NCBI RefSeq assembly: GCF_015209595.1
Contig: NZ_JADEYS010000002.1
Location: 186,001-250,000, forward strand
DNA: 64,000 nucleotides
Reading direction: 5' to 3'
DNA from: Pontibacterium sinense
GTDB taxonomy: Bacteria; Pseudomonadota; Gammaproteobacteria; Pseudomonadales; Balneatricaceae
This document shows positions 1 through 64,000 of this stretch, piece after piece. Each line of letters opens with the position of its first letter. Position 1 is the stretch's first letter. Below the pieces are notes generated by a model, which was not told where the DNA came from, made no database searches, and saw nothing but the letters and a program-made list of their open reading frames with translations. The position numbers and the translations under genes were made by a program.

Positions 1-307
1 TACGTATCTCGTTTTTCGACTTCAGCTTGTTGCCTTGTACACGTGAGATTTGTGTATGCAGGCCGAGTGCATCGCGTGTGACGCTGATCTTGTCGTCGTA
101 GATCACTTTACTGACGGGGGCAGACTTGCGTAGGTAATCGTTTTTCAGGTCCATCGTGAACGCGTAAAGAGCACGATCCGTTCGTACTTGATGTTGCTGC
201 GGATATTTACCTAACAGCAAGGGACCTAACTTTTCATCCTTCAGTAGCTGCGTCACTTGTTGCTTCAGGTGATCTGGATAAGCATTGAGATATTTTAGTT
301 GTGACAT
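1..307 (-). CDS. ygjP: YgjP-like M48-type metallopeptidase, 5' part
   Basis: The reading frame opens with ATG at 307 and runs off the left edge, giving about 102 residues. The N-terminus (MSQLKYLNAYPDHL) and the segment LGLHTYISRVQGNKLKSK closely resemble the E. coli YgjP family as I remember it, a small cytosolic protein of about 160-170 residues carrying an HExxH zinc-protease motif. That motif lies beyond the window, so activity cannot be judged. The gene follows the GreA/GreB-like gene on the same strand with a gap of about 30 bases, so they may be cotranscribed. Confidence 0.8.
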   Translation of the reverse strand, partial: MSQLKYLNAYPDHLKQQVTQLLKDEKLGPLLLGKYPQQHQVRTDRALYAFTMDLKNDYLRKSAPVSKVIYDDKISVTRDALGLHTQISRVQGNKLKSKNEIR

Positions 308-338
308 CGATATAGTCGTCCGGTTGTTCAACCGCAGA

Positions 339-818
339 TCAGCAAATTTTTATTATTTCACAGGTATGCTGACCGATATGTACTTCGTCGCCCAGATATT
401 TCTGTACCAGTTCAGCTCCTAGCGGTGACGCGGGTGAAATCACCGTAATCTGCTGCCCGCCTATCATGACCTCAACACCGCCGGCTGCTGGTCCAAGAAA
501 CAGGTGGCGAAGGTTGCCATTGTCTTCCTGTAAAAGAATCTGCGCACCCAGAGTGACGGGGGAGTCATCCCCGAATGATTTCTGCGGCAGCTGGTGGAAC
601 CGAGCAATGGCATCTTGTAGCTCGGCAACACGGCGAGATTGACCTTCGGCAAGGTAAGAAGCCTCCAGCCCGAGGGTGTCGTATTGCGTCTCTGCAACGC
701 TTTCTTCATGCGTGGCTGCATGATGGGCTTCGTCTGCAGCGCGCTGGGTATCCGCTAGTGTGTGTTCTAGTTGAGCCAGAATTGCGGCGACTAGCGCCAT
801 GGTATCGGGTATTTGCAT
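339..818 (-). CDS. GreA/GreB-family transcription factor-like protein
   Basis: This 159-residue protein has a helical, coiled-coil-like N-terminal half (about residues 10-75, with a LEASYLAEGQSRRVAEL segment) and a beta-rich C-terminal half (about 85-155) containing SPLGAELVQKYLGDEV, the usual signature of the GreA/GreB C-terminal domain that binds in the RNA polymerase secondary channel. Length matches the family. It is probably a divergent paralogue rather than the housekeeping GreA. It sits 14 bases downstream of the cyclic-nucleotide-binding gene, so the two probably form an operon. Whether it stimulates transcript cleavage cannot be told from sequence. Confidence 0.75.
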   Translation of the reverse strand: MQIPDTMALVAAILAQLEHTLADTQRAADEAHHAATHEESVAETQYDTLGLEASYLAEGQSRRVAELQDAIARFHQLPQKSFGDDSPVTLGAQILLQEDNGNLRHLFLGPAAGGVEVMIGGQQITVISPASPLGAELVQKYLGDEVHIGQHTCEIIKIC

Positions 819-832
819 ACTGAATGATCGAT

Positions 833-1330
833 CTATTCGCTGGACGAATGTTCATGAACCTTCTTCACGACGATATTATCGACGGAACGTAGTGTGCGGG
901 CCATCTCCCGAGCGAGGTTCATCATCAGCACGCCAAAGTCCAGCGGGGCTTTTTCGTGGAGGTTGTGAAATAGATGGGTATTGATCTCTAAAACGATACT
1001 GTCCTGTACGGCGATGGCACTGCCGACACGGTCGTGAAGCGCAATCATGCTCATAAAACCAATTTGTTCCCCCGCCTGATAGTCTCGGATGTGGGCATAC
1101 TGTCCGTCATGGCATTTGTAGTACGCGATGGCGCCTTTCAAAATGACAAAAAACGCATCACCACGTTCGTTCGGTTCAAACAGAACCTCATTCGCGTCAA
1201 GCGCGTAAAGTTTGCCTTCTTGGAACAACCAGTTCAGGGTGCTATCGGAGAGTGCACCGAATGTCGATGCGCCTTTGAAGTAATCAATACTGAAGTGTGA
1301 AAGCACTTCGGGGCCCGTTAATACATGCAT
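833..1330 (-). CDS. Cyclic nucleotide-binding domain protein
   Basis: The 165-residue product is essentially one cNMP-binding fold (about residues 15-140): a GDAFFVILKGAIAYY strand pair, an AGEQIGFMSMIALHDRVGSAIA phosphate-binding-cassette region read in two parts, and EINTHLFHNL. No C-terminal helix-turn-helix follows, so it is not a CRP/FNR transcription factor; it looks like a stand-alone sensor that acts through a partner. The partner may be the GreA/GreB-like protein encoded 14 bases downstream, which is inference from position only. Ligand identity is unknown. Confidence 0.75.
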   Translation of the reverse strand: MHVLTGPEVLSHFSIDYFKGASTFGALSDSTLNWLFQEGKLYALDANEVLFEPNERGDAFFVILKGAIAYYKCHDGQYAHIRDYQAGEQIGFMSMIALHDRVGSAIAVQDSIVLEINTHLFHNLHEKAPLDFGVLMMNLAREMARTLRSVDNIVVKKVHEHSSSE

Positions 1331-1465
1331 GCTTAACCCCTTTATCCAGAAAACTGTTCCTATTCATAAGACAACAGATTCCCGGTTATTTTCAACAAAT
1401 TATTGCGACAGGCGGCCTCAGCTTTTGGTCGTAGGGGCGCGCTGCCTTTCAGTATCCGATGACGT

Positions 1466-2125
1466 TTAATCCAGTTTGATGACGCTGTTGAACGCGATAA
1501 CGACCCTGTCTTCCTGACCAAAATACGGCAGGGCGGAGTGCTTGAGGTATGAAGGAAAGATCACAATCTGGCCTTCCGTCGGTTGGAAGTCCCAAAAGCC
1601 GTTGTTGTTGATGTAGGCCGTCCCAGCATCAAGGTACTGATCAGCACAGAAGCGTGGGTCGTAGAAACGGTTGCTGCCATTGCGCGTCACAATCTCGCAT
1701 TCGCCGGCATCAACGTAATAGATACCACACCACGAACAGTTGGGGTGAGAGTGAGCATCGTGGTAACCGCCATTCTGGGTGATGTGATACCAGGATTCTG
1801 TTATCTCGGCAGTACCAATCGCCCCTCGGGGCCAGAAGTCTTGATTTACCGCGGTTGCCACTGTGCTCAGCATGTCTTCCACAAAACCGCGCAATTGGCG
1901 GATGGGTGGGATCGGCTGGGTCAGAAAGTCCAGCTTACTTTCATAGAGCCCGTGCTTAGCATCAGTAGCAACTTCACTTTCAATCGGCATTTGCTGCTGT
2001 TCCTGGTTGCTGTAAATCGCTTCCAGCAGCTCGGCTTTGATCGCATCGTGATCGGGATAATTCAGGGCGAACATCTGAGTTTGCCAAAGGTTAATATCTT
2101 CGATCATCACGTCAATTTCCGACAT
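1466..2125 (-). CDS. Putative 2OG-Fe(II) oxygenase (TIGR02466/PF13759 type)
   Basis: A 219-residue protein with the features of the putative 2-oxoglutarate/Fe(II) dioxygenase family PF13759: a His-rich GGYHDAHSHPNCSWCG segment near residue 120 that supplies metal ligands, GIYYVDAG, and a distal PSYLKHSALPYFG followed by DRVVIAFN, giving the last His and the Arg expected to bind 2OG. The substrate is unknown; members occur widely in marine bacteria and phages. It stands alone on the minus strand, 227 bases upstream of nothing obviously related. Confidence 0.75.
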   Translation of the reverse strand: MSEIDVMIEDINLWQTQMFALNYPDHDAIKAELLEAIYSNQEQQQMPIESEVATDAKHGLYESKLDFLTQPIPPIRQLRGFVEDMLSTVATAVNQDFWPRGAIGTAEITESWYHITQNGGYHDAHSHPNCSWCGIYYVDAGECEIVTRNGSNRFYDPRFCADQYLDAGTAYINNNGFWDFQPTEGQIVIFPSYLKHSALPYFGQEDRVVIAFNSVIKLD

Positions 2126-2352
2126 GCTTTCCTCTACTCGATTTGTTTATTAGAAACAGCCGGAAATGATATGCCATATCGTGGTTTAGGTCACTATTAA
2201 CCCGGAGGGTTGATAGATTAGCTCAGGGATAAGCCAACATTGGACGCATAGGCCAATGCTTAGCCCCCGCAAAGCAAGTAATTTCGCAGAATTGCACCAG
2301 CTTGGAGGGGCAATTTGGAGAGGCAATGGACCAATGAGTACCTATTCGTCCG

Positions 2353-3366
2353 CTAGGTCACTAGTTGCGCCAGACGTCGATAGCTGTCCAGGCGGTCTTC
2401 ATAATCATAAGTGACGGTTACCAGTGCCAGCTCATCGGTACGGTAACGTGCGGCCAGTGCTTGGAGGCGTTCGTGACATTGATCAACAGTGCCATGTACC
2501 ACTGACGCCAGAGTCTCGTCAAAGTACGCCTGATCAGAAACACTGAGTTTGGCTTTTAAGTTGAGAGCATCTTCCGGACTGTTTAGCGGCTCACGAATCC
2601 CGTGGCGGAAGGCCATCACTTTCCAGTATGCCTGTGAAGCTGCGATCAGCGCCGCCTGCTCCTCTGTTTCAGCACACACGGCAGATATTGCAATCATGGA
2701 TTGAGGATCTTCGGGATGACCGGCTTCACGCCATGCGGCTTCATACTCATCGACAATGCTCACAGGGCGATCTTCAGGACCAATGAAGAGCGCCAGTGCC
2801 ATGTTCATCCCGACATGGCCGGCAAGGGATGCGCTGCCACCACTGGAACCCAGCATCCACATTTCAGGCGTTGGCGCATCATCAGGCATGACGCGCAGAT
2901 CATGGTAGGGGTGTTCTGATGGGACTGACTTATCAAGAAATGCTTTTAGTAACATTGCCTGTTGTGCGTAGTTATCTTCGTGAGAAGGTGAATCCGGGAA
3001 AGCTAACGCGTGACTGGCAAGACCATCGCCCCCCGGCGCACGCCCAATCCCCAGATCGATACGATTCGGAAACAGCGTTTCCAGCAAACGAAACTGTTCA
3101 GCGACTTTGTAGGGGCTGTAGTGGGGCAGCATGACGCCACCGCTACCTACACGGATGCGTTCAGTAATGCTGGCGATATGGCTGATCAGGATTTCAGGCG
3201 CAGGTCCGGCAAAGTTGCCACTGTTGTGGTGTTCTGCAACCCAGTAGCGGCTGTATCCCCAAGTATCACAGGCTTTAGCCAACTCCGCTGAAAGCGCCAC
3301 CGGACTGAGAGGGTGGGCTTTTCCCGGAACCGGGGACTGATCAACAACAGTAAGCTTAAGGGACAT
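2353..3366 (-). CDS. Luciferase-like flavin monooxygenase (YhbW-type)
   Basis: At 337 residues this is a full-length LLM-class FMN-dependent oxidoreductase of the MsnO8/YhbW subgroup. Diagnostic strings are WGYSRYWVAEHHN near residue 37, RIRVGSGGVMLPHYSP near 70, and NRIDLGIGRAPG near 100, which build the TIM-barrel flavin site. The physiological substrate of this subgroup is not established. Its promoter lies in the 223-base gap shared with the divergent cysteine-motif gene at 3590; a 10-base palindrome occurs there at 3447-3456. Confidence 0.85.
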   Translation of the reverse strand: MSLKLTVVDQSPVPGKAHPLSPVALSAELAKACDTWGYSRYWVAEHHNSGNFAGPAPEILISHIASITERIRVGSGGVMLPHYSPYKVAEQFRLLETLFPNRIDLGIGRAPGGDGLASHALAFPDSPSHEDNYAQQAMLLKAFLDKSVPSEHPYHDLRVMPDDAPTPEMWMLGSSGGSASLAGHVGMNMALALFIGPEDRPVSIVDEYEAAWREAGHPEDPQSMIAISAVCAETEEQAALIAASQAYWKVMAFRHGIREPLNSPEDALNLKAKLSVSDQAYFDETLASVVHGTVDQCHERLQALAARYRTDELALVTVTYDYEDRLDSYRRLAQLVT

Positions 3367-3589
3367 ATGCAGGGCCTGTTTGGATATAAGAGGGGCTTTA
3401 AATTCAATTGGTTAAGTATAATTAGTCGAACTGATGTGAACTATAGGCATATATGCAATTTAACTTTTCAGATTTGGAAACATTCACGAAGATCGCTCAT
3501 TTCATACAGACCTGACGGATATCATGTTTGCGGTTGCCCAGATATGGTTTCATGAGCGCCTCATGTGACTGTTTTGGCTGTAGAGAGCG

Positions 3590-3886
3590 TTGACCGTGAA
3601 ACCAGATACCCCAACTGCAATGCGTAAATTGATTGACGAAGTACGAGATGCAATGCCATTCGAGATGCCTGTCGATCAGATGTGTAGTGGAATTTGTACC
3701 GGTTGTGCAAAGAAACTACTCGATTTTCTTGCTATACAGCTGGAAGAGTGGGAGATGCGGATCGATCAGGGAGAGGTGCCTAACCTGGGGGAACTCGATC
3801 AGTTAGGCAAAACCTGTCGTAAAGTGTATCGGGTGCTTGAGAAAAATGGTCTGGTTGGGGTTGATGTGGTCGCTCAGGCTAGCTGA
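3590..3886 (+). CDS. Small conserved-looking protein with Cys cluster, unknown
   Basis: I do not recognise this 98-residue protein. It has a CSGICTGCAKK cluster (Cys spacing CxxxCxxC) near residue 32 that could bind a metal or cluster, plus a lone Cys near 75, and is otherwise helical and charged. The frame can open at TTG 3590 (AGAGAG close upstream), GTG 3596 or ATG 3620; 3590 is kept because of the purine-rich stretch in front. Its last 13 bases overlap the 3' end of the convergent rhombosortase gene. Confidence 0.6.
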   Translation: MTVKPDTPTAMRKLIDEVRDAMPFEMPVDQMCSGICTGCAKKLLDFLAIQLEEWEMRIDQGEVPNLGELDQLGKTCRKVYRVLEKNGLVGVDVVAQAS

Positions 3887-4509
3887 TGAGCGTTAAGTGT
3901 GGGGGGTTTCTTTAGCCGAACACACAGATAAACGAATAGCCCTCCAATAACGCCCGCGGCGTGTGATTCAGGATATGCCTGCCAATCGGTGTTCACCAAT
4001 AGGGTTTGTGTCCGAAGAAGCTCCCATAACAACTTAGTGGCGCATACCAGCATCGGTAGCCACCCAATGAGTCCACTGGTTCCTCGCTGGTAGATGATGA
4101 CTGCGAGTGTAAGGGGCGTAAAGAGCATGCCCGAGAGTCCGCAGTAGTAGCTCAAATCTGATAGCGGAGACAGCAGTAACAGGTTGACGCTGACCATACC
4201 CAACAACCATGCAGGAACAACTAAGTCGGGTTGTTTCCTTTCTAGATAAGCAGATACCGCTGCGAAGGTAATTACGTCCCAGAACAGGTGTGACGTATTG
4301 CTATGCACCAGATGGCTGGTTATCAGGCGCCACCATTCGCCGTTATGAACAATAGCCACGCGATCAAAGCAGAATTGCCCCAAATCTAGAGCTGCGAATA
4401 ACAGGACTGTAATCGAGGCGATCAGCGTGCGTAAGGGCCACCGGAACCGCCAGAAGGCGGCTCCATGGTGTACTGGTGGAAGTGACATCTGGTTACGCAT
4501 TTGCATCAT
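3874..4509 (-). CDS. rrtA: Rhombosortase (rhomboid-family GlyGly-CTERM processing protease)
   Basis: A 211-residue multi-spanning membrane protein of the rhomboid serine protease family, matching the shorter rhombosortase subgroup in size. The catalytic Ser lies in YCGLSGMLFTP (about residue 127) and the His in YPESHAAGVIGG (about 184); HLVHSNTSHLFWD is the usual early motif. Rhombosortases cleave the C-terminal GlyGly-CTERM anchor of exported proteins. Possible starts are ATG at 4509, 4506, 4500 and 4488; the upstream VIT/VWA gene stops at 4493, so translation is probably coupled through the overlap. That upstream product carries a fitting C-terminal anchor. Confidence 0.85.
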   Translation of the reverse strand: MMQMRNQMSLPPVHHGAAFWRFRWPLRTLIASITVLLFAALDLGQFCFDRVAIVHNGEWWRLITSHLVHSNTSHLFWDVITFAAVSAYLERKQPDLVVPAWLLGMVSVNLLLLSPLSDLSYYCGLSGMLFTPLTLAVIIYQRGTSGLIGWLPMLVCATKLLWELLRTQTLLVNTDWQAYPESHAAGVIGGLFVYLCVRLKKPPTLNAHQLA

Positions 4510-6589
4510 CCGGATGTGAACGCAGGTACAGCGTGGATGCTATGAGGACGAGTAAGATCAGAATCATCCACGGGTCTACTGCGCCACCACCCGAGCGTCC
4601 ACCTACTGTCGCCCGCTGTTTATCGAACATTGGCTGTGCTTTGTCAGCTCTGCGCTGAGTGATCGGTGCTTGCACGCGTTGCTCACGTGCCTGACGTTCT
4701 ACCGCAACACGCTGTGCATTGGTTCGGTCGATGCCCAGTGCTTTAAAACGATCCTCTTCCAACACAACCATCGACGTATAGTCGGTGACTAATCCGTGAT
4801 CTGTGGCGATGGAGGTAATTGCTTGTTTGCTGTCGCTGTCTGCACCGAGATAATCTATTTTAGCCTGGAGATTTTCGATGGTGGCATAGGCCCATAGGCG
4901 TTCCAACTCGGGGTTCAGCAATGACTGGTCAGGCAGCTGAATTTCTGTGGTATATGTCCGGCTCTCATGACCAATATCACCCGTTAGTGTGACTTTGACC
5001 GGTCCGGCTTTGCGGTAATGCCCTAACACTGTGAGCTGCTGCCCTCTATAAAGGCTACCAATTTGCTCCGGGGTCAGGTCGGCAATACGTCCCCCGTCGA
5101 AGTTGATGCTAATGTTCCGCAGCGCCTGATGACTCATTTTGTCGGCTGCCAGCATGATTTGGCCCATGATGTCGTCGGCATTTGACACCGACAGAGAAAA
5201 GCCTTGGGACACTTTGGTCATTTCGTTTAATAGGGGGCGGTTGGCACTGTTCCCCATGACAAAGGTATAGAGCCTAAGGTCTGCGGCTTTCAGCAGTTTC
5301 AGAAATGCGTTTTTTTCGGTTACACCGACATTGGCAACGCCATCGGTGACCAGCACCATCGCTGTGGCGCGGTCGCTATCCATCTTACGCAAACCCATTT
5401 TCATTCCCGCATAGAGGTTTGTTCCGCGACTGGGTTGGTATTGGTCGAGTTTATCCAGCATTGGGGTAATGCGTTCTGGCGTCGCGGGCAAGAAGCCACC
5501 GCTGAAATCGTGGGCGGAGTCATTGAACAGAACGATGCGGAATCGGTCGTTCGGACTGAGCTGCGCCAGCCCCTGCCGTATGCCTTCGGTCAGAGCTGAA
5601 TATTTACCGGCCATCGACCCTGATACGTCCAGAACGAAGATCCAATCACGTCCACTCTTTAGGGGAGACAGGTCATCACCGGGGGTCAGCGTCAACATAA
5701 AGGTGCCTGCTGCCTGACTGTCTTTTTTGTAGGTCGTCATTTCAAGGCTACCCGGCAACGCGTCGGTATGGCGCCAATACAGTAGAAGGTCTTTATCCAG
5801 TTGGGCGGCAGGTGTGCTTGGTGGTGTATTGTTTACCTGCGGCGTTTGAGCGCTTCTATCATCATCGGTTGATGGGCTGCGGGTATTTCCACTGTGTGCA
5901 GCACTGAGTAATTCGACATTCCAGTTGTATGCGTCTGAATGTGTGATATTAGCAGAGGGCTGGTGGGGCATACGAAGACCGTCAATCGGGTAGCTGTTAC
6001 GCAGATGTACGTTAAAACTGAACTGTTTCTGGACTTGTTCGTTGCGGTTCCAGAATGCCTGTTTCGCTTCATCAACACCGCCGTCCTCCAACGGATACAC
6101 GTAGCGTCCGACACCACTGTCGACGTGGGTGGGTTGTACATACACTAGGCGTACACGTACGTCGGTGTGTGGCTGGATAGCCGCTACACTGATATCGAAC
6201 GTTTTGTAGCTGTCCTTCTCTACAATGGCGACATTGTGTCCGGCTTGTTTTTCCTCACGATAAATTTCACGTGCTTTCTGCTTTTTAACGACCTCTCCCG
6301 TGACGGGCTTACCGTTTATCCAATAGGTGAACTCGCCTACGGCCGCTTTATCAGGTACGGGAAAGGAATAGATGGCATCCAAGGGTTGAGTATTAGGGTT
6401 GCTAAAGACCTGTTCGACTTGGGTGACGGCGTAACCATCCTGAATGATGACATCAACGTCATGCTGTTGAATCAAAAGGTCAGGCAAAGTGCCGTTTGCA
6501 GGCTTGAGCGATCCGGCGGCATGCGTTGAAGCTGAGGCTAATAAAGCGGCGGACAAACTGAATTGGCAAATGGAACGAAGCAGAGACAT
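4493..6589 (-). CDS. VIT/VWA-domain surface protein with GlyGly-CTERM-like tail
   Basis: Start set at ATG 6589 because it has GAGGG eight bases upstream and opens a signal peptide (MSLLRSICQFSLSAALL then cleavage near AQ/HAAG), giving 698 residues. A VIT (inter-alpha-trypsin) domain fills about 40-160 and a von Willebrand A domain about 310-480, with the metal-site motif FVLDVSGSMAGK. The tail reads GGRSGGGAVDPW, then a hydrophobic helix, then YLRSHPDD. This architecture matches the 'marine proteobacterial sortase target' family (TIGR03788), but no LPxTG-type motif is visible; the Gly-rich tail and the overlapping rhombosortase gene point to rhombosortase processing instead. Confidence 0.85.
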   Translation of the reverse strand: MSLLRSICQFSLSAALLASASTHAAGSLKPANGTLPDLLIQQHDVDVIIQDGYAVTQVEQVFSNPNTQPLDAIYSFPVPDKAAVGEFTYWINGKPVTGEVVKKQKAREIYREEKQAGHNVAIVEKDSYKTFDISVAAIQPHTDVRVRLVYVQPTHVDSGVGRYVYPLEDGGVDEAKQAFWNRNEQVQKQFSFNVHLRNSYPIDGLRMPHQPSANITHSDAYNWNVELLSAAHSGNTRSPSTDDDRSAQTPQVNNTPPSTPAAQLDKDLLLYWRHTDALPGSLEMTTYKKDSQAAGTFMLTLTPGDDLSPLKSGRDWIFVLDVSGSMAGKYSALTEGIRQGLAQLSPNDRFRIVLFNDSAHDFSGGFLPATPERITPMLDKLDQYQPSRGTNLYAGMKMGLRKMDSDRATAMVLVTDGVANVGVTEKNAFLKLLKAADLRLYTFVMGNSANRPLLNEMTKVSQGFSLSVSNADDIMGQIMLAADKMSHQALRNISINFDGGRIADLTPEQIGSLYRGQQLTVLGHYRKAGPVKVTLTGDIGHESRTYTTEIQLPDQSLLNPELERLWAYATIENLQAKIDYLGADSDSKQAITSIATDHGLVTDYTSMVVLEEDRFKALGIDRTNAQRVAVERQAREQRVQAPITQRRADKAQPMFDKQRATVGGRSGGGAVDPWMILILLVLIASTLYLRSHPDDANA

Positions 6590-6718
6590 AGAAATTACCC
6601 TCGTGATGAATATAAGGGCAGTGTCACCATCGTTGCTGGGGTGATACAGAAAACGCGTTAAAGTATTAATGTTCACGACCTGAAGTTGCAGAATGCGACA
6701 CTTCAGATCCGGCTCGGT

Positions 6719-7453
6719 TTATTTCTTACGGTAGTTATTGAATAGGCTGTACTGCCATTGTCGCAAAGCCAGAACCATTGTTGTGCCTTTACGGTCGGTC
6801 AGCGGCAGCTGGGCATCCCGTTTCATGATGGCGTTAAAATCATGTGCGAGCGTTTGCATTTTTCGTTGCAGTTCAGCATTGGCGGCAGGGGAGAGTACCG
6901 CATTGAGGACGAGAAGTTTTTCGTTCTGCTTGTCGAATCGGGAACGGAAGAAATCCTGTTCAACTTTCTCTTGGAAAAACTTCTGGATGGGACCGTTGGG
7001 CAACCAGTTAAAGTTGGGTGAGACCAGCAGGCGGATACGGTTACCCGGAAGCAGTTCGATTAATTTTAGGCGATCTAGCTTCGCCAACTTCTGGACACAT
7101 TCAGGTTCACCAACGTCGTACTGCTTCAGTAGATCGTCGAAGGAAAAACCGTTAATTACACTTACCGCGATCAATAACAATACGACATCTTCAGCGACCT
7201 CCTTTTCCTGTTCGAGGGTGAGCTGGGTAAGCGTTTGTTGCTGCTGGGCCATCTTTTCAATCAGATCGGTAAACGTAATTCCGATCGAATCACAAATCAT
7301 CTCCAGTCGATGTAGAGAGAAGTTGTTCTCGGAAAATAAACGCTTAACGGACGCTTCACTGAGTTGTAGGTCTCGTGCGATATCGGCGTAGGTTTTACCG
7401 CTGGCTTTTAGTTGTTGTTTTAGTGTTCCAACGAGTGCTGAGGTCTGCAGCAT
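6719..7453 (-). CDS. XRE-family helix-turn-helix regulator
   Basis: 244 residues. The N-terminal 65 residues form an XRE/Cro-type helix-turn-helix (KTYADIARDLQLSEASVKRL), followed by a long helical ligand or oligomerisation domain without a motif I recognise. This architecture is common in gammaproteobacteria, where it often sits next to unrelated genes; targets cannot be deduced. It is upstream of the VIT/VWA gene on the same strand, about 130 bases away, with an inverted repeat at 6680-6706 in the gap, so cotranscription is possible but not shown. Confidence 0.8.
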   Translation of the reverse strand: MLQTSALVGTLKQQLKASGKTYADIARDLQLSEASVKRLFSENNFSLHRLEMICDSIGITFTDLIEKMAQQQQTLTQLTLEQEKEVAEDVVLLLIAVSVINGFSFDDLLKQYDVGEPECVQKLAKLDRLKLIELLPGNRIRLLVSPNFNWLPNGPIQKFFQEKVEQDFFRSRFDKQNEKLLVLNAVLSPAANAELQRKMQTLAHDFNAIMKRDAQLPLTDRKGTTMVLALRQWQYSLFNNYRKK

Positions 7454-7929
7454 GGTCGTTCCTTGTCATGAGAATGGAGAACGGTTTTCTAATTTGCTCA
7501 GTATAACCATAGTGTTACAGGAGTAAAAAAACAGAGCTCCAATATAATTTATACCGTTATCTTATTTGATAAAGGGTTCATTCCAGGTACAAAAAAACGT
7601 AGTCAGGGCAGCAGGAGAGGCGGGCGGGCTTGATATATATCAAACAAATGTTTGAACGATCGTTTTAATCAGGTTATGTTAAGAAAAATCACATTGAAAC
7701 AAATGCTTAACAGAGTAGCGTTAGCATTCCACGAAATGCATAGCTGGGTTAAATCGGTAGTTTAAATTGCTCCTGCCCCCCAGTTGACGTTGTTAATGTG
7801 GCGAAGGTTAGACCAACGTCTATATTCTTGAATGATTTCAAGTGTTGAAGTTTTTTTAGTTATATAGATATTATCTAACGGATGTTTGAATTGAGCGATT
7901 TAATTGATCAGATCAGTAAGGAAAGTGAG
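7454..7929. promoter_or_regulatory. AT-rich intergenic region with two adjacent palindromes
   Basis: No gene is seen in this 476-base divergent gap. It contains TCAAACA-AA-TGTTTGA at 7640-7655 directly abutted by AACGATCGTT at 7655-7664. The first resembles the CAAAC-N4-GTTTG pattern I associate with the fatty-acid responsive repressor PsrA; the second is a typical TetR-like palindrome. Either could control the small membrane protein at 7930 or the XRE regulator; assignment to any regulator is a guess. Confidence 0.45.
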
Positions 7930-8175
7930 ATGGCTAAACAATCCGCATTGAAATTTAAACAACTCTTTGCACTGGTAGTAGCTTCTGCATTTGCTGCAGC
8001 GGCTGTGTTCATGGGTGTATCAATGTATGTTGACCTCAACGCAGATGGAACTGCAACAACGGCAATGGTTGTGTTTAAGGCTGTAAGCGTTGTTGTCTCA
8101 ATTCTTTTCAGTGTAGCGAATGCCAAGATGGCAATGCTTGCACGCGAAGAACGTATGAACGTACAGACCGCCTGA
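7930..8175 (+). CDS. Small two-helix membrane protein, unknown
   Basis: Start ATG 7930 is preferred over the in-frame ATG 7882 because TAAGGAAAGTGAG lies just in front. The 81-residue product starts MAKQSALKFKQ, has two hydrophobic helices (about 10-30 and 45-68, the first rich in Ala) separated by a short polar loop, and a charged C-terminus (AREERMN). I do not recognise the family. It is monocistronic, ends just before a GGA-rich structured region, and is terminated by the strong hairpin at 8311-8360. Confidence 0.6.
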   Translation: MAKQSALKFKQLFALVVASAFAAAAVFMGVSMYVDLNADGTATTAMVVFKAVSVVVSILFSVANAKMAMLAREERMNVQTA

Positions 8176-8360
8176 ATGGATGGCTAACGCCACTCGACAG
8201 GTAACCAGGAAGATAACGAGGATGGAACAGTCACAGTAATCGCTTGAGGGAAACAGGCGGTGCAACTAAGTTCCACAGGCAGTAAGCCATTTTCTCCTTG
8301 TGAGAGTCAGGCCCCACACGATTGTTCGGATCTAATCCGAATAACTGTTTGGGGCTTTTT
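8176..8360 (+). ncRNA. GGA-rich structured 3' region, candidate small RNA
   Basis: The 349-base stretch 8176-8524 holds no gene. Its first half has five GGA triplets within about 75 bases (8178, 8208, 8220, 8224, 8249), most preceded by A/N-G context like the CsrA/RsmA target ANGGA, and ends in an intrinsic terminator. It could be an independent Csr/Rsm-titrating RNA, a 3'-UTR-derived sRNA, or simply the UTR of the membrane-protein gene. I cannot match it to a known RNA family. Confidence 0.3.
8311..8360 (+). terminator. Strong intrinsic terminator with nested hairpin
   Basis: Outer stem GCCCCA (8311-8316) pairs with TGGGGC (8350-8355), inner stem TTCGGAT/ATCCGAA (8325-8331/8335-8341) with a three-base loop, followed by TTTTT at 8356-8360. 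It ends the transcript of the small membrane protein or candidate sRNA. Confidence 0.85.
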
Positions 8361-8524
8361 ATTTTGGATAAGTTTTCAGATCGCTCCCCTTTGTTAGTCC
8401 CTCTTACATGCATCAACTAATATCATTGATAACAGCCCTATGCATGCGCACCCATGCTACGTTTTGTTGATGTGATCTGGTATGGTGGCGCCTCTTTAAC
8501 AAATTCTCCCCGAGGTAAAGTACG

Positions 8525-9364
8525 TTGGCTCAGATTGGTCGTATGAATAAGCTGGAAGTTGTCCGTGAGGTAGGCTTTGGCGTGTACCTGGATGGCGATG
8601 ATCTTGGGGGGATTCTGCTGCCAAAACGTTATGTACCAGAGGGCTGCAAACTGGGTGATCGGCTGGATGTATTTGTCTATATGGATTCCGATGAGTTTCC
8701 TATTGCGATTACCGACGCGCCTCTGGTTCAGTTGGGTCAGGTCGCATCGTTGAAAGTTGTATCGGTGGAGAAGGTTGGCGTCTTTCTTGATTGGGGTTTG
8801 CCAAAAGATCTGTTTTTACCCTACAGCGAAATTCGCAGCCAGCACCCTGAAGTGGGCCAGCATGTCATGGTGTATGTCTATCTAGATAACACCAATCGTA
8901 TTTGTGCATCAGCGCGCCTTGACCGTTTCCTGGATAAGACGCCAGCAGATTACAAACGAAATCAGCAAGTTGAGCTGGTGATCGCAGCACAAACAGATTT
9001 GGGTTATAAGGCGGTTGTTAACGGCACCCATTGGGGCGTGCTTTATCACGATGAAGTTTTTCGCAAGCTCCGTCGGGGTTATAAGACACGCGGCTTTATT
9101 AAACAGGTGCGTCCGGATGGTAAGATCGACCTGTCTCTGGACAAGCCAGGCTATGCCAAAGTGGATCGCCTGCAACAAAAAATCTTGCAGCACCTGGATG
9201 AACACAATGGATACAGTCCGTTAAACGATAAGAGTCAGCCGGAGCAGATCTACAGCACATACGGTATTTCTAAGAAAGCATACAAAATGGCGATTGGGGG
9301 CTTGTATCGCCAGCGCCTGATTACCATCGATGAAGATGGTATCCGCTTGGTGGAAGGTAACTGA
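8525..9364 (+). CDS. cvfB: CvfB-like S1-domain RNA-binding protein
   Basis: 279 residues with tandem S1-like OB domains (about 1-65, 70-135, 145-210) and a C-terminal winged-helix (about 220-275, YSTYGISKKAYKMAIGGLYR), the CvfB/YitL arrangement. CvfB proteins bind RNA and influence virulence or stress gene expression in Gram-positives; their role in gammaproteobacteria is less clear. The TTG at 8525 is taken as start since GAGGTAAAG is seven bases upstream and the family begins MAQIGR; the alternative ATG is at 8543. The gene is transcribed alone and converges on the LysR gene. Confidence 0.8.
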   Translation: MAQIGRMNKLEVVREVGFGVYLDGDDLGGILLPKRYVPEGCKLGDRLDVFVYMDSDEFPIAITDAPLVQLGQVASLKVVSVEKVGVFLDWGLPKDLFLPYSEIRSQHPEVGQHVMVYVYLDNTNRICASARLDRFLDKTPADYKRNQQVELVIAAQTDLGYKAVVNGTHWGVLYHDEVFRKLRRGYKTRGFIKQVRPDGKIDLSLDKPGYAKVDRLQQKILQHLDEHNGYSPLNDKSQPEQIYSTYGISKKAYKMAIGGLYRQRLITIDEDGIRLVEGN

Positions 9365-9384
9365 TAGGGCGTTTCAAAAACGTT

Positions 9385-10320
9385 CTATAGGGTTTCCACA
9401 AAAGGTGGCAGCAGCATCTGTTTTAGCTCGGCTGTCACTAGCGCGGACATATGCGCCGCTGCGGGTGTTAAAGAGCGCCCTTTACGTCGAATCAAACATA
9501 TCTCCCGGCTGATTGCAGGCCCCGTCAGCGGTATAAATTTCAGACCTTCAAACGCGGTTGTACCTGCTGCCAAAGCGGGCAACAACGATATACCCATCCC
9601 TTCACTGATCAGAGCGGCTATTGCGGCCGGATTGCTGGCTTCAATGACGGGCCCGTCCAGTTCTATGTTGAGAACCCCTTGTTGTTTAAACTGCGCCAGT
9701 TGTACACGTATACCAGTGTCTGTGGTCAGGTAAATAAGCTGCTGTTGCTCCAGAGCATCCCACGGAAGCTCAGCTTTCCCTGTCGCTAAAGGATGGTTGG
9801 CGCAGCAAACCACACCGTAGCGATCGCTCAGTAAGGGGTGATAGCTGAGGTCTGGATGAGAGGAGTGGTTGCTGGCTACGCCAAAGTCCACTTCGTTGTC
9901 CAGAATACGCTGTTCGATTCCGCCCGCACCGTCGTCCCGTAGATAGATGCCTATATTGGGATACTGCTGCTGATAACGTTTGACGATCGAGGGTAAGAGG
10001 CGGGATATAGTGGACGGTGATGCTGCGATCCCGACCTGACCTTGTTGCTGTTCTGAAACGGCTTTGAGATCCGCCAGCGCCGTATCAAAGTCTGACAATA
10101 AACGTTCAGCGACAGGTAGGAACCGTTTCCCTTCACTGCTAAGCAACACACTTCGGGTCGTCCTATCCAATAACGTCAGACCCACCTGTTCTTCCAGCTG
10201 CTTAATTGTTGCGGTCAGCGTTGACTGAGTGAGATGAAGGCTTTCCGCCGCGCGGGTAAAGCTCCCGTCTTGAGCAACAGCATAGAATGCCCGCAGGTGT
10301 CGAATTGACAGATTATTCAT
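9385..10320 (-). CDS. LysR-family transcriptional regulator
   Basis: With ATG 10320 as start the protein has 311 residues: an N-terminal winged helix-turn-helix (SFTRAAESLHLTQSTLTATI) and a periplasmic-binding-like effector domain from about 90. A TTG three codons upstream would lie in the inverted repeat and is less likely. It is divergent from the YdiJ-type dehydrogenase gene, the classic arrangement for a LysR regulator controlling its neighbour, so a role in sensing 2-hydroxyglutarate, lactate or a related hydroxyacid is plausible but inferred. Confidence 0.88.
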   Translation of the reverse strand: MNNLSIRHLRAFYAVAQDGSFTRAAESLHLTQSTLTATIKQLEEQVGLTLLDRTTRSVLLSSEGKRFLPVAERLLSDFDTALADLKAVSEQQQGQVGIAASPSTISRLLPSIVKRYQQQYPNIGIYLRDDGAGGIEQRILDNEVDFGVASNHSSHPDLSYHPLLSDRYGVVCCANHPLATGKAELPWDALEQQQLIYLTTDTGIRVQLAQFKQQGVLNIELDGPVIEASNPAAIAALISEGMGISLLPALAAGTTAFEGLKFIPLTGPAISREICLIRRKGRSLTPAAAHMSALVTAELKQMLLPPFVETL

Positions 10321-10364
10321 ATTTATCAATTAATCTATTTGATTTTATTGTTTGATTGATAAAT
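10321..10364. promoter_or_regulatory. Inverted repeat, candidate LysR operator
   Basis: ATTTATCAAT at 10321-10330 is exactly mirrored by ATTGATAAAT at 10355-10364, separated by 24 AT-rich bases. It directly abuts the LysR start and lies in the 178-base divergent gap, which fits an autoregulatory LysR recognition site. Confidence 0.5.
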
Positions 10365-10498
10365 AAGGATTCTGCATGATAGCGGCCATAATTACAAAGC
10401 CCGCTTGATCGTTAAACTACGTGTTAAACGCGCAGTGCTAAGCGCTATTTCGGCAGGGCATTACGGTTTACTTCAATTTTCAAGGATCTACCAACACC

Positions 10499-13400
10499 AT
10501 GATTCCACGTATATCTGAGATCGACGCGACACAACAGCTGTATTTGCAGTTTATTGAGCGGCTGAAAGCGGACGGGTTTGAAGGGGATCTAAGCCCGGAT
10601 TACGCAAACCGTGTTGTTTTGGCAACAGATAACAGCATCTATCAAATGTTGCCGCAGGGCGTTTTGTACCCGAAAACGCTGGCCGATCTTGTACGCATCG
10701 CCAAGTTGTCGGATCAGCCTGAATATACCGAAGTGGTATTAAGCCCACGCGGTGGCGGCACAGGTACGAACGGTCAGTCTCTGACCGACGGCTTGCTGGT
10801 GGATGTGTCCCGTCATATGAATCAGGTATTGGAGATCAATGCGGATGAGCGTTGGGTCCGTGTGCAGGGTGGGGTGGTTAAAGATCAGCTGAACGCGGCA
10901 CTTAAACCGTATGGTTTCTTCTTTGCGCCTGAATTGTCGACCAGTAACCGGGCTACTGTGGGCGGTATGATCAATACCGACGCCAGTGGTCAGGGTTCAT
11001 GTATGTACGGTAAAACCCGCGACCATGTTCTGGAGCTAAAGTCTGTATTCCTTGATGGCACAATTTGGGAATCGGCTCCGATCACGGCGGATGAGCTGGA
11101 CACAATTAAGCAGCGTAATGACCGGGTGGGCGAAGCTCATCGTGTAGTTGATGAAATTTTTACCACCAAGAAAGAGCAGATTGAGGCGAAGTTCCCGAAG
11201 TTAAACCGTTGTCTGACCGGTTACGATCTTGCTCATATCTATGACGACAATGGTCAATTCAATCTGAATTCTGTTTTGTGTGGCGCAGAAGGGTCACTGG
11301 CGTTTATTGCTGAAGCGAAACTCAATGTGCTGCCGATCCCCAAATATGCGGCGTTGGTCAACGTTAAGTACGACAGCTTCGAAACCTCTCTACGCGATGC
11401 GACGACGTTAATGGAGTATGCCCCAACGTCGATAGAAACCGTTGATTCCAAAGTATTGAACCTGGCAATGGGCGATATTATCTGGGACACCGTTGCGGAC
11501 TACTTTCCTACATCTGAAGGTGAACCTGAGATCAGTGGGATCAATCTGGTGGAATATACCGGAGATGATGAAGCTGAGCTGCGTGCCAAGGTCGAGAAAC
11601 TGACCACACACCTGACTGAAGTAGCAGGTGATACCGGTAAGAGCTTTGGTCATTCTGTCGTGTATGGCGCCGCAGAGATCAGCAAAGTCTGGGCAATGCG
11701 TAAAAAGGCGGTTGGTCTATTGGGTAATGCCAAAGGCCAGAAGCGTCCAATTCCATTTGTCGAAGACACGGCTGTACCGCCGGAAAACCTGGCTGACTTT
11801 ATTATGGAGTTCCGTGCAGTGCTCGATGAGCGCGATCTGGCGTACGGTATGTTTGGCCATGTTGATGCGGGTGTCCTACACGTCCGTCCTGCAATGGATA
11901 TGAAGGATGAAGTGCAGGAACCGCTCATTCGTGAAGTGACGGATCAAGTGGTTGCGCTAACCCAAAAATATAAAGGTCTGCTGTGGGGTGAGCATGGCAA
12001 AGGCGTGCGTTCCGAATATGCTCCTGAATTCTTTGGTGAACTTTATGCGGATATTCAGCGTATCAAAGGCTGTTTTGACCCGCGTAATCAGCTGAATCCG
12101 GGCAAGATTGCGACCCCCGCGATCGACGGTGCTGAGCTGCTGAAGATTGATGCGGTGCCAACCCGTGGACAGTATGATCGCCAGATCGATCCGAATACAT
12201 TCCAGTATTATGATGCAGCGATGTACTGTAACGGTAACGGTGCTTGCTATAACTACGATCCGAATGATGCGATGTGTCCATCCTGGAAGGCTACACGTGA
12301 GCGTGTCCACTCGCCGAAAGGGCGTGCGTCATTGATTCGTGAATGGACACGCCTGATGTCTACACAAGGTGTCGATCTGGTCGCGGAAAGTGCAAAAGTG
12401 AAGTCGGAATCTTTCATCCGCAGTTTGCCGCGCAAGCTTAAAAACACATTGTCCAAACGCCGTGGTGAGTACGACTTCAACCATGAAGTATACGACGCAA
12501 TGAAGGGGTGTCTGGCGTGTAAATCCTGTGTTGGGCAGTGTCCGATTAAGGTGAACGTTCCGGACTTCCGCTCTCGCTTCCTTGAAAGCTATCACGGTCG
12601 TTATCTGCGTCCCTTGAAGGACTATATGGTGGGCAGTCTGGAGCTGATGATTCCGTATCTGGCGAAATTTCCGGCACCTTATAACTGGGCCATGCGCAAT
12701 GGAACCATGCAGGAGCTGTTTCATAAATATATGGGCATGGTCGATAGCCCGTCCATATGCACTCATAGCCTGAAACAGGGAATGGAGCAGCGGGGCGTTG
12801 ATTTCGCGACGATGGACCAGGTTAGCCGTATGAGTGCCGCCCAGCGTGAGAAAGCGGTCATTATTGTTCAGGATGCCTTTACCAGCTATTTCGAAACTAA
12901 GCTGGTGCTGGATCTGATCGATCTGCTGAATAGCCTCGGGTTCTATGTGTTGGTTGCACCGTTTAAGCCAAACGGTAAGCCGCTGCACGTACACGGCTTT
13001 ATGGATCAGTTTGAGCGTATTGCAAAGCAAAACCGAGCAATGCTCAACGAACTTGCAGATACCGGTATCGACCTGATTGGTATCGATCCGTCTATGACGC
13101 TGACGTACCGACAGGAATACAGCTACGGCAATAGCGACACGCAGCCACCGGTGAAGCTGATTCAGGAATGGTTGGCGAGTAACTTAACGATGCTCGAAAA
13201 CGTAGCAGGTATCCTTCCTGACGGTGAGTATAAGCTGATGGCACACTGCACAGAGAAAACCTCTGCAGCACCGTCAATTAAGAACTGGCAGGCAATTTTC
13301 AGTGCGTTGGGGCAAAAGCTTGACGTTGTGTCAACAGGCTGCTGCGGTATGTCAGGAACTTACGGGCATGAAGCAGATAACTACGATACGTCCCGTAAGA

Positions 13401-13561
13401 TTTACGAAATGAGTTGGGCGGATGTGGTGAATAATCCGGAGAATAAGGGCAAATTAGTCGCCACAGGTTATTCTTGCCGTTCACAGGTGAAACGTCAGGA
13501 TGACCAGCAGTTACCTCATCCGGTGCAGGTATTGTTGGATGTGGTACAGCGCGTCAGTTAA
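10499..13561 (+). CDS. ydiJ: YdiJ-type D-2-hydroxyglutarate dehydrogenase (FAD/Fe-S)
   Basis: A 1020-residue fusion with FAD-binding domain 4 first (SPRGGGTGTNGQSLTDG near residue 82), FAD-linked oxidase C domain to about 550, then a ferredoxin-like segment with GCLACKSCVGQCPIKV near 673, and a C-terminal Cys-rich electron-transfer domain with STGCCGMSGTYGHE near 945. Length and order match YdiJ, which oxidises D-2-hydroxyglutarate (and in some species other D-hydroxyacids) and passes electrons to the respiratory chain. RBS is AAGGAT. The divergent LysR gene is its likely regulator. Confidence 0.88.
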   Translation: MIPRISEIDATQQLYLQFIERLKADGFEGDLSPDYANRVVLATDNSIYQMLPQGVLYPKTLADLVRIAKLSDQPEYTEVVLSPRGGGTGTNGQSLTDGLLVDVSRHMNQVLEINADERWVRVQGGVVKDQLNAALKPYGFFFAPELSTSNRATVGGMINTDASGQGSCMYGKTRDHVLELKSVFLDGTIWESAPITADELDTIKQRNDRVGEAHRVVDEIFTTKKEQIEAKFPKLNRCLTGYDLAHIYDDNGQFNLNSVLCGAEGSLAFIAEAKLNVLPIPKYAALVNVKYDSFETSLRDATTLMEYAPTSIETVDSKVLNLAMGDIIWDTVADYFPTSEGEPEISGINLVEYTGDDEAELRAKVEKLTTHLTEVAGDTGKSFGHSVVYGAAEISKVWAMRKKAVGLLGNAKGQKRPIPFVEDTAVPPENLADFIMEFRAVLDERDLAYGMFGHVDAGVLHVRPAMDMKDEVQEPLIREVTDQVVALTQKYKGLLWGEHGKGVRSEYAPEFFGELYADIQRIKGCFDPRNQLNPGKIATPAIDGAELLKIDAVPTRGQYDRQIDPNTFQYYDAAMYCNGNGACYNYDPNDAMCPSWKATRERVHSPKGRASLIREWTRLMSTQGVDLVAESAKVKSESFIRSLPRKLKNTLSKRRGEYDFNHEVYDAMKGCLACKSCVGQCPIKVNVPDFRSRFLESYHGRYLRPLKDYMVGSLELMIPYLAKFPAPYNWAMRNGTMQELFHKYMGMVDSPSICTHSLKQGMEQRGVDFATMDQVSRMSAAQREKAVIIVQDAFTSYFETKLVLDLIDLLNSLGFYVLVAPFKPNGKPLHVHGFMDQFERIAKQNRAMLNELADTGIDLIGIDPSMTLTYRQEYSYGNSDTQPPVKLIQEWLASNLTMLENVAGILPDGEYKLMAHCTEKTSAAPSIKNWQAIFSALGQKLDVVSTGCCGMSGTYGHEADNYDTSRKIYEMSWADVVNNPENKGKLVATGYSCRSQVKRQDDQQLPHPVQVLLDVVQRVS

Positions 13562-13586
13562 AAACTACCGTTCTGTGCTTTGGCTC

Positions 13587-13619
13587 GCACTGATCATTTC
13601 ATGATGATCTGATCAGTGC
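13587..13619. terminator. Hairpin after ydiJ
   Basis: A perfect 10-base inverted repeat, GCACTGATCA (13587-13596) and TGATCAGTGC (13610-13619), lies 26 bases after the ydiJ stop. No T-run follows, so it may be a weak terminator, an mRNA stabiliser or an operator. Confidence 0.45.
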
Positions 13620-13657
13620 GGCTTGTCCGTCCTCATTAGATAGAGAGATCTCATTGA

Positions 13658-14221
13658 ATGTCCGCCAGTCAGGATAAGTGGAATGCCCGTTACCGAAATA
13701 AAGGTACGCAACGTCGTCCTTCTGTACCGGGATACCTGCAACACCGTTTTAAGCAATTGCGCGCGGGTTCCGTCCTTGATGTTGCATCCGGTGATGGTGC
13801 TGCAACGCTGTATCTGGCTGAACACGGCTTTGAGGTTACTGCGCTTGATATCGCTGAGCAGGGTCTGAAACGTCTGCTGGGTTTTGCTCAGGAGCAGGGG
13901 CTGCAGGTAAACACTCATGTCCGGGATCTTGAGCAGCCGAATGCATTGAAGGGATTAGCGCAGTTCGACAATATTGTTATCACGCTTTATAAGCCAGAGA
14001 TAGCTCTTTGGCCTGAATTGGTTGACCATCTGAACCCTGATGGTCGTCTGTTGCTGACAACGTTCAATCTGACCCATCATGAAATGACCGGGTTTTCCCG
14101 GCGTTTTTGCCTTGCACCCAATGAGCTTGAGGCGATACACCCGAATCTGGAACTGCTTGAGTACAGTACGACCAATAATGACAACAGCGGGATGGATCAC
14201 TACCTTTTTCAGCGTCGCTGA
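13658..14221 (+). CDS. Class I SAM-dependent methyltransferase
   Basis: 187 residues starting MSASQDKWNARYR, the entry typical of TehB/UbiE-like small methyltransferases. SAM-binding motif I is SVLDVASGDGAATLYLAE near residue 38, motif II VTALDIAEQGLKR near 62, and FDNIVITLYKPEIALWPE near 105. The substrate is unknown. It lies downstream of ydiJ with a hairpin between and about 185 bases before rraA, so it is probably its own unit. Confidence 0.8.
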   Translation: MSASQDKWNARYRNKGTQRRPSVPGYLQHRFKQLRAGSVLDVASGDGAATLYLAEHGFEVTALDIAEQGLKRLLGFAQEQGLQVNTHVRDLEQPNALKGLAQFDNIVITLYKPEIALWPELVDHLNPDGRLLLTTFNLTHHEMTGFSRRFCLAPNELEAIHPNLELLEYSTTNNDNSGMDHYLFQRR

Positions 14222-14310
14222 TGTCGTATCTTGTTGAGTTATATCCGTTAATGATCGGTTTCCACCCTAAGGTTGTAGTGCAATTGCACAATAAATGGGA
14301 CACACTGCGT

Positions 14311-14362
14311 TCTCTTTAAAAGAGACCAGAGAGTCTCTGCTGAGCCAGACGAGCTTTCGTCT
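14311..14362 (+). promoter_or_regulatory. Consecutive hairpins in the rraA leader
   Basis: Upstream of rraA there are TCTCT/AGAGA (14311-14325), AGAGAC/GTCTCT (14321-14326/14333-14338) and AGACGA/TCGTCT (14347-14352/14357-14362). The first two share bases and could be mutually exclusive. A 12-base palindrome GTGCAATTGCAC precedes them at 14278-14289. This may be a structured 5' leader. Confidence 0.4.
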
Positions 14363-14406
14363 ACAAGGGTATTTACACATTATTATTTGTATAAAAGGAG
14401 CACGCT

Positions 14407-14895
14407 GTGGAAGATTTGCTGCCTGAACTTTGTGATCAGTTCCCTGAGCTGGTACAGGTTGTAGAGCCTATGTTTGGTAACTTCGGTGGCCGCGAACGTT
14501 TTGGAGGTGAAATCGTTACCCTGAAAGCGTTTGAAGATAACTCGCTGGTGCGTGAGCAGGTTGCACTGCCAGGTGAAGGTAAAGTGCTGGTTGTTGACGG
14601 CGGTGGTTCTATGCGTCGTGCGATGCTGGGCGATATGCTGGCTGAAAAGGCAACCAAGAACGGATGGGCAGGGATTATCATCTACGGTTGTATCCGTGAT
14701 GTAAATGCGATCAGCGATCTGGATCTTGGTGTGCAGGCTTTGGGTGCACATCCGATGAAAACCGACAAGCGTGGCTTGGGTGATCTGAATGTGGATGTAA
14801 CCTTTGGTGGTGTGACGTTCCGTCCAGGTGAATACGTATACGCGGACAACAACGGTGTACTGGTTTCCCCTCAGAAACTGGAAGTTGCTGAGTAA
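14407..14895 (+). CDS. rraA: Ribonuclease E activity regulator RraA
   Basis: 162 residues, the normal RraA length. GTG 14407 is used since AAAAGGAG is positioned just upstream. [33 protein letters not shown] and [15 protein letters not shown] are characteristic. RraA forms a trimer that binds RNase E in the cytoplasm and lowers mRNA turnover; the family fold is also shared with HMG/CHA aldolases, but the RraA-type sequence is clear. A strong terminator follows. Confidence 0.92.
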
Positions 14896-14914
14896 TAGGT
14901 AATTCGCTTGTTAG

Positions 14915-14942
14915 AACCGGGCATGCTTTCTGCCCGGTTTTT
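14915..14942 (+). terminator. rraA terminator
   Basis: AACCGGGCA (14915-14923) pairs with TGCCCGGTT (14931-14939) and runs into TTTTT about 20 bases after the rraA stop. Confidence 0.9.
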
Positions 14943-14955
14943 AATTCTGACCCTC

Positions 14956-15159
14956 CTAAACACCCATCATGATACTGATGTAGGTTTTAGCCCCTATACC
15001 AAAGAGGGTTAAGCCTGCAATCAATCCCAGAAAGATTAGCTTACCTACCTTATCCGCCTGAGCTTTTATCGATACGTGCCATACTGTCCATAGCTTCAGC
15101 ACGACCATGCCGATTAATGCTGCAAAGACCCATAACTCTGCATCAGTCCAGATGACCAT
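14956..15159 (-). CDS. Small two-helix membrane protein, unknown
   Basis: 67 residues starting MVIWTDAELW with two hydrophobic helices (about 8-30 and 42-62) joined by a basic cytoplasmic-type loop KAQADKVGK. I do not recognise the family. It sits between the rraA terminator and the divergent 56-residue gene at 15267, with which it shares an AT-rich promoter gap. Confidence 0.55.
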   Translation of the reverse strand: MVIWTDAELWVFAALIGMVVLKLWTVWHVSIKAQADKVGKLIFLGLIAGLTLFGIGAKTYISIMMGV

Positions 15160-15266
15160 TATTCATACTCGCCACAATAAAATGTAATTGAAAAACATGT
15201 TATTCTGAACTATAACATGGTTTGTAAATACATTATAAGCATTTGTTGCGTGCACAAGGGGGAGAG

Positions 15267-15437
15267 ATGAGTAACAAACAACGTATCGACACGACCAATT
15301 TTGACACGCTCCATAGCGACTGGATGAATGTGACAAGCACTGCCGTGAATCAGGTTCACCGAGCAGATGGATACAAGGGGAAAGCTCAGACTGAGCTGAT
15401 CAGACCAAAAGCGTCATACAGACGGAAAGTAAAATGA
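15267..15437 (+). CDS. Small basic protein upstream of hemerythrin, unknown
   Basis: Starting at ATG 15267 (GGGGGAGAG immediately upstream) the frame encodes 56 residues, MSNKQRIDTTNFD to YRRKVK, hydrophilic and basic at its C-terminus. An upstream in-frame start would add eight residues but lacks a site. It overlaps the hemerythrin gene by four bases (ATGA), so translation is coupled and a functional link is plausible. No family recognised. Confidence 0.5.
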   Translation: MSNKQRIDTTNFDTLHSDWMNVTSTAVNQVHRADGYKGKAQTELIRPKASYRRKVK

Positions 15438-15826
15438 AGCGATCGGCTGCGCTTACGCCGTTGAGTCGGGAGCATCATCAGGCGTTGGCGATATCAAAGC
15501 GGATATCAGATTTGGCAAGCCTATCTGACGATAGCCTGACTCATTACTGGCAGCAGGTGAGAGACACATTTGCTGAGGAGCTATATACGCATTTTCTACA
15601 AGAGGAGGAGGGCTTTGGCGCAGTTCTGGAAGGAGGGCTTAAACAGCGCTTTCTTTCTGATCACGTGCAGCTGCGCGATTTGTTACAGAAGACGGATAGG
15701 GCGTCGATTTTATTGTTTGCTGAATGCTTGAAGGCACATGTGCGTTTTGAAGAGCGTGAGCTATTTGGGTGGTTAGAACAGCATCATTCTCGATTGCTTG
15801 CGGAGGCTTTTATTTCCCATTCATAA
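15434..15826 (+). CDS. Hemerythrin (HHE) domain protein
   Basis: 130 residues, one four-helix hemerythrin-like bundle. Expected diiron ligands are visible as LSREHHQAL (His 14/15), YTHFLQEEE (His 53 with Glu), SDHVQLR (His about 77) and HVRFEERELF (His about 103, Glu). Such proteins bind oxygen or nitric oxide, or help repair iron centres. It is translationally coupled to the small gene before it and followed 19 bases later by a flavin reductase, with an NsrR-like regulator facing the pair, which favours a role in NO or oxygen response. Confidence 0.8.
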   Translation: MKRSAALTPLSREHHQALAISKRISDLASLSDDSLTHYWQQVRDTFAEELYTHFLQEEEGFGAVLEGGLKQRFLSDHVQLRDLLQKTDRASILLFAECLKAHVRFEERELFGWLEQHHSRLLAEAFISHS

Positions 15827-15845
15827 ACTGGCGAAGGAGATTCGG

Positions 15846-16886
15846 ATGATCAAAACTGATGTCGTTATCGTTGGTGCAGGCCCTTGTGGGTTATTCCAGG
15901 TGTTTGAGCTCGGGTTGTTAGGGATCCATGCGCACGTTATTGAAGCGCTTCCTTATGCCGGAGGACAGTGTATTCAGCTTTACCCAGACAAGCCCATCTA
16001 TGACATACCAGCAATTCCAGAGATTTCAGCTCGGGGATTGGTCGAAAACTTGCTGGCCCAGATCAAACCCTTTGCCCCAGAATTCCATTTTGAACAGAGA
16101 GTCGTACGGATTCAGGCTTCGCCCGACGGGCGGTTTATCCTTGAAACTGATGGCGGTGCTCTGTTTGATGCAGGAGCCGTTGTTATTGCCAGTGGTGCAG
16201 GGGCCATTCGGCCAATACAGCTGCGCGTTGATGGGATTGAACGGTTTGAACATGAGCAGCTTTTTTACGGGGTGACCGACGAAACCCGACATCAGGGTAA
16301 GCGGCTTGTCGTGTTGGGGGGCGGTGATTCTGCGCTGGATTGGGTTCTGCGCCTACAACCAGATGCTGAAAGTGTTGTCTTAATTCATCGTTCAGACCGG
16401 TTTCGGGCGCAACCTTATGCCGTGCAGCAAATGCACGATCTTTGTGAAGCGCAGAAAATGCAATTCCTGGCAGGACGCGTTGTGGACTACATGCTAGTGG
16501 AGGATAAGCTGCGTGGTGTAAAGGTTATGTCTCAGGATGGAGTGATTCGGCAGCTTGAGCTTGACCACTTGTTGGTGTTTTTTGGTCTGTCGCCAGACAA
16601 TGGAACGCTTGAAAGCTGGGGGATTGAAACTGAGAGAAAACAGGCGAAGGTCGATACTGAGTGCTTTATGACCAGCTGCCCTGGAATATACTCCGTGGGC
16701 GATAGTAATTGGTACCCGGGGAAGAAAAAGCTGATCTTAAGTGGTTTTCACGAAGCCGCATTGGCGGCGTTTGCGATTAAGGCCCGTCTTAATCCAGATG
16801 AAAAGGTTCATCTGCAATACACCACGACCAGCCCTGCATTGCATAAGCGGTTGGGCGTTTCTCCGGACCTTAGCGACCTTTGGTAA
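15846..16886 (+). CDS. Ferredoxin/flavodoxin-NADP reductase, thioredoxin-reductase-like type
   Basis: ATG 15846 is chosen because GAAGGAGA lies just upstream and the protein then starts MIKTDVVIVGAGPCG, the FAD GxGxxG motif. The 346-residue protein has a second Rossmann motif VVLGGGDSALDWVL for NAD(P)H and the C-terminal YTTTSPALHKRLGV tail typical of the TrxR-like ferredoxin-NADP reductases (YumC type). No CxxC redox pair is present, excluding thioredoxin reductase. It may supply electrons for NO or oxygen detoxification with the neighbouring hemerythrin, which is inference. The 3' end overlaps nsrR by 17 bases. Confidence 0.85.
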   Translation: MIKTDVVIVGAGPCGLFQVFELGLLGIHAHVIEALPYAGGQCIQLYPDKPIYDIPAIPEISARGLVENLLAQIKPFAPEFHFEQRVVRIQASPDGRFILETDGGALFDAGAVVIASGAGAIRPIQLRVDGIERFEHEQLFYGVTDETRHQGKRLVVLGGGDSALDWVLRLQPDAESVVLIHRSDRFRAQPYAVQQMHDLCEAQKMQFLAGRVVDYMLVEDKLRGVKVMSQDGVIRQLELDHLLVFFGLSPDNGTLESWGIETERKQAKVDTECFMTSCPGIYSVGDSNWYPGKKKLILSGFHEAALAAFAIKARLNPDEKVHLQYTTTSPALHKRLGVSPDLSDLW

Positions 16887-17298
16887 TGAGTTCTGCCTGC
16901 AGCTGAGGGCTTTCGAGCATCTGAGCCAGGGTGTATTTACGCAGAGTATTCATAAAAGCTTCCTGTGCTTCCTTGAATACCGATTGCAGGCTGCAAAAAC
17001 CGGTGAGCTTACAGTCCTGTCCCATGCAATCAACGAGCGGGGCGATGCCTTCTGACTGAGCGATGACGTCGCCCAGGTTGATATCTTCAGGGGCTTTCGC
17101 AAGACGAATACCGCCATTTTTGCCACGAAACGTCTGTAGATAACCGGATTTGGATAAGGCGTGAACGACTTTTCGCAGATGCTCAATCGATATCTCGTAA
17201 AAGCCTGCAATTTCAGCAAGTGTAGTCAGGCGATCATTATTGACGGCGGTAAAGAAGAGTACCCGGAGAGTGTAATCAGTGAATCGACTAAGTTGCAT
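16870..17298 (-). CDS. nsrR: NsrR-like Rrf2-family regulator
   Basis: 142 residues with an Rrf2 winged helix-turn-helix (LTTLAEIAGFYEISIEHLRKV) and three Cys in DCMGQDCKLTGFCSLQ with spacing Cx4Cx5C, the same as the Fe-S ligands of E. coli NsrR (Cys 91, 96, 102). NsrR is a nitric-oxide-sensing repressor of NO detoxification genes. IscR, the closest alternative, has a different Cys spacing. It converges on the hemerythrin-reductase genes, which could be part of its regulon. Confidence 0.85.
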   Translation of the reverse strand: MQLSRFTDYTLRVLFFTAVNNDRLTTLAEIAGFYEISIEHLRKVVHALSKSGYLQTFRGKNGGIRLAKAPEDINLGDVIAQSEGIAPLVDCMGQDCKLTGFCSLQSVFKEAQEAFMNTLRKYTLAQMLESPQLQAELITKGR

Positions 17299-17766
17299 AT
17301 TAGCATTTGCTCACAAAAGGTTGCCGTGAATATACGTAAGGTCACCCGAGACTGCAAGCCGAAAGAAGTCGTATAACAGCCTGCTGTCGGTTTGATTTAG
17401 CATACGATGACAGAGCTCACCATCTTGTTGGATACAGTTAAGATTACGCTCTGTTGTTCATGGTAAAGCGTGCTCCAACAGAGGATGAACGGATGCCGAA
17501 ATAGGTCGACATACATCCTTTATATTAGCCCGAATAGTAGACCTTAAAGCGCCTATATTAGTTGCATGTAATATTGAATGATTCATCTTTATCTCAATAT
17601 CTGCAAGAATAGGCGCAGGTTTGTAATTGCTTTTTTGATTCGTACGCGTGTGGGTTTTATCAGTTGCTCTGATAAAAAAGAATACTGAAACCGTCATACA
17701 GGGATATTAAGGCTTGGATCATTTTCCGGCTTTTCAGTTACCCTGAACAATTAGAGTTCAGAATAC
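17299..17766. other. Gene-free intergenic region
   Basis: 468 bases between divergent nsrR and the GTPase gene. A 79-codon minus-strand frame (17458-17697) has no ribosome-binding site and atypical composition and is not accepted. A perfect 8-base inverted repeat TTTTATCA/TGATAAAA lies at 17655-17677 and could be an operator or early hairpin for the GTPase transcript. Nothing else is supported. Confidence 0.5.
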
Positions 17767-18366
17767 ATGGATAATAAGAAGATCATTTTTGTCGGTCCTG
17801 TTGGGGCGGGCAAAACAAGTGCAATACAGGCGGTCAGTGAGATAGATTGCGTGAATACAGAGGCTAAAATTTCAGTTGATGAAGTGAAAAGCCATAAAAG
17901 TACTACCACGGTTGCGATTGACTACGGGCGAGTGACCACAGATGCGAATGAAAAAGCGCACCTATATGGCGCGCCAGGCCAGTCCCGTTTTGACTTTATG
18001 TGGGACATGCTAAGTGAGGAAATTGCTCACGATGCGAGTGGTGTTGTTTTGATGCTGGATAATGCACGGGAATGCCCGCAGGAAGATCTGAAATACTACT
18101 TGAATGCGTTTTCCCGTTTGATCAAAGATCGTCAGCTGGTCGTAGGTGTAACGCGTTCTGATGTACAGGCGAATCCATCGCTTGATGATTACCAGCAGTG
18201 GTTGGCCGATCTGGATATCGAAGCGTCTGTCACCTTTGTTGATGCGCGTGATCGAAGTGCGGTATTTGCCTTGGTCGAGCCATTGTTAGGTCCTTTGACG
18301 CGTGCCGCATCTGCAGTGGGTGTGTCTGTCGGTGCTTCTGGAGCACAAGGCGTTGCGACTGTTTGA
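17767..18366 (+). CDS. MglA/COG2229-like small GTPase
   Basis: 199 residues. The P-loop is VGPVGAGKTSA near residue 10; switch II appears as YGAPGQSRF, replacing the DxxG of Ras; the base-specificity motif is VGVTRSD, a variant of NKxD. These are hallmarks of the prokaryotic MglA-like family COG2229, which usually works with a roadblock/LC7 protein in polarity or signalling. No roadblock partner is encoded nearby, so this one stands alone. The C-terminal 30 residues are small and low-complexity (Ala, Gly, Val, Ser). Confidence 0.75.
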   Translation: MDNKKIIFVGPVGAGKTSAIQAVSEIDCVNTEAKISVDEVKSHKSTTTVAIDYGRVTTDANEKAHLYGAPGQSRFDFMWDMLSEEIAHDASGVVLMLDNARECPQEDLKYYLNAFSRLIKDRQLVVGVTRSDVQANPSLDDYQQWLADLDIEASVTFVDARDRSAVFALVEPLLGPLTRAASAVGVSVGASGAQGVATV

Positions 18367-18390
18367 GCTCTGGATGGTTGGCAGGTCATG

Positions 18391-18418
18391 AAAAAAACCG
18401 CTTTGAAGCGGTTTTTTT
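18391..18418. terminator. Bidirectional terminator
   Basis: AAAAAAACCGCTTTGAAGCG followed by GTTTTTTT forms a symmetric hairpin with A- and T-runs on either side, able to stop the GTPase transcript from the left and the paaK transcript from the right. Confidence 0.88.
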
Positions 18419-18481
18419 GTGTCCGCATGCTATCAAGTGACGTTGATAGCATGCGGCGAGGGCATAGGAAGGGTAAGCAAA

Positions 18482-19780
18482 TTAGCGGTTGTCGAACACG
18501 CGCTTTGCTTTACCTTCAGAGCGAGGAATTGAACCTAGGGGAACAATGTCTACTTTAGTGCTGATGCCAACCACTGACTTGATGTGGTGCTGCAACTCTT
18601 TGATCGCTTGATCCTGATTCGCAGACTGTGCATCCGGTGCCAGCTCCACTTTCACCTGTACTTTGTCCAGGTTGCCGTCTTTGGTGACTACGATCTCGTA
18701 GTGCGGTGCCAGTGCAGTGATCTTCAGAATCTGTTCTTCGATCTGCGTTGGGAAGACGTTTACACCACGGATGATCATCATGTCATCGGAACGGCCGGTG
18801 ATCTTATCGATACGACGCATCGGACGTGCGGTACCCGGCAGCAGGCGGGTCAGGTCACGGGTGCGGTAACGGATGATCGGCAGGGCTTCTTTGGTCAGAG
18901 AGGTGAACACCAGCTCGCCGTATTCGCCATCTGGCAGCACTTCGCCAGTATTTGGGTCGATAATTTCAGGGTAGAAGTGATCTTCCCAAATAGTTGGACC
19001 ATCTTTGGTTTCGATGCATTCCATCGCCACACCCGGACCCATCACTTCAGACAGACCGTAGATGTCGACTGCATCGATACCCAGGCGGGTTTCGATATTC
19101 TTACGCATCTCATCGGTCCAAGGCTCTGCACCGAAGATGCCCAGACGTAGTGCGGTATCGCGAGGGTCCAGACCCTGACGTTCCATCTCATCAATCAGGT
19201 TCAGCATGTATGACGGTGTCACCATGATGATATCCGGATCGAAATCACGCATCAGCTGAACTTGTTTCTCGGTCTGACCGCCAGACATCGGAATAACCGT
19301 ACAGCCCAAACGCTCGGCACCGTAGTGCGCACCCATACCACCGGTAAACAGACCGTAACCGTAAGAGATGTGAACTTTGTCACCGTAGTGACCGCCGGCC
19401 GCACGAATAGAACGCGCCACGACATCAGCCCAGGTATCGATATCGTTCTGGGTATAGCCCACAACGGTAGGCTTGCCGGTGGTGCCGGAAGAGGCATGGA
19501 CACGTACCACTTCGTTCATCGGTACCGCAAATGAGTCGAACGGATACGCGTCGCGCAGGTATGCTTTGGTGGTGAACGGGAATAGTTTCAGGTCGTCCAG
19601 TGTTTTCAGGTCAAACGGGTGAACACCGTGCTCATCGCACAGGCGTTTGTACGCCGGTACGTTGTTATAAGCGTGCGCGATACTCCACTGCATACGTCCC
19701 AGCTGCAGATCACGCAGCTCATCGATGCTAGCGGTTTCAATCGAGTCGAGCGCGCCGCGTAGTGGTTTGTCGTTAAGCAT
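18482..19780 (-). CDS. paaK: Phenylacetate-CoA ligase
   Basis: 432 residues, the size of PaaK. The AMP-binding loop is HASSGTTGKPTVVGYT near residue 95, with IYGLSEVMGPGVA near 240 and IIRGVNVFPTQIEE near 345, all typical of the PaaK subgroup of adenylate-forming enzymes. It activates phenylacetate with ATP and CoA in the cytoplasm, the first step of the pathway whose later genes lie immediately upstream on the same strand. A terminator separates it from the thiolase gene, so it may have its own promoter within 19781-19840. Confidence 0.92.
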   Translation of the reverse strand: MLNDKPLRGALDSIETASIDELRDLQLGRMQWSIAHAYNNVPAYKRLCDEHGVHPFDLKTLDDLKLFPFTTKAYLRDAYPFDSFAVPMNEVVRVHASSGTTGKPTVVGYTQNDIDTWADVVARSIRAAGGHYGDKVHISYGYGLFTGGMGAHYGAERLGCTVIPMSGGQTEKQVQLMRDFDPDIIMVTPSYMLNLIDEMERQGLDPRDTALRLGIFGAEPWTDEMRKNIETRLGIDAVDIYGLSEVMGPGVAMECIETKDGPTIWEDHFYPEIIDPNTGEVLPDGEYGELVFTSLTKEALPIIRYRTRDLTRLLPGTARPMRRIDKITGRSDDMMIIRGVNVFPTQIEEQILKITALAPHYEIVVTKDGNLDKVQVKVELAPDAQSANQDQAIKELQHHIKSVVGISTKVDIVPLGSIPRSEGKAKRVFDNR

Positions 19781-19840
19781 AATTATTATTGTCCTGTCTC
19801 ATTGATCGTTGTTATCTCAGAACTCATCGTCCTAGGGACG

Positions 19841-19880
19841 AAAAGAGGGGCCTAAGGCTTAGGGGCATTGGCTCCCTCTT
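19841..19880 (-). terminator. Terminator after the paa thiolase gene
   Basis: Read on the minus strand, AAGAGGG pairs with CCCTCTT (19874-19880 with 19843-19849) around an inner CCTAAG/CTTAGG stem (19851-19863) and continues into TTTT. It separates the thiolase and paaK transcripts. Confidence 0.75.
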
Positions 19881-19913
19881 AAGGCGTTTAGTTACGCCGC
19901 TTTTTAGAGCTGC

Positions 19914-21122
19914 TTAAACGCGCTCAATGATGATCGCGATACCCTGACCGACACCAATACACATGGTGCACAGGGCATAACGACCACCGGTACGATGTAG
20001 CTGATACATCGCGGTTGTGACCAGACGTGCGCCACTGGCACCCAGTGGGTGGCCCAGAGAGATTGCACCGCCATTCGGGTTCACGTTTTCCGCATCATCC
20101 GGCAAACCCAGATCACGCATGACAGCCAAACCCTGAGAAGCAAAGGCTTCGTTCAGTTCGATGACATCCATCTGATCCAGTGTCAGACCGGCTTTCTCCA
20201 GCACTTTCTTGGAGGCAGGCGCAGGACCAAAGCCCATAATGCGCGGTTCAAGACCGGCTGTTGCCATAGCCACTACACGGGCTTTCGGAGTCAGGCCATT
20301 TTTCTCTGCTGCTTCTTTAGACGCGATCAGCAGGGCACAGGCACCGTCGTTAACACCGGACGCGTTACCCGCAGTCACAGAACCGCCTTCACGGAACGGA
20401 GCACGCAGCTTGCCCAAACCTTCTAATGTCGTAGAAGCGCGAGGGTGCTCATCGGTATCAACGATAACGTCATCGCCTTTACGCTGAGGAATCACCACCG
20501 GGCAGATCTCTTCGTTGAACAGGCCTGCTTCCATTGCTGCTGCGGTTTTCTGCTGGCTGCGGAACGCGAACAGGTCCTGATCTTCACGGGAGATATTGAA
20601 ATCTTCAGCCACGTTTTCGGCGGTTTCAGGCATGGAGTCCACGCCGAATTCAGCTTTCATCTTTTTGTTGATGAAGCGCCAGCCGATAGTGGTGTCGTAG
20701 AGACCGTTTGGATTACGGCTGAATGCGGATTCCGCTTTGCCCATGACAAACGGGGCACGGGACATGGATTCACAGCCACCGGCGATCATCAGGTCGGTTT
20801 CACCGGACTTGATGGCACGTGCGGCCATGCCGATCGCATCCATACCGGAGCCACACAAACGGTTAATGGTTGTCCCAGGAACAGAGGTAGGCAGACCGGC
20901 CAACAGCGTAGACATACGCGCAACGTTACGGTTGTCTTCACCCGCCTGGTTGGCGTTGCCGTAGATCACATCGTCTACGGAAGACCAATCGACATTCGGG
21001 TTACGATCCATCAGTGCTTTCAGGGGCACGGCGCCCAGATCATCAGGACGTACCGGGGCTAGACCGCCGCCATAACGACCGAAAGGGGTGCGGATCGCAT
21101 CGCAGATATACGCATCTTTCAT
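19914..21122 (-). CDS. paaJ: 3-oxoadipyl-CoA thiolase
   Basis: ATG 21122 is used because AGGAGT lies seven bases upstream; a GTG three codons earlier overlaps that site. The 402-residue thiolase has its nucleophilic Cys in [13 protein letters not shown], the His in [12 protein letters not shown] and the second Cys in [10 protein letters not shown]. It cleaves 3-oxoadipyl-CoA to succinyl-CoA and acetyl-CoA; in this family the same enzyme (PcaF/PaaJ) can serve both beta-ketoadipate and phenylacetate routes. It lies 15 bases after paaI in the catabolic operon. Confidence 0.9.
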
Positions 21123-21136
21123 CAGATTCACTCCTG

Positions 21137-21589
21137 TTACTCTGAGTCAGACTCAGGCAGCACGCTGCCTTTAATCTGGTAGGACTTACCACGGAACAGG
21201 GCCAGTTCTTTGCCGTCCTGATTCGTGATGGTGATGTCATATACGCCCGTGCGGCCTGAACGTGTACGCTCAACCGCTTCGGCGGTTAACAGATCGCCTT
21301 CAAAACCCGGTGCGGCATATTCGATGTTACAGCCGCTAGCAACGGTTACCTTGTTGTACGTGTTGCAAGAATGCGCAAACGCCGTATCGGCCAGAGCGAA
21401 GATCATACCGCCGTGGCACATATTGTGGCCATTCAGCATATCTTTTCGCACTGTCATTGTCAGGCGGGCATATCCCGGCTTTACTTCAATGATATCCATG
21501 CCCAGAGCTTGTGCAGCGTTGTCACGCTCATGCATAGATGCGCTACATGCTTCAGCCAGTTGCTGATCGTTCATATCGACACTGCTCAT
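21137..21589 (-). CDS. paaI: PaaI hotdog thioesterase
   Basis: Start ATG 21589 has GGAGG nine bases upstream and begins MSSVDMNDQQLA, giving 150 residues. The hotdog signature HGGMIFALADTAFAHSCN with the catalytic Asp is present. PaaI releases CoA from hydroxyphenylacetyl-CoA and similar dead-end products and protects the CoA pool. The gene begins one base after the paaH stop, implying coupled translation; the RBS lies within the paaH end. Confidence 0.9.
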   Translation of the reverse strand: MSSVDMNDQQLAEACSASMHERDNAAQALGMDIIEVKPGYARLTMTVRKDMLNGHNMCHGGMIFALADTAFAHSCNTYNKVTVASGCNIEYAAPGFEGDLLTAEAVERTRSGRTGVYDITITNQDGKELALFRGKSYQIKGSVLPESDSE

Positions 21590-21590
21590 A

Positions 21591-23096
21591 TTACTGGCCT
21601 CCAGCAACCTTACGGCGCAGCAGTGGTGATGCGCGATAGCGGTCTTCACCGTAGGCAGCAGCCAGGTTATCCAGTGTGCTCAGGACATTAGCCAGACCGA
21701 TATTGCTCGCCCATGTAATTGGGCCGCATGGGTAGTTCACACCACCTTGCATAGCGATATCGACGGCTTCTTCATTACACACTTGCTGGTTAACGGCGTC
21801 AAAGCCTTCGTTTGCCAGCATGCAAACGGTACGCATGACGGCCATGCCTGGAATGTCGTCGATGATGCTGACATTCTTGCCGATTGCCTGGAACAGGCCG
21901 GTAGCCGCTGCAATGGCCGCTTCGCTTGCCTGATCGGCTGGCGCCAGTGCCATGCGTGTCGCTTTGCTGTAATCCAGTGCCAGATCAAACTGCACCAGAT
22001 TTGGGTTGCTTTCTGCTTGTGCACGAGCGGTAGAGAAGTGGCCGCTGGTCAGTTTCAGCGTCGCTTCACCAACGATGATGGAGCCGTTGCCGTCGGTACG
22101 GTTCACAGAAATGCCCGCGTCTTCGATTAACGCGACCAGTGGTTCTGCAACACCCAAGTTGCCTTCTACCGTTACCTGTGTCGGTTTTGCGGCTTCTTCA
22201 GCATTAGAAGCAGTCGCTTTCACCGCACCTTCGCTGTAGTCGTAGAAACCTTTGCCCGATTTGCGGCCATAGTGACCGGCATTCACCAGCTCAAGCTGAA
22301 CCAGAGAAGGCAGGAAGCGCTGATCCTGGTAATACGCATCGAAGACGGAGCAGGTGACCGCGTAATTGACATCGTGGCCGATCAGATCCGTCAATTCAAA
22401 AGGCCCCATGCGGAAACCACCGCACTCTTTTAGCAGGGCATCGATGGTCGCAATGTCTGCACCGCCTTCCTGAAATACGCGGAAGCCTTCAGCGTAGAAC
22501 GGTCGAGCAACACGGTTAACAATGAAACCCGGAGTAGACTTAGCCTTAACGGGTTTTTTGCCCCATTTCGCAGACAGAGCGTAGATCTCATCGGCGATTG
22601 CTGGATCGGTATCCAGACCACTGATAACTTCCACCAGCTTCATGATCGGTGCTGGGTTGAAGAAGTGCATACCAACCAGATTCTGCGGGCGCTTCAGCTT
22701 GCTACCGATAGCGGTGACGGAGATCGAGGAAGTGTTGGTTGCGATGATAACGTTTTCACCGCAAATATCTTCCAGATCGCCAAAGACTTGTTGTTTGATG
22801 TCCAGACGTTCAACGATTGCTTCGATGATCAGGCCGCACGGTGCCAGATCTTGCAATGAGGATGCAACCTGAATACGGCCGGTGAGGGCGTCAACGTCTT
22901 CCTGAGACATTTTGCCACGTTCTACCAGACGTCCCAGACCTTTTGCGATACCTTCCAGACCTTTCTGTCCAGCGCCTTCCATTGCATCAAATAGCATGAC
23001 TGGATGGCCTGCTTTAGCTGCAACTTGAGCGATACCTGCGCCCATGGTACCAGCGCCGATAACGCCGATGACGGATTCATTTGTGAGATGGCTCAT
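21591..23096 (-). CDS. paaH: 3-hydroxyadipyl-CoA dehydrogenase
   Basis: 501 residues, the long PaaH form with two 3-hydroxyacyl-CoA dehydrogenase C-terminal units. NAD-binding motif VIGAGTMGAGIAQVAA is at residue 10; HFFNPAPIMKLVEV carries the catalytic His and TPGFIVNRVARPFY follows. The second HADH-like unit spans about 390-495. It oxidises 3-hydroxyadipyl-CoA with NAD. It sits between paaG and paaI with short spacing. Confidence 0.92.
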   Translation of the reverse strand: MSHLTNESVIGVIGAGTMGAGIAQVAAKAGHPVMLFDAMEGAGQKGLEGIAKGLGRLVERGKMSQEDVDALTGRIQVASSLQDLAPCGLIIEAIVERLDIKQQVFGDLEDICGENVIIATNTSSISVTAIGSKLKRPQNLVGMHFFNPAPIMKLVEVISGLDTDPAIADEIYALSAKWGKKPVKAKSTPGFIVNRVARPFYAEGFRVFQEGGADIATIDALLKECGGFRMGPFELTDLIGHDVNYAVTCSVFDAYYQDQRFLPSLVQLELVNAGHYGRKSGKGFYDYSEGAVKATASNAEEAAKPTQVTVEGNLGVAEPLVALIEDAGISVNRTDGNGSIIVGEATLKLTSGHFSTARAQAESNPNLVQFDLALDYSKATRMALAPADQASEAAIAAATGLFQAIGKNVSIIDDIPGMAVMRTVCMLANEGFDAVNQQVCNEEAVDIAMQGGVNYPCGPITWASNIGLANVLSTLDNLAAAYGEDRYRASPLLRRKVAGGQ

Positions 23097-23121
23097 GGTG
23101 TTCTTATGCCTCGCTGAAAGC

Positions 23122-23913
23122 TTACTGGCCTTTAAAGTTGGGTTGACGTTTTTCCATGAAGGCGGCTACTCCTTCACGGTAATCGTCAGTGCGGCCTGCC
23201 AGTGTCTGCAGATCACGTTCCAGATCCAGCTGCGCGTCCATATCGTTGGTCGCGGATGCATTGATCGCACGTTTGATCAGCGCCAGACCTTTAGTTGGCT
23301 GAGTTGCCAGATGCTTAGCCAGTTTCATGGCTTCATCTTTCAGCGCTTCATCATCAACTGCTTTCCAGATCATGCCCCACTGTTCTGCCTGCTCAGCTTT
23401 CACTTTGTCACCCAACATTGCCAGACCCATTGCGCGTGCGCGACCGACCAGGTTTGGCAGGCTCCAGGTGCCGCCGCAATCCGGTACCAGACCGATTTTG
23501 CAGAATGCCTGAATGAAAGATGCAGACTTGGCAGCCAAGACAATATCGCAGGCGAATGCGATGTTTGCACCGGCACCTGCGGCCACACCGTTAACAGCGC
23601 AGATGACTGGCATCTCCAGACCCATCAGAGTGCGGATCAGCGGGCTGTAGTTTTTCTCGATTGATTCACCCAGGTTAGGCGCTTCGGTGCCTGGCGCAAC
23701 ATTACGGTCGCTCAGATCCTGTCCTGCACAAAAACCACGGCCATTGCCGGTCAGAACCAGGCAGCGGACTTCAGCACTCTTTTTGACAGTCTTCAATGCA
23801 TCACGTACTTCGGCGTGCATGTCGGTGTTGAAGCTGTTCAGGCTCTGTGGGCGGTTGAGTGTCAGGACAGCAACACCCTCGGTGATTTCAAATTCAATCG
23901 TTTCGTAAGCCAT
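23122..23913 (-). CDS. paaG: PaaG ring-opening isomerase (crotonase family)
   Basis: Starting at ATG 23913 gives 263 residues, MAYETIEFEITEG, the PaaG-type N-terminus; the longer frame runs back into paaF. Crotonase motifs are GRGFCAGQDLSDR (oxyanion hole) and VPDCGGTWSLPNL. The two catalytic Glu of hydratases are replaced (GAGANIAF, PDCGG), leaving the Asp that PaaG isomerases use to turn 1,2-epoxyphenylacetyl-CoA into oxepin-CoA. It begins five bases after the paaF stop. Confidence 0.9.
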   Translation of the reverse strand: MAYETIEFEITEGVAVLTLNRPQSLNSFNTDMHAEVRDALKTVKKSAEVRCLVLTGNGRGFCAGQDLSDRNVAPGTEAPNLGESIEKNYSPLIRTLMGLEMPVICAVNGVAAGAGANIAFACDIVLAAKSASFIQAFCKIGLVPDCGGTWSLPNLVGRARAMGLAMLGDKVKAEQAEQWGMIWKAVDDEALKDEAMKLAKHLATQPTKGLALIKRAINASATNDMDAQLDLERDLQTLAGRTDDYREGVAAFMEKRQPNFKGQ

Positions 23914-23917
23914 GTTG

Positions 23918-24697
23918 TTATTTTCCCGTGAAGTTGGGTTTACGTTTTTCCATGAAAGCAGCAATGCCTTCATTGCGGTCTTCAGTGGCAGCCAGCATAG
24001 TGAACGCTTTGCGTTCGAGGTTCAGGCCACTGTCGAGCGTTGTTTCGTAGGATTTGAGGATAGCTTCCTTTGCCAGACGCACAGCAATAGGTGGTTTGGT
24101 CGCGATCTTCTCAGCCAGTTGGCGGGCGCGTTCCAGCGTGCGCTCAGGGATAACGACTTCGCTCACGAGGCCAAAATCACGACCTTGTTCAGCGGAGATA
24201 AACTCGCCTGACAGTACCAGCTGCATCGCCATAGATTTGCCTACCGCGCGCACCAGACGTTGTGTACCACCAGCGCCTGGAATAATACCCAAGTTGATCT
24301 CTGGTTGACCGAACTGTGCATTGTCGCCTGCAATGACGATGTCACAATGCATCATCAGCTCGCAGCCACCACCCAGTGCAAAACCGTTAACGGCTGCAAC
24401 CATGGGCTTTGGGAATGCGTTAATGCGACGCCAGTAGGTCGGGCGAGGGTCGTTCATGACACCCACGGCATCCAGAGACGCCATCTCCTTGATATCTGCA
24501 CCTGCAGCAAATACTTTTTCGCCACCGGTTACCAGTACGGCTTTAACGTCGTCGTTGAGTACTGCCGCATCCAACGTATCCGCCATTTCTTGAAGCAGGT
24601 TAGTACGCAACGCGTTGTACGCTTCAGGGCGATTGAGGGTAATAGTCAGAACGCCTTTTTGAACGTCTGATACGATGATGTCCTGTAAATCTTGCAT
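23918..24697 (-). CDS. paaF: PaaF 2,3-dehydroadipyl-CoA hydratase
   Basis: 259-residue crotonase with both catalytic Glu positions, in GFALGGGCELMMHCD and FGQPEINLGIIPGAGGTQRL, so it is a true enoyl-CoA hydratase. Oxyanion segment is KVFAAGADIKEMA. It hydrates 2,3-dehydroadipyl-CoA in the lower phenylacetate pathway. Order paaF-paaG-paaH-paaI-paaJ on the minus strand matches the E. coli order. A 129-base gap separates it from the upstream PaaA-like gene. Confidence 0.9.
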   Translation of the reverse strand: MQDLQDIIVSDVQKGVLTITLNRPEAYNALRTNLLQEMADTLDAAVLNDDVKAVLVTGGEKVFAAGADIKEMASLDAVGVMNDPRPTYWRRINAFPKPMVAAVNGFALGGGCELMMHCDIVIAGDNAQFGQPEINLGIIPGAGGTQRLVRAVGKSMAMQLVLSGEFISAEQGRDFGLVSEVVIPERTLERARQLAEKIATKPPIAVRLAKEAILKSYETTLDSGLNLERKAFTMLAATEDRNEGIAAFMEKRKPNFTGK

Positions 24698-24826
24698 GAG
24701 TGTGCAAAAGCTCCAGATTGTGAACCGGTAGATGGAGTAAAGCCCCGGCTGTGCTGCGCTCGTGCAACAAAGTTAATGTGCAGTCGTCGTGCATAGCAGG
24801 GGCTTGCAATTATGTTTGAAGGGCGT

Positions 24827-25597
24827 TTATGCCACTTCAGGGACATTCAGACCTAAGCGGGTCAGAACGTCATTTACCAGACCTTCCCATTCATTCAGGC
24901 GCTGATCATTCGTTTTGGTGATCAGCCCGTAAGCGCGGAAACGGTCATTGTGTTGTGAGTCGGCACGACCAAAGGTCGCAGCAACTTTTGGATACCAGTA
25001 TTCGACGGCAACTTGGGCGGCATCGGTGCCGTTGCGATCGATCAGATCTTGCAAGCCGCGCTCGCCCAATTCGGCATGACGTGATTCGCCCTCAGCAATC
25101 TCGCGCATGGCATCCGCCAATGGTGCATAAGAAGCATTGCGTAGCTCTTTCAGTTGAATGCCTGATGCGGCTGCCATCAACGCATTCATGACCAGTGCAT
25201 CTGTCCAGCCCTGCAGGGGGTAGTGGAATACATTCAGGCGTTTGTCACCGCCAACCCGGCGATTACCCAGATCCAAATAGCGACTCAGGCGTGCTTCCCA
25301 GGCATGAGAGGCAATATAAAGGCGGTTGTCGATACCGAATTCCTTCAGCAAGGTTAGTACTTTCTCTGCATGGTCGAACTTGTCTGCAACAATTTGTGCC
25401 GCCACCTGGCGTTCACGCAAACCGGGGCCTTCATTAATTTGTTCAGCGAAGCCAGCAGCGCCTGCCAGTTCAGAATCGACGAAGACAACCATCAAACGCA
25501 TCAATTCAGCACGGTAACCGGAAGAGATCTCCTCACCCGCCTGAATTTTCTCACCGTTAGCGATACGCTCGATCAGTTTTTTGTCATCCATTGCCAT
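24827..25597 (-). CDS. PaaA-like diiron protein with an altered ligand site
   Basis: 256 residues resembling PaaA, the catalytic subunit of phenylacetyl-CoA epoxidase (PF05138): NVFHYPLQGWTDALV and SYAPLADAMREIAEGESRH align well. By eye, five of six expected diiron ligands are kept (Glu43, His76, Asp133, Glu171, His174), but the Glu of the first ExxH is Lys73 (ADKFDH). It is about 50 residues shorter than PaaA. PaaB, C, D and E are not in the window. It may be an inactive scaffold, a divergent oxygenase or a different ferritin-like enzyme. Position as first gene of the paa operon argues for a pathway role. RBS GCGAGG precedes ATG 25597. Confidence 0.7.
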   Translation of the reverse strand: MAMDDKKLIERIANGEKIQAGEEISSGYRAELMRLMVVFVDSELAGAAGFAEQINEGPGLRERQVAAQIVADKFDHAEKVLTLLKEFGIDNRLYIASHAWEARLSRYLDLGNRRVGGDKRLNVFHYPLQGWTDALVMNALMAAASGIQLKELRNASYAPLADAMREIAEGESRHAELGERGLQDLIDRNGTDAAQVAVEYWYPKVAATFGRADSQHNDRFRAYGLITKTNDQRLNEWEGLVNDVLTRLGLNVPEVA

Positions 25598-25951
25598 AGA
25601 AACCTCGCTCGTTTAAAGGATAGGCCGCGTAACCATGTGCAGCACGCCTTAGTATTCTTGTCGCAAAGAGAATGCGCTTTGGGTACAGGTTAACCTAAAA
25701 TCCAAAAGGGATACAAGAAATATACAGCTAATTTGCTTTTCGTATCACAAGGTTTGGTGTATCTTTCGTAGCATAAGATCGCGATTAGTGCAGATGCGTT
25801 AAATCGACTGCATACACCATAGCTCAAACACAATGAGCCTTGATGAGCAGTGACGGTATCTATATATAGCAAGCACATATCGCTGAACGTTCAGCAATGC
25901 TAATCAACAACCCGGAACGCAGGAGCGTCGACAAGGGGTGAGAGAGGGATT
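25598..25951. promoter_or_regulatory. Divergent paa promoter region
   Basis: This 354-base gap separates the two divergent paa transcripts and contains no supported gene; a minus-strand frame at 25690-25878 lacks a ribosome-binding site. It holds the palindrome GCTGAACGTTCAGC at 25882-25895, 57 bases before the flavodoxin start, of the size bound by TetR-family repressors such as PaaR. No paaX or paaR gene is in the window. Confidence 0.55.
25882..25895. promoter_or_regulatory. Palindromic candidate operator
   Basis: GCTGAAC at 25882-25888 is exactly mirrored by GTTCAGC at 25889-25895, a perfect 14-base palindrome upstream of the flavodoxin gene. Regulator unknown. Confidence 0.5.
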
Positions 25952-26398
25952 ATGACAGATATTGCGATTCTGGTCGGTACTGAGTCGGGCAATGCGCAAA
26001 TGGTGGCTGATGCTCTTCAGGAAGTGATGGAAGAGACACATGATGTCTCATTGCATGAAGAGCCGGACTATGACGAATTGGACTTTACCCATCGCGATGT
26101 TTTGATCATTAGCTGTTCGACCCACGGCGATGGTGAATTGCCAGACAATATCATTCCCTTGTGTGATGCGCTGAAGGAGCAGAAACCGGATCTGTCTCAC
26201 ATTCGTTATGGCATCGTTGCGCTGGGTGATCAGACTTACCACCAGACCTTTTGTCAGGCAGGTAAGGATATTGATGCATTGCTGGCCAGCTTGGGTGCGG
26301 TACGCGTTGGTGAGCGTTTTGAAGTCGATGCATGCACGCAGCCTTTGCCTGACGAAGATGCCCGTGACTGGGTGCGTGAGTGGTCAGCGCAGCTGTAA
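25952..26398 (+). CDS. Flavodoxin-domain protein (MioC-like)
   Basis: 148 residues forming one flavodoxin fold: FMN phosphate loop GTESGNAQMVAD near residue 9, the 50s loop STHGDGELPDN near 56 and the 90s loop ALGDQTYHQTFCQAG near 89, as in MioC and the FMN domain of sulfite reductase. It is an electron carrier, not a full reductase. Its location between the PaaA-like gene (divergent) and paaN suggests it may feed electrons to the aromatic ring oxygenation step; that is inference. RBS AGAGGG precedes the ATG. Confidence 0.8.
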   Translation: MTDIAILVGTESGNAQMVADALQEVMEETHDVSLHEEPDYDELDFTHRDVLIISCSTHGDGELPDNIIPLCDALKEQKPDLSHIRYGIVALGDQTYHQTFCQAGKDIDALLASLGAVRVGERFEVDACTQPLPDEDARDWVREWSAQL

Positions 26399-26425
26399 TC
26401 TCGTTTGGTCTTATACATATTCGCG

Positions 26426-26495
26426 GCTGAAGCTAATGAATAGCTTTAGCGGCACATAAAACGCACAACACTTGCTCAGATAGGCGAGTGTGTGC
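26426..26495 (+). promoter_or_regulatory. Two successive hairpins between flavodoxin and paaN
   Basis: GCTGAAGCTA/TAGCTTTAGC (26426-26435/26441-26450) is followed by a 12-base stem with one bulge, GCACAACACTTGC with GCGAGTGTGTGC (26463-26495). Neither has a T-run. They may process or attenuate a flavodoxin-paaN transcript, or hold operators for paaN. Confidence 0.4.
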
Positions 26496-26580
26496 AGAAC
26501 ACTAGATATAAAGTAGCCATTCCATCATCAACACCGAAGCGTCATATCACCAGATATTGATGACGGTAGCGGGGAGCCCC

Positions 26581-28251
26581 ATGAGCCAGAACCTGTTTGA
26601 GAAACACCAGGACACCCTGAAGGGTGCATTGAACGCCATTCACTCACGTGATTACTTCAGCCCTTACCCGGAAAACCCAAGTCCGCGTAAATACGGCGAA
26701 ACTGCGAATAAAGACGGCGAGAACGCCTTCAAAGCGTATATCGGTCAGGCGTTTGAGCTGGATATGCCGGGTATCACCGGCAGTGCGGGCAGTGAGAAAT
26801 CCCCGTACGGTTTTGATCTGGACGTTCAGTACCCGCTGGTTGATCTGGATGTTCTGCTACCAGCGATGAAAGATGCGCAGAAAGCATGGCGTGATGTGGG
26901 TGTTGAAGCCCGTGCCGGTATCTGTCTGGAAATTCTGGAGCGCATCAACAAGCGCAGCTTTGAGATCGGTTATGCGGTGATGCATACCTCCGGTCAGGGT
27001 TTCATGATGGCGTTCCAGGCCGGTGGCCCACACGCACAGGACCGTGGTCTGGAAGCGGTGGCTTACGCCTATGAAGCGATGACCTCTGCACCGGGTGTTG
27101 CGACCTGGACTAAACCACAGGGTAAGCACGATCCGCTGGTGCTGGATAAGAAATTTACCGTGGTCGGCCGTGGTGTCGGTCTGGTGATCGGTTGCTCCAC
27201 GTTCCCAACGTGGAACACCTACCCGGGTCTGTTTGCTTCTCTGGTAACCGGCAACCCGGTTGTGGTTAAGCCACACCCTGCAGGCATCTTGCCTGCTGCA
27301 ATCAGCATCAAGATTGCGCAGGAGGTACTGGTAGAGAACGGTCTGCCGGCACACCTTGTCTCTATGGTTATCGACGAAGACGCAACCAAGCCATGCACCA
27401 TGGAGCTGGCACAGCGTGATGAAGTTCGTCTGATCGACTTTACCGGCAACACCTGGTTTGGTGACTGGCTGGAAAACAACTGTCCGCAGGCGCAGGTGTA
27501 CACCGAGAAAGCGGGTGTAAACACCATCGTCATCGACTCCACAGATGATTTTAAAGGCATGGTGCGTAACCTGTCTTTCACCCTGAGCCTGTATTCCGGT
27601 CAGATGTGTACGACACCGCAGGACATCTTTGTACCCGCGGGTGGTATCGAGACCGATCTGGGTCACAAGTCCTTCGATGAAGTGGCTGAAGCGATCTCTA
27701 CCGGCGTGACTAAGTTCCTGTCCGACCCTGAGCGCGCTGCAATGGTGCTGGGTGCGATTCAGGCGCCTGTAACCGCGCAGCGTATCGAAGACAGCAAAAG
27801 TCTGGGTACTGTCGTTCGCGATTCCGAGCCGATGGAAAACCCATGGTTCAAAGATGCGCGTTTACACAGCCCGCTGATCATGACCATCGATGCAGACAAA
27901 GAAGAGACCTACATGGAAGAGCTGTTTGGTCCGATCTCCTTCGTGATCAAGACTGACAGCACTGAGCAGAGTATTGCGCTGGCGAACAAAGCGGTGAAGA
28001 ACCACGGTGCGATCACCATGGGTTGCTACTCTTCCAGCGACGATGTACTAGATCAGATCGAAGAAGCTTCTCTGGATGCGGGCGTTGCGTTGTCCTGCAA
28101 CCTGACCGGCGGTGTCTTCGTAAACCAGAGTGCTGCGTTCTCTGACTTCCACGCAACCGGCTGCAACCCAGCGGCAAATGCGTGTCTGTCGGATCTGGCC
28201 TACGTTGCAAACCGCTTCCGCGTGGTACAGAGCCGCCGTCACCCGAAGTAA
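26581..28251 (+). CDS. paaN: PaaN-type phenylacetate aldehyde dehydrogenase
   Basis: ATG 26581 has GGGGAG just upstream and yields 556 residues; the extension from TTG 26557 is not used. The aldehyde dehydrogenase fold includes GCSTFPTWNTYPG (conserved Asn, near residue 210), DFTGNTWFGDWL and the catalytic Cys in YSGQMCTTPQDIF near 345. This matches the PaaN_2 group (TIGR02288), proposed to act at ring opening in phenylacetate breakdown. Unlike PaaZ it has no MaoC-type hydratase domain, so oxepin-CoA hydrolysis must be done by another protein. The next gene encodes a hydratase. Confidence 0.88.
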   Translation: MSQNLFEKHQDTLKGALNAIHSRDYFSPYPENPSPRKYGETANKDGENAFKAYIGQAFELDMPGITGSAGSEKSPYGFDLDVQYPLVDLDVLLPAMKDAQKAWRDVGVEARAGICLEILERINKRSFEIGYAVMHTSGQGFMMAFQAGGPHAQDRGLEAVAYAYEAMTSAPGVATWTKPQGKHDPLVLDKKFTVVGRGVGLVIGCSTFPTWNTYPGLFASLVTGNPVVVKPHPAGILPAAISIKIAQEVLVENGLPAHLVSMVIDEDATKPCTMELAQRDEVRLIDFTGNTWFGDWLENNCPQAQVYTEKAGVNTIVIDSTDDFKGMVRNLSFTLSLYSGQMCTTPQDIFVPAGGIETDLGHKSFDEVAEAISTGVTKFLSDPERAAMVLGAIQAPVTAQRIEDSKSLGTVVRDSEPMENPWFKDARLHSPLIMTIDADKEETYMEELFGPISFVIKTDSTEQSIALANKAVKNHGAITMGCYSSSDDVLDQIEEASLDAGVALSCNLTGGVFVNQSAAFSDFHATGCNPAANACLSDLAYVANRFRVVQSRRHPK

Positions 28252-28326
28252 TATCGGGCGCCTGAGACGCATATGCAGGGGCAGGTGACTGCCCCTTATG
28301 AAGAATAACTGAGCAAGGATCAAAGC

Positions 28327-29112
28327 ATGAGCTACGAATGTATTCTGGTTGATGTCAAAGATGGGGTCGGCACGATTACCCTGAATCGCCCGAAAGTGAT
28401 GAACGCGTTGAACGTCACGCTGACCCGTGAAGTGGGTGAGGCGATTGATACATTGGAAGCGGACGACGCTGTAGGTTGTATCTTGCTGACCGGTGGTGAT
28501 CAGGTGTTTGCGGCAGGTGCGGATATCAAGGAGATGAAGGACCAATCCTTCGTTGATCTGTACCAGAAAGACTTCCCGTATATTCAGCGTGATTGCTGGC
28601 GTGCGATTGATGACGCGCGTAAGCCGGTTATCGCAGCAGTTGCTGGTTTCGCGTTGGGTGGCGGTTGTGAGATGGTGATGGCGTGTGACTTCATCATTGC
28701 TGCGGATAACGCCAAATTTGGCCAGCCGGAGATTGGTATTGGTACGATGCCGGGTGCTGGCGGTACTCAGCGTTTAACCAAAGCCATTGGCAAAGCCAAA
28801 GCGATGGAGATGTGTCTGAGTGGTCGAATGATGGATGCTGAAGAAGCAGAGCGCTCGGGGCTGGTGTCTCGCATCGTAGCTGCTGAGGAGCTGCTTGAGG
28901 CGGCATTCAAAACTGCACGTAAGATCGCATCCAACTCGCGTCCGGCAGTTACTTACATCAAAGAAGCGGTCAATATGGCTGTTGATGCGAACCTGAGAGA
29001 CGGTTTGCGCTTTGAGCGCCGTGCATTTGAAGCGACTTTTGCTTTCGAAGACTGCAAAGAAGGTATGGCGGCGTTTGCGGAAAAACGCAAGCCGGAATTC
29101 AAGCATCGCTAG
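28327..29112 (+). CDS. Enoyl-CoA hydratase, PaaF-like paralogue
   Basis: 261-residue crotonase with both catalytic Glu, in GFALGGGCEMVMACD and FGQPEIGIGTMPGAGG, and oxyanion segment QVFAAGADIKEMK. It is clearly related to the PaaF encoded on the other strand, so the cluster holds two apparent hydratases plus the PaaG isomerase. It may hydrate an intermediate specific to the PaaN branch or duplicate PaaF. It lies 75 bases after paaN and ends in a terminator. Confidence 0.88.
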   Translation: MSYECILVDVKDGVGTITLNRPKVMNALNVTLTREVGEAIDTLEADDAVGCILLTGGDQVFAAGADIKEMKDQSFVDLYQKDFPYIQRDCWRAIDDARKPVIAAVAGFALGGGCEMVMACDFIIAADNAKFGQPEIGIGTMPGAGGTQRLTKAIGKAKAMEMCLSGRMMDAEEAERSGLVSRIVAAEELLEAAFKTARKIASNSRPAVTYIKEAVNMAVDANLRDGLRFERRAFEATFAFEDCKEGMAAFAEKRKPEFKHR

Positions 29113-29134
29113 GCGTTAAATCTGGTTATGCTAT

Positions 29135-29171
29135 CGCCGCCACCTGCTTAGTTGCTTGTGGCGGCGTTTTT
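29135..29171 (+). terminator. Terminator of the paaN transcript
   Basis: CGCCGCCAC (29135-29143) pairs with GTGGCGGCG (29158-29166), followed by TTTTT. Confidence 0.9.
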
Positions 29172-29229
29172 GTTTGTGGCGGTTTTTAAGCACTAGTATT
29201 GGAATGTCCACGATAAATCGGAGTGCAGC

Positions 29230-29511
29230 ATGGGTATCACAACAGTTGAGATGACATACGCTGAATGGGAAGTGAGATTTCAGCCCAAAGTGATCAACAG
29301 CTCGGGTGAAAACACCCTGTTGATAGAAGATGAGTTTGAAGCTGAGTCGCTGATGTCAGAGGTAGGTGAAACCTATATCTGGACGCGGAAGTATGCAGAT
29401 GAAGGTGAGGGCGAACTGATCGTGAATGGTTTGTGGTCCGTGGGTGCGGTAGGATTTATGGTTTCCTCTATTGCTTATTCTGAAGATGAAGATTACGTGG
29501 TAACAATATGA
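29230..29511 (+). CDS. Acidic 93-residue protein, unknown
   Basis: The 93-residue product (MGITTVEMTYAEWEVRF onward) is acidic, with EDEFEAESLMSEVG and a C-terminal SEDEDYVVTI, and has an alternating beta pattern; no family recognised. It overlaps the SDR gene by four bases (ATGA), so the two are translated together and its role is probably tied to that enzyme. No signal peptide or membrane helix. Confidence 0.6.
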   Translation: MGITTVEMTYAEWEVRFQPKVINSSGENTLLIEDEFEAESLMSEVGETYIWTRKYADEGEGELIVNGLWSVGAVGFMVSSIAYSEDEDYVVTI

Positions 29512-30254
29512 AGTTAAAAGATAAAAAGGTATGGATTACCGGTGCAAGTAGTGGGATCGGCGAAGCAACTGCAAAGCTGCTGGCGTCCGAAGGCGCGCAT
29601 GTGGTGTTATCTGCGCGTCGTCAGGAAAAGTTGGAAGCTTTGGCGGAGACGATAACCGCCAGTGGGGGCAGTTGCGAAATTGCTGTCGTTGACGTCTCTG
29701 ATCGCGCGGGTATGGAGGCAGTTGGGCGGCAGCTGGCAGAAAAGGGTGGTATCGACATCCTGATCAATAATGCCGGCACTATGCCAATCAGCCCGATTTT
29801 ATCGGGTCGCGTTGATGAATGGGATCGGATGATCGATGTAAATATAAAAGGTGTGCTTTATGCTATCAATGCCGTTTATCCGGGTATGGCTGAACGTAAA
29901 GATGGGCACATCGTCAATATCAGTTCAGTTGCCGCACGCCTGACTTATCAAAGCGCGGGCGTGTATGGCGGAACTAAGCATGCGGTTCGTGCAATCTCTG
30001 ATACCTTGCGTAAAGAGGCGATTCGCTTTGGTGTGCGGGTTACAGACATTCAGCCAGGTTCTGTCGATACTGAGCTGCCCGATAGCATTGCGCATGAGAA
30101 AATCCGTAGTGCAGTGAAAGATAATATGTATGCGGAAGAAAGTCCTATCTTGAAGCCGGAAGATATCGCCAATGGCATTATGTACGCGATTTCGCAGCCG
30201 GCCTACGTAGACGTCAGTGAATTGTTGATCCGCCCGGTCATTCAAGAAAACTGA
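29508..30254 (+). CDS. Short-chain dehydrogenase/reductase
   Basis: 248-residue classical SDR. Cofactor motif WITGASSGIGEATAK near residue 10, NNAG in DILINNAGTMPISP, catalytic Ser in NISSVAAR and the YxxxK in VYGGTKHAVR. It resembles the YdfG/serine or 3-hydroxyacid dehydrogenase branch, NADP-preferring by the ARRQEK segment after beta2. Substrate unknown. Coupled to the small acidic protein gene before it. A short GCAGCG/CGCTGC hairpin follows at about 30260. Confidence 0.85.
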   Translation: MKLKDKKVWITGASSGIGEATAKLLASEGAHVVLSARRQEKLEALAETITASGGSCEIAVVDVSDRAGMEAVGRQLAEKGGIDILINNAGTMPISPILSGRVDEWDRMIDVNIKGVLYAINAVYPGMAERKDGHIVNISSVAARLTYQSAGVYGGTKHAVRAISDTLRKEAIRFGVRVTDIQPGSVDTELPDSIAHEKIRSAVKDNMYAEESPILKPEDIANGIMYAISQPAYVDVSELLIRPVIQEN

Positions 30255-30449
30255 TCTGCCTGCAGCGTTTGTAAACACAGGCGCTGCTTATCGTTGTTTT
30301 CGTTTCTTATGTCTTTAACCCTCTGTTTTTCGGGTTCTTCCGTCATATCTTTGCAGGCATAATAGATAAGCTGTAACGCGATCAGGTTTAGCTACTGCGT
30401 GGCTATACGTATCGCTGCGCTTGCAATGATTAATTTTTGGAGTGTCATT

Positions 30450-31118
30450 TTGTATAAGTTACTGATTTTCGACTGGGACGGAACCATTATTGATTCTGCT
30501 GCTCGTATCATATCCAGCATGCAGGCTGCTGCCCGTGATCTATCATTGGGTGAGTTGACTGATGATGCTGTGCGGAACATCATCGGGCTCGGTTTGCCGG
30601 AAGCGATTCGTGAGCTTATACCCTTTGTCACGGATGAGCAGATACAGCAGATGCGCGAGCGTTATGGCCACTATTATTTGGGTGTAGATACGACACCGAC
30701 CCATCTTTTTGTTGGTGCGCAGCAAAGTTTGGAGCGCATGCATAGCAAAGGGATTCGGATGGCAGTTGCGACGGGTAAGAGTCGCAGAGGTCTGGATAGG
30801 GTTTTTAATGACACTGGACTAGGCTACATATTTGAAACATCTCGGTGTGCGGATGAAACTACATCGAAGCCGGATCCTCATATGCTAGAGGAAATTCTGG
30901 CAGAGACTGGGGTCAAAGCATCAGAAGCATTGATGATCGGTGATACTGAGTTTGATCTGGATATGGGGCGGCGAGCGGGTATGGATGTGATTGCCGTCAG
31001 TTATGGTGCGCATCATGTTGATCGTTTGATGAAATACGATCCGGTACTGTTGGTGCATCACTTTCCTGAGCTGGAAGCCTGGATCGAAAGTCGATATATA
31101 TTGGAGGAACGAGTTTAG
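30450..31118 (+). CDS. HAD-family hydrolase, phosphoglycolate phosphatase-like
   Basis: TTG 30450 is chosen since GGAG lies seven bases upstream and it gives the family N-terminus MYKLLIFDWDGTIIDS; 222 residues. HAD motifs are FDWDGT (I), AVATGKSRRGL (II), the Lys in TTSKPDPHM (III) and MIGDTEFDLDMGRRAG (IV). In pseudomonads this gene lies between rluC and sppA; here sppA follows two bases later, but rluC is not upstream. Substrate unproven; phosphoglycolate-like is the default for this branch. Confidence 0.85.
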   Translation: MYKLLIFDWDGTIIDSAARIISSMQAAARDLSLGELTDDAVRNIIGLGLPEAIRELIPFVTDEQIQQMRERYGHYYLGVDTTPTHLFVGAQQSLERMHSKGIRMAVATGKSRRGLDRVFNDTGLGYIFETSRCADETTSKPDPHMLEEILAETGVKASEALMIGDTEFDLDMGRRAGMDVIAVSYGAHHVDRLMKYDPVLLVHHFPELEAWIESRYILEERV

Positions 31119-31120
31119 CG

Positions 31121-32143
31121 ATGTCTGACAATCACTGGAATGAACCGGAAAAACCCAAAACGCCGGCCTCTGATGCGCTGGATAAAGTACGTCAAAAGCA
31201 GGAAGGCAAGGAATGGCGTCTTCTAGAGCGCCTGGTTGATGGCTCTTATGTTGAACAACGACGTGCCCGCCGTTGGGGTATCTTGTTCAAATCGCTGACA
31301 TTTATCTATTTGTTTGCATTGCTGGGAATGGCATTTTTCGGCAATTCGCTATCCGATTCGTCTCCAGATGTAGCCGAGCATACAGCGGTTATCAATATTC
31401 AGGGGCCAATTTCGGCCAGTGAAGAAGCCAGTGCGGACAACATCGTTTGGGCTTTGCGCAAGGCATTTGAATCAGAAGAGTCAAAAGCGGTCATCATGCG
31501 TATTAATAGCCCCGGTGGCAGCCCTGTGCAGTCCGGCTATATATATGACGAAGTAAAACGTCTGCGTGTGCTGCATCCGGAGAAGAAGGTCTATGCAGTG
31601 ATTGTTGATATCGGTGCGTCGGGTGCATATTACATTGCAGCCGCTGCTGATGAAATTTATGCAGATAAAGCCAGTTTGGTCGGATCAATTGGTGTAGTCG
31701 CTGGCGGATTCGGTTTTGTTGATCTGATGGAGAAAGTGGGTGTTGAGCGTCGCTTGTACACTGCAGGTGACCACAAGGCATTTCTTGATCCGTTTAGCCC
31801 ACAGAATTCGAACGAAACCAATTTGTGGCAGCAGGTGTTGGATACGACTCATCGACAGTTTATTGAGCAGGTGAAGAAAGGTCGTGGCGAGCGCTTAAAA
31901 GACAACGACAAAATGTTCAGCGGTTTGGTATGGACCGGAGAACAGGCGCTGGAACTCGGATTGCTGGATGGTATCGGCAGTAGTAGTTACGTTGCCCGCG
32001 AAATTGTTGGTGTTGAAGAGATGGTGGATTACACCTCTCAGCCTCAGTTGTGGCAAAAGATTTTAGATCGTGTCAGCACAACTTTTGCGAAAACGATTAG
32101 CGCTGAAATGGGCTTGAATAACAACAGCTGGCAAATGCGCTAA
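31121..32143 (+). CDS. sppA: S49 signal peptide peptidase
   Basis: 340 residues: cytoplasmic N-terminus, one membrane helix near 55-75, then an S49 protease domain with VIMRINSPGGSP and the catalytic Ser in DIGASGAYYIAAAADEI, SLVGSIGVVAG following. This is the short SppA form that assembles on the periplasmic face and degrades cleaved signal peptides. It starts two bases after the HAD gene stop, so the two form an operon ended by the terminator at 32177. Confidence 0.88.
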   Translation: MSDNHWNEPEKPKTPASDALDKVRQKQEGKEWRLLERLVDGSYVEQRRARRWGILFKSLTFIYLFALLGMAFFGNSLSDSSPDVAEHTAVINIQGPISASEEASADNIVWALRKAFESEESKAVIMRINSPGGSPVQSGYIYDEVKRLRVLHPEKKVYAVIVDIGASGAYYIAAAADEIYADKASLVGSIGVVAGGFGFVDLMEKVGVERRLYTAGDHKAFLDPFSPQNSNETNLWQQVLDTTHRQFIEQVKKGRGERLKDNDKMFSGLVWTGEQALELGLLDGIGSSSYVAREIVGVEEMVDYTSQPQLWQKILDRVSTTFAKTISAEMGLNNNSWQMR

Positions 32144-32176
32144 ACACCGTATGCAGTTAGTGTCAGGTTGAAATAT

Positions 32177-32202
32177 AAGGGGGGCTTAGGTCCTCCTTTT
32201 TT
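32177..32202 (+). terminator. sppA terminator
   Basis: AAGGGGGG and CCTCCTT form a GC-rich stem (one G-T pair) followed by TTTTT. Confidence 0.8.
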
Positions 32203-32379
32203 GTGCCTGCTATTGGTGATGAGTTGCGAGTCTAGGTCTCAATAAGCCTCGGGCCAAAATACTAAATCCTATATATGGGAATTAGGGTTTCATTCAGCGC
32301 TCTTTATCCTCTATGTGAGATCTTTATACTTCCAGCATAAAGTTACATGCTTCGTTTTTTGAATCATTGGGGTATACGC

Positions 32380-32967
32380 ATGCAGAGTTCCGAGCAAGCC
32401 GCAGAATCATCGTCACCGGTGACCGTCGTTATTTCTCGCCGAGTAAAGGAAGGGTGTGAAGATGCGTTTGAGCAGCTCAGTGCCAAAATGACCGAGGCGG
32501 CTGCACCGTTCCCTGGATATATGGGGACTAATCTGTTTCGCCCCACGGCTCCTACTGACCCTGAATACCGCATTATCTTCAAATTTCAGTCGCAGTATGA
32601 TTTAGAGAATTGGCACAACTCTTCGGAGCGAGCACAGTGGCTCAAGGGTATTGAGTGTCTGCTGGAGACTCCGAGCAAGGTTGAAGTGACCTCTGGATTG
32701 GTGACCTGGTTTTCATTGCCGGGTCAGAATCCTGTACAGCCGCCGCCTAAATATAAGATGACGATTGTAAGCTGGCTGGCACTTTGTCCAACAGTAACGC
32801 TGATATTTTGGTTGTTTGGTGATGTTCTGGCGGAATTGCCGCTAGTCTTGCGGACGATGCTGATAACGGCGGTGGTAATGTTGCTAATGAGTTATGTGCT
32901 AATGCCGCGTTTTAGTAAATGGTTTGCGTTTTGGCTATTCCCGAAGGAGGGAAGGGATATCCGTTAA
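32380..32967 (+). CDS. ABM-domain membrane protein
   Basis: From ATG 32380 (MQSSEQAAES) the product has 195 residues; an in-frame ATG at 32347 is also possible. An antibiotic-biosynthesis-monooxygenase-like ferredoxin fold occupies about 15-105 (PVTVVISRRVKEGCED, FPGYMGTNLFRP, YRIIFKFQSQYDLENW) and two membrane helices follow at about 130-180. This pairing (COG3224) is widespread but unstudied. Function unknown. Confidence 0.75.
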   Translation: MQSSEQAAESSSPVTVVISRRVKEGCEDAFEQLSAKMTEAAAPFPGYMGTNLFRPTAPTDPEYRIIFKFQSQYDLENWHNSSERAQWLKGIECLLETPSKVEVTSGLVTWFSLPGQNPVQPPPKYKMTIVSWLALCPTVTLIFWLFGDVLAELPLVLRTMLITAVVMLLMSYVLMPRFSKWFAFWLFPKEGRDIR

Positions 32968-33088
32968 TGAGTTAAAGCACTCGGTGTGTGTAGCGGATCT
33001 GGAGTACTTAGCGACAAAGTGTTGTACAGGGGGGAGGGGGCTGTTTAAAAATCGCTGCCCCGAATCACCTTTATACTCTAAAGCGTTA

Positions 33089-33670
33089 TTAGCCGATGAC
33101 CTGATGGTTTTCATTTTCCAGCATACGGATCAGACGAATTAACGGAAGCCCAATCAGTGTATTGGGATCATCACCCTCAAGCTTTTCAAATAGAGCAATG
33201 CCCAATCCTTCGGATTTAAAGCTTCCCGCGCAGTTATAAGGCTGCTCTGCTTGCAGGTAGTTTTCAATCATTGCATCGCTGAGTGTGCGAAAATGAACAA
33301 TGAATGGTACGACTTCACTTTGTACTGATCCTGTTTTGCTATTTAATAGAGCCAGTCCGGTGTAAAAAGTGATTTTATTACCTGACGCTGATTTTAGCTG
33401 GCTTGTCGCATTGGTATGGGTGTGTGGTTTACCAACGATCCCTTGGTTGATAACTGCAACCTGATCGGAACCAATAATCAAGGCGTCATGATGCTCTTTT
33501 GCTATTGCCTGTGCTTTAGCGATTGCCAAACGTTCAACAAGCTCTATAGCAGATTCGTTATCTAACGGACTTTCATCAATATCAGGTGAGCTGCAATCAT
33601 AATTCAGATTTAACTTATCAAGTATTTGACGTCTGAAGGGTGAGCTGGAAGCAAGAACGAGTGGTTGCAT
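33089..33670 (-). CDS. yceF: Maf-family nucleotide pyrophosphatase YceF
   Basis: 193 residues with the Maf signature LASSSPFRRQILDKL at the N-terminus, PDIDESPL, GSDQVAVING-like region (IIGSDQVAVINQG) and GSFKSEGLG. E. coli YceF hydrolyses 7-methyl-GTP. As in E. coli, it is divergent from yceD-rpmF. The whole Maf domain is intact. Confidence 0.9.
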   Translation of the reverse strand: MQPLVLASSSPFRRQILDKLNLNYDCSSPDIDESPLDNESAIELVERLAIAKAQAIAKEHHDALIIGSDQVAVINQGIVGKPHTHTNATSQLKSASGNKITFYTGLALLNSKTGSVQSEVVPFIVHFRTLSDAMIENYLQAEQPYNCAGSFKSEGLGIALFEKLEGDDPNTLIGLPLIRLIRMLENENHQVIG

Positions 33671-33793
33671 AGGGGGATGTAGGCCTTAAATATACTAAAC
33701 AGTAACTGGATTAGAATATTAACGGTTTTATCCTACATTTAAAGCACTTAAGGCTTTGACAGATGGGCAATTGGTCCCTAGAATTGCGCGCTT

Positions 33794-34321
33794 ATGTCGT
33801 ATAGACCATTACCAAAAAAAGTTGACCCGCGTAAGCTTGCTGAGCGGGGAGTACGAATTGAAGGTTTAACTACGCCAAAAGACCTGCCTCGGTTGCTAAC
33901 TCTCCTGTGTAGTGATGAGGGAGAATTGAAGGTAAGTCTGGATTTTGGCAAAGACGAACAACGATTCCGTACCATACAGGGCAGTGCAAAAGGCCATGTC
34001 TTTATGACATGCCAGCGTTGTCTCGAACCGGTTGAAGTCGCAGCAGAAGCGACAGTCAATCTGGCAGTTACCCTGAACGATGATCAGGTGAAAAAATTGC
34101 CTCGGATCTATGATCCGCTTCTTCTGGAAGAGGAAGAGATTGAACTGGCAACGATGATAGAAGAGGAGCTGATTCTCAGCCTACCTCCGTTTGCCTATCA
34201 TGATGACTGCAGCGTACAGACTTCGTTTGGTGAAAAAGAGACGACGCAAAGTACCGATAAACCGAACCCATTTAGTGTATTGGCCCAACTAAAGGCCGGT
34301 AACAGTAAGAAGCCGAACTAG
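33794..34321 (+). CDS. yceD: YceD family protein (DUF177)
   Basis: 175 residues, usual YceD length, with the [12 protein letters not shown] Cys pair near residue 75 and an acidic [10 protein letters not shown] stretch near 115. YceD is needed for normal 23S rRNA accumulation in E. coli and plants. It heads the yceD-rpmF-plsX-fab operon, 13 bases before rpmF; the promoter lies in the 123 bases shared with yceF. Confidence 0.9.
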
Positions 34322-34334
34322 GAGCTATTTAATC

Positions 34335-34517
34335 ATGGCAGTACAGAAGAGCAAGAAGTCTCGTTCCCGTCGCGATATGCGTCGTTCCCACGATGCCCTG
34401 AGCGGACCGACTCTGTCTGTTGACGCAACAACTGGTGAAACTCACCGTCGTCATCACGTATCAGCAGACGGTTTCTACCGTGGCGAACAGGTAGTCAACA
34501 AGCAGGGCGACGAATAA
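34335..34517 (+). CDS. rpmF: 50S ribosomal protein L32
   Basis: 60-residue bL32 beginning [20 protein letters not shown], with [16 protein letters not shown]; no zinc-binding Cys, the usual gammaproteobacterial form. Cotranscribed with yceD and plsX, linking ribosome and membrane synthesis. Confidence 0.95.
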
Positions 34518-34519
34518 GC

Positions 34520-35536
34520 TTGTCACGCTACTACACCATTGCAGTTGATGCGATGGGCGGGGACTTCGGTCCCCGCGTTACAGTTCCTTCCAGCATGCAG
34601 GCACTTGCCCGTCATCCTAACCTGACGATCCACCTCATAGGTCATCAGGACGAAATCACCCCCCATATCCGAAAGCTCAATTCCGATATCGCTAACAGGC
34701 TCGAAATCGCTCATACCGATCAGTTAATTGGTATGGATGAAAAGCCTTCTATGGCGCTGCGCCATGGAAAAGGTTCTTCTATGCATCTTGCGCTTAAGCA
34801 AGTGTCGGAGGGGCAGGCTAACGCATGTGTCAGTGCAGGTAATACCGGCGCGCTGATGGTGCTGGGGCGTTCGGTGTTGAAAACACTTCCAGGGATTGAT
34901 CGTCCCGCTATTATTTCTGCAGTCCCTACGCTACGTGGCCACTCTTATATGCTTGATTTGGGCGCAAACGTTGATTGTGCCGCAGAGCATCTGATGCAGT
35001 TTGCTATCATGGGGTCGGTCATGACTCAGGCGGTTGAGCAGATTGCTGAGCCGAAAGTGGGGTTGCTGAATGTGGGGCAGGAAGAAATTAAAGGTAATGA
35101 GCAGGTAAAACTTGCTTCGCGTTTGATTTCTGAGCATGGGGAACTAAATTACATCGGTTATATCGAAGGCGATGACATCTTTTCGGGTCGCGCTGATGTA
35201 GTGGTATGTGATGGTTTTGTGGGTAATATTGCTCTCAAAGGTAGCGAAGGTTTAGCTAACCTGATTCGGAATAAAGTGCGCTCTAGTTTTAAAAAGGGGC
35301 TGTATCGTCGCCTTCTAGGGCTGCTGGCAACACCGGTTCTGGCTGAGCTGAATCGTCAGATGGATCCATCTCGCCGAAATGGGGCGAGTTTATTAGGACT
35401 GCAGGGGATTGTGGTAAAAAGCCACGGAGGCGCAAATAAAAAATGTTTTGGTTATGCGCTGGATCAGGCAGTCTCTGAAATAGAAATGGATCTGCCAATA
35501 CGTATTAGTCGACACATCGAGAATCAGCTAACCTGA
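34520..35536 (+). CDS. plsX: Phosphate acyltransferase PlsX
   Basis: 338 residues, standard length. TTG 34520 is the only start that gives the family N-terminus YYTIAVDAMGGDFGP and lies two bases after the rpmF stop, so translation is probably coupled. CVSAGNTGALMVLG and VVCDGFVGNIALKG are typical. It makes acyl-phosphate from acyl-ACP for PlsY, the first step of phospholipid synthesis. Confidence 0.93.
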   Translation: MSRYYTIAVDAMGGDFGPRVTVPSSMQALARHPNLTIHLIGHQDEITPHIRKLNSDIANRLEIAHTDQLIGMDEKPSMALRHGKGSSMHLALKQVSEGQANACVSAGNTGALMVLGRSVLKTLPGIDRPAIISAVPTLRGHSYMLDLGANVDCAAEHLMQFAIMGSVMTQAVEQIAEPKVGLLNVGQEEIKGNEQVKLASRLISEHGELNYIGYIEGDDIFSGRADVVVCDGFVGNIALKGSEGLANLIRNKVRSSFKKGLYRRLLGLLATPVLAELNRQMDPSRRNGASLLGLQGIVVKSHGGANKKCFGYALDQAVSEIEMDLPIRISRHIENQLT

Positions 35537-35634
35537 TCGATCAGAGCGGCTGTTTTAATTGGTCGTGAATACTGTACACTACGGCAGATTCGACCTTTAT
35601 ATCAGGTTAATTTATTGGAGTTAAAGAGGAAACC

Positions 35635-36567
35635 ATGTCTCAGTCTCTAGCGTTTGTTTTCCCCGGACAGGGTTCCCAGCAGGTTGGTATGCTGGCAGAG
35701 TTGGCTGAAGCCAATCCAGTAATTAAATCTACTTTCGCTGAAGCATCGGAAGTACTGGGCTACGATCTGTGGGATCTGGTTCAGAACGGGCCAGCGGAAG
35801 ATTTGAATCAGACAGACAGAACTCAGCCCGCGTTATTGACGGCGGGTGTTGCTCTGTGGCGTTTGTGGCAGGAAAAAGGCGGTGAACAGCCTTCTGTCAT
35901 GGCTGGACATAGCTTGGGTGAGTACACTGCGCTGGTATGCGCAGGCGCAATTGATTTCGCTGATGGCGTGAATCTGGTCAAGCTGCGCGGTGAGTTTATG
36001 CAGCAGGCAGTTCCTGCAGGAACTGGTGCCATGGCCGCGATCCTTGGCTTGGCAGATGACGCGATTGAGGCGGCTTGTGAAGCAGCAGCGGAAGGTGATG
36101 TAGTCTCTCCTGTGAATTACAACTGCCCAGGTCAGATTGTGATCGCGGGTGAAAAAGCAGCTGTTGAGCGTGCTATCGATAAATGCAAAGAGGCGGGTGC
36201 GAAGCGTGCGATTCCGCTTCCGGTGAGTGTTCCGTCTCACTGTGCACTGATGAAGCCGGCTGCTGAAAAAATGGCAGCAGAACTGGCCCATATTGAAGTT
36301 AAACTTCCAGCGATTCCGGTGCTGCAGAACGTTGAAGCGTCTGTCGCAGAATCCGTTGAACAGCTGAAAGACAATCTGCTGGCTCAGCTATATAGCCCAG
36401 TGCTTTGGACCAAGAGTGTTCAGGCAATGGTCGAGCAGGGTGTAGAATCCACTGTTGAATGCGGCCCGGGCAAGGTATTGTCTGGACTGAACAAAAAAGT
36501 ACACAAGCCGCTCAGCGTTGTTGCTATTAACGAACCGGCAGGTCTGGATAAGGCCCTCGGTCAGTAA
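35635..36567 (+). CDS. fabD: Malonyl-CoA:ACP transacylase
   Basis: 310 residues. The active-site Ser is in AGHSLGEYTALV, FVFPGQGSQQVGM opens the protein and PSHCALMKPA carries the second catalytic His. It charges ACP with malonate. 98-base gap after plsX; RBS AGAGGA. Confidence 0.95.
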   Translation: MSQSLAFVFPGQGSQQVGMLAELAEANPVIKSTFAEASEVLGYDLWDLVQNGPAEDLNQTDRTQPALLTAGVALWRLWQEKGGEQPSVMAGHSLGEYTALVCAGAIDFADGVNLVKLRGEFMQQAVPAGTGAMAAILGLADDAIEAACEAAAEGDVVSPVNYNCPGQIVIAGEKAAVERAIDKCKEAGAKRAIPLPVSVPSHCALMKPAAEKMAAELAHIEVKLPAIPVLQNVEASVAESVEQLKDNLLAQLYSPVLWTKSVQAMVEQGVESTVECGPGKVLSGLNKKVHKPLSVVAINEPAGLDKALGQ

Positions 36568-36590
36568 TTTCCGGAGCAAGGAACTTAGTA

Positions 36591-37334
36591 ATGAGCATTG
36601 AAGGTAAAGTTGCGCTGGTAACCGGCGCTACCCGTGGTATTGGTAAGGCGATCGCTACAGAGTTGGGCCGTCAGGGCGCAGTTGTTGTCGGTACAGCAAC
36701 CAGCGAAAACGGTGCAGCGACTATCTCCGAATATCTGGCTGAAGCGGGTATCCAGGGGACGGGGCTGGTGCTGGATGTGGCGTCTCCTGAATCTGTAGAG
36801 TCTGTTCTGAAGACCGTGCAGGGTGAGTTCGGTGCGATTGGTATTTTGGTCAATAACGCCGGTATTACTCGTGATAACATCATGATGCGCATGAAAGATG
36901 ACGAATGGGATTCAGTGATGAATACCAATCTGAACTCTGTCTTCCGTCTGGTTAAGGGCTGCCTGCGTGGCATGACGAAAGCGCGCTGGGGGCGTATCAT
37001 CAGCGTGAGCTCTGTGGTTGCATCCATGGGTAATGCAGGTCAGGCCAACTACGCAGCCGCTAAGTCCGGTATGGAAGGCTTCACCCGGGCGCTGGCTCGC
37101 GAAGTCGGCTCGCGTAATATCGCAGTCAACTGTGTCGCACCGGGTTTTATCGATACCGATATGACCAGCGGTTTGGCAGATGAGCACAAAGAAAAACTGC
37201 AGTCTCAGATCCCGATGAACCGTCTGGGGCAGCCGGAAGAGATTGCTGCCGTAGTTGGTTTCCTGGCGAGTCAGGGCGGCGCGTATGTGACGGGTGAGAC
37301 GATCCACGTCAATGGCGGCATGTATATGTCCTGA
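36591..37334 (+). CDS. fabG: 3-oxoacyl-ACP reductase
   Basis: 247-residue SDR: TGATRGIGKAIATELG cofactor motif, NNAGITRDNIMMRM, Ser in ISVSSVVASMG, YAAAKSGMEGF (Tyr/Lys) and VTGETIHVNGGMYMS C-terminus, all FabG-specific. NADPH reduction of beta-ketoacyl-ACP. Follows fabD by 23 bases. Confidence 0.95.
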   Translation: MSIEGKVALVTGATRGIGKAIATELGRQGAVVVGTATSENGAATISEYLAEAGIQGTGLVLDVASPESVESVLKTVQGEFGAIGILVNNAGITRDNIMMRMKDDEWDSVMNTNLNSVFRLVKGCLRGMTKARWGRIISVSSVVASMGNAGQANYAAAKSGMEGFTRALAREVGSRNIAVNCVAPGFIDTDMTSGLADEHKEKLQSQIPMNRLGQPEEIAAVVGFLASQGGAYVTGETIHVNGGMYMS

Positions 37335-37498
37335 TCGGCGCATCAAGGAATTGTTTTTTTTCGCCAATTGGTGATAATGTGCCGTCAGCTAATAAGTAAA
37401 AAAACACCGCTGACATGCTTGAATCAGCGTGTCGGCTTCATTAGAATCCTGTGCCACATCATTATTGTGGTGATGTTGATAAGAAGATAGGAAGAGTT

Positions 37499-37732
37499 AT
37501 GAGCAACATTGAAGAGCGCGTAAAGAAAATCATCGCTGAACAGCTGGGCGTTAAAGAAGAGGAAGTAGTGAACTCTGCAGCATTTGTAGAAGATCTGGGT
37601 GCTGACTCTCTGGACACTGTTGAGCTGGTGATGGCTCTGGAAGAGGAATTCGAAACCGAAATCCCTGACGAAGAAGCTGAAAAAATCACTACTGTTCAGC
37701 TGGCAATCGATTACGTTAACGCTAACCAGTAA
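37499..37732 (+). CDS. acpP: Acyl carrier protein
   Basis: 77 residues from ATG 37499 (TAGGAAGAG upstream), [17 protein letters not shown]. The phosphopantetheine Ser is in [10 protein letters not shown]. Highly acidic as expected. The 164-base gap after fabG carries an imperfect hairpin (CGCTGA/TCAGCG) and could hold a separate promoter for the abundant acpP mRNA, which has its own terminator. Confidence 0.96.
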
Positions 37733-37754
37733 TCGAACTCAGTCTCGAATACCC

Positions 37755-37796
37755 GAAAAGCCGCAGCTATCTTGTATAGTGCGGCTTTTCTTTTTT
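37755..37796 (+). terminator. acpP terminator
   Basis: GAAAAGCCGCA (37755-37765) pairs with TGCGGCTTTTC (37780-37790), then TTTTTT. It sits between acpP and fabF and probably sets their expression ratio. Confidence 0.88.
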
Positions 37797-37824
37797 CTGT
37801 AGGTAGCACATTGGGAGGATCATG

Positions 37825-39063
37825 ATGTCACGCAGGCGAGTGGTTGTTACTGGTTTGGGTATGCTTACCCCGGTTGGTAATACAGTCCAGGACACCTGGG
37901 GAAACATCTTGGCAGGAACAAGTGGTGCAGCGGATATTGAGCATTTTGATGCTTCTACGTTTGCGACCCGTTTCTCCGCATCGGTGAAAGGTTTCGATGT
38001 CAGCGAGTATATGAGCGCCAAGGAAGCGCGCAAGATGGATCTCTTTATTCAATACGGTATGGCGGCTGCGATTCAGGCGGTAAGCGATGCCGGCCTGGAA
38101 GTCACTGATGAAAACGCACCACGTATTGGTTGCGCGATCGGTTCAGGTATCGGTGGTTTGCCGATGATTGAAAAGAATTGCGATGTACTTAAAAACAGCG
38201 GCCCACGCCGTATCTCTCCGTTTTTTGTACCGGGTAGTATTATTAATATGATTGCTGGCAACTTGGCGATCAAGTATGGCTTTAAAGGGCCAAATATTGC
38301 GATTACTACCGCATGCACAACAGGAACCCACAATATTGGTCAGGCTATGCGCATGATTCAGTACGGTGATGCTGATGTTATGTTAGCTGGCGGTTCCGAA
38401 ATGGCAACCACTCCATTGGGTATTGGTGGTTTCTCCGCAGCAAGGGCATTGTCAACGCGTAATGATGACCCTCAACGCGCGAGCCGTCCATGGGATAAAG
38501 ACCGTGATGGGTTTGTGTTGGGCGATGGTGCCGGAATCCTTATTTTAGAAGAATACGAACACGCTAAAGCTCGAGGTGCAAATATCTATTGCGAACTTGC
38601 GGGCTTTGGTATGAGTGACGATGCTTTCCATATGACTGCTCCTCCGGAGACAGGGGAAGGTGCCGCATTATCTATGAGTAATGCGATACGTGATGCTCGC
38701 CTAAGCGTTGATGAAGTGCATTATATTAATGCCCACGGTACATCAACACCTGCAGGCGATATTGCCGAATCCAATGCCGCCAAGCAGGTATTGGGAAGTG
38801 CGGCTGATCAGGTTCGCATGAGCTCAACCAAGTCGATGGTTGGCCATCTGTTGGGTGCGGCAGGTGCAGTTGAGGCGATTTTCTGTGCGCTTTCGATTCG
38901 TGATCAGGTGGCACCACCGACTATTAATTTGGATAATCCATCCGAAGGGTGCGATTTGAACTACGTGGCTCATGAGCCTCAGCAAGCAATGATAAAGGCC
39001 GCTATCTCCAACTCCTTCGGGTTTGGCGGTACTAACGGCTCGCTTGTCTTTAAGTCGCTCTGA
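37825..39063 (+). CDS. fabF: 3-oxoacyl-ACP synthase II
   Basis: 412 residues from ATG 37825 (GGGAGG at suitable distance; ATG 37822 is the alternative). Catalytic Cys in [13 protein letters not shown], His in [11 protein letters not shown] and [11 protein letters not shown]. Elongating condensing enzyme of fatty-acid synthesis; FabF rather than FabB by length and order after acpP. Confidence 0.95.
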
Positions 39064-39197
39064 ACGTTCGCACCAAAGCGGAAGAGGCGTTGCTTCTTCC
39101 GCACCTTTCCTGCACATTATCCTCTAAACGATAATCCCATTCGGTTCAACGGCTTAAGGTGTTAACCTGATCCTCAAATAAAGGTTCGGGCAAAGCT

Positions 39198-40016
39198 ATG
39201 ACGCAATCTCTTTGGATAAACGGCCAGCAGCAATCGCAGATCGATGTGCGTGATCGAGGGTTTGCTTACGGTGATGGCATTTTTGAAACCGTTCAGGTTT
39301 TACATGGCAAAGCGCAGTTGCTTGAACGGCATGTCAGACGTATGAAGGAGGGTGCCCAACGACTGGGATTGCTCTCGTCCAGCGTTGATCAACTGCTTGC
39401 TGAACTTCGTTTAATTGAATTACCGGACGAGGCCGTCCTTAAGCTCACGTTGTCCCGCGGCGTGGGTGGTCGTGGTTATACGTACGATTCGACAGCAGGC
39501 GGCACTCGGGTCGTTATGTTGACGCCCAAGCCGACATACGGAGATCAGGCTGAGTCAGGAATTTGCCTACGTGTCTGTGATACACGTTTGGGACTGAACC
39601 CTGCGCTGGCCGGTATCAAACACCTAAATCGTTTGGAGCAGGTTTTGGCCCGCAATGAATGGTCAGACCCTGCGATTCATGAGGGTGTGGTGTTGGATTA
39701 TGAAGGCTATATTGCCGAAGGCACGATGAGTAACCTGTTTTGGGTGAAAGATCAGTGTATTTATACCCCGCGGCTTGATCGATGTGGTGTTGCGGGTGTT
39801 GTGCGTGACTTTCTTGTTGAGCGGTTTTCCCAAGCGGGAGCTGATCTTAAGGTCGGTTTGTATGAGTTAGCTTCATTGCGGGATGCTGATGAGGTCTTTA
39901 TTTGTAATAGTCTGATTGATGTCTGGCCGGTTCGTCAGTTCGAAGATGTGTCATATCAATCGGGTCCTGTAACGCAACGTGCGATGCAGTACCTTGTAGA
40001 GGAGTATCAGGCGTGA
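39198..40016 (+). CDS. pabC: Aminodeoxychorismate lyase
   Basis: 272-residue class IV PLP enzyme: DRGFAYGDGIFETV near residue 20, PLP Lys in AGIKHLNRLEQVLA and EGTMSNLFWV. Makes 4-aminobenzoate for folate. Overlaps mltG by four bases. Position between fabF and mltG is conserved in gammaproteobacteria. Confidence 0.93.
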   Translation: MTQSLWINGQQQSQIDVRDRGFAYGDGIFETVQVLHGKAQLLERHVRRMKEGAQRLGLLSSSVDQLLAELRLIELPDEAVLKLTLSRGVGGRGYTYDSTAGGTRVVMLTPKPTYGDQAESGICLRVCDTRLGLNPALAGIKHLNRLEQVLARNEWSDPAIHEGVVLDYEGYIAEGTMSNLFWVKDQCIYTPRLDRCGVAGVVRDFLVERFSQAGADLKVGLYELASLRDADEVFICNSLIDVWPVRQFEDVSYQSGPVTQRAMQYLVEEYQA

Positions 40017-41038
40017 GCCGTCGTCTTGTTTTTGTATCGTTGCCAGTGGTATTGGCGGCAGGAGCAGCTGCAGTAGGGTGGCAGCAGTATCAAGGTTTTC
40101 TCGATACTCCAGTGAATGTAGCTGAGCCGTATGTACTCACCGTCAAAAAGGGCAGCAGTTACAATGCGGTTGTTTCCGATCTGGTCGAGCAGGGCCTGAT
40201 CGACAAGCCGTTGTTTATGAAATTGTACGGCCGTCAAAGTGGGCTTGCTGCACGGATTCGTGCGGGCGAATATAAAGTCGATCCAGGTACAACGCCAGCA
40301 GGTCTGATAGATATTCTGGTCAGTGGGAAGTCGATCCAGTACAGCTTTACCGTTATCGAAGGTAGTACGGTTAAAGAGCTGTTGGCTCAGCTTAAACAGG
40401 ATCAGGTTTTAGTACAAACGCTCGCTGACAAAAAGCCTGAAGACATAAAATCGGCGCTGGATGTTGAGAAACCCTCGCTGGAAGGTCTGTTCCTCGCAGA
40501 GACATATAACTATGAGCGTGGTACCACAGATCTGGAGATTCTTCAGCGAGCACAGCGTTTGCTGAATAAAAAGCTGACTGCGGCTTGGGCGGAGCGGAAA
40601 AAATCGTTGCCGTACAAAACGTCCTACGAGGCGTTGATTATGGCGTCAATTGTAGAGAAGGAAACGGGACGTGCAAATGAGCGACCTGAGATTGCGGGCG
40701 TATTTGTGCGGCGCCTGAACAAAGGTATGCGTCTGCAGACAGACCCTACCGTAATCTACGGAATGGGTGACAAATATAAGGGGAACATTCGTCGAGCTGA
40801 TCTTAGGCGGCCAACTCCTTATAATACCTACGTTATTAATGGCTTGCCGCCGACCCCGATTGCGCTCGTGGGCGCTGAAGCGATTCAGGCAGCGCTTAAT
40901 CCGAATGCGGGTAAGTCACTGTATTTTGTTGCTAAAGGTGATGGTAGCCATCAGTTTTCGAGCACGCTTAGAGAACATAACAACGCGGTGCGACGTTATC
41001 AGTTGCAGCGCCGAAAAGATTATCGGTCGACACCTTAA
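40013..41038 (+). CDS. mltG: Endolytic transglycosylase MltG
   Basis: 341 residues with an N-terminal membrane anchor (VFVSLPVVLAAGAAAVG), a LysM-like part near 35-95 and the YceG catalytic domain with Glu in MASIVEKETGRANERP and LQTDPTVIYGMG. It cuts nascent peptidoglycan strands in the periplasm. ATGA overlap with pabC. Confidence 0.93.
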   Translation: MSRRLVFVSLPVVLAAGAAAVGWQQYQGFLDTPVNVAEPYVLTVKKGSSYNAVVSDLVEQGLIDKPLFMKLYGRQSGLAARIRAGEYKVDPGTTPAGLIDILVSGKSIQYSFTVIEGSTVKELLAQLKQDQVLVQTLADKKPEDIKSALDVEKPSLEGLFLAETYNYERGTTDLEILQRAQRLLNKKLTAAWAERKKSLPYKTSYEALIMASIVEKETGRANERPEIAGVFVRRLNKGMRLQTDPTVIYGMGDKYKGNIRRADLRRPTPYNTYVINGLPPTPIALVGAEAIQAALNPNAGKSLYFVAKGDGSHQFSSTLREHNNAVRRYQLQRRKDYRSTP

Positions 41039-41041
41039 TAG

Positions 41042-41686
41042 ATGAATATGGTACAGCGTGGTCGCTTTATCACCGTAGAAGGCACCGAAGGGGTGGGCAA
41101 ATCCACCAATATCGAATTTCTATGCTCGTTGCTAAAAGATAAAGATATTGAAATCGTATTGACTCGGGAGCCGGGCGGAACGCCGATGGCAGAGGAGTTG
41201 CGAAATATGTTGCTGCAGCCCCGAGAGGAAAGTGTTTCTGAAGATGCTGAGTTGCTATTAATGTTTGCAGCGCGAGCTCAGCATCTTGAGAACGTGATTA
41301 AGCCAGCACTTGAGCGCGGTGCCTGGGTGATCAGCGATCGATTTACTGATGCGACATTTGCTTATCAGGGCGGAGGTCGCGGGGTCGATGAAAACCAGAT
41401 ATTGATGCTTGAAACGCTGGTGCAAAAAGGGCTTCAGCCCGATATGACACTATTGCTGGATCTTGATGTCGAGATCGGTCTAAAGCGGGCCAGTGCGCGC
41501 AGTGCACCGGATCGCTTTGAGCAGGAAAAGGTCGCCTTTTTTGAGAAGGTACGTGCAGCTTACCTGGCGCGTGCGGCCAATGACCCTCTGCGTTTTGCAG
41601 TCATCGATGCATCTGTCTCACTGGACGCAGTGCAGCGCCAGATTGCTCAGGCAGTTAATCGCTTTGTGGAGTCAGATAATGGCTAA
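41042..41686 (+). CDS. tmk: Thymidylate kinase
   Basis: 214 residues (ATG 41042; ATG 41048 equally possible). P-loop VEGTEGVGKSTN, TREPGGTPMAEELR and DRFTDATFAYQGGGRG. Converts dTMP to dTDP. Overlaps holB by eight bases. Confidence 0.94.
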   Translation: MNMVQRGRFITVEGTEGVGKSTNIEFLCSLLKDKDIEIVLTREPGGTPMAEELRNMLLQPREESVSEDAELLLMFAARAQHLENVIKPALERGAWVISDRFTDATFAYQGGGRGVDENQILMLETLVQKGLQPDMTLLLDLDVEIGLKRASARSAPDRFEQEKVAFFEKVRAAYLARAANDPLRFAVIDASVSLDAVQRQIAQAVNRFVESDNG

Positions 41687-42668
41687 AGCGGAGGTCTTTC
41701 CGTGGTTAGGTGAGTGCTGGACTCACCTGTGTGGTTTGCACGAACGTCGACGCCTGCCGCATGCATTGATTGTGCATGGCGTGCAAGGCATCGGCAAATC
41801 CAACTTTGCCACTGCATTTGCTCATTATCTGCTATGCCAGTCACCGGTCGCTGATCAACCTTGTGGAACCTGTCGGGCTTGTGAACTGAACAACGCAAAT
41901 GGGCATCCAGATCTATACGTGCTGGAACCTGACGAGCCGGGAAAACCCATAAAAGTTGATCAAATTCGAGCGTTGACTGACTTTATCTGTCGCACGGCGC
42001 AGCAGGGCGGTTATCGGGTTGTCGTGATCAATCCGGCGGATGCGATGAATGTTGCGGCGGCAAATGCTCTGCTGAAAATGTTGGAGGAGCCTGGGCGAGA
42101 CACTGTTCTAATGCTACTCACTGACCGCTTAGGCCAGGTGATGCCCACGATCAAAAGCCGTTGTCAGCGTGTTGAGTGCCCGTTGCCGGATGAGTCCGTA
42201 GCCGCTGCATTTGTTGCTGATACGCTTGAGCTGGACTCAGACGAAGCAACTCGCATCCTTAGAATAAACAACGGTGCACCGATGTCTGCACTGGCGTATA
42301 ACGAGTCAAATCAGGCTGAGTTACGCAGTCAATTGGTCAAAGGGTTGGCCGATGTGCTGAAGCAACGGCGAACTGTTGTTGAGGTGGCACAAAGTTGGCA
42401 GAAAGCAGATCTGGAGCTTTTGCTGGGGTGGTTCTACAGCATGCTGGTTGATATATCGCGGGCAAAACTAACGCAAAGTGAAGCGATGCAGCAGGCCGAT
42501 GCCCATAACATGTTATTGGCGGTCTCCCGCAAATGTGATTCAGTAAAAGTGTTTGAGCTGGCCGAACTGGTTCAGGAAGAACGTAAAAGCCTTATACTAA
42601 GACAAAATGCCAATAAGCAGATGCTGCTAGAGCGTGTTCTGCTTGCCTGGTCGGCTATCGCAAGATAA
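41679..42668 (+). CDS. holB: DNA polymerase III delta' subunit
   Basis: 329 residues from ATG 41679, MAKAEVFPWLGECW. Walker A-like VHGVQGIGKSNF, zinc-type Cys set CGTCRACELN, SRC sensor in PTIKSRCQRV. The longer upstream frame overlaps tmk by nearly 200 bases and is rejected. Clamp-loader component. Confidence 0.92.
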   Translation: MAKAEVFPWLGECWTHLCGLHERRRLPHALIVHGVQGIGKSNFATAFAHYLLCQSPVADQPCGTCRACELNNANGHPDLYVLEPDEPGKPIKVDQIRALTDFICRTAQQGGYRVVVINPADAMNVAAANALLKMLEEPGRDTVLMLLTDRLGQVMPTIKSRCQRVECPLPDESVAAAFVADTLELDSDEATRILRINNGAPMSALAYNESNQAELRSQLVKGLADVLKQRRTVVEVAQSWQKADLELLLGWFYSMLVDISRAKLTQSEAMQQADAHNMLLAVSRKCDSVKVFELAELVQEERKSLILRQNANKQMLLERVLLAWSAIAR

Positions 42669-42680
42669 CGGAGTATAGAT

Positions 42681-43031
42681 ATGTCAGTGGTCCCGCGCCT
42701 CAGTCACGGTATTCTTTCGCTGGTCATTGAATCCAAGGATGACCTCTATAAGGCGTATATGCCTTACATCAAACATGGTGGGTTATTTGTACCTACGCAG
42801 CGCAGTTATCACCTGGGTGAAGAGGTGTTCATGTTGCTGGAGCTGATGGGTGAGAATGACAAAATCCCCGTCACCGGAAAGGTTATCTGGGTAACCCCAA
42901 AAGGGGCTCAGGGTGGCCGCGAGCCGGGTATTGGCATTCAGCTTTCTGCGGAAGACTCTACTCTGGTGAATACCATTGAAAACCACTTAGCTGGCGCGTT
43001 GAATTCAGAGCGCCGTACTAACGCACTTTAA
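42681..43031 (+). CDS. pilZ: PilZ-domain protein (type IV pilus PilZ)
   Basis: 116 residues covering one PilZ domain (YIKHGGLFVPTQRSYHLGEE, GKVIWVTPKGAQGGREPG). The usual c-di-GMP RxxxR motif is not evident, as in true PilZ proteins for type IV pili. Twelve bases after holB. Confidence 0.85.
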   Translation: MSVVPRLSHGILSLVIESKDDLYKAYMPYIKHGGLFVPTQRSYHLGEEVFMLLELMGENDKIPVTGKVIWVTPKGAQGGREPGIGIQLSAEDSTLVNTIENHLAGALNSERRTNAL

Positions 43032-43055
43032 TCTCACAATATACGTAGTTTACCC

Positions 43056-43850
43056 ATGTTTATCGATTCCCACTGTCATCTCGACAGGCTGGACCTTTCT
43101 CCGTATGACGGTAACTTTGAAGCAATGCTGGATGCTGCGACGGCTCGTCAGGTTCAGCAAATGTTATGCGTCTCAATAGAGATGGAGCAGTTTCGCTCCA
43201 TGTATGAGCAGATTAAGCCATACGATCATATTTTTGCATCGGTGGGCGTTCATCCGCTGAATACCGAAGGAGACGTTGTCTCTACTGAGGTATTGGTTGA
43301 GGCTGCACAACAACCGCGCATCGTTGCGATTGGTGAGACTGGCCTGGATTATTACTATCAACAGGACACCGTTGAGGTGCAGCAGCAAAGCTTCCGAAAT
43401 CATCTGCAAGCATCATCAGAAACTAAGCTGCCGACCATCATCCACACCCGAGATGCGCGTGAAGACACCTTAAGCATTATCAAAGATAGCGGTGATGTGA
43501 ATGTGGGTGGAGTATTGCATTGTTTCACTGAAAGTCTGGAGATGGCTAAAGCAGCCTTGGATCTGAATTACATGATCTCATTTTCAGGCATCATTACGTT
43601 TCGAAATGCGGCTGAACTGCGTGAAGTTGTAAAAGCGATACCACTAGAGCGCATCTTGATTGAAACTGATGCGCCTTACCTTGCGCCTGTGCCGTACCGT
43701 GGCAAAAAAAATGAGCCGAAGTATGTGGTTGAGGTTGCGCAGTGTGTCGCGGACCTGAAGGGTGTGAGAGTGGAGCAGGTTGCTGATCAAACCCGTGAAA
43801 ACTTCCATCAGTTGTTTAGTCGCACTCAGGTTTCGTCTACACCGGAATAG
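43056..43850 (+). CDS. TatD-family DNase/hydrolase (YcfH-type)
   Basis: 264 residues with the metal motifs FIDSHCHLDRL at the start, GETGLDYYYQ near 93, HTRDAREDT and ETDAPYLAPVPYRGKKNEP near 205. It is a metal-dependent hydrolase of the TatD superfamily; the holB-pilZ-tatD order marks it as the YcfH-type copy. Confidence 0.92.
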   Translation: MFIDSHCHLDRLDLSPYDGNFEAMLDAATARQVQQMLCVSIEMEQFRSMYEQIKPYDHIFASVGVHPLNTEGDVVSTEVLVEAAQQPRIVAIGETGLDYYYQQDTVEVQQQSFRNHLQASSETKLPTIIHTRDAREDTLSIIKDSGDVNVGGVLHCFTESLEMAKAALDLNYMISFSGIITFRNAAELREVVKAIPLERILIETDAPYLAPVPYRGKKNEPKYVVEVAQCVADLKGVRVEQVADQTRENFHQLFSRTQVSSTPE

Positions 43851-43861
43851 AGGGTTCTCGT

Positions 43862-44761
43862 ATGTACTACTATCCACCCGTTGAATATATTGAGCCGCTA
43901 TTTCGTCCGCCCAGTGAAGGTAATTCTCTGATCCTTCAGGTGACGAATGGCTGCAGCTGGAATAACTGCACCTTTTGCGAGATGTATACCGAGCCGCAGA
44001 AGCGTTTTAAGCCTAAGGCTGAGGCTAAGGTGCTAGAAGAGATTCGACGTTGTGGTGAAGAGCTGGCAGGTGTACGCAGGATATTTCTGGCCGACGGTGA
44101 TGCAATGGCATTGTCCTTCCGTCGCCTGAAGACCATTCTGGAGGCCATTCGAGTCGAGATGCCAGCGGTCACACGTGTTTCTGCTTACTGCTTACCTCGC
44201 AACCTTAAAAATAAGACGGTTGAAGAGCTACAAGAGCTGCGTGAACTTGGCTTGGGGTTGCTTTATATCGGTGCAGAAAGTGGTGATGACGAGGTGCTGG
44301 CGAAGATTCAAAAAGGTGAAACCTATCGCTCAACCTGTGATGCCCTGCTGAAGGCAAAAGCTGCCGGGATGAAGACCTCCGTGATGATTATCAATGGGAT
44401 GGGTGGGGTAAAATACAGCGAGCAGCATGCATTAGCTGCCGCGCGTTTGGTGAATGAAACTCAACCGGATTACTTTGCTACCCTCGTGCTTTTCTTCCGC
44501 AATGGTATGGATAAGGTACAAGAAGGTTTTGGCGGTGATTTTCAGATGCTGGATCAGCAGGGGTTATTTCTCGAGATGGAGATGATGCTGTCTCACACAG
44601 AGCTGGAACGATCTGTATTCCGAAGTGACCATGCATCCAACTATCTCGTACTCAAAGGTGTGCTGGGTCGGGACAAGGATAAAATGCTTGCTCAGATTCG
44701 AGGCGCGCTTGAAAATTCGTCTCTAATCTCCCTGCGAAACGATTCTTACAGAGGCCTGTAA
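43862..44761 (+). CDS. Radical SAM protein, unknown substrate
   Basis: 299 residues. The cluster motif is NGCSWNNCTFCEMY, with spacing Cx4Cx2C rather than the common Cx3Cx2C, seen in a COG1032-like subset. GAESGDDEVLAKIQKG follows as in Elp3/MiaB-like radical SAM barrels. No other cluster domain. It begins 11 bases after tatD, so belongs to the same transcript; a terminator overlaps its stop. Confidence 0.8.
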   Translation: MYYYPPVEYIEPLFRPPSEGNSLILQVTNGCSWNNCTFCEMYTEPQKRFKPKAEAKVLEEIRRCGEELAGVRRIFLADGDAMALSFRRLKTILEAIRVEMPAVTRVSAYCLPRNLKNKTVEELQELRELGLGLLYIGAESGDDEVLAKIQKGETYRSTCDALLKAKAAGMKTSVMIINGMGGVKYSEQHALAAARLVNETQPDYFATLVLFFRNGMDKVQEGFGGDFQMLDQQGLFLEMEMMLSHTELERSVFRSDHASNYLVLKGVLGRDKDKMLAQIRGALENSSLISLRNDSYRGL

Positions 44762-44780
44762 CCCCCGTGGTTACAGGCTT
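44754..44780 (+). terminator. Terminator overlapping the radical SAM stop codon
   Basis: GCCTGTAAC (44754-44762, containing the TAA stop) pairs with GTTACAGGC (44770-44778), followed by TT only, so weak. Confidence 0.6.
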
Positions 44781-44925
44781 TGCCTCAAAGCGGCTAAAAA
44801 CAGCCAAATTCTACCTCATTGTCACAATTCCTTAGTAATTGCTGCTTACTTTACGGTATAAATGTATTTATACTTTTGTCTGAAAGTAAATATAATTATA
44901 AGTATATAACTAAGGGTTATAAATA

Positions 44926-46026
44926 ATGAGACGTCCAGTTCGAATTGCAGTAACCGGTGCTGCCGGTGCGATTAGCTATAGTTTGCTGTTTAAAATCGCG
45001 GCAGGGGAAATGATGGGCAAAGATCAGCCCGTTATTTTGCAGCTTGTGGAACTCCCGCATGCCATGGATTCACTGCGTGGTGTGGCAATGGAGTTGATGG
45101 ATTGTGCTTATCCTTTGCTGCACACCATTACGTTACACGATAATGTGGAAGATGGTTTCAGCAATGCTCATTATGCGCTGTTGGTTGGCGCTAAGCCTCG
45201 TGGTCCGGGTATGGAGCGCAGGGACTTGTTGGAAGAAAATGCACAAATTTTTGCTCGTCAGGGTAAGGCGCTGAATGACTTCGCTAACCGTGATGTAAAA
45301 GTCCTGGTGACGGGCAACCCTGCGAACACCAATGCACTGATTGCCAGCCGCAACGCACCCGACCTGAGCCCATCACAGTTTACCTGTCTGACGCGTCTTG
45401 ATCACAACCGTGCGAAAGGTATTCTTGCGAACCACTGCGGCGCCACAACACGTGATATTGGCGGCATTATGATCTGGGGTAACCATTCGCCAACGCAATA
45501 CCCTGATCTTCATCAAGCCACCATTTTGGGCAAGCCAGCGATGTCGCAGATCGATACCACATGGTATCGCGATGAGTTTATTCCTAAAGTACAAAAGCGT
45601 GGCGGCGAAATCATCGAAGCGCGCGGACTATCGAGCGCGGCTTCTGCTGCTCAGGCGATTGTTGACCAGATGCGGGATTGGGTGCTCGGCACGGAGCCGG
45701 GTGAAATTATTAGCATGGGCTTGTTGAGTGATGGCAGCTACGGCATTACAAAAGGGATTTTCTATTCTTTCCCGGTGATCTGTAACTATGGTCGTTACCA
45801 GATTGTTCAAAATGTCGAAGTCAATGAGTTCAGTCGTCAGCGTCTGACGGCAACAGAACAGGAGCTGCTGGATGAGAAGGCGGCGGTAGAGGAGATGTTG
45901 CCAAAAGAAACAGAGGCTTCCCATCAGAATCTGTCTATCTGCTTGCGCTCAGGTGTAACACTCTATGCTGACAACACAGGTCCGGATGCGGATAGTAAAT
46001 TTATGACAACCAATCGCGTGCTCTGA
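44926..46026 (+). CDS. mdh: Malate dehydrogenase with C-terminal extension
   Basis: 366 residues; core resembles the cytosolic-type bacterial MDH (TIGR01759): [17 protein letters not shown] cofactor loop, [28 protein letters not shown], and His in [14 protein letters not shown]. The family normally ends near residue 325, but here about 40 more residues follow (ending KFMTTNRVL), beginning near PKETEASHQ. Purpose of the tail unknown. Single gene with AT-rich promoter and terminator. Confidence 0.88.
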
Positions 46027-46058
46027 GCATTGCTGATCTAAGTTGCTCTTTGCTAAAG

Positions 46059-46088
46059 TGCCCCTTCATCTAAGGGGCATTTTTATTT
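46059..46088 (+). terminator. mdh terminator
   Basis: TGCCCCTT (46059-46066) with AAGGGGCA (46072-46079) and TTTTT. Ends only a few bases before the yjbQ start codon. Confidence 0.88.
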
Positions 46089-46091
46089 CTT

Positions 46092-46499
46092 ATGGTTACC
46101 ACGCTTTCAGTCAAAACAGGCCGTCAGGGGCTGTTCGAGTTCACATCACAGCTCGATACAATAGTATCCGGCTCCGGTATCAATAATGGACTCTGTTCGT
46201 TATTGATTCAGCATACATCGGCCAGCCTGACGATTCAGGAGAACGCAGACCCAAGTGCAAAAGTTGATCTTGAGAACTGGATGAATCGGCTGGTGCAGGA
46301 GAATGATCCGCTCTACACCCATACTCTGGAAGGGGAGGATGATATGCCTGCGCATATTAAAGCCGCGCTAACATCGACAACGCTTTCAATTCCAATAATG
46401 AATGGGCGGTTGGCGCTAGGGACCTGGCAGGGCGTGTATTGCTGGGAGCATAGGCACCACGCTGGCCATCGCCAGATCGTGGTGCATATAGGAAGCTAA
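46092..46499 (+). CDS. yjbQ: YjbQ family protein
   Basis: 135 residues, full length for YjbQ/UPF0047: NNGLCSLLIQHTSASLTIQE, DDMPAHIKAAL and GTWQGVYCWEHR. Some members have thiamine-phosphate synthase activity in vitro; true role unclear. ATG 46092 directly follows the mdh terminator T-run and no Shine-Dalgarno sequence is visible. Confidence 0.88.
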   Translation: MVTTLSVKTGRQGLFEFTSQLDTIVSGSGINNGLCSLLIQHTSASLTIQENADPSAKVDLENWMNRLVQENDPLYTHTLEGEDDMPAHIKAALTSTTLSIPIMNGRLALGTWQGVYCWEHRHHAGHRQIVVHIGS

Positions 46500-46511
46500 G
46501 ACCGGAGAGGG

Positions 46512-47069
46512 TCAGGCGATCTCTGACGGGCCGTCTTCGGAATCGTGTGGTGTGATGCTGGTCAGCATCTTCATGATATCCAGCAGGATGATCAGCACGT
46601 TGTTGTGATAGCACACGCCTTGTACGAAGCGGCGGGTCGACTCGTCGCTGGAAACGCTCGGCGCGCGATCCACATCGTTTTGTGGAAGATTAATGACTTC
46701 ATCCACGCTGTCGACAACAATGCCGATGACTTCCTGTTCATTGTATTCAATGACAATGATGCGTGTGTCGTCGTCGGTAGGTACCGGAGGCAGTCCGAAT
46801 AGGCGTCGGGTATCAATAACGGTCACGACGTTACCGCGCAGATTAATAATGCCGAGAACATAGTTTTCCGCGCCGGGCACCGGAGTCATTTCACTGAAGC
46901 GCAAGACCTCTTTGACCTTGATAACATCGATGCCGTACAGCTCATTGTTAACCTTAAATGTTGCCCATTGATGGAAGACAACATCATCCTGATTGGTTTG
47001 TTTCGTCTGCTCTTTTGAGGCGTTGCTTAGATACTGTTGCAGATCTTCTGCAGCTTGTTCAAGACCCAT
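46512..47069 (-). CDS. cheW: CheW chemotaxis coupling protein
   Basis: 185 residues: a Gln/Thr-rich N-terminal extension of about 45, then a CheW domain with VKEVLRFSEMTPVPG, VLGIINLRGNVVTVIDTR and VVDSVDEVINLP. It would link receptors to CheA at the membrane. No other chemotaxis genes nearby; it lies two bases after hyi on the same strand. Confidence 0.88.
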   Translation of the reverse strand: MGLEQAAEDLQQYLSNASKEQTKQTNQDDVVFHQWATFKVNNELYGIDVIKVKEVLRFSEMTPVPGAENYVLGIINLRGNVVTVIDTRRLFGLPPVPTDDDTRIIVIEYNEQEVIGIVVDSVDEVINLPQNDVDRAPSVSSDESTRRFVQGVCYHNNVLIILLDIMKMLTSITPHDSEDGPSEIA

Positions 47070-47071
47070 GA

Positions 47072-47857
47072 TTACTGTCCACCTATTATCGGTTTAACCT
47101 GAGCTAATCCGCTCAGCGTATCTGCTGCCGGGACATACTCCAGACTGATTGTGCCTGAGTATCCCATAGCATCTATGGCTTTGAAAAGATTTGGGAAGTT
47201 GATCTCGCCGGTACCAGGCTCATGCCGTCCGGGGACATCGGCTATCTGAATGTGTCCAACGTTGTGGAGGTTGTTGTTCAGCGTTGCGATCAGATTGCCT
47301 TCCATAATTTGCATATGATAAACGTCGTACTGAAAGTAGAGGTTTTCAATGCAAAATGATTCTTTTAAATCAATAAGTTGCTTTGATGTGTTAAGAAAGA
47401 ATCCAGGTACATCCTGTGTATTTATGGCTTCAGCCATCAGCTGGATGTCATGCGCTTCGAGTGTGTTGGCAGCATGTTTCAAGTTGCGTGCGAATGTCTC
47501 TTCTGCCTTCTGGCTGCTGACATCATCAGGCTTTATACCGGACAGGCAGTTTATCTTCTGTACGCCAAGTGATCTGGCGTATTTCAGTGCAAGATTAACG
47601 CCTTTCTTGAATTCGTCTATCCGATCTGGATGGCAGGCAATACCGCGTTCTCCACCAGCCCAGTCTCCTGCGGGGAGGTTGATCAGCACCAGTGTTTGCT
47701 TGTTGCGCTGCAGTGCCGCCTGAATCTCGTCTGGTGTCAGCTCGTAGGGGAACTGAATTTCCACCTGCTTAAAACCTGCTTGTGCAGCGGCATCAAAACG
47801 CTCAATCAGTGGTAGCTCGGTAAACAGCATGCTGAGGTTAACTGCAAAATTCGGCAT
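47072..47857 (-). CDS. hyi: Hydroxypyruvate isomerase
   Basis: 261-residue TIM-barrel of the Hyi/OtnI family: FAVNLSMLFTELPL, EIQFPYELTP, INLPAGDWAGGERGIAC, and YDVYHMQIMEGNL with metal ligands. Converts hydroxypyruvate to tartronate semialdehyde; OtnI-type isomerase is an alternative. Overlaps the reductase gene by one base, so the two act in sequence. Confidence 0.87.
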   Translation of the reverse strand: MPNFAVNLSMLFTELPLIERFDAAAQAGFKQVEIQFPYELTPDEIQAALQRNKQTLVLINLPAGDWAGGERGIACHPDRIDEFKKGVNLALKYARSLGVQKINCLSGIKPDDVSSQKAEETFARNLKHAANTLEAHDIQLMAEAINTQDVPGFFLNTSKQLIDLKESFCIENLYFQYDVYHMQIMEGNLIATLNNNLHNVGHIQIADVPGRHEPGTGEINFPNLFKAIDAMGYSGTISLEYVPAADTLSGLAQVKPIIGGQ

Positions 47858-48786
47858 TACTTCTTCTCCACCAGCGCTGGACGAAGCGTTTCTCCATCAC
47901 CCAGCCGCGCGGGTTGATTCAGAGACTCCAGTTGTAACAACAGACCACTGTGATCGCAGTTTTCCATTCCTTTCGCCGTCATATTGAGATATTCATCATA
48001 TACGCGCTGTGACAGCGGCAAGGTTAGGTTCTGTGCGTGGGCCGTATCCAGAATAGTCCGCAAATCCTTAAGCTGCACGCGAGATGTTGCGCCAGGCATA
48101 AAGTTACGATCAATCATGCGTTGCCCATGCAATTCGAGAATTCGACTGCTGGCAAAACCTCCGAGCAATGCTTCCCTGACGGCTGCTGGGTCTGCTCCGC
48201 CTTCGGCCGCCAACAGCAGCGCTTCAGATACAGCGCCAATAGTGATTCCGACGATAGCCTGATTGGCACACTTCGCTAGTTGCCCTGAACCCGAAGGGCC
48301 GATATAAGTTGCGGATCGTCCCAGTACGCCAAATAGATATTCTGCGCTTTCAAACGTCGCTTTGTCGCCACCCGCCATAATTGACAGCGTTGCCTGTTCC
48401 GCGCCCACGGTGCCACCGGATACCGGTGCATCCAGATATTTGAGTCCCAGCGCATCTGCGCGTTTAGCATGATCTTTGGCCATCTCTGGTGGGATAGAGC
48501 TCATATCAATGATCAGCGCTCCGGTATTGCAATGCTCAGCGGCATTCTGGCCAAAAAGCACGTCCTCTACAACGGGGCCGTTTTCAAGCATGGTAATCAC
48601 GACATCTGCGTTCAACACGGCTTCTCGGGGTGTATCGGCGACTTTAGCTCCCCATGCTTCCAGCGTTTCCGCTTTGCTGCGGGTGCGGTTCCATGCGGTC
48701 AGTTGATAGCCGGCATTGAGAAGGTTGGTCGCCATGGGTAGCCCCATTAGCCCTATACCGAGAAACGCAACTGTCGGTAAACTCAT
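47857..48786 (-). CDS. Tartronate-semialdehyde reductase / beta-hydroxyacid dehydrogenase
   Basis: 309 residues: NAD(P) motif AFLGIGLMGLPMATNLL, substrate loop DAPVSGGTVGAEQATLS, catalytic Lys in GSGQLAKCANQ. Beside hyi, 2-hydroxy-3-oxopropionate reductase is the best guess (GlxR/GarR), allowing glycerate formation from glyoxylate or hydroxypyruvate; 3-hydroxyisobutyrate dehydrogenase is the alternative. Confidence 0.85.
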   Translation of the reverse strand: MSLPTVAFLGIGLMGLPMATNLLNAGYQLTAWNRTRSKAETLEAWGAKVADTPREAVLNADVVITMLENGPVVEDVLFGQNAAEHCNTGALIIDMSSIPPEMAKDHAKRADALGLKYLDAPVSGGTVGAEQATLSIMAGGDKATFESAEYLFGVLGRSATYIGPSGSGQLAKCANQAIVGITIGAVSEALLLAAEGGADPAAVREALLGGFASSRILELHGQRMIDRNFMPGATSRVQLKDLRTILDTAHAQNLTLPLSQRVYDEYLNMTAKGMENCDHSGLLLQLESLNQPARLGDGETLRPALVEKK

Positions 48787-48806
48787 TCTTGCTCCTTACG
48801 CCTGAT

Positions 48807-49139
48807 CTACAGGCAGTTTGTCGGCTTCGGTAAGCCTGCGATCTTAGCGGCTAGTTTGGCCGGGCTGCCAGGAAACAGCGTCATCAGATAGATGCTTTTA
48901 CCTTTATCGGCACCTAACGCCTGTCCTACAGCTTTTACGAACGGTCGCATGGCTGGAGCGTGTTCAAATGTCTGATAAAAGTCCCGGATCACGTTGAGTA
49001 CAGCCCAGTGCTCCGGTGTAAGTTCCAGCTGTTCCGAGTGTGCGATTGCTTCTGCAACAGTTTCGGACCAGTCAGACAAAGAGACGAGATAACCTTCGTC
49101 ATCAACTTCGATGGATGTGCCTTCGACTACGAGTGTCAT
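48807..49139 (-). CDS. tusE: TusE sulfur-relay protein
   Basis: 110 residues of the DsrC/TusE family; ends KPTNCL with the conserved penultimate Cys. Passes sulfur from TusBCD to MnmA for 2-thiouridine in tRNA. Three bases after tusB. Confidence 0.92.
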   Translation of the reverse strand: MTLVVEGTSIEVDDEGYLVSLSDWSETVAEAIAHSEQLELTPEHWAVLNVIRDFYQTFEHAPAMRPFVKAVGQALGADKGKSIYLMTLFPGSPAKLAAKIAGLPKPTNCL

Positions 49140-49141
49140 GG

Positions 49142-49438
49142 TTAATACCAGCTTACGACTTTGTCATGCTCACAGGCTAAATCGACGAAGCCGCCGTCAT
49201 CTACCACTATAAACCGGTTGTCTTTCAAGTCGTTCAGTCCGCGCGCGGCCAGATCGGCTTGTAATGCGTAAAGTGATATATTGACCTTGATCTGATCATA
49301 GTGCGCGGCGTAAGCAGGCAGTGATGCAAGTACGCCATCTTCAATTAATAGAAGGGCGTCTCCTTCGCTCAGTGCACTCAGGCAGCGTTTAAGGCATTCG
49401 ATGTTGCCGGGAGGTTGATTCAGAGTGTGTAGTGCCAT
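49142..49438 (-). CDS. tusB: TusB sulfur-relay subunit
   Basis: 98 residues, DsrH/TusB: DALLLIEDGVLAS and LQADLAARGL. Structural member of the TusBCD hexamer. Adjacent tusC and tusE support identity. Confidence 0.9.
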   Translation of the reverse strand: MALHTLNQPPGNIECLKRCLSALSEGDALLLIEDGVLASLPAYAAHYDQIKVNISLYALQADLAARGLNDLKDNRFIVVDDGGFVDLACEHDKVVSWY

Positions 49439-49448
49439 AAGTGGGGTC

Positions 49449-49814
49449 TCAGAAGGTTAGAACCACATCGTGGTCCTGAATCAATTGCTGAATGGCGGTT
49501 TGATCAAGCTGTGTGGCGCTGTGCTCTAGCGAGTCAAAGGTTAAACCGTGCGTGTTCAGGCTCTCAGTACACACAAACAGCTGGTCGATATCGTACATTG
49601 GCAGAGCGGCGAGATTGGCAGAGAGATTCTTCTGCCCAATATCACCGGCTTGGTGGTTGCCAATCAGCTGGAACACCCCATCATCAGCAAACAAGATGCT
49701 GATCGGCATCTCAAAGACACCGCAGGTTAACGCAACATCGAGTGAATCTCGTGCGTTAGAGCGGCCGTAGGGTGCGCGACGATTAATGATCAGTACTTTC
49801 TTCTTATCGGGCAT
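49449..49814 (-). CDS. tusC: TusC sulfur-relay subunit
   Basis: 121 residues, DsrF/TusC: INRRAPYGRSNARDSLDVAL and SILFADDGVFQL. Part of TusBCD, ten bases before tusB. Confidence 0.92.
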   Translation of the reverse strand: MPDKKKVLIINRRAPYGRSNARDSLDVALTCGVFEMPISILFADDGVFQLIGNHQAGDIGQKNLSANLAALPMYDIDQLFVCTESLNTHGLTFDSLEHSATQLDQTAIQQLIQDHDVVLTF

Positions 49815-49817
49815 GGC

Positions 49818-50210
49818 TCAGGCTCCAAAGGTAATAACACGGTCGGACTGAGCAATAGCATCGGCCAGCTGGCCGAGCCCTGAAAGCTCAAAACCTTCAG
49901 CCAGGTTAGAACCTGACTTGCCATATCGGCCTGCTTCATTCGTATCCAGTACACCACGACGGACCGCTGCAGCGATACACACTACGAGATCCAGGTCATG
50001 TTCAGCGGCCAGCGTGTTCCAGTCAGCAGGGATATTGATTTCATCCTGAGGCGGAGAGGCAAGGGCGCTCCCTGTGTGTATGCCATCACCGTAAAAAAAT
50101 ACGCGATGTAGGCTGTGACCTTTTTCGAGCAGGCTTCTCGCAAAGCGTAGAGCCGTTTCGGCAGACTGGCAGCTATAAGGCGCAGCCTGTACAACAATTG
50201 AAAATATCAT
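49818..50210 (-). CDS. tusD: TusD sulfur-relay subunit
   Basis: 130 residues from ATG 50210 (MIFSIVVQAAPYSCQ); the longer frame would start inside the yccA terminator. VFFYGDGIHTG and the sulfur-carrying Cys in LDLVVCIAAAVRRG are present. Heads tusDCBE. Confidence 0.92.
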   Translation of the reverse strand: MIFSIVVQAAPYSCQSAETALRFARSLLEKGHSLHRVFFYGDGIHTGSALASPPQDEINIPADWNTLAAEHDLDLVVCIAAAVRRGVLDTNEAGRYGKSGSNLAEGFELSGLGQLADAIAQSDRVITFGA

Positions 50211-50228
50211 CGGCAAGCAACTGTAATA

Positions 50229-50269
50229 AAAGAAAAAGCCCCCTAATCTTAACAAGAAAAGGGGGCTTT
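50229..50269 (-). terminator. yccA terminator
   Basis: On the minus strand AAAGCCCCCT pairs with AGGGGGCTTT (arms 50260-50269 and 50235-50244) and runs into a T-rich tract. Separates yccA from tusD. Confidence 0.87.
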
Positions 50270-50295
50270 AGCAGAGCTGATTAAGCGACGGGCGC

Positions 50296-50976
50296 TTAGT
50301 CGTCCATAGAGAATCCAGCCAGTGCCAGCATGTGTACGAACAGGTTGTAAATGTTCAGGTACAGGCTAACAGTTGCCATGATGTAGTTGGTGTAGTGACC
50401 GTTAACGATGTTGCTGGTGTCATACAGGATGAAACCAGCCATCAGCAACACGATGAACGCAGAGAACGCCATGTGCATTGCGCCAACTTCAATACCGAAC
50501 ATCGGCAGTACGAACAGGGCAACCATCGCAATCAAAGCAACGATCGCACCCGCGGACAGGAAACCGCCCATGAAGCTGAAGTCTTTCTTGGAGGTCATTA
50601 CGTATGCGGACAGACCCAGGAAGGTCAGGGCGGTCATGCCCAGCGCAGTCATAACGATGTCACCGCCGTTTGCCATACCCAGGTAGTGGTTCAGCAGAGG
50701 GCCGAGTCCGAAGCCCATCAGGCCAGTGAACAGGAAGACCAGTGGTAGTGCAGCTGCGCTGTTCTGTTTTTTGTTCAGAACGAACAGCATAATGAAGCTA
50801 ACGATGATGCTGCCAAGATACACGATAAACGGAGGGTTGATGGCCATAGAAATGCCAGCAGTAACCGCACTGAATACCAGTGTCATGCCCAGCAACATGT
50901 AAGTGTTGCGGATAAGTTTATTGGTTGTCAGTACTGATTCTTCCCTGCCAGCACTATAAGTGTCAACGTTACGCAT
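50296..50976 (-). CDS. yccA: Bax inhibitor-1/YccA family membrane protein
   Basis: 226 residues from ATG 50976 (GAGGA upstream; the ATG at 50988 is part of that site). Seven hydrophobic helices and the closing YLNIYNLFVHMLALAG typical of BI-1 proteins. In E. coli YccA interacts with FtsH. Proximity to tus genes is common in gammaproteobacteria. Confidence 0.92.
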   Translation of the reverse strand: MRNVDTYSAGREESVLTTNKLIRNTYMLLGMTLVFSAVTAGISMAINPPFIVYLGSIIVSFIMLFVLNKKQNSAAALPLVFLFTGLMGFGLGPLLNHYLGMANGGDIVMTALGMTALTFLGLSAYVMTSKKDFSFMGGFLSAGAIVALIAMVALFVLPMFGIEVGAMHMAFSAFIVLLMAGFILYDTSNIVNGHYTNYIMATVSLYLNIYNLFVHMLALAGFSMDD

Positions 50977-51263
50977 GTTTGTCCTCATGGGTTTGTTGTT
51001 GCGTTATAGCTATTTATAGGGATTAAGACAGTTTTTTCAAGAGAAGTTTAGTTTTTGTCGTCCCTAAATGGTGGTTAATTCCCAGTCTTTTCAGTCAGAT
51101 ATCGATCAATCTGTATTTTTCGATAGAAAACTTCGGTTTTTTCTGATTATTGGGTGGATTTCATCGTATTTTCTTGGGGTGTCAGGCTTTAGTTGTTTGC
51201 GTTGATCTAAGCACTTAAAATTGCCGTCCTCCCAAATATCTTTGATTCTGAAGTACATAGCCC

Positions 51264-51998
51264 ATGTGTGAGCTCGACATCCTCTTTGAGGACGATAACC
51301 TGATTGCCGTCAACAAGCCCTCCGGTCTGCTGGTCCATCCTAGCTGGATTGCCCCGAGGGGGACGCCGAATCTCACCAGTATGCTGAAAGAGTATCTGCA
51401 AGGTACGGCCTATACGATCCATCGTCTCGATCGCCCGACGTCAGGTGTTATTGTGTTTGGCAAGAACAAAGAAACCGCCCAAAAGATGAATCAGAAGTTT
51501 GCTGACCGTGAGGTACAGAAAACCTATCTGTGTATGACGCGTGGTTATACCCCGGAAGGGGATGTGATTGATTATGCATTGAAAGAGAAGCTAGATAAGT
51601 TGGCGGATAAAATGTCGAATCCCGACAAGCCGGCACAAGAAGCTGTATCTGAATACCGCCGACTGGCTACTGTCGAGCTGCCTATGGCTGTAGGGCGGTA
51701 TGATGTATCTCGCTATTCATTGGTTGAGGTCAAACCCAAAACCGGTCGTAAGCATCAGATTCGCCGTCATATGAAACACATATCTCATCCGCTGATTGGC
51801 GATACTAAGCACGGGGATGGGCGCCATAATAAAGCGTTTCGTGACCACTTTGACCTGGAACGGTTGTTGTTAATGGCGATTGAGCTGAGCTTTCGTCACC
51901 CTGAAAGCGGTGAATTACTGACGATAAAAGCGCCGGTTGATCCATATGTTGATCAGCTTTTCAGTCAGTTTGGCTGGTCAGGCTCATACCCTGTATAA
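51264..51998 (+). CDS. truC: tRNA pseudouridine synthase TruC
   Basis: 244 residues, RluA superfamily; catalytic Asp in IHRLDRPTSGVIVFG, GRKHQIRRHMKHISHPLIGD and KHGDGRHNK. The latter is typical for TruC, modifying U65 in tRNA. No S4 domain, which separates it from RluC/RluD. Confidence 0.9.
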   Translation: MCELDILFEDDNLIAVNKPSGLLVHPSWIAPRGTPNLTSMLKEYLQGTAYTIHRLDRPTSGVIVFGKNKETAQKMNQKFADREVQKTYLCMTRGYTPEGDVIDYALKEKLDKLADKMSNPDKPAQEAVSEYRRLATVELPMAVGRYDVSRYSLVEVKPKTGRKHQIRRHMKHISHPLIGDTKHGDGRHNKAFRDHFDLERLLLMAIELSFRHPESGELLTIKAPVDPYVDQLFSQFGWSGSYPV

Positions 51999-52021
51999 CG
52001 CGTTTCTCACTTTTCCTTTCT

Positions 52022-52048
52022 ATACGCGACTATGTGCGGGTCGCGTAT
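52022..52048 (+). terminator. Hairpin after truC
   Basis: ATACGCGAC (52022-52030) and GTCGCGTAT (52040-52048) form a perfect 9-base stem 24 bases after truC; no clear T-run. Confidence 0.5.
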
Positions 52049-52096
52049 TCATCATAGATGGGCCAAAATGAATCCCTCAATATAGGGAGAGCCCAT

Positions 52097-53095
52097 ATGC
52101 GTTTTTTGACCGCAGTACTGATGCTCGTGTTGGCAAGCAGTCCTTCGCACGCAGATTCTACTCGTCTGCTTAAATTTGATGGCGCTGAGATTGAATCACC
52201 GTATTGGTTTAAAGAGAGTTTTCTCGAATTCGGCGATGATCTGGCTGAGGCGGCTGAGAGCGATAAAACGCTGATGCTGTACTTTCATCAGGCAGGCTGT
52301 CCTTACTGCTTCAATATGATCCAGCAGAATTTTCTGGATCCACAATTAGCCCCCTTTATTCAAAAGAAATTCGATGTGGTTGCGTTGGATCTGTGGGGTG
52401 ATCGTGATGTTGTTCTGCCAGATGGCACGGAGCTGACGGAGAAAACACTCGCGACTCACTGGAAGATTCAATACACCCCCACGCTTATTTTTTTGAATCC
52501 AGACGGCAGTATTAATTTGCGTATCGACGGCTACCGGCCCAAGCCGGTGTTTTCTCAGGTATTGGATTATGTCTTAAGCGGCCAAACCGAGGGTGGGTTG
52601 GCGCAGGCACTCATCCAGCAGAGTAATGAGGATATGTACCCTGAGGCCTTTTTGCTTGAGACACGCGACCTTAGTAGCCTTAAAGGGCAGCTTACTGCGG
52701 TCATGTTGGAATATAAGGGGTGTGATGATTGTGAATCTTTGCACCGTAACGCAATCGCGCGCCCGGCCGTCTATGAGCAGTTGGAGCCGTATCAGGTCGT
52801 ACGCTTTGATGCGGCCAGCGATCAGCCGCTTACATTGCCTGATGGTACTGACATTACACCGAGTCGGTGGGTTAAAGAGCTTGGAGTAAACTACTATCCG
52901 ACGACCTTGTTGTTCGATGAGTCTGGCATAGAGCGTTTTCGAATTGGTGGTTACGTACAGTCGTTTCACTACGCGACGGCACTAGAGTACGTCAGCGCAA
53001 AAGGGTATGAGAAATTCCCTGAGTTTCAACGTTTTCTTAATGATCGCGCAGACCGTATGAGAGAGAAGGGGACGAAGGTTGTGATCACGGAATAA
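52097..53095 (+). CDS. Exported protein with two thioredoxin-like domains
   Basis: ATG 52097 has GGGAGAG upstream and opens a signal peptide (MRFLTAVLMLVLASSPSHAD); 332 residues. Domain 1 (about 25-175) has HQAGCPYCFNM, domain 2 (about 185-310) EYKGCDDCESL; both also share LPDGTxIT and a cis-Pro-like YTPTLIFLNPDG / YYPTTLLFDESG. So it is a tandem duplication of a SoxW-like periplasmic thioredoxin fold. Exact partner unknown. Confidence 0.8.
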   Translation: MRFLTAVLMLVLASSPSHADSTRLLKFDGAEIESPYWFKESFLEFGDDLAEAAESDKTLMLYFHQAGCPYCFNMIQQNFLDPQLAPFIQKKFDVVALDLWGDRDVVLPDGTELTEKTLATHWKIQYTPTLIFLNPDGSINLRIDGYRPKPVFSQVLDYVLSGQTEGGLAQALIQQSNEDMYPEAFLLETRDLSSLKGQLTAVMLEYKGCDDCESLHRNAIARPAVYEQLEPYQVVRFDAASDQPLTLPDGTDITPSRWVKELGVNYYPTTLLFDESGIERFRIGGYVQSFHYATALEYVSAKGYEKFPEFQRFLNDRADRMREKGTKVVITE

Positions 53096-53242
53096 TCACA
53101 AAATAGCGTTGTGCCACGTAAGTCTGCAAATACCTGACAAAAGTTAGTTGTTTACGCCTCTGACGCTATTGTTTTGCCTTTCCCACTGCTGTAATTTTCC
53201 AGTTCTATTTCAATCCAGTTTTTTGACGGTTCAACACGCCTT

Positions 53243-53998
53243 ATGAGCACACAACAGAGTTTGCAGGAAGTCATCAAAGAGAAAAATGGTGCAATTCGTA
53301 TCGGTATTATCGGTGCAATGGATGAAGAGGTCGAACTGTTAAAAGCCTCGTTGGAAGGGCGTGAGGATCATGAGTATGCTGGCTACCATCTTTTTTCCGG
53401 TCGTATGCACGGGAAAGAAGTTGTCGTACTGAAATCTGGCATCGGTAAAGTAAATGCAGCTATCGGCACGACACTGCTGCTGCGTGAATTTAAGCCTGAC
53501 TGTGTCATCAATACGGGGTCTGCCGGTGGTTTTGATCCAGAACTGAATGTCGGTGATATCGTAATTTCTGAAGACGTTCGTCATCATGATGTGGATGTCA
53601 CTATTTTTGGCTACGAGCCGGGTCAGGTGCCAGGTTTGCCTGCATCATTTAAACCGGAGCCTTTGCTCGCCGATGTAGCTGAACGCTGCATCTCTCGTAT
53701 GGAAGGTATGAAAACGGTCAAAGGGCAGATCGCAACCGGCGATGCGTTTATGAACGATCCGGAGCGTGTTGCCCGCACCCGCGAAGTTTTTCCGCAGATG
53801 CAGGCCGTTGAGATGGAGGCGGCTGCAATTGCACAAACTTGTCATCAATTCGGTACGCCATTTATCGTCATTCGCGCATTGTCTGATATCGCGGGCAAGG
53901 AATCGAATCTGTCCTTTGAAGAGTTTCTGGTAACCGCTGCCAAGCACTCCGCCGAGATGGTCATGGCGATGGTTGACGAGATCTCAGGACAACATTAA
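53243..53998 (+). CDS. mtnN: MTA/SAH nucleosidase
   Basis: 251 residues, with a 17-residue hydrophilic extension before RIGIIGAMDEEVELLK. VINTGSAGGFDP, TGDAFMND, AVEMEAAAIAQTCHQF and IRALSDIAGKESN are the MtnN signatures. Cleaves methylthioadenosine and S-adenosylhomocysteine. Confidence 0.93.
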   Translation: MSTQQSLQEVIKEKNGAIRIGIIGAMDEEVELLKASLEGREDHEYAGYHLFSGRMHGKEVVVLKSGIGKVNAAIGTTLLLREFKPDCVINTGSAGGFDPELNVGDIVISEDVRHHDVDVTIFGYEPGQVPGLPASFKPEPLLADVAERCISRMEGMKTVKGQIATGDAFMNDPERVARTREVFPQMQAVEMEAAAIAQTCHQFGTPFIVIRALSDIAGKESNLSFEEFLVTAAKHSAEMVMAMVDEISGQH

Positions 53999-54058
53999 TT
54001 CATAATGGAACACCCGGCTGAAGGCACTCGGCTGGCGGTGAAATGAGGCACTATATCA

Positions 54059-55237
54059 ATGAAGGCAACCTTTAATCCTCCTGTACGTACACTGATGGGC
54101 CCTGGGCCCTCTGACGTAAGTCCACGTGTATTGTCTGCAATGGCTCGTCCGACGATTGGTCATCTTGATCCTGAGTTCATCCGCATGATGGATGAGATCA
54201 AGGAGATGCTGCAGCTTCTCTTTAAAACCAAAAGCCCTCTGACAATGCCGGTATCTGCACCGGGTTCTGCGGGCATGGAAGCATGCTTCGTCAATCTGGT
54301 TGAACCGGGCGATAAAGTCGTTGTATGCCAGAATGGTGTATTTGGCGGCCGGATGAAAGAGAACGTTGAGCGTTTTGGTGGTGAAGCCATCATGGTGCAA
54401 GACGACTGGGGTAAACCGGTAGATCTGGATAAGGTTGAAAAAGCGCTGGCGGATAACGACAACGTTAAAGCTTTGGCGTTTGTTCATGCGGAAACGTCTA
54501 CCGGTGTTCGCTCTGATGCAGAATCCCTGTGTGCGCTTGCGCAGAAGTACGGTTGCCTGAGCATTGTTGATGCAGTGACTTCGCTGGGTGGTATCGATGT
54601 GGACATGGATGGCTGGGGAATTGATGCGATCTACTCCGGTACCCAGAAGTGTCTGTCCTGCCCGCCGGGAATTTCACCCGTTGCGTTTGGTGAGAAGGCG
54701 ATCGACGCTGTTAAAAACCGTAAAACACCGGTACCTAGCTGGTTCTTGGATAAAAACCTTGTAATGGGCTATTGGGGTGGTGGCGGCAAGCGTGCTTACC
54801 ATCATACGGCTCCAGTTAACTCCTTATACGCACTGCACGAATCTCTGGTTATGCTGCACGAGGAAGGCATGGAAAATGCGTGGCAGCGCCATCAGCTCCA
54901 TCACGATGCACTGCGTGCAGGTCTTGAGGCAATGGGTGTTAATTTCCTGGTGGACGAAGAATGCCGTCTGCCTCAGCTGAACACGGTGTTTGTACCTGAA
55001 GGTGTTGATGAAGCAGAAGTACGTACTCGACTGTTGAATGAATACAGCCTTGAGATCGGTGCGGGCTTAGGTGCGCTGGCGGGTAAAGTATGGCGTATCG
55101 GCTTGATGGGCAGCGCTTGCAACCGTCGGAATGTCATGTTCTGTCTGTCTGCGCTGGAGAATACACTGTCTTCAATGAACGCACCTATCACACGTGGTGT
55201 CGCAGCATTGGCGGCAGAAGCCGTTTACAACGCCTGA
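54059..55237 (+). CDS. Alanine/serine-glyoxylate aminotransferase family
   Basis: 392-residue class V PLP enzyme: MGPGPSDVSPRVLSAM, GSAGMEACFVNLVEPG, DAVTSLGGIDVDMDGW and PLP Lys in YSGTQKCLSCPPG. Either serine-glyoxylate or alanine-glyoxylate transaminase. Hydroxypyruvate from the first would feed Hyi and the reductase at 47-48 kb. Lies 60 bases after mtnN. Confidence 0.85.
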   Translation: MKATFNPPVRTLMGPGPSDVSPRVLSAMARPTIGHLDPEFIRMMDEIKEMLQLLFKTKSPLTMPVSAPGSAGMEACFVNLVEPGDKVVVCQNGVFGGRMKENVERFGGEAIMVQDDWGKPVDLDKVEKALADNDNVKALAFVHAETSTGVRSDAESLCALAQKYGCLSIVDAVTSLGGIDVDMDGWGIDAIYSGTQKCLSCPPGISPVAFGEKAIDAVKNRKTPVPSWFLDKNLVMGYWGGGGKRAYHHTAPVNSLYALHESLVMLHEEGMENAWQRHQLHHDALRAGLEAMGVNFLVDEECRLPQLNTVFVPEGVDEAEVRTRLLNEYSLEIGAGLGALAGKVWRIGLMGSACNRRNVMFCLSALENTLSSMNAPITRGVAALAAEAVYNA

Positions 55238-55256
55238 TAGCGTTTGCTGATGCGAT

Positions 55257-55286
55257 AAAAAAGGGACCTTAAGGTCCCTTTTTTTT
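55257..55286. terminator. Symmetric bidirectional terminator
   Basis: A perfect palindrome built of AAAAAAGGGACCTT and AAGGTCCCTTTTTT serves both the aminotransferase and the converging TlpA-like gene. Confidence 0.92.
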
Positions 55287-55302
55287 GTGCTCAGTTATCG
55301 TG

Positions 55303-55806
55303 CTACGGTTTAAGTACAGACTCAATCAGCTTCACTTCGCGCTGTTCATCCCACTCACGGCTGCCTGAAATAGTTCTGACCAGCTTACCGTTGCGGTCAA
55401 ACAGGAAGCTCATAGGCAATCCTCGGATGCCCAGTTCATTAAACGTGCGGCCTTTTTCATCCAGCAAGATAGGAAAGGTCAGCTCTGTATCCAGCTCCAT
55501 CATAAAGCTTTCCACCGCGGCCTGCGTCTCGCCTGCGCTGATCGCAACAATTTCAAAGTCTTGTCCTGCAAATTTTTGATGCAAGCGTTCCATAGATGGC
55601 ATCTCTTTTACGCAGGGAGGGCACCAGGTTGCCCAGAAGTTCAATAGTACGACCTTGCCTTTGTATTCAGACAGCGATACTTCCTGCTTCTCAACATTAG
55701 GAAAGCTCAATTTGTAGAGGACGCTATTTGACGCAGACACTCCGTTAGAGGCGGTGAATATCACAGCAAATGCCAACCAGAGTGTAAGCAATTTATTTTT
55801 CATCAA
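55303..55806 (-). CDS. TlpA-like periplasmic thioredoxin
   Basis: 167 residues with signal peptide (KNKLLTLWLAFAVIFTASNG) and redox motif NFWATWCPPCVKEMPSM, cis-Pro in GIRGLPMSFLFDR. Reduces disulfides in the periplasm. ATG at 55806 or 55803 overlaps the end of the upstream hydrolase-like gene by 14 bases, so translation is coupled. Confidence 0.87.
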   Translation of the reverse strand: MMKNKLLTLWLAFAVIFTASNGVSASNSVLYKLSFPNVEKQEVSLSEYKGKVVLLNFWATWCPPCVKEMPSMERLHQKFAGQDFEIVAISAGETQAAVESFMMELDTELTFPILLDEKGRTFNELGIRGLPMSFLFDRNGKLVRTISGSREWDEQREVKLIESVLKP

Positions 55807-56539
55807 GCGTCTCCAAAATGTCGATTGCGGCCATTATATCCAGATGAAACCGTCTTTTGCGACTGATCTCGCTCTCGGTTAAATCAGGGCGCTGCCAAAA
55901 TCCATCCCGAACATCGGGAATCAGTCGTGAATGTACCGTTGCGCCGCTGATGCGTAGTGTATTTTCAACCTCGTCCATCCACCAGATACGTGTTGATTGA
56001 TTGGGTTGAAGAATCACCACGGGGGTCGAGCATTCAGCTGCGGCAGGTACAAATTCAACGGGCTGCATTGGTTGGGGCTGGCGCAAATAGATACTTGGAT
56101 TCAGTGCGATGAGGCCATTGATATATGAGCTATCTACTGCAATTCCATTGAGTGCTGCTACCGTCCCGCGACCTGCGCCTATCAAATAGACAGGCCCCGC
56201 TTCTTTTTGTTTCACGTAGTGAATAAAAGCGGAGATAAGTTTTCCATCCATTTCGGCCGGACTGGAGTAGCTACGTGGTAAGAAAAATGTTTCGAACCAA
56301 TTGGGTTGGTAAACCGTGATGCCGTGCTGGGCTAACGCTGTGGCAACCGGCTGAGAGGAAAACTCGCCGTAGTGAGGTTCGAACCAGATTATTGTTTTTT
56401 TCGGAGATTTCGATGGGTACAGCAGAAAAGGGATTTCCGTATCATCGATTTGTGCGCTATCGTCGATGACTATCTGTTGTCCGTAACTCTGGCTGCTCAG
56501 TAGCAGTAGTAGCATCAGTGTAATAAAAGGGCGCATCAT
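55793..56539 (-). CDS. Exported alpha/beta-hydrolase-like protein lacking the nucleophile
   Basis: 248 residues with signal peptide (MMRPFITLMLLLLLSSQSYG). The fold looks like an alpha/beta hydrolase (TIIWFEPHYGEFSS, YLIGAGRGTVAALN, GLIALNPSIYL) of DUF3530 type, but the nucleophile elbow reads GAGRG where GxSxG is expected, so no catalytic Ser. Possibly a non-enzymatic partner of the TlpA protein. Confidence 0.65.
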   Translation of the reverse strand: MMRPFITLMLLLLLSSQSYGQQIVIDDSAQIDDTEIPFLLYPSKSPKKTIIWFEPHYGEFSSQPVATALAQHGITVYQPNWFETFFLPRSYSSPAEMDGKLISAFIHYVKQKEAGPVYLIGAGRGTVAALNGIAVDSSYINGLIALNPSIYLRQPQPMQPVEFVPAAAECSTPVVILQPNQSTRIWWMDEVENTLRISGATVHSRLIPDVRDGFWQRPDLTESEISRKRRFHLDIMAAIDILETLDEK

Positions 56540-56620
56540 AACGAGATAAATTAGCTATTTCTAAATTAAATGGCATTTTAACACTACGTGGCAGCCACGT
56601 TAAATCGGGAAAGAAAGAGT

Positions 56621-57490
56621 ATGAAAGTCGCATTTATCGGATTGGGTGTTATGGGTTTCCCCATGGCCGGACATCTTCAGAATAATGGCCATCAGGTCAC
56701 GGTTTATAATCGCACGGCAGCGAAGGCGCAGCAGTGGGTTGAAGAATATAAAGGCGAGATGGCCGATACGCCGGCTAAGGCTGCCACGGATGCGGAGATA
56801 GTATTTACCTGTGTCGGGAATGACGACGATCTGCGTTCTGTTGTGCTGGGCGACACGGGTGTTTTTTCCGGTATGCGTGCAGGCGCGATCTTGGTTGATC
56901 ACACAACCGCGTCTGCTGAGGTCGCTCGTGAGCTAAACGATGTTGCCGCAGAACAAAATCTGGGCTTCCTGGATGCGCCTGTTTCAGGTGGTCAGGCGGG
57001 CGCTGAAAATGGTGTGTTAAGCGTAATGATTGGCGGTGAGCAAGCCGTGTTCGATAAGATCAATCCAGTGATTGCAGCCTATTCAAAAGCCGCTGAATTG
57101 ATGGGCCCCGCTGGCAGTGGTCAGTTGGCGAAAATGGTTAACCAAATCTGTATCGCAGGTTTGGTACAAGGTTTGTCTGAAGGTATTCATTTTGCCAAGC
57201 GTGCGGGTTTGGATGTTAAAAAACTGTGCAGTGTGATTCAGCATGGGGCTGCGGGTTCCTGGCAGATGGTCAATCGTCATGAAACTATGGTCGAAAATGA
57301 GTTCGACTTTGGTTTTGCAGTGGATTGGATGAGAAAGGACCTGAATATCACCCTTGATGAAGCCCGCAAGAACGGAGCGCAGCTGCCTGTGACCGCATTA
57401 GTTGATCAGTTTTATGCAGAAGTTCAAAAGAGTGGAGGCAGTCGCTGGGATACATCTAGTCTGATTCACCGTCTTGAGCGAGACAGCTGA
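56621..57490 (+). CDS. Beta-hydroxyacid dehydrogenase (HIBADH/GlxR family)
   Basis: 289 residues from ATG 56621 (GGGAAAGAAAGAG upstream). AFIGLGVMGFPMAGHLQ cofactor motif, LDAPVSGGQAGAENGVLSV, catalytic Lys in GSGQLAKMVNQI. Paralogue of the enzyme at 47857. Substrate uncertain: 3-hydroxyisobutyrate, tartronate semialdehyde or a similar acid. Confidence 0.85.
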   Translation: MKVAFIGLGVMGFPMAGHLQNNGHQVTVYNRTAAKAQQWVEEYKGEMADTPAKAATDAEIVFTCVGNDDDLRSVVLGDTGVFSGMRAGAILVDHTTASAEVARELNDVAAEQNLGFLDAPVSGGQAGAENGVLSVMIGGEQAVFDKINPVIAAYSKAAELMGPAGSGQLAKMVNQICIAGLVQGLSEGIHFAKRAGLDVKKLCSVIQHGAAGSWQMVNRHETMVENEFDFGFAVDWMRKDLNITLDEARKNGAQLPVTALVDQFYAEVQKSGGSRWDTSSLIHRLERDS

Positions 57491-57555
57491 ACCCCGATAT
57501 AATGCGCTTCGAATTAAGAGCAACACTATAACTATTATTATTCGAGGACAGTTCT

Positions 57556-57693
57556 ATGGATAAGTACGCATTGATCTCTTTTGCGCCAAGTATTGCAATT
57601 GTAGTGGCTATGTTGGTTATGACCGGCGTGGGCATCAAATTGCTGAAAGGTGCAATCGAAAAAGACGCAGAAGCGGCGACTAACGCGAAGTAA
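57556..57693 (+). CDS. 45-residue single-helix membrane protein
   Basis: ATG 57556 has CGAGGACA upstream and encodes 45 residues: MDKYALISFAPSIAIVVAML continuing hydrophobic to about 31, then a charged tail (KGAIEKDAEAATNAK). TATAAT-like bases at about 57498 and a terminator at 57702-57729 make it an independent unit. No family known. Confidence 0.65.
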   Translation: MDKYALISFAPSIAIVVAMLVMTGVGIKLLKGAIEKDAEAATNAK

Positions 57694-57701
57694 TACCCTT
57701 G

Positions 57702-57735
57702 CCGGATACTTGTTTTTGCAGGTATCCGGTTCTCT
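57702..57735 (+). terminator. Terminator of the 45-residue gene
   Basis: CCGGATAC (57702-57709) and GTATCCGG (57722-57729) form the stem; T-rich bases follow. Confidence 0.7.
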
Positions 57736-57768
57736 GTTTGATGTGGCTTCCCTAAGATCTTTACTTAT

Positions 57769-58632
57769 CTACCAGTCGTTTTGTACAACAAAACCACGAT
57801 CCTTTTCTTTCCAGCCTTCTTCTGCTTTTTCTAACCTGACAACAAGCTGCGGATGCCTCTGTTCTTCCAGATGGCTAGATAGTGCTTCTGATGTCATAAG
57901 TTGGCTTTCAGGCTGGTCTGGGCAAGATAACCAGTACGGTTTATTTAAAATCAGATAGCGAAGCTGATCTTCGAGGATCGTCGGTAACTGCTGATTCCTA
58001 AGCCACCATCCTTGTTGGTGCTTCGGGTTGATGTCGGGATGCAGGCGTTGAGGGCAGGGAGGGGTGGCGAATGGGTAGAATAGATAGCCCTGAATCAGAA
58101 TGAGTGTGTGGTTGGGAATAAGGTTCAGGTTGTCAGCCGCTTCGCGTCCGTCAGGCGTTTTGCTTAGCCTGATCTGCTTGTTAAGCATCTTATTCCATTT
58201 GAGGTCAAGGCGATCTCGTCGGTTAGGGCCTTCGTATTGTTTAAGGTTAGACTCATCACCAGTACACAAATAAAACTTAACTGCGCATTCTATGTGATAA
58301 GCATCGGTGTCATTAAATCGTACTAGGAAATCATATTCGCCAAGCGTTTTCGTCTTGCTTCTGACCTGTATATTTCTTTTTAACTCAATGGGTTGAAGTG
58401 CCTTTGTAAGAATGTGATTTAATAAGTTCTCATAATAGAATCCTAATCGATGTTGCCAGAAATCAGGTTCAAATACGGTAGATTCATCCTGCTGTGGCAT
58501 GTGGCTCTGATCATGCAGCCAATGTGTTGCATCGTGCTCGGCAGGGATAGACATCAGGGGTGGTGAATTCAGCAACCAACGAATGTCCCTATGAATCTGT
58601 TGTGTAATGAAAGAATCAGTTAACAAAACCAC
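57769..58632 (-). CDS. DUF1853 family protein
   Basis: 287 residues of the DUF1853 family (QQIHRDIRWLLNSPPL, FYYENLLNHIL, LGEYDFLVRF, HIECAVKFYLC). The E-x-D and E-x-x-x-K pattern in the last two strings looks like a PD-(D/E)xK nuclease core, but that is by eye. Function unknown; single gene convergent with the small membrane gene. Confidence 0.8.
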   Translation of the reverse strand: MVLLTDSFITQQIHRDIRWLLNSPPLMSIPAEHDATHWLHDQSHMPQQDESTVFEPDFWQHRLGFYYENLLNHILTKALQPIELKRNIQVRSKTKTLGEYDFLVRFNDTDAYHIECAVKFYLCTGDESNLKQYEGPNRRDRLDLKWNKMLNKQIRLSKTPDGREAADNLNLIPNHTLILIQGYLFYPFATPPCPQRLHPDINPKHQQGWWLRNQQLPTILEDQLRYLILNKPYWLSCPDQPESQLMTSEALSSHLEEQRHPQLVVRLEKAEEGWKEKDRGFVVQNDW

Positions 58633-58689
58633 CTCTTAGGCTTTAAAGTAATGGCTGGTGCTCCATAAGTATTTAACAGGATTTTTGGA

Positions 58690-58992
58690 ATGAGCAAATC
58701 TGATTCGGCAAAAACACCGCTTAATGAGCGAGAACGTAATCCACTGTTATCTGAAACCGATATCAACTACATTCTGCTTAATGGTGCACAAATTGCTCTT
58801 ACAAAGCTTAAACGTGCGAAGTCTACGGAGAATAGCCTGTTTTACTATGCAGAAATTGGTGCTTATCTGGAAGTGTCTCTGTCGCGTGGTGCTGGGATTA
58901 GCGACTCTACGCGTGAAGAGCTGCAGTTATTGCACCGTGAGGCAACTCATGAGCATATGAGTCACAATAAGGCGCTAAATCGCGCTGAATAA
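58690..58992 (+). CDS. Hypothetical 100-residue protein
   Basis: MSKSDSAKTPLNERERNPLL to ALNRAE: a hydrophilic, mainly helical protein with no Cys and no membrane helix. No family recognised. GGATTTTTGG precedes the ATG. It may share a transcript with uvrC, 74 bases downstream. Confidence 0.5.
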   Translation: MSKSDSAKTPLNERERNPLLSETDINYILLNGAQIALTKLKRAKSTENSLFYYAEIGAYLEVSLSRGAGISDSTREELQLLHREATHEHMSHNKALNRAE

Positions 58993-59066
58993 CTCCGCTT
59001 ATTCAGGGGCTAGCACGCTAGAGCTGTTGGTCTCACATCCTTGTAACGTCAGAGTCGTCGGCTGTT

Positions 59067-60908
59067 TTGAACACTGAAACTACTTCACCGCTTTTTGATT
59101 CCAAGTCCTTTCTTAGTCGATTAACCGGTCGCCCGGGTGTGTATCAGATGTTCGACATAGCGGGTGAGGTTTTATATGTCGGTAAGGCGAAAAACCTTAA
59201 AAAGCGCGTCAGCAGTTATTTTCGCAGCACCGGTCTTTCAATCAAGACGCAGGCGCTGGTTGGCAAAATTGCTGATATTGAAGTGACGGTAACCAACAGT
59301 GAAACCGAAGCGTTGCTGCTTGAGCAAAGCCTGATCAAGCAACAACGACCGCCTTACAACATTCTGCTTAGGGATGATAAATCCTATCCCTATATATTTG
59401 TTTCTGATAAAGACACCTATCCCGCCATTCGTTTTCACCGCGGCTCGCGACGTCGAAGTGGTCGATACTTTGGTCCTTTTCCCAGTGGCGGTGCGGTGCG
59501 CGAAAGCCTGAATCTTTTGCAAAAGATTTTTCGTATTCGTCAATGTGATGAGAGCTTCTTCAAGAATCGATCCCGACCCTGTCTGCAATACCAGATAAAG
59601 CGTTGTAGCGGGCCTTGTGTCGAGATGATTACGCCTGAACAATACCAGCAGGATATTCGTCGTGCGATGATGTTTCTTGATGGGAAGAGCAAGGTCATCA
59701 TGGAGGAACTGGGTGCAGAAATGGAAAAGGCATCCGAGAGTCTCGCCTTTGAGAAAGCAGCGGAATTTCGGGATCAGATTGTTAGCTTGCAGAAGGTTCA
59801 GGAGCAGCAGTATGTATTCGGTTCAGCTGGCGATGCCGATGTTTTGGGGTGTGCGCTTAAGCCAGGTGGTGCCTGTGTTCATATGCTGTTTGTACGTGGC
59901 GGGCGTATTATTGGTAGTAAAATCTTTCACCCTAAAGTCTCCGTTGAAGAAACAGAAGCGGATGTGTTGTCTGCATTTATTGCGCAATGGTATTTGTCAT
60001 CTCAACGCGAGATCCCAAACAGTGTAATCACCTCATATGCAGTCGACGATAAAGATTGTCTTGAAGAGGTATTAGGGGATAAGCGAAGCAAACGTGTTTC
60101 CGTGTCTCATAGTGTGCGTGGCGAGCGCGCGGGCTGGCAGCGACTAGCTCAAACTAACGCTGAGCAACATCTTGCCTCTCATCTCGCCAACAAGAAGAAC
60201 GTATATAATCGCTTTTTGGAGTTACAGGAATCGCTGACTTTGGATTCCGTGCCCCAGCGTTTGGAGTGTTTCGATATTAGCCATAGTTCGGGGGAGGCAA
60301 CGGTTGCGTCATGTGTTGTATTTGATCGTAACGGACCGCTTAAGCAGGATTACCGCACGTTCAATATTGAAGATATTACTGCCGGGGATGATTATGCGGC
60401 CATGCATCAAGCATTGATGCGGCGTTACACGCGCATCAAAAAAGGCGAAGGGAAACTGCCCGATATACTGTTGATCGATGGCGGTAAGGGTCAGGTCACG
60501 CAGGCAATGGATGTGCTGGAGGAGTTGCAGATTACTGAGGTGCAGGTTGTCGGCGTGGCAAAAGGCCCTACGCGTAAGGCTGGATTTGAAATCCTGATCA
60601 ATGGCCAAACGGGTGAAGAAATAACTCTGGCGGGTGATTCTAGTGCGCTCCATCTAGTGCAGCATATACGGGATGAAGCGCATCGTTTTGCGATTAACGG
60701 GCATCGTGCTCGGCGTGGTAAAGCGCGTAAGCAATCGGTGCTTGAGGGAATTGCGGGGGTCGGACCAAAGCGTCGACGTGAAATCCTGAAACATTTCGGT
60801 GGTTTGCAGGAGGTTGAGCGGGCGAGTGTTGAAGAAATTGCAAAAGTCTCTACCATAAGCCGGAAGCTCGCCGAGGAGGTTTACTTGGCGTTGCATCCAG
60901 AAGTTTGA
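59067..60908 (+). CDS. uvrC: Excinuclease ABC subunit C
   Basis: 613 residues. GIY-YIG nuclease at 15-100 ([24 protein letters not shown]), UvrB-binding helix near 205-240, RNase H-like nuclease ([27 protein letters not shown]) and C-terminal helix-hairpin-helix ([15 protein letters not shown]). TTG 59067 is needed to keep the N-terminus; the next ATG would delete part of the first motif. Overlaps the downstream region leading to pgsA. Confidence 0.93.
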
Positions 60909-60922
60909 CACACGAGGATAAC

Positions 60923-61483
60923 GTGCTGTTTTCGATGAAGATTCCTAATCTCCTCACACTTTTACGTATCGTTCTTATTCCGGTATTTGTTCTGGTGTTT
61001 TATTTGCCTTATAGCTGGGCTCCATATTGGGCAGGTTTTATTTTTGCATTAGCTGCAGTCACAGACTGGTTTGATGGTTATCTGGCTCGCAAGCTTAACC
61101 AGTTATCTCCCTTTGGCGCATTTCTTGATCCTGTTGCAGATAAGCTGATGGTTGCAATCGCGCTGGTTCTTGTGGTTGAGGCCTATGGCAGTCCAATTGT
61201 GACAGTGCCAGCGATGATTATTATTGGGCGCGAGATCGTGATATCTGCACTTCGAGAGTGGATGGCAGAGCTGGGTAAGCGTGGCAGCGTTGCGGTGTCC
61301 TATGTAGGCAAGGTGAAAACCAGTTTGCAAATGGGCGCAATATTCTTTCTAGTGCTGGCTGAGCCGGGTACAACTTTGGCTTGGGCTGCGATGGTTATGC
61401 TGTATCTTGCGGCAGCGTTAACGCTATGGTCTATGATTGAGTATCTGAAAGCAGCATGGCCAGATCTAACAAACGATCTGTAA
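60923..61483 (+). CDS. pgsA: Phosphatidylglycerophosphate synthase
   Basis: 186 residues from GTG 60923 (GAGGATAAC directly before); ATG 60935 is the alternative. CDP-alcohol phosphotransferase motif [19 protein letters not shown] with LDPVADK, and four or so membrane helices. Makes PGP from CDP-diacylglycerol. uvrC-pgsA-tRNA order is typical of gammaproteobacteria. Confidence 0.92.
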
Positions 61484-61522
61484 GTGTTTAAAAAATAAGC
61501 GAAATATTTTCTTATTACAGTG

Positions 61523-61550
61523 TTGACATAGAACTGAGGGTCTCTATAAT
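61523..61550 (+). promoter_or_regulatory. Strong sigma-70 promoter for the tRNA cluster
   Basis: TTGACA at 61523-61528 and TATAAT at 61545-61550, spacer 16, both perfect consensus, with a start expected near 61557, just before the first tRNA. Confidence 0.9.
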
Positions 61551-61571
61551 ACGCACCACTTACTAAGCAGG

Positions 61572-61647
61572 GCGGAATTAGCTCAGTTGGTAGAGCGGGA
61601 CCTTGCCAAGGTTCAGGTCGTCGGTTCGAGCCCGATATTCCGCTCCA
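61572..61647 (+). tRNA. tRNA-Gly(GCC), copy 1
   Basis: 76 bases with encoded CCA. Acceptor stem GCGGAAT/ATTCCGC, anticodon GCC in CTTGCCAAG. Identical to the copies at 61961 and 62142. Confidence 0.97.
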
Positions 61648-61681
61648 TTCTACTTAGTAGGCGCCTTTAGGCAAAGAAAAT

Positions 61682-61755
61682 GGCTGGATGGCAGAGTGGT
61701 CATGCAGCGGACTGCAACTCCGTGTACGCCGGTTCGATTCCGACTCCAGCCTCCA
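61682..61755 (+). tRNA. tRNA-Cys(GCA), copy 1
   Basis: 74 bases with CCA. Acceptor stem GGCTGGA/TCCAGCC, anticodon GCA in ACTGCAACT, discriminator U73 as required for cysteinyl-tRNA synthetase. Confidence 0.96.
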
Positions 61756-61764
61756 TTTTCTTTC

Positions 61765-61851
61765 GCCCGGATGGTGAAATTGGTAGACACAAGAGACTTA
61801 AAATCTCTCGCTCGCAAGAGCGTGCCGGTTCGATTCCGGCTCCGGGCACCA
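61765..61851 (+). tRNA. tRNA-Leu(TAA)
   Basis: 87 bases with CCA and a long variable arm (CTCGCTCGCAAGAGC). Acceptor stem GCCCGGA/TCCGGGC, anticodon TAA in GACTTAAAATC. Confidence 0.97.
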
Positions 61852-61960
61852 AGCAGTTTCAGTAATTTAAAGATTTCTGATCAAAGGCTGTAGCAAGACA
61901 ATCTGCTATGAATTTACTACGAAGTTTGTTCGCAGTAAGTGAATTCAGATTTGGCACTAA

Positions 61961-62036
61961 GCGGAATTAGCTCAGTTGGTAGAGCGGGACCTTGCCAAGG
62001 TTCAGGTCGTCGGTTCGAGCCCGATATTCCGCTCCA
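61961..62036 (+). tRNA. tRNA-Gly(GCC), copy 2
   Basis: 76 bases, identical to copy 1. It lies 109 bases after tRNA-Leu, the longest gap in the cluster. Confidence 0.97.
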
Positions 62037-62053
62037 ACACTTCGGTGTAGTGT

Positions 62054-62127
62054 GGCGCGATGACAGAGTGGTTATGTAGCGGACTGCAACTCCGTCCACG
62101 CCGGTTCGATTCCGACTCGCGCCTCCA
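62054..62127 (+). tRNA. tRNA-Cys(GCA), copy 2, variant acceptor stem
   Basis: 74 bases with CCA. Acceptor stem GGCGCGA/TCGCGCC differs from copy 1 by paired changes; the D-arm and variable region also differ, while anticodon loop, T-arm and U73 are kept. Confidence 0.95.
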
Positions 62128-62141
62128 TTTTCAAGACCTAT

Positions 62142-62217
62142 GCGGAATTAGCTCAGTTGGTAGAGCGGGACCTTGCCAAGGTTCAGGTCGTCGGTTCGAG
62201 CCCGATATTCCGCTCCA
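62142..62217 (+). tRNA. tRNA-Gly(GCC), copy 3
   Basis: 76 bases, identical to copies 1 and 2; last of the array and followed by the terminator. Confidence 0.97.
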
Positions 62218-62230
62218 AATTCAAACAAAA

Positions 62231-62254
62231 AAGCCAGCTTATGCTGGCTTTTTT
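62231..62254 (+). terminator. tRNA cluster terminator
   Basis: AAGCCAGC (62231-62238), loop TTAT, GCTGGCTT (62243-62250), T-run. An A-run before the stem allows use from the gap side too. Confidence 0.92.
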
Positions 62255-62291
62255 GTGTCTGTCTGATTTCAGGGTGGCGCGTGTAGCGGTG

Positions 62292-63299
62292 TCACTCTGT
62301 ATTCATAAGGGCCACTGCTGTATCCAGCATTCGGTTTGAAAATCCCCATTCATTGTCATACCAGGCAAAAACCTTAATCATTGATTCGGTTGCATGTGTT
62401 TGGGTGCTATCAAAAATGCAGGATGCTGCATGATGATTAAAATCTGCTGACACTAGGGGTAGTTCGTTGTATTCAATGATGCCTCTGAAGTTGCTCTGTG
62501 CGGCGTTTTTTAGCAGTGCGTTTACTTCCTCTTCGCCGGTATGTTTGCTGGGAGTGAAGCTTAGGTCTACCAGTGAAACGTTAGGAGTAGGGACGCGTAC
62601 AGCAAGCCCTGTAAGTCGTCCTGCGAGTTCTGGTAATACCAGGCCGACAGCTTGAGCGGCTCCTGTCTTGGTTGGGATCATTGATAGTGCAGCTGCGCGC
62701 GCTCGATAAAGGTCGCTATGATGAGTATCTGAAAGGTGCTGGTCATTCGTGTAGGCGTGTATCGTTGTCATAATGCCTTCTCGAATACCGATTGCGTCGT
62801 TAAGTACTTTTGCCATTGGGGCTAGGCAGTTTGTTGTGCAGGATGCATTCGATATGATTTTGTGTTCGCTGGTTAAATGCTGATGGTTGACGCCATACAC
62901 AATTGTCGCATCAGCATCTTTTGCGGGAGCGGAAATAATGACCCGCTTGGCGCCTTGTTTTATGTGGCGGCTGGCATCTTCCCTATTGGTGAAGCGTCCG
63001 GTGCATTCAAAGACAATGTCAATGTCGAGATCGCTCCAGGGGAGGGCGTCCAGGTTTGATTCGCTCAGAATGGTGATGTTGTCGTTCTGGATGAGCATGC
63101 AGTTTCTTGTGGCTTCTACCTGATGCTCAAAGTGGCCGTGAACGCTATCGAACTCGGTTAGGTGTGCGTTGATGCGTGCATCTCCTAAGTCGTTGATGGC
63201 GACAATTGATATCTCTTCTGTTCTTTTTGCCTCGTACAAAGCGCGCAAAATCATGCGGCCAATGCGGCCGTAGCCATTAATTGCAACTCGAATGCTCAT
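62292..63299 (-). CDS. gap: Glyceraldehyde-3-phosphate dehydrogenase
   Basis: 335 residues from ATG 63299 (GGGAGATATC upstream, [15 protein letters not shown]); the longer frame to 63599 adds 100 junk-like residues over the next gene and is rejected. Catalytic Cys in [26 protein letters not shown] and [14 protein letters not shown] are classic. AINDL suggests NAD use. [10 protein letters not shown] replaces the more usual KYDSVHG, so erythrose-4-phosphate dehydrogenase-like activity is a minor alternative. Confidence 0.88.
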
Positions 63300-63438
63300 C
63301 GTGATATCTCCCTGATTCTTCGCTATCCCCGTCAGCATAGAAGAAATTTGTGTGTTGTGTTGTAAGCGGCTTTTCTTGTGCTGGTTATATTTTGGTCGGA
63401 GTTGAATAAAAAGCGTGCGATTCGTGGTTTGTTGGTAT

Positions 63439-63466
63439 CTAATACGTATCAAATAATACGTATTAG
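63439..63466. promoter_or_regulatory. Double palindrome upstream of the KfrA-like gene
   Basis: CTAATACGTAT (63439-63449) and ATACGTATTAG (63456-63466) are perfect inverted repeats with a 6-base spacer; each arm contains its own palindrome ATACGTAT. It ends 12 bases before the KfrA-like start, an ideal autoregulatory site. Confidence 0.7.
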
Positions 63467-63478
63467 AGTTATTTTGGT

Positions 63479-64000
63479 ATGCCAAGGAAAAGTGATACCG
63501 CCGAGCGCGTTTTGCAGGTCGCGGACAGGTTGCTGGAGCAAGGCGTTCGCCCAACCCAGCAAAACGTGCGTGAACAGCTGGGTAGCGGCTCAATCTCAAC
63601 GATTAATCGCGCGCTGAATGAGTGGTGGCAGCAGTTGGGGGCGCGAATAAAAGAAAACCGAGATCGCCCCGATCTTCCTGACCCGGTGGTAGATACTGCG
63701 AATAAGCTCTGGCAACAGGCGCTTGGGTATGCGGATCATGCCTACGCTGAGAGGAAGGCTGAGCTTGATGCTCGGTACAAAGAGATAAAGGCGCAAGCAA
63801 GGGTTGTTGAGGCGGGAGCGCTGGATGAGCTCAAGGAGATGCGCCTGCAGAATGCGCGCTTACTGTCTGAGCGCGAGCAGGCTGCGAACGAAAAGCATGC
63901 GCTGCAGCAGCAGCTGATAGCGCAAGAGTCGGATTTGGTTCGGCTAAATGCAAAAAACTCTGATCTTGTGCGTGAAATCAAGCAGCAGGCGTTGCTGCTT
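63479..64000 (+). CDS. KfrA-like DNA-binding coiled-coil protein, 5' part
   Basis: 174 residues run off the right edge from ATG 63479. The first 55 or so ([40 protein letters not shown]) form the KfrA_N DNA-binding domain (PF11740); from about 90 on the protein is a long Glu/Lys/Ala/Leu coiled coil. Plasmid KfrA represses its own promoter and aids plasmid stability; chromosomal copies are common but little studied. Divergent from gap. Confidence 0.8.

Follow-up and report, generated by a model that had tools for sequence, protein, structure and literature searches.

A VIT/VWA protein gene and its adjacent rhombosortase gene in Pontibacterium sinense: a probable one-enzyme, one-substrate module

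Background

Proteins of the VIT/VWA family are known with more than one kind of sorting tail, and examples ending in GlyGly-CTERM, PEP-CTERM or LPXTG signals were aligned by Haft & Varghese (2011, PMC3237569, Fig 3C). The same paper lists adjacent pairs in which a rhombosortase has a single target, Neptuniibacter caesariensis among them (Table 3), and reports that virtually all rhombosortases carry a His four residues past the active Ser (SGxLH). As a general idea, the pairing of a VIT/VWA protein with a rhombosortase is already found there and is not new. The best experimental model is RssP/VesB of Vibrio cholerae, in which the rhombosortase cleaves its substrate and exposes a Gly, glycerophosphoethanolamine is attached and the protein is then exported by the type II secretion system (T2SS) (PMC6219818; PMC13393428). 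In a further arrangement, the proteobacterial sortase (TIGR03784)/TIGR03788 cassette, the gene of a dedicated sorting enzyme directly follows that of a VIT/VWA target.

Here we describe a locus of Pontibacterium sinense lying in a stretch of 64,000 nucleotides (the window; positions 186,001 to 250,000 of contig NZ_JADEYS010000002.1), for which an earlier note had proposed a dedicated rhombosortase system with swapped sorting machinery. Like the dedicated pairs of 2011, it places one rhombosortase next to one tail-bearing target, but its tail falls below the TIGR03501 (GlyGly-CTERM) model and its protease has Phe for the hallmark His. With RssP/VesB it shares a rhombosortase and a GG-tail substrate, whereas in V. 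cholerae the GG-tail proteins number six, VesB itself being a protease; the window locus has one linked VIT/VWA substrate. The gene order is that of the sortase cassette, which differs in its sortase, its LPxTG-like tail and an identity of only ~25% between the VIT/VWA proteins. The features of the locus are as follows.

3874-4509, minus strand: rhombosortase, 211 aa (TIGR03902, 99.3 bits against an NCBIfam cut-off of 84)
4493-6589, minus strand: VIT/VWA protein gene, 698 aa, likely start ATG at 6589
4496-4603, minus strand: GlyGly-CTERM-like tail GGRSGGGAVDPW, hydrophobic helix 671-689 and a short, weakly basic end
6515-6589, minus strand: N-terminal hydrophobic segment MSLLRSICQFSLSAALLASASTHAA, read directly from the sequence (predicted helix 2-18)
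6719-7453, minus strand: HTH protein (Cro/C1-type, PF13443, HTH_26 37.2 bits), 244 aa, encoded upstream of the VIT/VWA protein

Results and discussion

The VIT/VWA protein and its tail

The VIT/VWA and rhomboid reading frames of the earlier note were recovered with identical coordinates, and the overlap it had described between the two genes amounts to 17 nt; an upstream GTG at 6676 would lengthen the VIT/VWA frame. Pfam searches place a VIT domain at residues 40-150 (114 bits) and a VWA_3 domain at residues 317-465 (46 bits), and the MIDAS residues D321, S323, S325, T390 and D416 are invariant among orthologues. The hydrophobic segment formerly called a signal peptide is present at the N-terminus, and it is a probable Sec signal peptide. 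The AlphaFold model is fair (pLDDT 79.8) and resembles inter-alpha-inhibitor heavy chain 1 (6fpy; E 1e-39, TM 0.59/0.67) along the whole chain, VIT and VWA domains included, although the latter is an animal plasma protein with 18% identity that does not carry a bacterial-type tail. The protein had been likened to the marine proteobacterial sortase targets of TIGR03788; it scores 234.3 bits against an NCBIfam cut-off of 551.65 and is not a member of that equivalog.

The tail GGRSGGGAVDPW starts at residue 663, and residues 671-689 form the strongest hydrophobic stretch in the whole protein. The extreme C-terminus, LYLRSHPDDANA, has a single Arg and an acidic end. From the layout of a GlyGly-CTERM signal, the Gly motif and the transmembrane helix are seen together with a weak basic cluster that runs into acidic residues; the Gly run and helix described in the earlier note stand, while its Arg tail is weak. 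No LPxTG motif occurs in the protein, as that note had said. A search with TIGR03501 left the window tail unmatched on its own, whereas at E <= 10 the model matched 22 of 41 aligned homologous tails, and because of these matches we regard the window tail as a divergent GlyGly-CTERM. The same matches tie the window protein, by tail homology, to accepted GlyGly-CTERM members, the way in which members were curated in 2011.

The adjacent rhombosortase and its branch

The score of the downstream protease, above the TIGR03902 cut-off, identifies it as a rhombosortase, and the rhomboid motifs attributed to it earlier are present (GLSG at 124-127 and SHAAG at 182-186; Pfam Rhomboid, 38 bits). The catalytic residues Ser126 and His183 are invariant across 26 sequences. 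Its AlphaFold model is good (pLDDT 89.6) and shows the rhomboid fold; comparison with GlpG structures gives a match probability of 1.00 and TM of about 0.5-0.6. The protease reads SGMLF, with Phe130 at the position where canonical rhombosortases carry His.

This departure is common to its relatives. The SGxLH His was found in none of 49 enzymes encoded beside a VIT/VWA gene (linked enzymes) as against 21 of 28 unlinked ones (Fisher p about 1e-13, with one gene counted twice and relatedness ignored); the linked enzymes have Asn (23, that of L083 by inspection), Phe (14), Tyr (10) or Cys (2) instead. The linked rhomboid at L083:5653-6249 has GLSA rather than GLSG at its active site. A tree built without four long-branch rows groups all 48 VIT-linked enzymes in a single clade (support 97/97); in a first tree that included these rows, one long-branch unlinked row was placed among them. 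The VIT-linked rhombosortases are a distinct branch, apart from the general enzymes that serve many substrates.

A difference is also seen in the substrates. Immediately past the Gly run, 47 of 49 linked proteins have Ala, as do 14 of 31 unlinked ones; the remainder have Ser (17 of 31 among the unlinked). The association with linkage has p 2.8e-7 from raw counts, and phylogenetically independent pairs give a borderline trend (median p 0.06), with no pair reversed. Co-evolution of enzyme and substrate, in which loss of the His would go with Ala after the Gly run, is at this stage a lead, not a result. The fuller proposal, that a separate enzyme branch has altered its specificity, that the change of His to Asn, Phe, Tyr or Cys and of Ser to Ala marks a co-evolved private pair, and that some lineages work without any T2SS, is in our estimate plausible, with a little less than an even chance of being right. 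Among open-licence PubMed Central papers, none was found that describes a His-less rhombosortase clade or the Ala/Ser pattern.

Conservation of the gene pair among relatives

In a first survey of 57 related genomes, an orthologue with at least 52% identity was present in 11 genomes (that of the window counted), and a rhombosortase lay immediately downstream in 10 of these. A species-level survey found 232 relatives, from which 80 loci were retained for analysis; they span Oceanospirillaceae, Thiodiazotropha symbionts, Halieaceae, Microbulbifer, Psychromonas and others. Among these orthologous loci from other genomes, 48 of 80 have the VIT/VWA gene and an adjacent protease gene in the same order, which excludes a chance pairing; at two of the loci counted as having no adjacent protease (L043 and L097) the contig ends inside the VIT gene, and others may be cut short too. 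Gene pairing, domains, the separate clade, catalytic-residue conservation and the association of tail and enzyme were all obtained by computation.

The history of the pair can be read in two ways. On the VIT tree the linkage state changes at least 10 times, and most of the unlinked genomes checked hold a higher-scoring rhombosortase (120-166 bits) elsewhere, mostly of the His type. Both observations would suit an account in which a general rhombosortase usually handles the VIT substrate and the dedicated enzyme next to it was gained later and more than once. Against this, the linked enzymes all fall in one clade and the VIT gene precedes the protease gene at every linked locus; we consider repeated acquisition unlikely. 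One old pairing followed by repeated loss is the simplest reading and fits better, and repeated horizontal transfer of the pair as a unit is possible. Within Thiodiazotropha, some genomes have a linked Asn-type enzyme together with an unlinked His-type one (L047, L056) and others the His-type alone (L048, L055), a difference that reflects the dedicated enzyme having been lost or gained recently. Of the linked genomes checked, only G089, G091 and G100 have another plausible TIGR03501 protein, and all three have an additional His-type rhombosortase; the other matches over the cut-off fall by position within or at the VIT gene (G096, G101, G105) or, in G099, within a frame of 36 aa.

A homologue of the HTH protein adjoins the VIT gene in 46 of the 80 loci, at many of them with no linked protease, and the HTH protein probably regulates the VIT gene or the module. 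At two sortase-linked loci, L019 and L022, response-regulator-like genes are found nearby instead of an HTH homologue.

Sortase-linked paralogues

The earlier note held that the sorting machinery of a VIT/VWA protein had been swapped at this locus, that is, that a protein of TIGR03788 type lost its sortase and gained a rhombosortase and a new tail. The shared domain architecture and the differing tails on related VIT/VWA proteins in the 2011 alignment (PMC3237569) speak for such a change. The neighbour survey that the note had called for gave another picture: in the 57 genomes the distant VIT/VWA proteins (23-28% identity) each adjoin a sortase-like gene, while the rhombosortase-linked proteins are orthologues, and the two kinds, about 25% identical, form separate sets among the relatives surveyed. 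Both are present in Motiliproteus coralliicola (L017, L027), and in a Pseudohongiella MAG (L066) a sortase-linked and a rhombosortase-linked cassette neighbour each other on opposite strands, at 3424-5565 (minus) and 5938-8055 (plus). Further, the window protein misses the TIGR03788 cut-off by more than 300 bits, and across the 80 loci all rhombosortase-type members with a complete C-terminus have a Gly-rich tail. Since paralogues of such low identity coexist, swapped machinery is not supported, and we rate it as very improbable. The two kinds of cassette are parallel paralogous systems.

Sorting enzymes and tails elsewhere in the genome

Genome-wide profile searches of the organism's own genome found a single rhombosortase over the cut-off, together with one GlpG-like rhomboid (TIGR03902 57 bits, below the cut-off of 84), no sortase domain over the cut-off and no second credible GlyGly tail. 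Weak matches at L147-L150 were rejected as further GG-tail proteins, being internal to unrelated proteins, and those at L151 and L152 as chance matches near the C-terminus that have no Gly-Gly motif; L151 was also rejected as a lost VIT tail, the surrounding 10-kb region having no VIT remnant. Similarly, the only rhombosortase over the cut-off in the Neptuniibacter caesariensis genome adjoins the orthologous VIT/VWA gene, and this is presumably the pair listed in Table 3 of PMC3237569. With one rhombosortase, no sortase over the cut-off and no other credible GG tail, the idea of a dedicated one-substrate system, already advanced in the earlier note, is supported, as is the view that the VIT/VWA protein is the sole credible rhombosortase substrate in this genome.

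Proposed processing and export

We judge it probable that the locus is a dedicated one-enzyme, one-substrate rhombosortase module in which the enzyme most likely trims and anchors the tail of the VIT/VWA protein. The points that count against it are the tail, which misses TIGR03501 and is weakly basic, and the enzyme, which does not have the hallmark His. In such a module, the VIT/VWA protein would be exported by Sec, its C-terminal helix keeping it in the inner membrane until the neighbouring rhombosortase cleaves inside the Gly run or directly past it (SGGG/AVDPW) and frees it from the helix. By analogy with RssP/VesB, the exposed Gly may be joined to a glycerophosphoethanolamine moiety ahead of T2SS export, and the same chemistry is likely for the VIT/VWA protein. 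Cleavage, lipid attachment, surface location and HTH regulation at this locus are what we infer from comparison.

A T2SS is encoded in the organism's own genome, where GspD (503 bits) and GspE (682 bits) both exceed their cut-offs and gspC, gspL, gspK and gspH genes are also present. Two large predicted proteins adjoin T2SS genes there (L154, contig C10, 4889-8131 and 8644-11175, minus strand); both match bacterial Ig-like (Big_3_5) domains, although only one of them exceeds the Pfam cut-off and the other falls below it, and they are possible T2SS substrates. In N. caesariensis and two Neptunomonas isolate genomes the pair is present, yet searches for GspD gave no match and those for GspE none above the cut-off; therefore surface export through the T2SS is not general, and T2SS export is not obligatory for persistence of the pair. 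The genomes of L040, L059 and L087 hold the VIT/rhombosortase pair, with GspD not found and no GspE over the cut-off. The idea that the pair goes with a missing T2SS was considered and dropped: GspD was lacking from 4 of 20 linked genomes, one of them a MAG that may be incomplete, and from 0 of 18 unlinked ones, a difference that is not significant (Fisher p 0.11).

Rhomboids can serve as sheddases. The enzyme might thus destroy or shed the VIT/VWA protein, as quality control or signalled release, with no anchoring; this would agree with the T2SS being missing from some pair-bearing genomes and with the release of VesB through GlpG processing when the rhombosortase is absent (PMC13393428). The layout of the tail is nevertheless that of a sorting signal, with a short length past the helix, and the enzyme scores above the threshold of the rhombosortase model, so that shedding seems to us an improbable role and trimming by a dedicated rhombosortase is preferred.

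Conclusions

Beyond the work of 2011, the present analysis adds the His-less clade of VIT-linked rhombosortases, the Ala/Ser pattern in the tails and the conserved HTH neighbour. VIT/VWA proteins are a rare case of one fold routed via at least two unrelated C-terminal sorting enzymes, three according to the 2011 paper (PMC3237569). Pairs residing in T2SS-less genomes would show whether rhombosortase processing pays without surface export. If the clade is a specificity class, it would offer natural types of enzyme (His versus Asn, Phe, Tyr or Cys) and of tail (Ser versus Ala), and such natural pairs could reveal how rhombosortases recognise their substrates, a question standing since the prediction of 2011.
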